From NCBI GenBank assembly GCA_029553845.1, contig JAKPKF010000132.1:1-15732 (forward strand): a stretch of DNA of 15,732 nucleotides, given 5' to 3'. Positions within the stretch are counted from its first letter, which is position 1, and each line of letters begins with the position of its first letter. Shown in pieces: positions 1-15,732 of the stretch. Below the pieces are notes generated by a model, which made no database searches, had not been told where the DNA came from, and saw only the letters and a list, made by a program, of their open reading frames with translations. A program made the position numbers and the translations under genes. This DNA comes from a bacterium (GTDB lineage: Bacteria; Patescibacteria; Dojkabacteria; SC72).

Positions 1-210
1 CAAATTGCCTAATCCATCATATGGATAAGTTCCTCCTCTAAAATAGACAGTATCCCCAGCTGCCGCCGTTTGAAATGCCTTCCTCCATGTTGCCCTTGGT
101 TGAGATAAAGTGCCTGGATTATTATTATTTCCTGTTAATGACACATAGTAAGTCTTGCCAGCAGCCACAAAATGGATAGTGAGCAGGAGTAAAACACAGA
201 ACTTCCTCAT
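1..210 (-). CDS. Secreted parallel beta-helix (DUF1565-like) protein, N-terminal part
   Basis: The reading frame starts at an ATG on the minus strand (208-210) and stays open for 70 codons to the window edge, so the gene is partial. It begins MRKFCVLLLLTIHFVAAG, a clear signal peptide with cleavage expected around residue 17 or 18. Next comes a TYYVSLTGNNNNPGT segment and then AAAGDTVYFRGGTYP. This order (YYVS-x-G-N-x-NPGT, then GDTVY-x-RGGTY) is the hallmark N-terminus of right-handed beta-helix proteins of the DUF1565/pectate-lyase-like group, which are exported and often bind or cleave polysaccharides. Whether this one is a lyase, a hydrolase or purely structural cannot be told from the N-terminus. 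It is transcribed divergently from the polysaccharide operon, so it may lie outside that operon. Confidence 0.8.
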   Translation of the reverse strand, partial: MRKFCVLLLLTIHFVAAGKTYYVSLTGNNNNPGTLSQPRATWRKAFQTAAAGDTVYFRGGTYPYDGLGNL

Positions 211-222
211 ATAATTGCATTT

Positions 223-274
223 TGACGAATGTCCAATAATTGATGACAAAAGTATAAAAAATACTGACGAATGT
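223..274. repeat. Pair of identical 10-bp direct repeats around a promoter
   Basis: The sequence tgacgaatgt occurs at 223-232 and again at 265-274. The start-to-start spacing is 42 bp, close to four helical turns. The two copies flank the candidate minus-strand -7 element at 247-254. They could be operator half-sites for a regulator of the beta-helix gene, but two copies in AT-rich DNA could also be chance. Confidence 0.35.
247..254 (-). promoter_or_regulatory. Candidate Bacteroidota -7 element for the beta-helix gene
   Basis: Read on the minus strand the bases are TACTTTTG, a perfect match to the TAnnTTTG -7 consensus of Bacteroidota sigma-ABfr promoters. The ATG at 210 lies 37 bases downstream, giving a short leader. 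No clean TTTG -33 box is visible at the usual distance, so the call rests on the -7 element and its position. Confidence 0.4.
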
Positions 275-365
275 AAAGATTTTAACGGAGGATCTTTTAT
301 TTTGTTTCATCTTGAATGTTACTCTGCCTGTCATCAATAATAGAAGGATGCGGGAGTAAAATATC

Positions 366-373
366 TATGTTTG
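366..373 (+). promoter_or_regulatory. Candidate -7 element for the polysaccharide operon
   Basis: The bases are tatgtttg, a perfect match to the Bacteroidota TAnnTTTG -7 consensus, 37 bp before the ATG of the polymerase gene. No good -33 TTTG is present about 20 bp upstream. This is the most plausible start for transcription of the 411-7471 module if the operon begins here. Confidence 0.35.
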
Positions 374-410
374 TGACTATCTGTTTAACGATGTAAGCCA
401 GCCTAATTTG

Positions 411-1646
411 ATGAAAAGTGTATTGAGGAATTACCATAGTGATTATTTATTGCTTGTTTATTCATTCTTGGCACTGAACCTGGGGAATTGGCTTGGATGG
501 AATGACGTAAGATTAGGGATTCCTCTTATTATAAAGTACGTCCTATTTATTTTTGCTCTTGTAGTCTTGATTTTTTGTAGATTATCAAAACCTTCGAAAC
601 TTAAGGGGATAACTTTAATTAATGCAATAATAATTTTATTTGTTCTCTGGTCGTCAGTTTTAATAGTTACCTCAATTCTAGGATTTGACAGTCTTATGGA
701 CATACAACGTAGTCTAGCTGATAGGTACTTTTTTATTCCATATATTCTACCCTTACTGCTTCTTTTTACCAAATTCGACTTAGATTTTTTCGGGATACTG
801 TTTAAATATTCTTACCTTTTTCTATTTCCTGCTATTTTATTGCAGATGTATTCAATTCTCTTCAATTTTTCACCAATGGATTGGTATCAGCAAATCGAAG
901 GTATAAATATTTTCTCCACTGGGGCCGGTTTCCTTCTGCTTGTGGCTCACATCTCGAAAAACAAATCGGTTTCAATTATATCCATTATCTATTATTTGTT
1001 GCTACTTGTCTTGGTCATAGCATATGGAAGACGAAGTTTGGTGATGACAAGCATATTGTATTTACTATGTATGGTAATTCTGAGAATATGGAGTCCATTC
1101 TTGAAGATATTCAATAGAATTCGTATTTATCTTATTGGCTTACTAATCGTATTTATAGTTATTCTTTTTGGACATTTCATAACGACGACCTATGCATTTG
1201 AAAGGGGTTTTAATAGAAGCGCATTTGAAGAATCGAGAGGGGTAGTGTTCGAAGATTTTAATAATGATTTTACATCAAATAATGATTGGATTTTCGGACG
1301 TGGACTTGAGGGAAGGGTGTATCGTTCAATTCATAGTGAAGGTTCATCTGAAACAATTGAGAATGGTTTTCTGACGATACTTCTCAGAGGAGGACTTTTG
1401 TATTTAGTGCCATTTATTTTAATCTTATTGCGTGCTAGTTATCTTGGATTATTCTGTAGCCGGAATGACTTAGCTAAAGCTTTGGGTTGCATAATTTTAA
1501 TTCATTTTCTTGGGATGTTTGCTTTTAATTTGCCTGATTACTCAGGACAATACATATTGGTTTGGATTTCTGTCTCAGCATGTTATTCACCAGAGACTAT
1601 TAAATTAAGCAATGTGGATCTGTATAAAGCACTAAACATAATATAA
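411..1646 (+). CDS. Wzy-type O-antigen/polysaccharide polymerase
   Basis: A 411-residue, very hydrophobic inner-membrane protein with roughly 10-12 predicted membrane spans. It is likely to polymerise undecaprenyl-diphosphate-linked repeat units on the periplasmic face in a Wzx/Wzy-dependent pathway. Hydrophobic spans fill about residues 10-205 and 210-262. A long polar loop of about 60 residues follows (roughly 263-325), with FGRG at 295-298 and ENGF at 317-320, and more spans run to about 390. The YGRRS motif at 205-209 and the loop pattern 'FGRG...ENGFL..LLRGG' are typical of the Wzy/O-antigen-ligase (PF04932-like) group. Wzy proteins diverge greatly, so polymerase is preferred over ligase from context only. 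ATG 411 is preferred to the TTG just before it. The gene is notably AT-rich, as wzy genes usually are. Confidence 0.8.
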   Translation: MKSVLRNYHSDYLLLVYSFLALNLGNWLGWNDVRLGIPLIIKYVLFIFALVVLIFCRLSKPSKLKGITLINAIIILFVLWSSVLIVTSILGFDSLMDIQRSLADRYFFIPYILPLLLLFTKFDLDFFGILFKYSYLFLFPAILLQMYSILFNFSPMDWYQQIEGINIFSTGAGFLLLVAHISKNKSVSIISIIYYLLLLVLVIAYGRRSLVMTSILYLLCMVILRIWSPFLKIFNRIRIYLIGLLIVFIVILFGHFITTTYAFERGFNRSAFEESRGVVFEDFNNDFTSNNDWIFGRGLEGRVYRSIHSEGSSETIENGFLTILLRGGLLYLVPFILILLRASYLGLFCSRNDLAKALGCIILIHFLGMFAFNLPDYSGQYILVWISVSACYSPETIKLSNVDLYKALNII

Positions 1647-1686
1647 AACAATACATTATCTTTATGACTCTTATTTTTTTCTAATC

Positions 1687-2958
1687 ATGTCAAAATCAAG
1701 ATTAAGAGTTTTATGGTTTACAAATACTCCTGCAAATGGGATTGAGGTCTTAGAAGGTTCAAAAGTTACTGGGAGTTGGCTCAGCTCTCTGGATAGGGCA
1801 ATTCGGGACAAAGTAGAACTCACAGTAGCATTTTATTATGCCAGATTTATTGAACCATTCCAGAATAATGGTGTGAATTATTATCCAATTTGCAAGAAAA
1901 ACTGGCGATTAAATATTATCAAGAAACATCTTGTCAATAGATTGGTGGAAAAAGAGGAGTTAAGAATCTATCTGGATATAATAAGCGTAGTTCAGCCTGA
2001 TATAATTCATATACATGGAACTGAAAATCCGTTCGGTAGTATTATTCATGTAACCGATTTACCTGTTGTTGTTAGTATACAGGGCATTTGCTCCGTGATT
2101 AAACACAAATACTTCAGCGGAATCGAAAGGAATTTTGCTAATAGAAAGAGATGTGATTTATGGCCGCCATACAACTTCCTCTTTAATAAATCCTATACCC
2201 AAATCTACAGGTATTTTATAACTCCATCGGCTAGGCGTGAAACAAAGTACCTTAGGCAATGTAAGCACATCATAGGAAGAACTGATTGGGATAGGCGAAT
2301 TACAAGGGTACTCGCACCTAAAAGTAAATATTTCCATAATGATGAAATTCTCAGAGAGTCTTTTTATGAAAAGAAATGGGGAAAGCCAAACAATAAAAAA
2401 GTAATAATTCACACGACTTGTAGCGATGCTTTTTATAAAGGATTTGAAACTATTTGCTACACAATTCCGATATTGCAGACTAATGGTTGGAATATAGAAT
2501 GGAGAGTTGCGGGTGTAGGAACAGAAAGTCTCTTAAATATAATTACGAAGCAGAGAATGTCAGAGTCATATCCAAAAAAGGGGCTTGAATTACTAGGAGG
2601 TCTAAATGAAGAAGATTTGGTTCAGAAGATGCTTGAAGCTGACATCTATGTTATGCCCTCTCACATTGAGAACAGTTCTAACAGCTTATGCGAAGCAATG
2701 ATACTAGGTATGCCGTGTATAGCGACTTATGCCGGAGGCACTTCCTCTCTTATGAAAGATAAGGAGGAAGGACTTTTAATTCAGGATGGTGATCCATGGT
2801 CTATGGCTGGTGCAATTCATGAGCTTTTATCTAACGAAATTGAAGCTATCGAATTTGGCAAAAGAGCAAGGGAAAGAGCTTTAATTCGCCACGATAAAGA
2901 AAGGATTGTTTCTGAGCTCTTGGCAATCTATAAGATAGTATCACGACAGTCCGATTAA
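1687..2958 (+). CDS. Glycosyltransferase family 4 protein
   Basis: A 423-residue cytoplasmic GT-B glycosyltransferase that would add one sugar to the lipid-linked repeat unit. Its donor and acceptor cannot be read from the sequence. The N-terminal acceptor domain starts with RLRVLWFTNTPAN and contains PDIIHIHGTENPFG near residues 100-115. The C-terminal Rossmann domain has ADIYVMPSHIENSSNSLCEAM with the EX7E pair at Glu328 and Glu336, then GMPCIATYAGGTSSL. These are standard GT4 nucleotide-sugar contact motifs. Length is normal for the family. The gene sits 40 bp after the polymerase gene, in the same direction, and the gap contains a run of seven T bases. Confidence 0.85.
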   Translation: MSKSRLRVLWFTNTPANGIEVLEGSKVTGSWLSSLDRAIRDKVELTVAFYYARFIEPFQNNGVNYYPICKKNWRLNIIKKHLVNRLVEKEELRIYLDIISVVQPDIIHIHGTENPFGSIIHVTDLPVVVSIQGICSVIKHKYFSGIERNFANRKRCDLWPPYNFLFNKSYTQIYRYFITPSARRETKYLRQCKHIIGRTDWDRRITRVLAPKSKYFHNDEILRESFYEKKWGKPNNKKVIIHTTCSDAFYKGFETICYTIPILQTNGWNIEWRVAGVGTESLLNIITKQRMSESYPKKGLELLGGLNEEDLVQKMLEADIYVMPSHIENSSNSLCEAMILGMPCIATYAGGTSSLMKDKEEGLLIQDGDPWSMAGAIHELLSNEIEAIEFGKRARERALIRHDKERIVSELLAIYKIVSRQSD

Positions 2959-3065
2959 GAATTCCCAAAGGACAAAATGGCAGTTTATGACCACAAATGC
3001 CAGAGTGAAATTACCCGAATTATATCTGTCAATTCAGAGTAGACATAGCACAAGTGAGATAGTAT

Positions 3066-4331
3066 ATGAAAATAATATATATAGGAAGGTTTAATCCATT
3101 CTTTGAAAATTCTGCAGGAGCAAATAGGCTAAGGACATTAATTGAAGGATTATCAGACCTTGGAGTTAACATCTGTCTTAGGATTACAGATGGATATCAT
3201 TCCCAAACAGAAGCTGCCAAATTTGGATCTGATGGGAAATTGAGGGAGATAAGCTATCGCTACCAATGCAAGCTTATTCATGATAAATTATGGCGGAGAA
3301 GAATAAACAAATTTCTACTTCTACCAATACTTTATCCTTCATTATTAAGAATTATTAAAAAGGATATTGAAAAAGAGCATAATATTATTGTTTGGACAGA
3401 ATGTGACTATAGTTTTTTTAAGCTCGTCGTCAAACTAAAAGAATGTAACCCAGATATAAAGAGTTTCCTCGAAGTAAATGAATTCTTCGATATTCATAGG
3501 TTCAAAAAAGGAAGACTAATACACAAGCTGGAGGGAGAGAAGCGGGCAAATTATTTTATAAGGAAGGGATATTATGCATACGACGGAATTGCCCTTATGA
3601 CAAAAACATTGATGAAACAATTTATGGAATTTCCTCAACCTGGCCCAATGCTTTTACATTTACCTATGACTGTAGATTTTGGACGATTTAAGGGATTCCG
3701 AAATACTTGCATTGACTTTGATAAACCATATATTGCTTTTATTGGAGTAATGGATGATCAAAAAGAAGGGATAAATATCCTAATTCAAGCATTTGCACAG
3801 GTGGCGGATGAGTTTCCAATGTGTAAATTGTATTTGGTTGGTAGCTGGAACTATGATACCCCAGCTCACCTGAGATTGATAAGTGAATTGAAATTGAATG
3901 ACCGTGTTTTTTGGAAAGGTGAATATCCTCGGGATGACATACCATCAATTCTTGTAAATGCTTGTCTATTGGTGTTACCAAGGCCTAACTCAAAGCAAGC
4001 TCAAGGAGGTTTCCCTACAAAGCTTGGTGAGTATCTTGCCACAGGAAATCCGGTTTGTGCTACAAGAGTTGGCGAAATACCTAACTATCTTGTTGACGGA
4101 GAATCGGTGTTCTTTGCTGAACCTGACTCAGTAAAATCTCTAGCATCGTCAATTAGGCGTGCACTGAGCAATCCGAAAACCGCCATCCATGTAGGATTAA
4201 ATGGTCGTAAGGTTGCTGAAAAATTTTTCAACAAAGACAAACAAGCCTTGGCATTAAATGACTTTTTTAAAGTCATGTCTGACGAAAAGAAGATGTTTAA
4301 AAATCCGATTAGTATTGGAATAAATCATTAA
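3066..4331 (+). CDS. Glycosyltransferase family 4 protein with a GX7E variant
   Basis: A 421-residue GT-B glycosyltransferase, probably cytoplasmic or peripheral on the membrane, for repeat-unit assembly. It starts MKIIYIGRFNPFFENSAGANR, the usual N-terminal beta-strand plus glycine-rich loop. The C-terminal domain opens near IAFIGVMDDQKEGINILIQAF, followed by LYLVGSWN and VFWKGEYPRDDIPSIL. The donor-site segment is GGFPTKLGEYLATGNPV. Here the second Glu of the EX7E motif is kept (Glu322) but the position of the first holds Gly314. This GGFPTK-LGEYLATG form recurs in a GT4 subfamily and need not mean loss of activity. A 107-bp gap without a recognisable element separates it from the previous gene. 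Sugar specificity is unknown. Confidence 0.82.
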   Translation: MKIIYIGRFNPFFENSAGANRLRTLIEGLSDLGVNICLRITDGYHSQTEAAKFGSDGKLREISYRYQCKLIHDKLWRRRINKFLLLPILYPSLLRIIKKDIEKEHNIIVWTECDYSFFKLVVKLKECNPDIKSFLEVNEFFDIHRFKKGRLIHKLEGEKRANYFIRKGYYAYDGIALMTKTLMKQFMEFPQPGPMLLHLPMTVDFGRFKGFRNTCIDFDKPYIAFIGVMDDQKEGINILIQAFAQVADEFPMCKLYLVGSWNYDTPAHLRLISELKLNDRVFWKGEYPRDDIPSILVNACLLVLPRPNSKQAQGGFPTKLGEYLATGNPVCATRVGEIPNYLVDGESVFFAEPDSVKSLASSIRRALSNPKTAIHVGLNGRKVAEKFFNKDKQALALNDFFKVMSDEKKMFKNPISIGINH

Positions 4332-4450
4332 GGGGAGCAAGTTTTACATAAAAATGTCAAAAGAATTTGATGGCAAGAAACTGTAATCCATAGTTTCCCA
4401 AAAACACTATCATGCAGAATATTAAGTGAATATGATTTAAACTATGGCTC

Positions 4451-5575
4451 ATGAAGGCTATTAATTTAATAAGGAGAAATATTGCTAATATCCCTGGTTG
4501 GGTGTCTGATCGAAAGATTATTGTCTTTGAATCTGATGACTGGGGCAGTATTCGTATGCCATCAAAGAGAACATTTAATAAACTTAATGCTCTTGGTTTG
4601 GATTTGGAGTCTGAAGGCTATGCCAGATATAACCTTTATGATACTTTAGCCAACAAAGATGACTTGCAATGCTTGTTTGAAGTTCTTGATGAATTCAAGG
4701 ATATTAATGGTAATCCTTGCATATTTACAGCGGTCAGTGTTGTTGCAAATCCTGATTTTAAGAAAATCGAGGAGAATGATTATATGAATTATTATTATGA
4801 GCCTTTCACAAAGACATTAGAAGCATATTACCCAGGCCAAAATGTATTTGAAATGTGGCAATTGGGTATCAGCAAAAAAGTCTTCTTTCCTCAATTTCAC
4901 GGGAGAGAGCATCTGAACATTTCAGCTTGGATGGATGCTTTGAGATTAAATCACCAACATACAAGACAAGCTTTTGATTTTGGTTTTTGGGGCTTTGTTC
5001 CAGATAAATCTACTCGATTTAGTGTTGAAAACCAAGCAGCTTTTGCTGTTTATGGTATAAATGACATTTCTATTCATAGAGAAATCCTAAATGAAGGACT
5101 TGCTTTGTTTAAACAATTGTTTGGTTATTCCGCAAAATATTTTGTGCCACCTAATGGGCCTTTTAATAATGCCCTTAATGAAACCTTGTGGGCTAATGGC
5201 ATTAGATTGCGCTCAACGGCAAAAATTCAAAATGAAAGTGTTGGTAATCATAAAATCAGGAAAAATATATGTTGGCTAGGCAAAAAAGATAGTAGCGGAA
5301 TAAGGTACATTACCCGAAATTGTTTTTTTGAACCGAGTCAACCAGGAATGGATTGGATTGATAGTTGTTTGAATGATATAAAGATTGCATTCAGATGGAG
5401 AAAACCGGCGATCATTAGTTCGCATAGAGTTAACTATATTGGAGTTCATGATAAAAAAAATAGAGACAATTCGCTTCTGCTTTTAAGAGACCTATTGGCC
5501 TTGATCAAAAAGGAATGGCCAGATTGTGAATTTTATAGTACGGATCATCTGGAGCAACTGATGGAGCGAAATTAG
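4451..5575 (+). CDS. Polysaccharide deacetylase-family (NodB-like) protein
   Basis: A 374-residue protein without a signal peptide, so probably cytoplasmic. It resembles the 'polysaccharide (de)acetylase' group, a divergent branch of the NodB/CE4 (beta/alpha)-barrel fold. The motifs fit in order: FESDDWGS with Asp29 and Asp30 (equivalent to the NodB TFDD motif), FHGREH with His150 and His154 (equivalent to the HxxxH metal ligands), PPNGPFN around 235 (equivalent to motif 3), and ISSHRVN near 325 (equivalent to the late catalytic His). This suggests metal-dependent deacetylation of an N-acetyl or O-acetyl sugar on a lipid-linked intermediate, but members near polysaccharide loci are mostly uncharacterised. 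Its stop is 6 bp before the amidotransferase start, so the two are probably co-translated and may act on the same sugar. There is a 119-bp gap upstream. Confidence 0.65.
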   Translation: MKAINLIRRNIANIPGWVSDRKIIVFESDDWGSIRMPSKRTFNKLNALGLDLESEGYARYNLYDTLANKDDLQCLFEVLDEFKDINGNPCIFTAVSVVANPDFKKIEENDYMNYYYEPFTKTLEAYYPGQNVFEMWQLGISKKVFFPQFHGREHLNISAWMDALRLNHQHTRQAFDFGFWGFVPDKSTRFSVENQAAFAVYGINDISIHREILNEGLALFKQLFGYSAKYFVPPNGPFNNALNETLWANGIRLRSTAKIQNESVGNHKIRKNICWLGKKDSSGIRYITRNCFFEPSQPGMDWIDSCLNDIKIAFRWRKPAIISSHRVNYIGVHDKKNRDNSLLLLRDLLALIKKEWPDCEFYSTDHLEQLMERN

Positions 5576-5581
5576 AAAACT

Positions 5582-7471
5582 ATGTGTGGAATTGCAGGAT
5601 ATGTTGATTTTACAGCAAGAACGAACCGTGAGACCATCTTGCATATGATTGAGGAACTTCGTCACAGGGGGCCTGATGACATGGGTTATGAGCATAAATA
5701 CTATCCACATTCATGTGTCGGAATGGGGCAGTGTAGACTTTCAATAATAGACTTAAGCCCTGCTGGTCGCCAACCGATGAGACATGAAAAGCTGACAATT
5801 ATCTTCAATGGAGAGATCTACAACTACAGGGAGTTAAGAAAGTCACTTGAAAAAGAAGGCCACAAATTTGAATCACACTCAGACACGGAGGTTATTCTTC
5901 ATTGCTATGAAAAATGGGGGCCAGAGTTTGTGAAAAAGCTTATAGGGATGTTTGTTATTGTACTAATGGATGAGCAAATTAATGAACTATTCATTTTCAG
6001 AGATCGAGGTGGTGTAAAGCCACTTTTTTATTATTGGGATTCATACCAACTCATTTTTGCTTCAGAATTAAAGGCTTTATTTGCTCATCCCTCTTTTAGG
6101 AAAGAAATTGACATGAGTGCCTTATCCTTGTATTTTGATTTTGGATATATACCTGCACCTTACTCAATATTTAAGAATACTTATAAACTTGAAGCAGGTC
6201 ATTATCTTGCGCTGAATATTAATGATGGGGACTTTTCAATAGTACGATACTGGAGTATTGATGAATATTACAGGAAAGAGAAATTTAAATGTAGTTTTTT
6301 TGAGGCAAAAGAGCAATTGTTAGAAATAATTAAGTCAGCATGCAATTATAGACTCGTAGCGGATGTTCCTGTTGGGGTATTTCTAAGCGGAGGCTATGAC
6401 AGTTCATTGGTAACGGCTGTTCTTCAGCGAGAACGAAGAGAAAGGTTAAAAACCTTTACGATTGGATTTGAGGTGGGTAATAACGAGGCACCTCATGCAA
6501 AAAGAATTGCTGAGTTTTTAGGTACTGATCATACTGAATATGTTTGTACTGTAAAGGAAACACAGGATATAATTACTGATTTAGCTTACTTTTATGATGA
6601 GCCATTTGCTGATAGTTCGGCGATACCTACTATTCTTGTCAGCAGGGTTGCTCGAAACAGTGTAAAAGTTGCGTTGTCTGCAGATGCAGGCGATGAGCTT
6701 TTTGCAGGATATGTAAGTTATGAAAAAATTGCGAGAATTATTAGATATCTTAATCTTCTACCAAGGCATTTAATTCAATTTATTAATCCATCGTTGAAAT
6801 ATATTATTGGCGTTCTACCTTTAAATGTAGAACTAAAGCATAAACTGGAAAGTGTTGTATATTCAGCGAATGAGGATCAAGTGAAACAGTTATTGAGATT
6901 GGGACGCTTCGCTTCAAGCCTCCCACGCTTATATGAGGAAAATTTATTTCTATCAAGTATTAATAAGTACTCCACAATTTATGATAATGATTTTTCCGGT
7001 TTTTCATCTCCTCTCGAAATATTTTTAGCTATTGATTATGAGTTATACCTTCAGAATGATATTCTAACCAAGGTTGATCGTGCTTCGATGTCAGTCTCAT
7101 TGGAGAGCAGGGAACCACTCGTTGATCATAGACTTGCAGAATTCGCAGCTCAACTGCCCCTTGATTATAAATACAGTGGCAAAGGAGGTAAAATTATCCT
7201 TAAAGATATTGCACATGATTATATGCCTAAAGACCTGCTTAATCGACGGAAACTAGGGTTTACTTTACCTATATATGAGTGGCTCAGGGGTGATTTATCA
7301 TATCTAATCGATGAATATCTAAATGAAAGATCTCTTAGGGAAACAGGTTTCTTTAATGCTAGTTTTGTGCTACAGATTGTTAAGCAGTTTAGGATGAATA
7401 AATTGTATTATAAACCCTTAATCTGGAAATTGTTAATCTTTCAGATGTGGTATTTTAAGTGGATTAAGTAA
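5582..7471 (+). CDS. asnB: Asparagine synthase (glutamine-hydrolysing)-type amidotransferase
   Basis: A 629-residue two-domain cytoplasmic amidotransferase. The N-terminal class II glutaminase domain starts MCGIAGYVDF, where Cys2 becomes the nucleophile after Met removal. It carries RHRGPDD, NGEIYNYRELR and SDTEVILHCYEKWG and frees ammonia from glutamine. The C-terminal PP-loop synthetase domain has SGGYDSS at 269-275 and LSADAGDELFAGY (usually LSGDGGDE), with SLESREPLVDHRLAEFA and RRKLGFTLPI near the end; it adenylates a carboxylate and transfers ammonia to it. Length matches AsnB homologues found in exopolysaccharide clusters, where such enzymes are thought to amidate uronic acids or other carboxyl sugars rather than aspartate. 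Placement 6 bp after the deacetylase-like gene supports that role here, although true asparagine synthesis cannot be excluded. Confidence 0.85.
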   Translation: MCGIAGYVDFTARTNRETILHMIEELRHRGPDDMGYEHKYYPHSCVGMGQCRLSIIDLSPAGRQPMRHEKLTIIFNGEIYNYRELRKSLEKEGHKFESHSDTEVILHCYEKWGPEFVKKLIGMFVIVLMDEQINELFIFRDRGGVKPLFYYWDSYQLIFASELKALFAHPSFRKEIDMSALSLYFDFGYIPAPYSIFKNTYKLEAGHYLALNINDGDFSIVRYWSIDEYYRKEKFKCSFFEAKEQLLEIIKSACNYRLVADVPVGVFLSGGYDSSLVTAVLQRERRERLKTFTIGFEVGNNEAPHAKRIAEFLGTDHTEYVCTVKETQDIITDLAYFYDEPFADSSAIPTILVSRVARNSVKVALSADAGDELFAGYVSYEKIARIIRYLNLLPRHLIQFINPSLKYIIGVLPLNVELKHKLESVVYSANEDQVKQLLRLGRFASSLPRLYEENLFLSSINKYSTIYDNDFSGFSSPLEIFLAIDYELYLQNDILTKVDRASMSVSLESREPLVDHRLAEFAAQLPLDYKYSGKGGKIILKDIAHDYMPKDLLNRRKLGFTLPIYEWLRGDLSYLIDEYLNERSLRETGFFNASFVLQIVKQFRMNKLYYKPLIWKLLIFQMWYFKWIK

Positions 7472-7759
7472 AATATCAACACAGTTCGAAAAGGTGCCGA
7501 AGATGAATTTACAAAAAAGCGCATAAACCTTAAGTATCACTATTAAATCAATGACTTTGAAAATATTCATAGATTTATCAATTAGATCATTGGAATGTTT
7601 CAACCTATTAGTGACCACTAAGAAATAAAGCACAATTGAGTTTGTCAAATTTCAGTCATATTCCCTACCGTCTCAGTTTTATCATAGAGTTCCTAGATCG
7701 GAGTTTGATTAAAAAGCAACATGCTAGGTTGTAAATAGGGAAAAATGGTTCCATTGCTT
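7472..7759. other. Non-coding gap, left part, no recognisable gene
   Basis: The first 288 bp of the 687-bp gap between the amidotransferase and the next glycosyltransferase. Only short chance frames are present on either strand. No convincing terminator hairpin or TAnnTTTG promoter was found. The 3' end may include further decayed transposase sequence, because the recognisable relic begins in mid-protein at about 7760. Confidence 0.5.
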
Positions 7760-8013
7760 GACAGAGGACATGCGGGGCGAAATACCATTATTGGGGCAGA
7801 GATCATGATGTCAGGTACTGGCAAAGATAAAATAGTCTATGAAGAACAACGGAGCAGGATCAAATCAGGGGATGAAGTGCGGCAATCGAACTACTAACTG
7901 GGCACCTCAAGAGCGATTACAGATTAATAAGAGATTACCTCAAGGGAGTTGAAGGTGATATGATTAATTCAATCATGTCAGCAGTTGCCTTCATTATGAT
8001 GGAAAGACTATAG
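7760..8013 (+). pseudogene. IS5-type (DDE) transposase relic, C-terminal part, frameshifted
   Basis: Two fragments in different frames read like the C-terminus of IS5-group DDE transposases. The first, from 7760 to about 7881, gives DRGHAGRNTIIGAEIMMSGT and continues through QRSRIKSGDE. This corresponds to the DRGYRG-K-x-V-x-G-V-x-II...R segment of intact proteins. The second, 7882-8013, gives AIELLTGHLKSDYRL, then YLKGVEGDMINS and AVAFIMMERL before a TAG. It matches the family's AIEPVIGHLKSDYRL..NYLKG..GD.IN..LAA.A.N pattern, with the late catalytic Glu in AIE. A frame change near 7882 and loss of everything upstream show it is dead. No terminal inverted repeats could be paired. It marks an old insertion between the two halves of the polysaccharide locus. 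Confidence 0.8.
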
Positions 8014-8158
8014 CAGATCCGGGATGTGATTTATTCTGTTCTGGATTTTCTGACTGCTAACTGGTCGATAAAATATTTCACTGTACAGAATTATTAAAAA
8101 CAAAACTTGTTTAGCTTCAATCAAATAGTCAAAATAGAGAATCAAGCAGATTAATAAT
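8014..8158. other. Leader before the second module, no clear element
   Basis: 145 bp between the transposase relic and the next start codon. It probably includes the old IS end. It is AT-rich, but I found no TAnnTTTG -7 element or stable hairpin. If the second module has its own promoter it should be here or inside the relic. Confidence 0.35.
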
Positions 8159-9247
8159 ATGGTGAAATCAGGGAAAAGTGTTTGTTTTGTAATACCTTCA
8201 CTTCAAGCTGGTGGCATGGAGAGGGTGATGTGTGAGTTGGCGAATTTTATTTCTGCTCAGGAAAATATTACACTCCATATGGTACTTTACGGGAGAGATC
8301 CTTCTATTTTTTTCCCTCTCCATTCCGCTATTCAGTTGCACAGTCCAAACTATTCTTACAGGGAAAGTCTAAGACTATTATATGCTGCTAGATCTCTTTT
8401 GTTTTTGAGACAACAAATAAGGCATATACAGCCGGACACTATATTAAGCTTTGGAGAGTATTGGAACAGTTTGGTGCTACTCGCATTATTCGGACTGAAT
8501 TATCCGGTTTACATTTCAGACAGGTGTAAGCCTGATAAGAAATTCAACAAGTTTCACACTTTACTTAGAAGATGGTTATATCCAAGAGCCGCAGGCATAA
8601 TTGCACAAACCTGTTTAGCACGAGATATATATGCTGAGCAATTCAGACATAGCAGAATAGCTGTTATTGGTAATCCAATAAGGAAATTATTAAGAACAAT
8701 TGATATTCAACAAGAGAATCTAGTGTTGACTGTTGGAAGGCTTATTCAAACAAAACATCATAATCGACTTATAAAAGTTTTTTCACAACTAGATGCAAAC
8801 GATTGGAAACTTATAATCATTGGCGGCAATGCATTGAAGCAAAACAATTCTTCATTATTACATAAATTATTAGAGGATTTAGGGTTAAAAGACAAGGTTA
8901 TACTCATTGGAGAATGTAATGAGGTTGATGATTATTATTATAAAAGCAAAGTCTTTGCTTTTACAAGTAGCTCAGAAGGTTTTCCAAATGTTATTGGCGA
9001 GGCTTTGTCTGCTGGCCTACCGGTTGTATCATATGATTGCATTGCGGGCCCGTCGGAGATGATTTCTGATGGTGAAAATGGATTCTTGGTCCCTGTCTTT
9101 GAAGATGAACTGTTTTTGAAGAGACTGCAGTTATTGATTGATGATGAAGAATTAAGAAAAAAGATGTCTGTAATCGCCACAGCTAGTGTCGAGAAGTATT
9201 CAGTTGAAAAAATAGGTAAACAGTATCTCGATTTTATTCTTTCATGA
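8159..9247 (+). CDS. Glycosyltransferase family 4 protein (PglJ/AmsD-like pattern)
   Basis: A 362-residue GT-B glycosyltransferase. The N-terminus has CFVIPSLQAGGMERVMCELA, the typical glycine-rich acceptor-domain start. The middle has QPDTILSFGEYWNS, then VYISDR, then the VIGNPIR linker. The donor domain shows LTVGRLIQTKHHNRLI, WKLIIIGG and SSEGFPNVIGEALSAGLPVVSYDC, with the EX7E glutamates at 273 and 281, followed by GPSEMISDGENGFLVP. This architecture is that of the PglJ/PglH/AmsD type of retaining GT4 enzymes, which often transfer GalNAc or Gal, but the sugar here is unknown. It is the first gene after the IS relic. Its stop codon overlaps the next start by 4 bp (ATGA), so the two are translationally coupled. 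Confidence 0.87.
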   Translation: MVKSGKSVCFVIPSLQAGGMERVMCELANFISAQENITLHMVLYGRDPSIFFPLHSAIQLHSPNYSYRESLRLLYAARSLLFLRQQIRHIQPDTILSFGEYWNSLVLLALFGLNYPVYISDRCKPDKKFNKFHTLLRRWLYPRAAGIIAQTCLARDIYAEQFRHSRIAVIGNPIRKLLRTIDIQQENLVLTVGRLIQTKHHNRLIKVFSQLDANDWKLIIIGGNALKQNNSSLLHKLLEDLGLKDKVILIGECNEVDDYYYKSKVFAFTSSSEGFPNVIGEALSAGLPVVSYDCIAGPSEMISDGENGFLVPVFEDELFLKRLQLLIDDEELRKKMSVIATASVEKYSVEKIGKQYLDFILS

Positions 9248-10455
9248 GAGTTCTTCAGATAAATACTACAGTCAATTCCGGCAGTCATGGTAGAATTGCA
9301 GAACAGATTGGCTTAGCATTAATAGAAGCGGGTCATGAGAGCTATATTGCAGCAGCATATACAGCAAGACCAAGCCGGAGTCAGATAATAAAAACCGGGT
9401 TTGATCTTGACAGAAAACTACATGGACTTCAGACTCGGATATTTGACAGACACGGATTCGGATCAGGAGCTTCAACACGTAAGCTTATTAATCATATCAA
9501 AGATATCGATCCCGATATCATACATCTTCATAACATCCATGGCTATTATTTAAACATCAGATATCTGTTCGATTATTTGGGATTAGCTAATAAACCAGTA
9601 GTTTGGACTTTTCACGACTGTTGGCCGTTTACGGGTCATTGTAGTCATTTTGATGCTGTTAATTGTATTAAATGGAAGACAGGTTGCTTCAGTTGTCCTA
9701 ATAAACATGGCTACCCCAGATCATATTTCTTTGATAATTCCAGAATAAACTACAGGGATAAGAAAGAATTGTTTACCTCCGTTCCCCGTATGATGCTTGT
9801 TGCACCATCACAGTGGATGGCTCGGCATCTTGGCAACTCATTTTTGAAAAACAATGAAATAAAGGTTATTTATAACGGAATTGACACCGATAACTTCAGG
9901 CCGATCAATGCTGATTCCCTTAAAGAAAAGTACGAAATAAAAGGCAAGTATATTCTTGGTGTGGCCAATATCTGGAATAAAAGGAAAGGTCTTGACGATC
10001 TCATAAAATTGAGTTCAATGATTCAGTCTGAATTACAGATTGTCCTTGTAGGCATCAGTCGAAGCAAGGAAGGAATGCTTCCTGATGGCATCAAATCGAT
10101 ATCAAGAACAGAAAATATTGATGAACTTGCTGCAATTTATTCAGGTGCTGATATATTTGTCAATCCAACGTATGCCGATAATTTCCCGACCACCAATATC
10201 GAAGCCCTGGCATGCGGAACTCCTGTAATAACATATAATACCGGCGGCAGCCCGGAAGCAATTGATGAAAACACAGGCATCATAGTCAATAGGGGAGACA
10301 TCGAGGGTTTGATTTGTACCGTTAAGGAAGTCCTTAAGAATGGTAAAAATCACTATACCCATGCTTGTCGTGAGAGAGCGGTGAGACTGTATAATAAAAA
10401 TGACAGGTTTGCCGATTACATTTCAATCTACAGAAATCTTGTTGAGAGAACATAG
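9244..10455 (+). CDS. WcaC-like family 4 glycosyltransferase
   Basis: A 403-residue GT-B enzyme whose start overlaps the stop of the previous gene by 4 bp. The N-terminus MRVLQINTTVNSGSHGRIAE and the segment WTFHDCWPFTGHCSHF, followed by C-x6-C-x2-CP, place it in the WcaC-like GT4 group. The cysteines are at 126, 133, 141, 148 and 151; this cluster is a subfamily feature and could bind a metal or form a structural knuckle. The donor domain has LGVANIWNKRKGLDDLI and YADNFPTTNIEALACGTPVITYNTGG, with Asp replacing the first Glu of EX7E and the second Glu kept. It would add a sugar to the repeat unit in the cytoplasm; donor and linkage are not readable. Confidence 0.87.
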   Translation: MRVLQINTTVNSGSHGRIAEQIGLALIEAGHESYIAAAYTARPSRSQIIKTGFDLDRKLHGLQTRIFDRHGFGSGASTRKLINHIKDIDPDIIHLHNIHGYYLNIRYLFDYLGLANKPVVWTFHDCWPFTGHCSHFDAVNCIKWKTGCFSCPNKHGYPRSYFFDNSRINYRDKKELFTSVPRMMLVAPSQWMARHLGNSFLKNNEIKVIYNGIDTDNFRPINADSLKEKYEIKGKYILGVANIWNKRKGLDDLIKLSSMIQSELQIVLVGISRSKEGMLPDGIKSISRTENIDELAAIYSGADIFVNPTYADNFPTTNIEALACGTPVITYNTGGSPEAIDENTGIIVNRGDIEGLICTVKEVLKNGKNHYTHACRERAVRLYNKNDRFADYISIYRNLVERT

Positions 10456-10466
10456 AACAATTTGCA

Positions 10467-11612
10467 TTGAAAAAGATTATTTTAATAAACCAGGATTCGG
10501 GCTACCTGATGGTTGATCTGGCTAATGCCCTGATTGAAAGAAATGCAGAGGTAGAACTTATTGCAGGCAGACTTGTGGTAAGAGGAACGCCTTTATCGAG
10601 TAAGGCTAAATTTCGAAGAATAACCAGATATAAAAGAAACAGTGATTTCTTACGGTTACTAACCTGGTGCGTTGGCTTTCTACAAATCTTATTTATAGTT
10701 AAAACTAAACATAAAAATGGACATTTGTTGATCGTTTCAAATCCACCGCTGGCAACACTTCTGCCATTGTTTTGTAGAAATAGCTTCACATTCTTCATTT
10801 TTGATGTTTATCCTGATGCACTTAGGCAAATGAATATCGTATCGCGACAATCTGTCTTGTATAAAATATGGGAGAAAGCCAACAGAAAGACTTTTCAACG
10901 AGCTGTTCATATATTCACATTAACAGACACAATGGCAGAACTGTTAAATCATTATTGTCCCCCAAGGGAGATTAAAATTATTTCTGCATGGAGTGATAAT
11001 GAGTTCTTCAGATCGATCCCCAAAGCCAATAATCCCTTTATTATAGAACACAAGTTACAAAACAAGTTCATAGTTCTGTATTCAGGCAATTTGGGTGCTA
11101 CGCATGATACAATTGTCATTCCTCATATAGCCTTAGAAGTGAAGTCTCATAAAGTACTCTTTCTGATAATTGGAGAAGGTGATCAAAAAAAACATCTGGT
11201 TGAGGAAATCAAGAAATTACGAATAACCAATTTAATAATGCTGCCTTATCAACCGGTTGATATGATTCCATACTCTTTTGCATCCGCGGATATAGCTATT
11301 GTCAGTCTCAGTAGCAAAGCCTCATCACTCAGCATTCCCAGCAAAACCTTTAATTTCATGTCAGCAGGCCTCCCACTACTGTGCATTGCGGGTGAAGAGT
11401 CTGAGCTTAATAATATAGTTAATAAATACAAAAACGGCAAATGTTTCAGCCATAAAAAGGTAGCTGAGATGGCTGCATTTATAGATGAAGTTGCTGAAAA
11501 TGAAGATCTTTTATCTGCTTATAGTAGAAATTCCCTGGAAGCTTCAGCCGATTTTACATCCAGGAATGCAAACACTATTGCCGAGGAAGTAATAAAAGCA
11601 ACATCAAATTGA
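10467..11612 (+). CDS. WbuB-like family 4 glycosyltransferase
   Basis: A 381-residue GT-B glycosyltransferase of the WbuB-like GT4 group, whose best-known member transfers L-FucNAc in E. coli O26. Features are LLIVSNPPLATLLPL, FFIFDVYPDALRQM, SAWSDNEFF, VLYSGNLGATHD and IPSKTFNFMSAGLPLLCIAG. The site of the second EX7E glutamate is Asn296, a substitution that occurs in this subfamily. The frame must start with TTG at 10467, which gives MKKIILINQDSGYL; the first in-frame ATG would remove 14 residues including the first beta-strand. It lies 11 bp after the previous gene, and its stop overlaps the next TTG start. In many loci a WbuB-like gene directly precedes the initiating sugar transferase, as it does here. 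Confidence 0.82.
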   Translation: MKKIILINQDSGYLMVDLANALIERNAEVELIAGRLVVRGTPLSSKAKFRRITRYKRNSDFLRLLTWCVGFLQILFIVKTKHKNGHLLIVSNPPLATLLPLFCRNSFTFFIFDVYPDALRQMNIVSRQSVLYKIWEKANRKTFQRAVHIFTLTDTMAELLNHYCPPREIKIISAWSDNEFFRSIPKANNPFIIEHKLQNKFIVLYSGNLGATHDTIVIPHIALEVKSHKVLFLIIGEGDQKKHLVEEIKKLRITNLIMLPYQPVDMIPYSFASADIAIVSLSSKASSLSIPSKTFNFMSAGLPLLCIAGEESELNNIVNKYKNGKCFSHKKVAEMAAFIDEVAENEDLLSAYSRNSLEASADFTSRNANTIAEEVIKATSN

Positions 11613-12241
11613 AGTCACGATTATACAGTAAGATAGTTAAGCGCGCACTGGATTTACTTGTTTCAGCAACTGGTCTTGTAGCCGGACTTCCGGTATTGGT
11701 TTTTCTATTACTTATCCTTACTATTACAAACAAAGGTGCTGTCTTCTTTAAACAAACGCGGGCCGGGTTGGGAGGAAAACTTTTCAGACTACTGAAGTTT
11801 AAGACAATGAATGACCGGAAGGATGATACTGGACGACTGCTTCCTGACAATGAACGACTGACCCGCTTTGGGAGGTATGTGCGCTCTCTCTCCCTTGATG
11901 AACTTCCACAACTGATTAATGTCATTAAAGGAGACATGAGTCTGGTTGGTCCCCGCCCTTTGCTGCCTGAATACCTGCCTCTTTACAATGAGCGACAGGC
12001 ACGTCGCCATGAGGTGCAACCAGGGATTACCGGCCTGGCTCAGATAAATGGGCGCAATTCCTTGTCGTGGGAGGAAAAGTTCGAACTGGATATCTGGTAT
12101 GTTGATAATATGTCGTTCTGGCTTGACCTTAAAATCCTGTTTCAGACTGTGATTAAGGTGCTTATCCGCGAAGGAATAAACTCAGAAGATACAGTCACTA
12201 TGGAAAGATTCAGAGGAAGCCATGATTCGCTGGATATCTGA
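11609..12241 (+). CDS. pglC: PglC-type phosphoglycosyl transferase (initiating sugar transferase)
   Basis: A 210-residue monotopic phosphoglycosyl transferase that would move a sugar-1-phosphate from a UDP-sugar to undecaprenyl phosphate and start the repeat unit. One N-terminal hydrophobic re-entrant helix lies at about residues 11-38 after a basic MKSRLYSKIVKRALD start. Next come FFKQTRAGLGGKLF and FKTMND, then the catalytic Asp-Glu dyad in SLDELPQLINVIKGDMS (Asp97-Glu98), VGPRPLLPEYLPLY, GITGLAQINGRN and SWEEKFELDIWYV. The short form lacks the extra N-terminal membrane domain of WcaJ/WbaP, so it is PglC-like, a group that often uses diNAc-bacillosamine or a similar diamino or 4-amino sugar. 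The start is a TTG overlapping the upstream stop by 4 bp (ttga). Confidence 0.88.
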   Translation: MKSRLYSKIVKRALDLLVSATGLVAGLPVLVFLLLILTITNKGAVFFKQTRAGLGGKLFRLLKFKTMNDRKDDTGRLLPDNERLTRFGRYVRSLSLDELPQLINVIKGDMSLVGPRPLLPEYLPLYNERQARRHEVQPGITGLAQINGRNSLSWEEKFELDIWYVDNMSFWLDLKILFQTVIKVLIREGINSEDTVTMERFRGSHDSLDI

Positions 12242-12300
12242 AGACTATACTCTGATCTGTGTTAATAAACTCAATTCTAAATCTAATAACTTACAATACT

Positions 12301-12531
12301 ATGGAAGAAAAACTTATTGAAGCATTGGCTGAAGCACTTGAAATGGATAGAAGTACAATCAAGCCGGATGGAGTATTTCGCGATTATGAGAATTATAGTT
12401 CCCTTACGGAGTTATCTGTACTAGCAATGCTTGACAGTGAGTTCGGGATTGAAATTGAGATGAAGGAGTTCGACAGTTTGAAAACTGTAGCTGATCTGGT
12501 TAGACTCATCACAGACAAACAAAAATCATGA
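12301..12531 (+). CDS. Acyl carrier protein
   Basis: A 76-residue acidic, helical protein of acyl carrier protein size. It starts MEEKLIEALAEALEMD, then DYENYSSLTELSVLAMLDSEFGIEIEMKEFDSLKTVADLVRLI, which lines up with helices II-III of ACP (D-S-L-x-x-V-E-L...L-E-x-x-F-G-I-x-I). By that alignment Ser34 is the 4'-phosphopantetheine attachment site. The usual Asp before it is Ser33, so the motif reads SSL instead of DSL. A GTG further upstream (12259) would add 14 hydrophobic residues unlike any ACP, so the ATG is chosen. The stop overlaps the KASIII start by 4 bp (ATGA), implying coupled translation and a dedicated carrier for the neighbouring enzyme. There is no phosphopantetheinyl transferase in the window, so a cellular one must serve. 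Confidence 0.8.
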   Translation: MEEKLIEALAEALEMDRSTIKPDGVFRDYENYSSLTELSVLAMLDSEFGIEIEMKEFDSLKTVADLVRLITDKQKS

Positions 12532-13586
12532 GCCTGTTATCATTTAACAATGTTGGGATATCTGGCCTTGCCGCGGCGGTGCCTCAGAAGATTATTAACA
12601 ACTATAAGCATGATCTTTATTTCAACAAGGATGATATACAGGAGGTCATTGACAAGATTGGTGTCAGAGAACGCAGATTCGCTGATGATAACACTTGCTC
12701 GTCAGACCTCTGCTTTGCGGCTGCCGAAAAGCTCATAAACGAAATGAATATTGACAGGAATGAGATAGATCTTCTGCTATTCATTTCACAGACTCCTGAT
12801 TATCGTATGCCGGCTACATCGGTTCTATTGCAGAATAGACTTCAACTATCAACATCCACTATCACTTTTGACATTAGTCTTGGCTGCTCGGCATTTCTTT
12901 ATGGGCTTAGTGTTGCCTACTCCATGCTTACAGCAGGAGGTATACGGAAAGCTCTTGTGCTGGATGGAGAGACACGCTCAAAGGTTTATTCACAGAAGGA
13001 CCGTAAGACGGCTTTCCTTTTCGGCGATGGAGGAGTGGCTGCACTTATTGAAAGAGGGGAGCAATACTCCACAAGTTGGTTTTCTCTTAATTCCGATGGA
13101 TCCAGGGAGTCTTTAATAAAAATACCCGCTGGCGGTTACCGTAAGATGAGTTCCTGCGAGACTGTTACTGAGAAGGTTGTCGATGAACACGGGAATATCC
13201 GTTCAGAAGAACAAGGTTACATGAATGGGGCGGATGTGTTTAACTTCGTTATCCGTGAGGTGCCACGTGACTTTGACCGGTTAATCGAATTTGCCGGTGT
13301 TGAAAGAAACTCAATAGATTACTTTATCTTCCATCAGGCAAACAGCTATATAAATGGTTTCCTCGCCAGGAAGCTTAGATTGCCTGAAGAAAGGATCCCG
13401 ACAACAATTCACAAATATGGCAATACATCATCAGTCTCCATACCTCTCACAATTGTCTCGGAACTAAGTGGAAAGCTCAACGGTCAGAAGCGTATTCTTT
13501 TAAGCGGTTTTGGCGTTGGACTGACATGGGGTACAGCAATAATACATTTGAATGATTGCTTCATAGGAGATATTGTCGAGGTGTAG
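12528..13586 (+). CDS. 3-oxoacyl-ACP synthase III (KASIII/FabH-like)
   Basis: A 352-residue thiolase-fold condensing enzyme. The FabH-type Cys-His-Asn triad is intact: Cys120 in LGCSAFLYG, His269 in FHQAN and Asn299 in KYGNTSS. GVRERRF near the N-terminus and SGFGVGLTWGTAIIHL at the C-terminus are FabH signatures. KASIII enzymes condense an acyl-CoA primer with malonyl-ACP, so with the adjacent ACP the simplest product is a short 3-oxoacyl-ACP such as acetoacetyl-ACP. It is longer than housekeeping FabH (about 317 residues), mainly through extra sequence around residues 195-235, and sits inside a glycan locus, so a specialised role is more likely than bulk fatty acid synthesis. The primer is not predictable from the sequence. 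Confidence 0.87.
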   Translation: MSLLSFNNVGISGLAAAVPQKIINNYKHDLYFNKDDIQEVIDKIGVRERRFADDNTCSSDLCFAAAEKLINEMNIDRNEIDLLLFISQTPDYRMPATSVLLQNRLQLSTSTITFDISLGCSAFLYGLSVAYSMLTAGGIRKALVLDGETRSKVYSQKDRKTAFLFGDGGVAALIERGEQYSTSWFSLNSDGSRESLIKIPAGGYRKMSSCETVTEKVVDEHGNIRSEEQGYMNGADVFNFVIREVPRDFDRLIEFAGVERNSIDYFIFHQANSYINGFLARKLRLPEERIPTTIHKYGNTSSVSIPLTIVSELSGKLNGQKRILLSGFGVGLTWGTAIIHLNDCFIGDIVEV

Positions 13587-13669
13587 CCTTTAACTTTTGA
13601 AAGTTGTTTATATAATTGCAGAAACAGTGTGAATTCTAACAACGTGTGCAATAGTAATATTTGAATAAT

Positions 13670-14437
13670 ATGTCTGAATCTATATTCTCACTGAAGGACA
13701 AATTTATCCTTATTACCGGGGCTTCTTCGGGTATTGGAAGACAATGTGCCATAACCTTCAGCGAGTATGGTGCTCGAGTTGCACTTTTTGGTAGAGACCA
13801 GAACAGGCTGGAGGAAACCCTGGGTATGATGAAACAGCCTTCAGATCACGTGATTTGTTCTGTTGATCTTCTTGAATATAAACAAATTGCTGATGCGGTT
13901 AAAGTTGTTGTGAATAAACAGGGACTTATTGATGGGGTTGTTAATTGTGCCGGTATCTCGACCACATTACCATTGAACGCAATTTCACCAGGTAAAATGG
14001 AGGATTTTTTTCGGGTAAATGTTATTGGTGCTGTTAACCTGACCAGAAATGCATTAAAACAAGCACACTTCTCTGTAAATGGGGGGAGTATTGTTTTCAT
14101 AAGCTCGGTTATGGGTGTTACAGGTGAGAGTGGTAAGGCGCTGTATTCAATGACAAAGGGTGCTTTGATATCTGCCGTGAGGTCCATGGCTGTTGAGCTG
14201 GCAACTAGAAGAATAAGGGTAAATGCCATTTCTCCGGGTGTAGTTGATACTCCAATGTCAAAGCATGCAGTGTACAGCAAGGATGAGAGTTCAATTAATA
14301 GAATTAAGTCATTACACCCACTCGGACTGGGCCAACCGGCAGATGTGGCAAATGCTTCTCTTTTTCTTATTTCAGATGCTGCCCGGTGGATTACGGGCAC
14401 CAATCTCATTGTGGATGGAGGTTATTCGACTAAATAG
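13670..14437 (+). CDS. SDR-family 3-oxoacyl-ACP reductase (FabG-like)
   Basis: A 255-residue classical short-chain dehydrogenase/reductase. The cofactor loop is TGASSGIG at about 18-25, followed by NCAG near 90, the catalytic Ser146-Tyr159-Lys163 set (SSVMG...YSMTK) and the late VNAISPGVVDTPM and ITGTNLIVDGGY motifs. FALFGRD-like spacing after beta-2 (VALFGRD) suggests NADPH preference. Next to an ACP and a KASIII, the natural role is reduction of a 3-oxoacyl-ACP to a 3-hydroxyacyl-ACP, but SDRs of this type also reduce keto-sugars, so sugar metabolism is the alternative. ATG 13670 is chosen over the TTG at 13661. It follows the KASIII gene after an 83-bp gap with no recognisable element. Confidence 0.82.
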   Translation: MSESIFSLKDKFILITGASSGIGRQCAITFSEYGARVALFGRDQNRLEETLGMMKQPSDHVICSVDLLEYKQIADAVKVVVNKQGLIDGVVNCAGISTTLPLNAISPGKMEDFFRVNVIGAVNLTRNALKQAHFSVNGGSIVFISSVMGVTGESGKALYSMTKGALISAVRSMAVELATRRIRVNAISPGVVDTPMSKHAVYSKDESSINRIKSLHPLGLGQPADVANASLFLISDAARWITGTNLIVDGGYSTK

Positions 14438-14482
14438 AATGTGATAAAGAATCTCAGGCCTATTGAGTGCCAGACCTTAATT

Positions 14483-14499
14483 TTAAGCCAAAGGCTTAA
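14483..14499 (+). terminator. Small perfect hairpin between the SDR and acyltransferase genes
   Basis: The sequence ttaagccaaaggcttaa forms a 7-bp perfect stem with a 3-base loop, followed by an AT-rich but not U-rich stretch. It is a weak candidate for a terminator, attenuator or RNA-processing site in a 137-bp gap. Without a U-tract, strong termination is unlikely, and read-through into the next gene is expected. Confidence 0.25.
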
Positions 14500-14574
14500 T
14501 TTATCGTTGATGAATGGTATTTTTAACTTTTATTGGCAGCAATATTTGAAACCAATTTACAAAACCAGATCATA

Positions 14575-15225
14575 ATGAAAAAAGTAATTGTACTCGGTGC
14601 CGGGGGGCATGCGGCAGAGATAGATGAGTACATTAGGCATACTCAAAGGGTTACTCTTAAACGAGATCTCAAAATAGTAGGTTTTCTTGATGATAATGCG
14701 AATAACTACTCAAAGTATGCTTTCTCTGCCCCCCTCCTGGGAGGAATACAAAATCATCAGATTAGCAGAGATATTAATTATATCATTGGTATCGCAGGGC
14801 TTGAGCATAGATTTAAGATCGTTGAAAGGTTTAAAGCAGAAGGTGCAGTGTTTCTCACTTTTGTTCATTGCAGTGCTTATATTTCAGATTCTGCCAAAAT
14901 AGGAGAAGGTTCCATTATTGGACCCAATGTTAATCTTGGCCCAAATGTAAGGATTGGTGAGTTCACACTAATTAATGCGCGTTGTAGTATAGCGCATGAT
15001 ACAATTATTGGAGACTTCAACTTCATCAGTCCGAATGTTTGCCTCTCTGGGGCAACTGAAGTTGGCCATGGGAATCTCTTTGGCATTAACAGTGCAACAA
15101 TCCCTTCTATAAAAGTCGGCAATAACAATAAAATAGCCGCTGGCATGGTCCTCGATCAGAATATTGGAGACGATTCAGTTGTCTTCTATCGCTTTAAAGA
15201 GAGAGTGATTGCTATACCAAAATGA
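14575..15225 (+). CDS. pglD: PglD/NeuD-like sugar O/N-acyltransferase
   Basis: A 216-residue trimeric-type acyltransferase. The N-terminal Rossmann-like domain starts MKKVIVLGAGGHAAEIDEY and has VGFLDDN and PLLGGI. The C-terminal left-handed parallel beta-helix, from about residue 100, carries hexapeptide repeats (AKIGEGSIIGPNVNLGPNVR and following). The expected catalytic His is His141 in SIAHDTIIGDFN. PglD acetylates the 4-amino group of a UDP-4-amino-sugar with acetyl-CoA; NeuD and PerB are related. Because ACP, KASIII and SDR genes come just before it, this copy may use a 3-hydroxyacyl-ACP donor instead (inference). ATG 14575 is preferred over an upstream TTG because it places the LGAGGH motif at the normal distance. 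It is the last intact gene before transposon debris, and the aminotransferase that often follows is missing. Confidence 0.85.
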   Translation: MKKVIVLGAGGHAAEIDEYIRHTQRVTLKRDLKIVGFLDDNANNYSKYAFSAPLLGGIQNHQISRDINYIIGIAGLEHRFKIVERFKAEGAVFLTFVHCSAYISDSAKIGEGSIIGPNVNLGPNVRIGEFTLINARCSIAHDTIIGDFNFISPNVCLSGATEVGHGNLFGINSATIPSIKVGNNNKIAAGMVLDQNIGDDSVVFYRFKERVIAIPK

Positions 15226-15267
15226 AACGATTAAATGTTAGTGCTTTATAATAAAATCACTCCTTAT

Positions 15268-15342
15268 TGATTATACCGGACAAACTATACTATCCATTTC
15301 GGGGCAAAATGTACTACCGTTTTCAGGATGAACTTGTATTAC
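15268..15342 (-). repeat. Tandem imperfect repeats resembling an IS21-family right end
   Basis: Three imperfect copies of about 23-25 bp lie head to tail on the plus strand: ccggacaaactatactatcc (from 15276), cggggcaaaatgtactaccg (from 15300) and caggatgaacttgtattac (from about 15324). IS21 elements carry such multiple terminal repeats inside ends of the form TG...CA. A TG at 15268-15269 (tgattataccgg) would fit the outer edge. The partner end is not in the window. The decayed istB-like fragment next door supports the call. Confidence 0.45.
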
Positions 15343-15399
15343 AAAAATGCTTTCTATTTCGATTGTTACCCGATGAGCAATTTTAAGGAGGATACAGGG
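15343..15399 (-). pseudogene. Decayed 3' fragment of an IstB-like ATPase gene (IS21 family)
   Basis: On the minus strand this reads ILLKIAHRVTIEIESIF, which resembles the C-terminus of IstB helper ATPases (pattern R-L-x-H-x-A-H-R-I-x-L-x-G-E-S-M-R-K). The expected glycine and lysines are changed, and sequence further upstream is not recognisable. The fragment runs directly into the repeat array at 15268-15342, in the order expected for an IS21 right end. The match is short, so confidence is limited. Confidence 0.4.
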
Positions 15400-15504
15400 A
15401 ATCTGGATATCAATTCTGAAGAAAGAAGAGGTGGATGAGAAATGAGATAACGTATTGGTCTGTTTTTTTATCAATATGAAACAGATGGGGCTCTATTTAA
15501 AAGA

Positions 15505-15547
15505 TGAATATTTGAGTCTATAGAATACTTTGTGTAAACGCCTGTAT
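15505..15547 (-). mobile_element. Probable outer end of the IS256-family element
   Basis: Just past the transposase stop the plus strand has actttgtgtaaacg (15527-15540). A tgtgtaaacg-type motif is commonly found in terminal inverted repeats of IS256-family elements, so the IS edge should lie roughly between 15505 and 15530. The exact base and target duplication cannot be set without the other end. Confidence 0.5.
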
Positions 15548-15732
15548 TCAAATTCTGCATCTATCTTCAAATTTAATCAAAAATTGCTGTAGGATCATAC
15601 CCCAGTCCCGGATGGGCAAGGTCCATTTTTTCTCAATATTGGCAATTGCCAGGTAAACAGCCTTGAGGGCTGCCTGATCATGAGGAAAGACAGACTTAGT
15701 TTTAGTGTACTTTCTAATACCCCGGTTCAGGC
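15548..15732 (-). CDS. IS256-family (mutator-type) transposase, C-terminal part
   Basis: Minus-strand frame of 60 codons ending in TGA at 15548-15550 and running off the window edge, so it is partial. It reads NRGIRKYTKTKSVFPHDQAA, then LKAVYLAIANIEKKWTLPIR and DWGMILQQFLIKFEDR. This is the highly conserved C-terminal tail of IS256/Transposase_mut proteins (R-K-x-T-K-x-K-x-x-F-P...L-x-L-A-I-x-N-I-x-K-K-W-T-x-P-I-R-x-W...Q-L-x-I-x-F-x-x-R). No stop or frameshift is seen in the visible part, so the element could be intact beyond the window. Confidence 0.9.
   Translation of the reverse strand, partial: LNRGIRKYTKTKSVFPHDQAALKAVYLAIANIEKKWTLPIRDWGMILQQFLIKFEDRCRI

Follow-up and report, generated by a model that had tools for sequence, protein, structure and literature searches.

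A described counterpart of the locus reported here is the wfpB–wfpG R1 cassette of Flavobacterium psychrophilum (Cisar et al. 2019, PMC6519341). In the available text of that paper, wfpC–wfpG are proposed to carry out a type-II-FAS-like synthesis followed by transfer from the acyl carrier protein (ACP) to UDP-Qui2NAc4N, and the acyl group is assigned by NMR as 3,5-dihydroxyhexanoyl; the genes belong to an O-antigen locus that also contains fnl, pglE and pglF. In Acinetobacter baumannii, a qhbCB/gdr module is listed for QuiNAc4N with (S)-3-hydroxybutanoyl, the same product as that predicted here, N-(3-hydroxybutanoyl) QuiNAc4N; the available text gives the module as qhbCB/gdr alone and names no dedicated ACP, ketosynthase (KAS) or ketoreductase genes (PMC9676051).

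C. jejuni PglD and the acetyltransferase domain of Neisseria PglB share the fold and the UDP-4-amino-sugar residues of the PglD-like protein encoded in the window, the whole 15,732-nucleotide stretch of DNA analysed here, but their donor is acetyl-CoA, and the C-terminal GVPAK of PglD is absent from the window protein. Their pathway partners are PglC, PglE and PglF, and we know of no ACP genes beside either. The hexapeptide enzymes LpxA and LpxD take 3-hydroxyacyl groups straight from ACP; their chains are long, come from the housekeeping ACP and go to lipid A. These left-handed beta-helix enzymes appear as secondary sequence matches to the window protein, with a weak fold match. The idea of a dedicated hydroxyacyl cassette is not new, Cisar et al. 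having had it for wfpC–wfpG in the available text of PMC6519341, the only direct precedent recognised among the literature matches listed, whose coverage left subscription papers mostly outside. The one-KAS version, its wide spread and the altered PglD-like enzyme appear to be new. An earlier, sequence-only reading of this DNA had named the F. psychrophilum acyl chains, without the wfpC–wfpG gene assignment.

A five-gene cassette near a contig end

Open reading frame analysis places the cassette at 11609–15225, with all genes on the plus strand. The gene order and the directly upstream position of the PglC-like gene are those described in the sequence-only reading, which had also pointed out the 4-bp overlap between the ACP and KASIII genes. 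The features of the region are as follows.

11609..12241, plus strand: PglC-type initiating phosphoglycosyltransferase, 210 aa (PF02397, 211.6 bits)
12301..12531, plus strand: dedicated ACP, 76 aa, with Ser34 as the phosphopantetheine site (PF00550, 38.7 bits)
12528..12531, plus strand: 4-bp sequence ATGA shared by the ACP stop and the KASIII start (ORF coordinates)
12528..13586, plus strand: KASIII, 352 aa, proposed first and sole condensation (PF08545 and PF08541, C120-H269-N299, tree)
13670..14437, plus strand: predicted SDR ketoreductase, 255 aa (PF13561, 192.4 bits, also PF00106; S146, Y159, K163)
14578..15225, plus strand: predicted PglD-type N-acyltransferase, subfamily A, 215 aa, without C-terminal GxPAK (PF17836 and PF00132, TIGR03570, alignment, tree, Foldseek)
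15548..15730, minus strand: C-terminal end of a Mutator/IS256-type transposase (PF00872, 19.6 bits, under its cut-off of 21)

The Pfam matches of all five cassette genes exceed their cut-offs. Alternative starts exist for the ACP (GTG 12259 versus ATG 12301), the SDR (TTG 13661 versus ATG 13670) and the PglD-like protein (TTG 14533 versus ATG 14578), and the intergenic gaps measure 59 bp (PglC–ACP), 83 bp (KASIII–SDR) and 140 bp (SDR–PglD). The contig ends at base 40451, about position 15565 of the window, near the IS-like fragment; an IS256-type fragment at the contig end is a possible reason why the locus stops before pglE.

Compared by gene description, the locus resembles wfp in combining a PglC homologue, a dedicated ACP, a ketosynthase, a ketoreductase and a PglD-like protein, but it holds one KASIII where wfp has two ketosynthases, wfpC and wfpE. 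As for the pglE and pglF genes of wfp, a PglF-like gene lies upstream on the window's contig, while a search of the draft genome (G000) for an orthologue of the 4-aminotransferase gene pglE gave best matches of 31–34% identity and no orthologue. A defence function was dropped, PADLOC giving no match for the ACP, KASIII, SDR or PglD, as was a plasmid origin, for which the best plasmid match listed had 39.6% identity.

Proposed pathway and acyl length

We propose, at a probability of about 0.72, that the ACP–KASIII–SDR trio makes a hydroxyacyl-ACP and that the PglD-like enzyme uses it. KASIII would condense malonyl on the dedicated ACP with a short acyl-CoA (acetyl-CoA being the likeliest) to give acetoacetyl-ACP, which the SDR would reduce to 3-hydroxybutyryl-ACP. 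The PglD-like enzyme would then accept the hydroxyacyl group straight from this ACP and attach it to the 4-amino group of UDP-2-acetamido-4-amino-2,4,6-trideoxyglucose, a sugar that the upstream PglF-like dehydratase and a PglE aminotransferase, missing from the assembly, would supply. Finally, the PglC-like protein would transfer the acylated sugar phosphate to undecaprenyl phosphate. On this view, the cassette is self-contained and acylates the first sugar in a polysaccharide resembling an O-antigen or capsule. We infer every chemical step, and the role of the ACP as direct donor, from sequence.

The KASIII has both ACP_syn_III domains and a Cys-His-Asn triad, C120-H269-N299, that is invariant in 56/56 aligned relatives (window counted). 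The Ser-Tyr-Lys set of the SDR (S146, Y159 and K163), invariant in 55/55 aligned relatives (window counted), marks it as FabG-like; 229 SDR models match, and a ketoreductase role is predicted. Both sets are intact, as had been noted earlier. The phosphopantetheine serine is present in all 52 aligned ACPs (window counted); the window ACP reads Ser-Ser-Leu at this site, where the usual form is Asp-Ser-Leu, with the serine itself kept. Four other KASIII-like matches in the window genome, 26–33% identical, all lie on other contigs.

By analogy, we slightly favour a C4 3-hydroxybutyryl group in place of acetate, since one KAS suggests one condensation, compared with two KAS and a C6 chain in F. psychrophilum. 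Host FAS could extend the acyl chain, or KASIII could start from a branched or longer acyl-CoA such as isobutyryl-CoA; either would give another 3-hydroxyacyl amide from the same cassette, an outcome we consider unlikely. KASIII position 94, which on an alignment by eye we take to correspond to Phe87 of E. coli FabH, is Met in 56/56 aligned relatives, so the pocket may be non-standard, and Bacteroidota produce branched fatty acids. Yet an invariant Met94 also points to a single, fixed substrate, and the loci expected to make a longer chain have a second KAS with other residues, Leu occupying position 94 in 14/19 second KAS of two-KAS loci.

Conservation, the shared slot and the acceptor sugar

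Fifty-five of the 80 loci listed carry a close KASIII (at least 53% identity). Near these close loci lie an ACP in 50/55, an SDR in 54/55 and a PglC- or PglD-like gene in 49/55, so the trio is conserved beside pglC/pglD, the question that the sequence-only reading had put to a neighbourhood search; some of the six loci without a nearby PglC or PglD and the five without an ACP are cut by contig ends. The uninterrupted PglC–ACP–KASIII–SDR–PglD order occurs in 13 of the 80 loci listed (L060, L064, L065, L070, L071, L076, L079, L080, L081, L088, L099, L104 and L107) and also in genome G059. Given this recurrence and the invariant catalytic residues, the five-gene order is beyond chance. A PglC of about 50–65% identity adjoins the cassette in many relatives.

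Across 398 genomes of a Flavobacterium genus, subfamily-A PglD (E<=1e-60) is found in 11, all of them among the 12 with the KASIII (E<=1e-110), and in 10 of these 11 the two genes lie on one contig within 3 kb. In the twelfth KASIII-positive genome, G100, a different PglD accompanies a cassette with two KAS. An F. psychrophilum PCR control primer, taken from the available text of PMC5601056, matched 0/12 KASIII-positive genomes at up to one mismatch. In the window genome and 99 relatives, KASIII (E<=1e-110) and PglD (E<=1e-40) occur in the same 2/100. Among the close loci listed, type-A PglD accompanies 21/36 one-KAS and 0/19 two-KAS cassettes.

More distant sets of ACP, KASIII (38–46%) and SDR without PglC occur in other relatives (L039, L041, L042 and L044). 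Of the 22 loci listed with KASIII identities below 48%, 19 have an ACP nearby, 22 an SDR, 8 a weak PglD match and 9 either PglC or PglD. Judged on these comparisons, the trio by itself is not sugar-specific, and the link to PglC/PglD belongs to the close KASIII clade. With PglC near only 2/22 of these loci, the group (F. johnsoniae and others) is unsupported as the same system; the F. johnsoniae KASIII group is placed elsewhere in the KASIII tree.

In different relatives, the slot between pglC and pglE–pglF is filled by a lone PglD or by KAS cassettes, and the cassette is usually followed by pglE and pglF. A PglE orthologue is present in 11/12 other trio genomes picked for this check; it is absent from G501 (the genome of L056; KASIII 75% identity) and lies on the same contig as the cassette in G101 (the genome of L054). 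The three nearest relatives, L054–L056, have a different PglC-like gene (36–42%) and, upstream of the ACP, WbqC- and PIG-L-like genes (families assigned by Pfam for L054 only), which may point to another acceptor in this sub-group. The WbqC-like and PIG-L-like deacetylase genes, together with the PglE missing from the draft, lead to the suggestion that the acceptor amine lies not at position 4 of Qui2NAc4N but on a different amino sugar, produced by some other aminotransferase or by a deacetylase. We find this quite unlikely: the window PglC is of the type found with pglE–pglF in relatives, PglE accompanies the trio in nearly all the picked genomes, that of L054 included, and the Asp-Asp and both His residues of the UDP-sugar site are retained by motif.

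A relic, inactive after an IS element severed pglE, would likewise explain a contig that ends near an IS256-type fragment just past PglD in a draft with no PglE orthologue. Such a history also seems improbable, as all cassette genes are open with their catalytic residues intact, and pglE may simply sit past the contig gap; draft contigs frequently end at IS copies. We retain an intact cassette with UDP-Qui2NAc4N as its probable acceptor.

The PglD-like enzyme and its donor

The PglD-like protein matches PF17836 (PglD_N domain, 34.4 bits) and PF00132 (hexapeptide left-handed beta-helix, 54 bits), both over cut-off, as expected for a PglD/NeuD-type sugar N-acyltransferase, and scores 152.7 bits against TIGR03570, slightly below the cut-off of 160.8. 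Foldseek searches with its AlphaFold model matched 4m98 (E 4e-9) and VioB (1e-8), the structures found including PglB, PerB and PglD. His140 aligns with the catalytic His125 of C. jejuni PglD, and the UDP-sugar residues Asp38-Asp39, His11 and His140 are retained by motif; the roles of the PglD catalytic His and the UDP-sugar Asp-Asp are given in the available text of PMC8040287. The position of PglD Ser13 is Gly in the window protein. The model confirms the fold (mean pLDDT 73.9); residues 188–215 have a pLDDT of <50, so we base no donor-site argument on it.

Where acetyl-CoA-dependent PglD has its C-terminal GxPAK, the window protein reads FYRFKER. The corresponding segment in VioB, PglD and PerB is GNPAK or GVPAK (GVPAK in C. 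jejuni PglD), and by position it coincides with a CoA-responsive cis-proline: Asn212-Pro213 of Pcryo_0637 is cis with CoA and trans without CoA, according to the available text of its paper. GxP[AG] is present at the C terminus of 0/29 subfamily-A, 0/4 group-D and 7/7 no-KAS PglDs, and its absence from subfamily A is compatible with an acyl-ACP donor. However, group-B PglDs, which lie beside ACP/KAS cassettes with the same KASIII orthologues, keep GxP[AG] in 30/32, the two exceptions (L094 and L095) ending in SPAAK. This rules out GxPAK loss as a mark of every ACP-linked PglD; a locus can be ACP-linked with the motif in place, and the motif's absence does not prove that an ACP is the donor.

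It is very unlikely that the PglD-like protein is an ordinary acetyl-CoA acetyltransferase while the trio serves another enzyme's acylation in the same polysaccharide: the TIGR03570 similarity, the CoA dependence of the nearest solved structures and the upstream, GxPAK-retaining PglD of L058, L059 and L061, where the two functions could be separate, would agree with it, but type-A cassettes show no other conserved acyltransferase-like neighbour (from matches to the window genes and eight loci viewed), at the E-value cut-offs applied, subfamily A never occurs without KASIII across the 398 + 100 genomes, and the motif found at the C terminus of CoA enzymes is missing from it. The linkage, the PglD/KASIII co-occurrence, the shared slot and the absence of the CoA-type motif, established here along with the gene order and catalytic residues, favour an ACP-carried hydroxyacyl donor and support the hydroxyacyl interpretation first made from the sequence alone, for which we infer donor, product and chain length.

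A broader reading, held tentatively and at slightly less than even odds, is that PglD-type enzymes exchanged acyl-CoA for a private acyl-ACP as donor at least once, the sign of this being the lost cis-proline segment in subfamilies A and D, and that the pglC/pglE–pglF slot is an acyl plug-in site at which KAS number sets acyl length. Bacteroidota, Ignavibacteriota, Chlorobiota and other taxa would then swap cassettes that hold no, one or two KAS and, in some cases, a Rieske oxygenase or a metallo-hydrolase. If this holds, the first-sugar acyl decoration of many Bacteroidota surface polysaccharides would be predictable from gene content: acetyl with no KAS, 3-hydroxybutyryl with one, and 3,5-dihydroxyhexanoyl or similar with two. 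According to the available text of PMC6519341, different R-group genes accompany different LPS antigenicity in F. psychrophilum, so acyl prediction would aid serotype prediction. The altered PglD C terminus would also offer a single place to study a change of donor from CoA to ACP in a sugar acyltransferase.

One further locus, L219, has an order resembling wfp (PglC, two KAS, SDR, PglD, PglE and PglF); its PglD is 25% identical and keeps GxPAK.

The cassette and its conserved setting

All five cassette genes were recovered on the + strand, placed as in the sequence-only reading. That reading had also claimed a 4-bp overlap, which we found between the ACP stop and the KASIII start, and intact Cys-His-Asn (KASIII) and Ser-Tyr-Lys (SDR) sets, both of which are complete.

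Cassette genes in the window
11609–12241, +, PglC-like
12301–12531, +, ACP; Ser34 present
12528–13586, +, KASIII; C120, H269 and N299 present
13670–14437, +, SDR; S146, Y159 and K163 present
14578–15225, +, PglD-like; catalytic His140 present

The KASIII alignment was searched in one genome per species and the best 80 loci were taken; neighbours were sought within limits of 2.5 to 8 kb, with loci on broken-off contigs scored as misses. Among these 80, 55 loci had a KASIII identity of at least 53%, with ACP nearby in 50, SDR in 54, PglC in 38, PglD in 48, a PglE-type aminotransferase in 24 and a second KAS in 19. PglC or PglD lay near 49 of the 55. The three loci at 48–53% had PglC in one case and PglD in one. 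The 22 loci below 48% were rich in ACP (19/22) and SDR (22/22) and poor in PglC (two; a PglD match near eight, either near nine). The trio of ACP, KASIII and SDR therefore occurs in other contexts too, and its association with PglC/PglD is a property of the close KASIII clade. Sets in other contexts were also present among relatives of the window genome (loci L039, L041, L042 and L044). Outside Bacteroidota, the close clade is found in Ignavibacteriota, Chlorobiota and Balneolota, with isolated records from further phyla, mostly draft metagenome bins. A genome of the same family as the window genome, G059, carries PglC-ACP-KASIII-SDR-PglD-DUF218-aminotransferase-PglF, its five cassette genes being 48–61% identical to those of the window.

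KASIII and PglD also co-occur across genomes. Among 398 genomes of the genus to which the F. paronense record belongs, KASIII was found at E ≤ 1e-110 in 12 and a PglD match at E ≤ 1e-20 in 69; at E ≤ 1e-60, PglD was found in 11, all of them inside the 12 KASIII genomes. The chance of this overlap is ~1e-20 if genomes are taken as independent, which is not quite true. Ten of the 11 pairs lie on one contig, at most 3 kb apart, and the eleventh (genome G451) on two contigs; in the twelfth KASIII genome (G100), the cassette contains two KAS and its PglD is of another sort. The next four PglD matches (group D, 38–40%) adjoin a different type of KASIII-ACP-SDR set. When the window genome was taken together with 99 relatives, KASIII was found in 13 of 100 at E ≤ 1e-60 and in two at E ≤ 1e-110; these two are also the only ones with PglD at E ≤ 1e-40. 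Because neither KASIII (E ≤ 1e-110) nor PglD (E ≤ 1e-40) was found in any of the five other genomes of the window's genus, the distribution points to horizontal spread of the cassette.

A PglD subfamily with an altered C terminus

The 29 window-type (group A) PglDs form one clade with support of 95/93, joined by group D at 88/85, in a tree built without the C-terminal columns. Group A retains the catalytic His, and motif comparison indicates that the Asp-Asp pair and the UDP-sugar-site His are kept as well; the roles of these residues are described in PMC8040287. The window protein has Gly in place of PglD Ser13. The C-terminal G-x-P-[AG] is absent from all 29, and 28 carry [FL]-[FYH]-[RK]-[FY]-K-E instead (the protein at locus L099 has neither). 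Group D also lacks it (4/4) and shows the same replacement. The motif is kept in 7/7 PglDs without KAS genes and in 30 of 32 group B PglDs, which adjoin ACP/KAS genes. The CoA enzymes VioB, C. jejuni PglD and PerB have GNPAK or GVPAK. In Pcryo_0637, Asn212-Pro213 adopts the cis form when CoA is bound and reportedly the trans form without CoA; from its position, we infer that this pair corresponds to N-P in GNPA. Motif loss in groups A and D fits a changed donor, as supporting and not decisive evidence, since group B shows that ACP-linked loci can retain the motif.

Ketosynthase number and the predicted acyl group

The concept of a PglD homologue supplied by an ACP-based, type-II-FAS-like pathway is already known, having been put forward for F. 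psychrophilum in 2019 (PMC6519341). Among the papers listed by literature searches that covered few subscription journals, we recognised no description of the one-KAS form, its spread or the C-terminal PglD change.

Among the 55 close loci (from the best 80), type-A PglD lay near KASIII in 21 of 36 one-KAS loci versus 0 of 19 two-KAS loci. Window-type KASIII is found in both, and in a quick tree of 82 KASIIIs, including distant ones, the one/two-KAS label required at least 9 changes and the PglD type at least 12. KASIII Met94 is present in 56/56; second KASIIIs mostly have Leu there (14/19). On the simplest reading, window-type KASIII would perform the first condensation and the second KAS would add two carbons. 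Because two KAS, with one ketoreductase, go with 3,5-dihydroxyhexanoyl in F. psychrophilum (by NMR; PMC6519341), one KAS predicts a 3-hydroxybutyryl group. Bacillosamine-type sugars that bear an N-(S)-3-hydroxybutyryl group occur in other bacteria, such as Pseudoalteromonas and A. baumannii (PMC9676051).

In these Flavobacterium genomes, the slot from pglC to pglE-pglF can contain the one-KAS window-type cassette, a lone PglD, a frame that fuses PglC and PglD, or a KAS cassette of another type, often having two KAS plus a gene that is a Rieske oxygenase in L203. Surroundings were inspected for 20 of 55 weaker PglD matches: nine had KAS genes near pglC and PglD (seven with at least two KAS, two with one), seven lay beside PglC without KAS (no pglE was seen in L218 and L222), two were fusion frames and two were located elsewhere. 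Such contents are expected if the cassette replaces acetyl with another acyl on the same amino sugar.

Accessory genes at related loci
L203:8980–10062, −, Rieske-type oxygenase (Pfam, L203 only)
L061:5940–6635 and L196:9838–10470, metallo-beta-lactamase-fold hydrolase, 3' of SDR (Pfam)
L054:7292–9662, also L055 and L056, WbqC-like protein and PIG-L-type deacetylase, 5' of ACP (Pfam for L054)

The Rieske oxygenase suggests that two-KAS cassettes may add a further hydroxylation to the acyl group. It lies in the stretch from pglC to pglE within a two-KAS cassette, as do ORFs of 358–361 aa at the corresponding position in L206, L208, L211 and L212. The hydrolase is possibly a thioesterase; like similar ORFs in L062, L068 and L073, it belongs to cassettes with another PglD type. 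Open frames of 405–421 aa at G236:C55, G268:C6, G290:C4, G355:C3 and G483:C41 contain a PglD match; the two of five inspected (L214, L215) match PglC as well, have pglE-pglF behind them and look like PglC-PglD fusions.

Surrounding locus and acceptor sugar

The locus looks like an O-antigen- or capsule-type cluster. Within the window, 5' of the cassette, lie a Wzy-like protein (weak match below cut-off), an asparagine-synthase-like amidotransferase and glycosyltransferases (read from sequence, no family scan). Upstream on the contig are Wza- and Wzc-like genes (by resemblance), a PglF-like dehydratase (PF02719, 377 bits) and genes that we take to be fnlA, fnlB and fnlC (PF02719 was found for the first).

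A PglE-type aminotransferase was not found in the window's draft genome, the best matches having 31–34% identity; of a further 12 trio genomes chosen for this check, 11 have it, the miss being G501, the genome of L056. On the opposite strand 3' of PglD lies the end of a mutator/IS256-type transposase (a weak match of 19.6 bits, below the cut-off of 21), and the contig ends near window base 15565. This IS-like fragment at the contig end likely explains the absent aminotransferase. The last 167 window bases (15566–15732) are absent from the 40,451-base contig, the window end corresponding to G000:C36:40618.

In the nearest relatives, L054–L056, the PglC-like gene is a different one and genes resembling WbqC and PIG-L are present (assigned by look in L055 and L056), so that the acceptor sugar may differ in this sub-group. 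L078 has a PIG-L-like frame without WbqC. A 374-aa protein in the window (4451–5575), with no Pfam or NCBIfam match, has relatives that recur, often as tandem pairs, in Flavobacterium polysaccharide loci.
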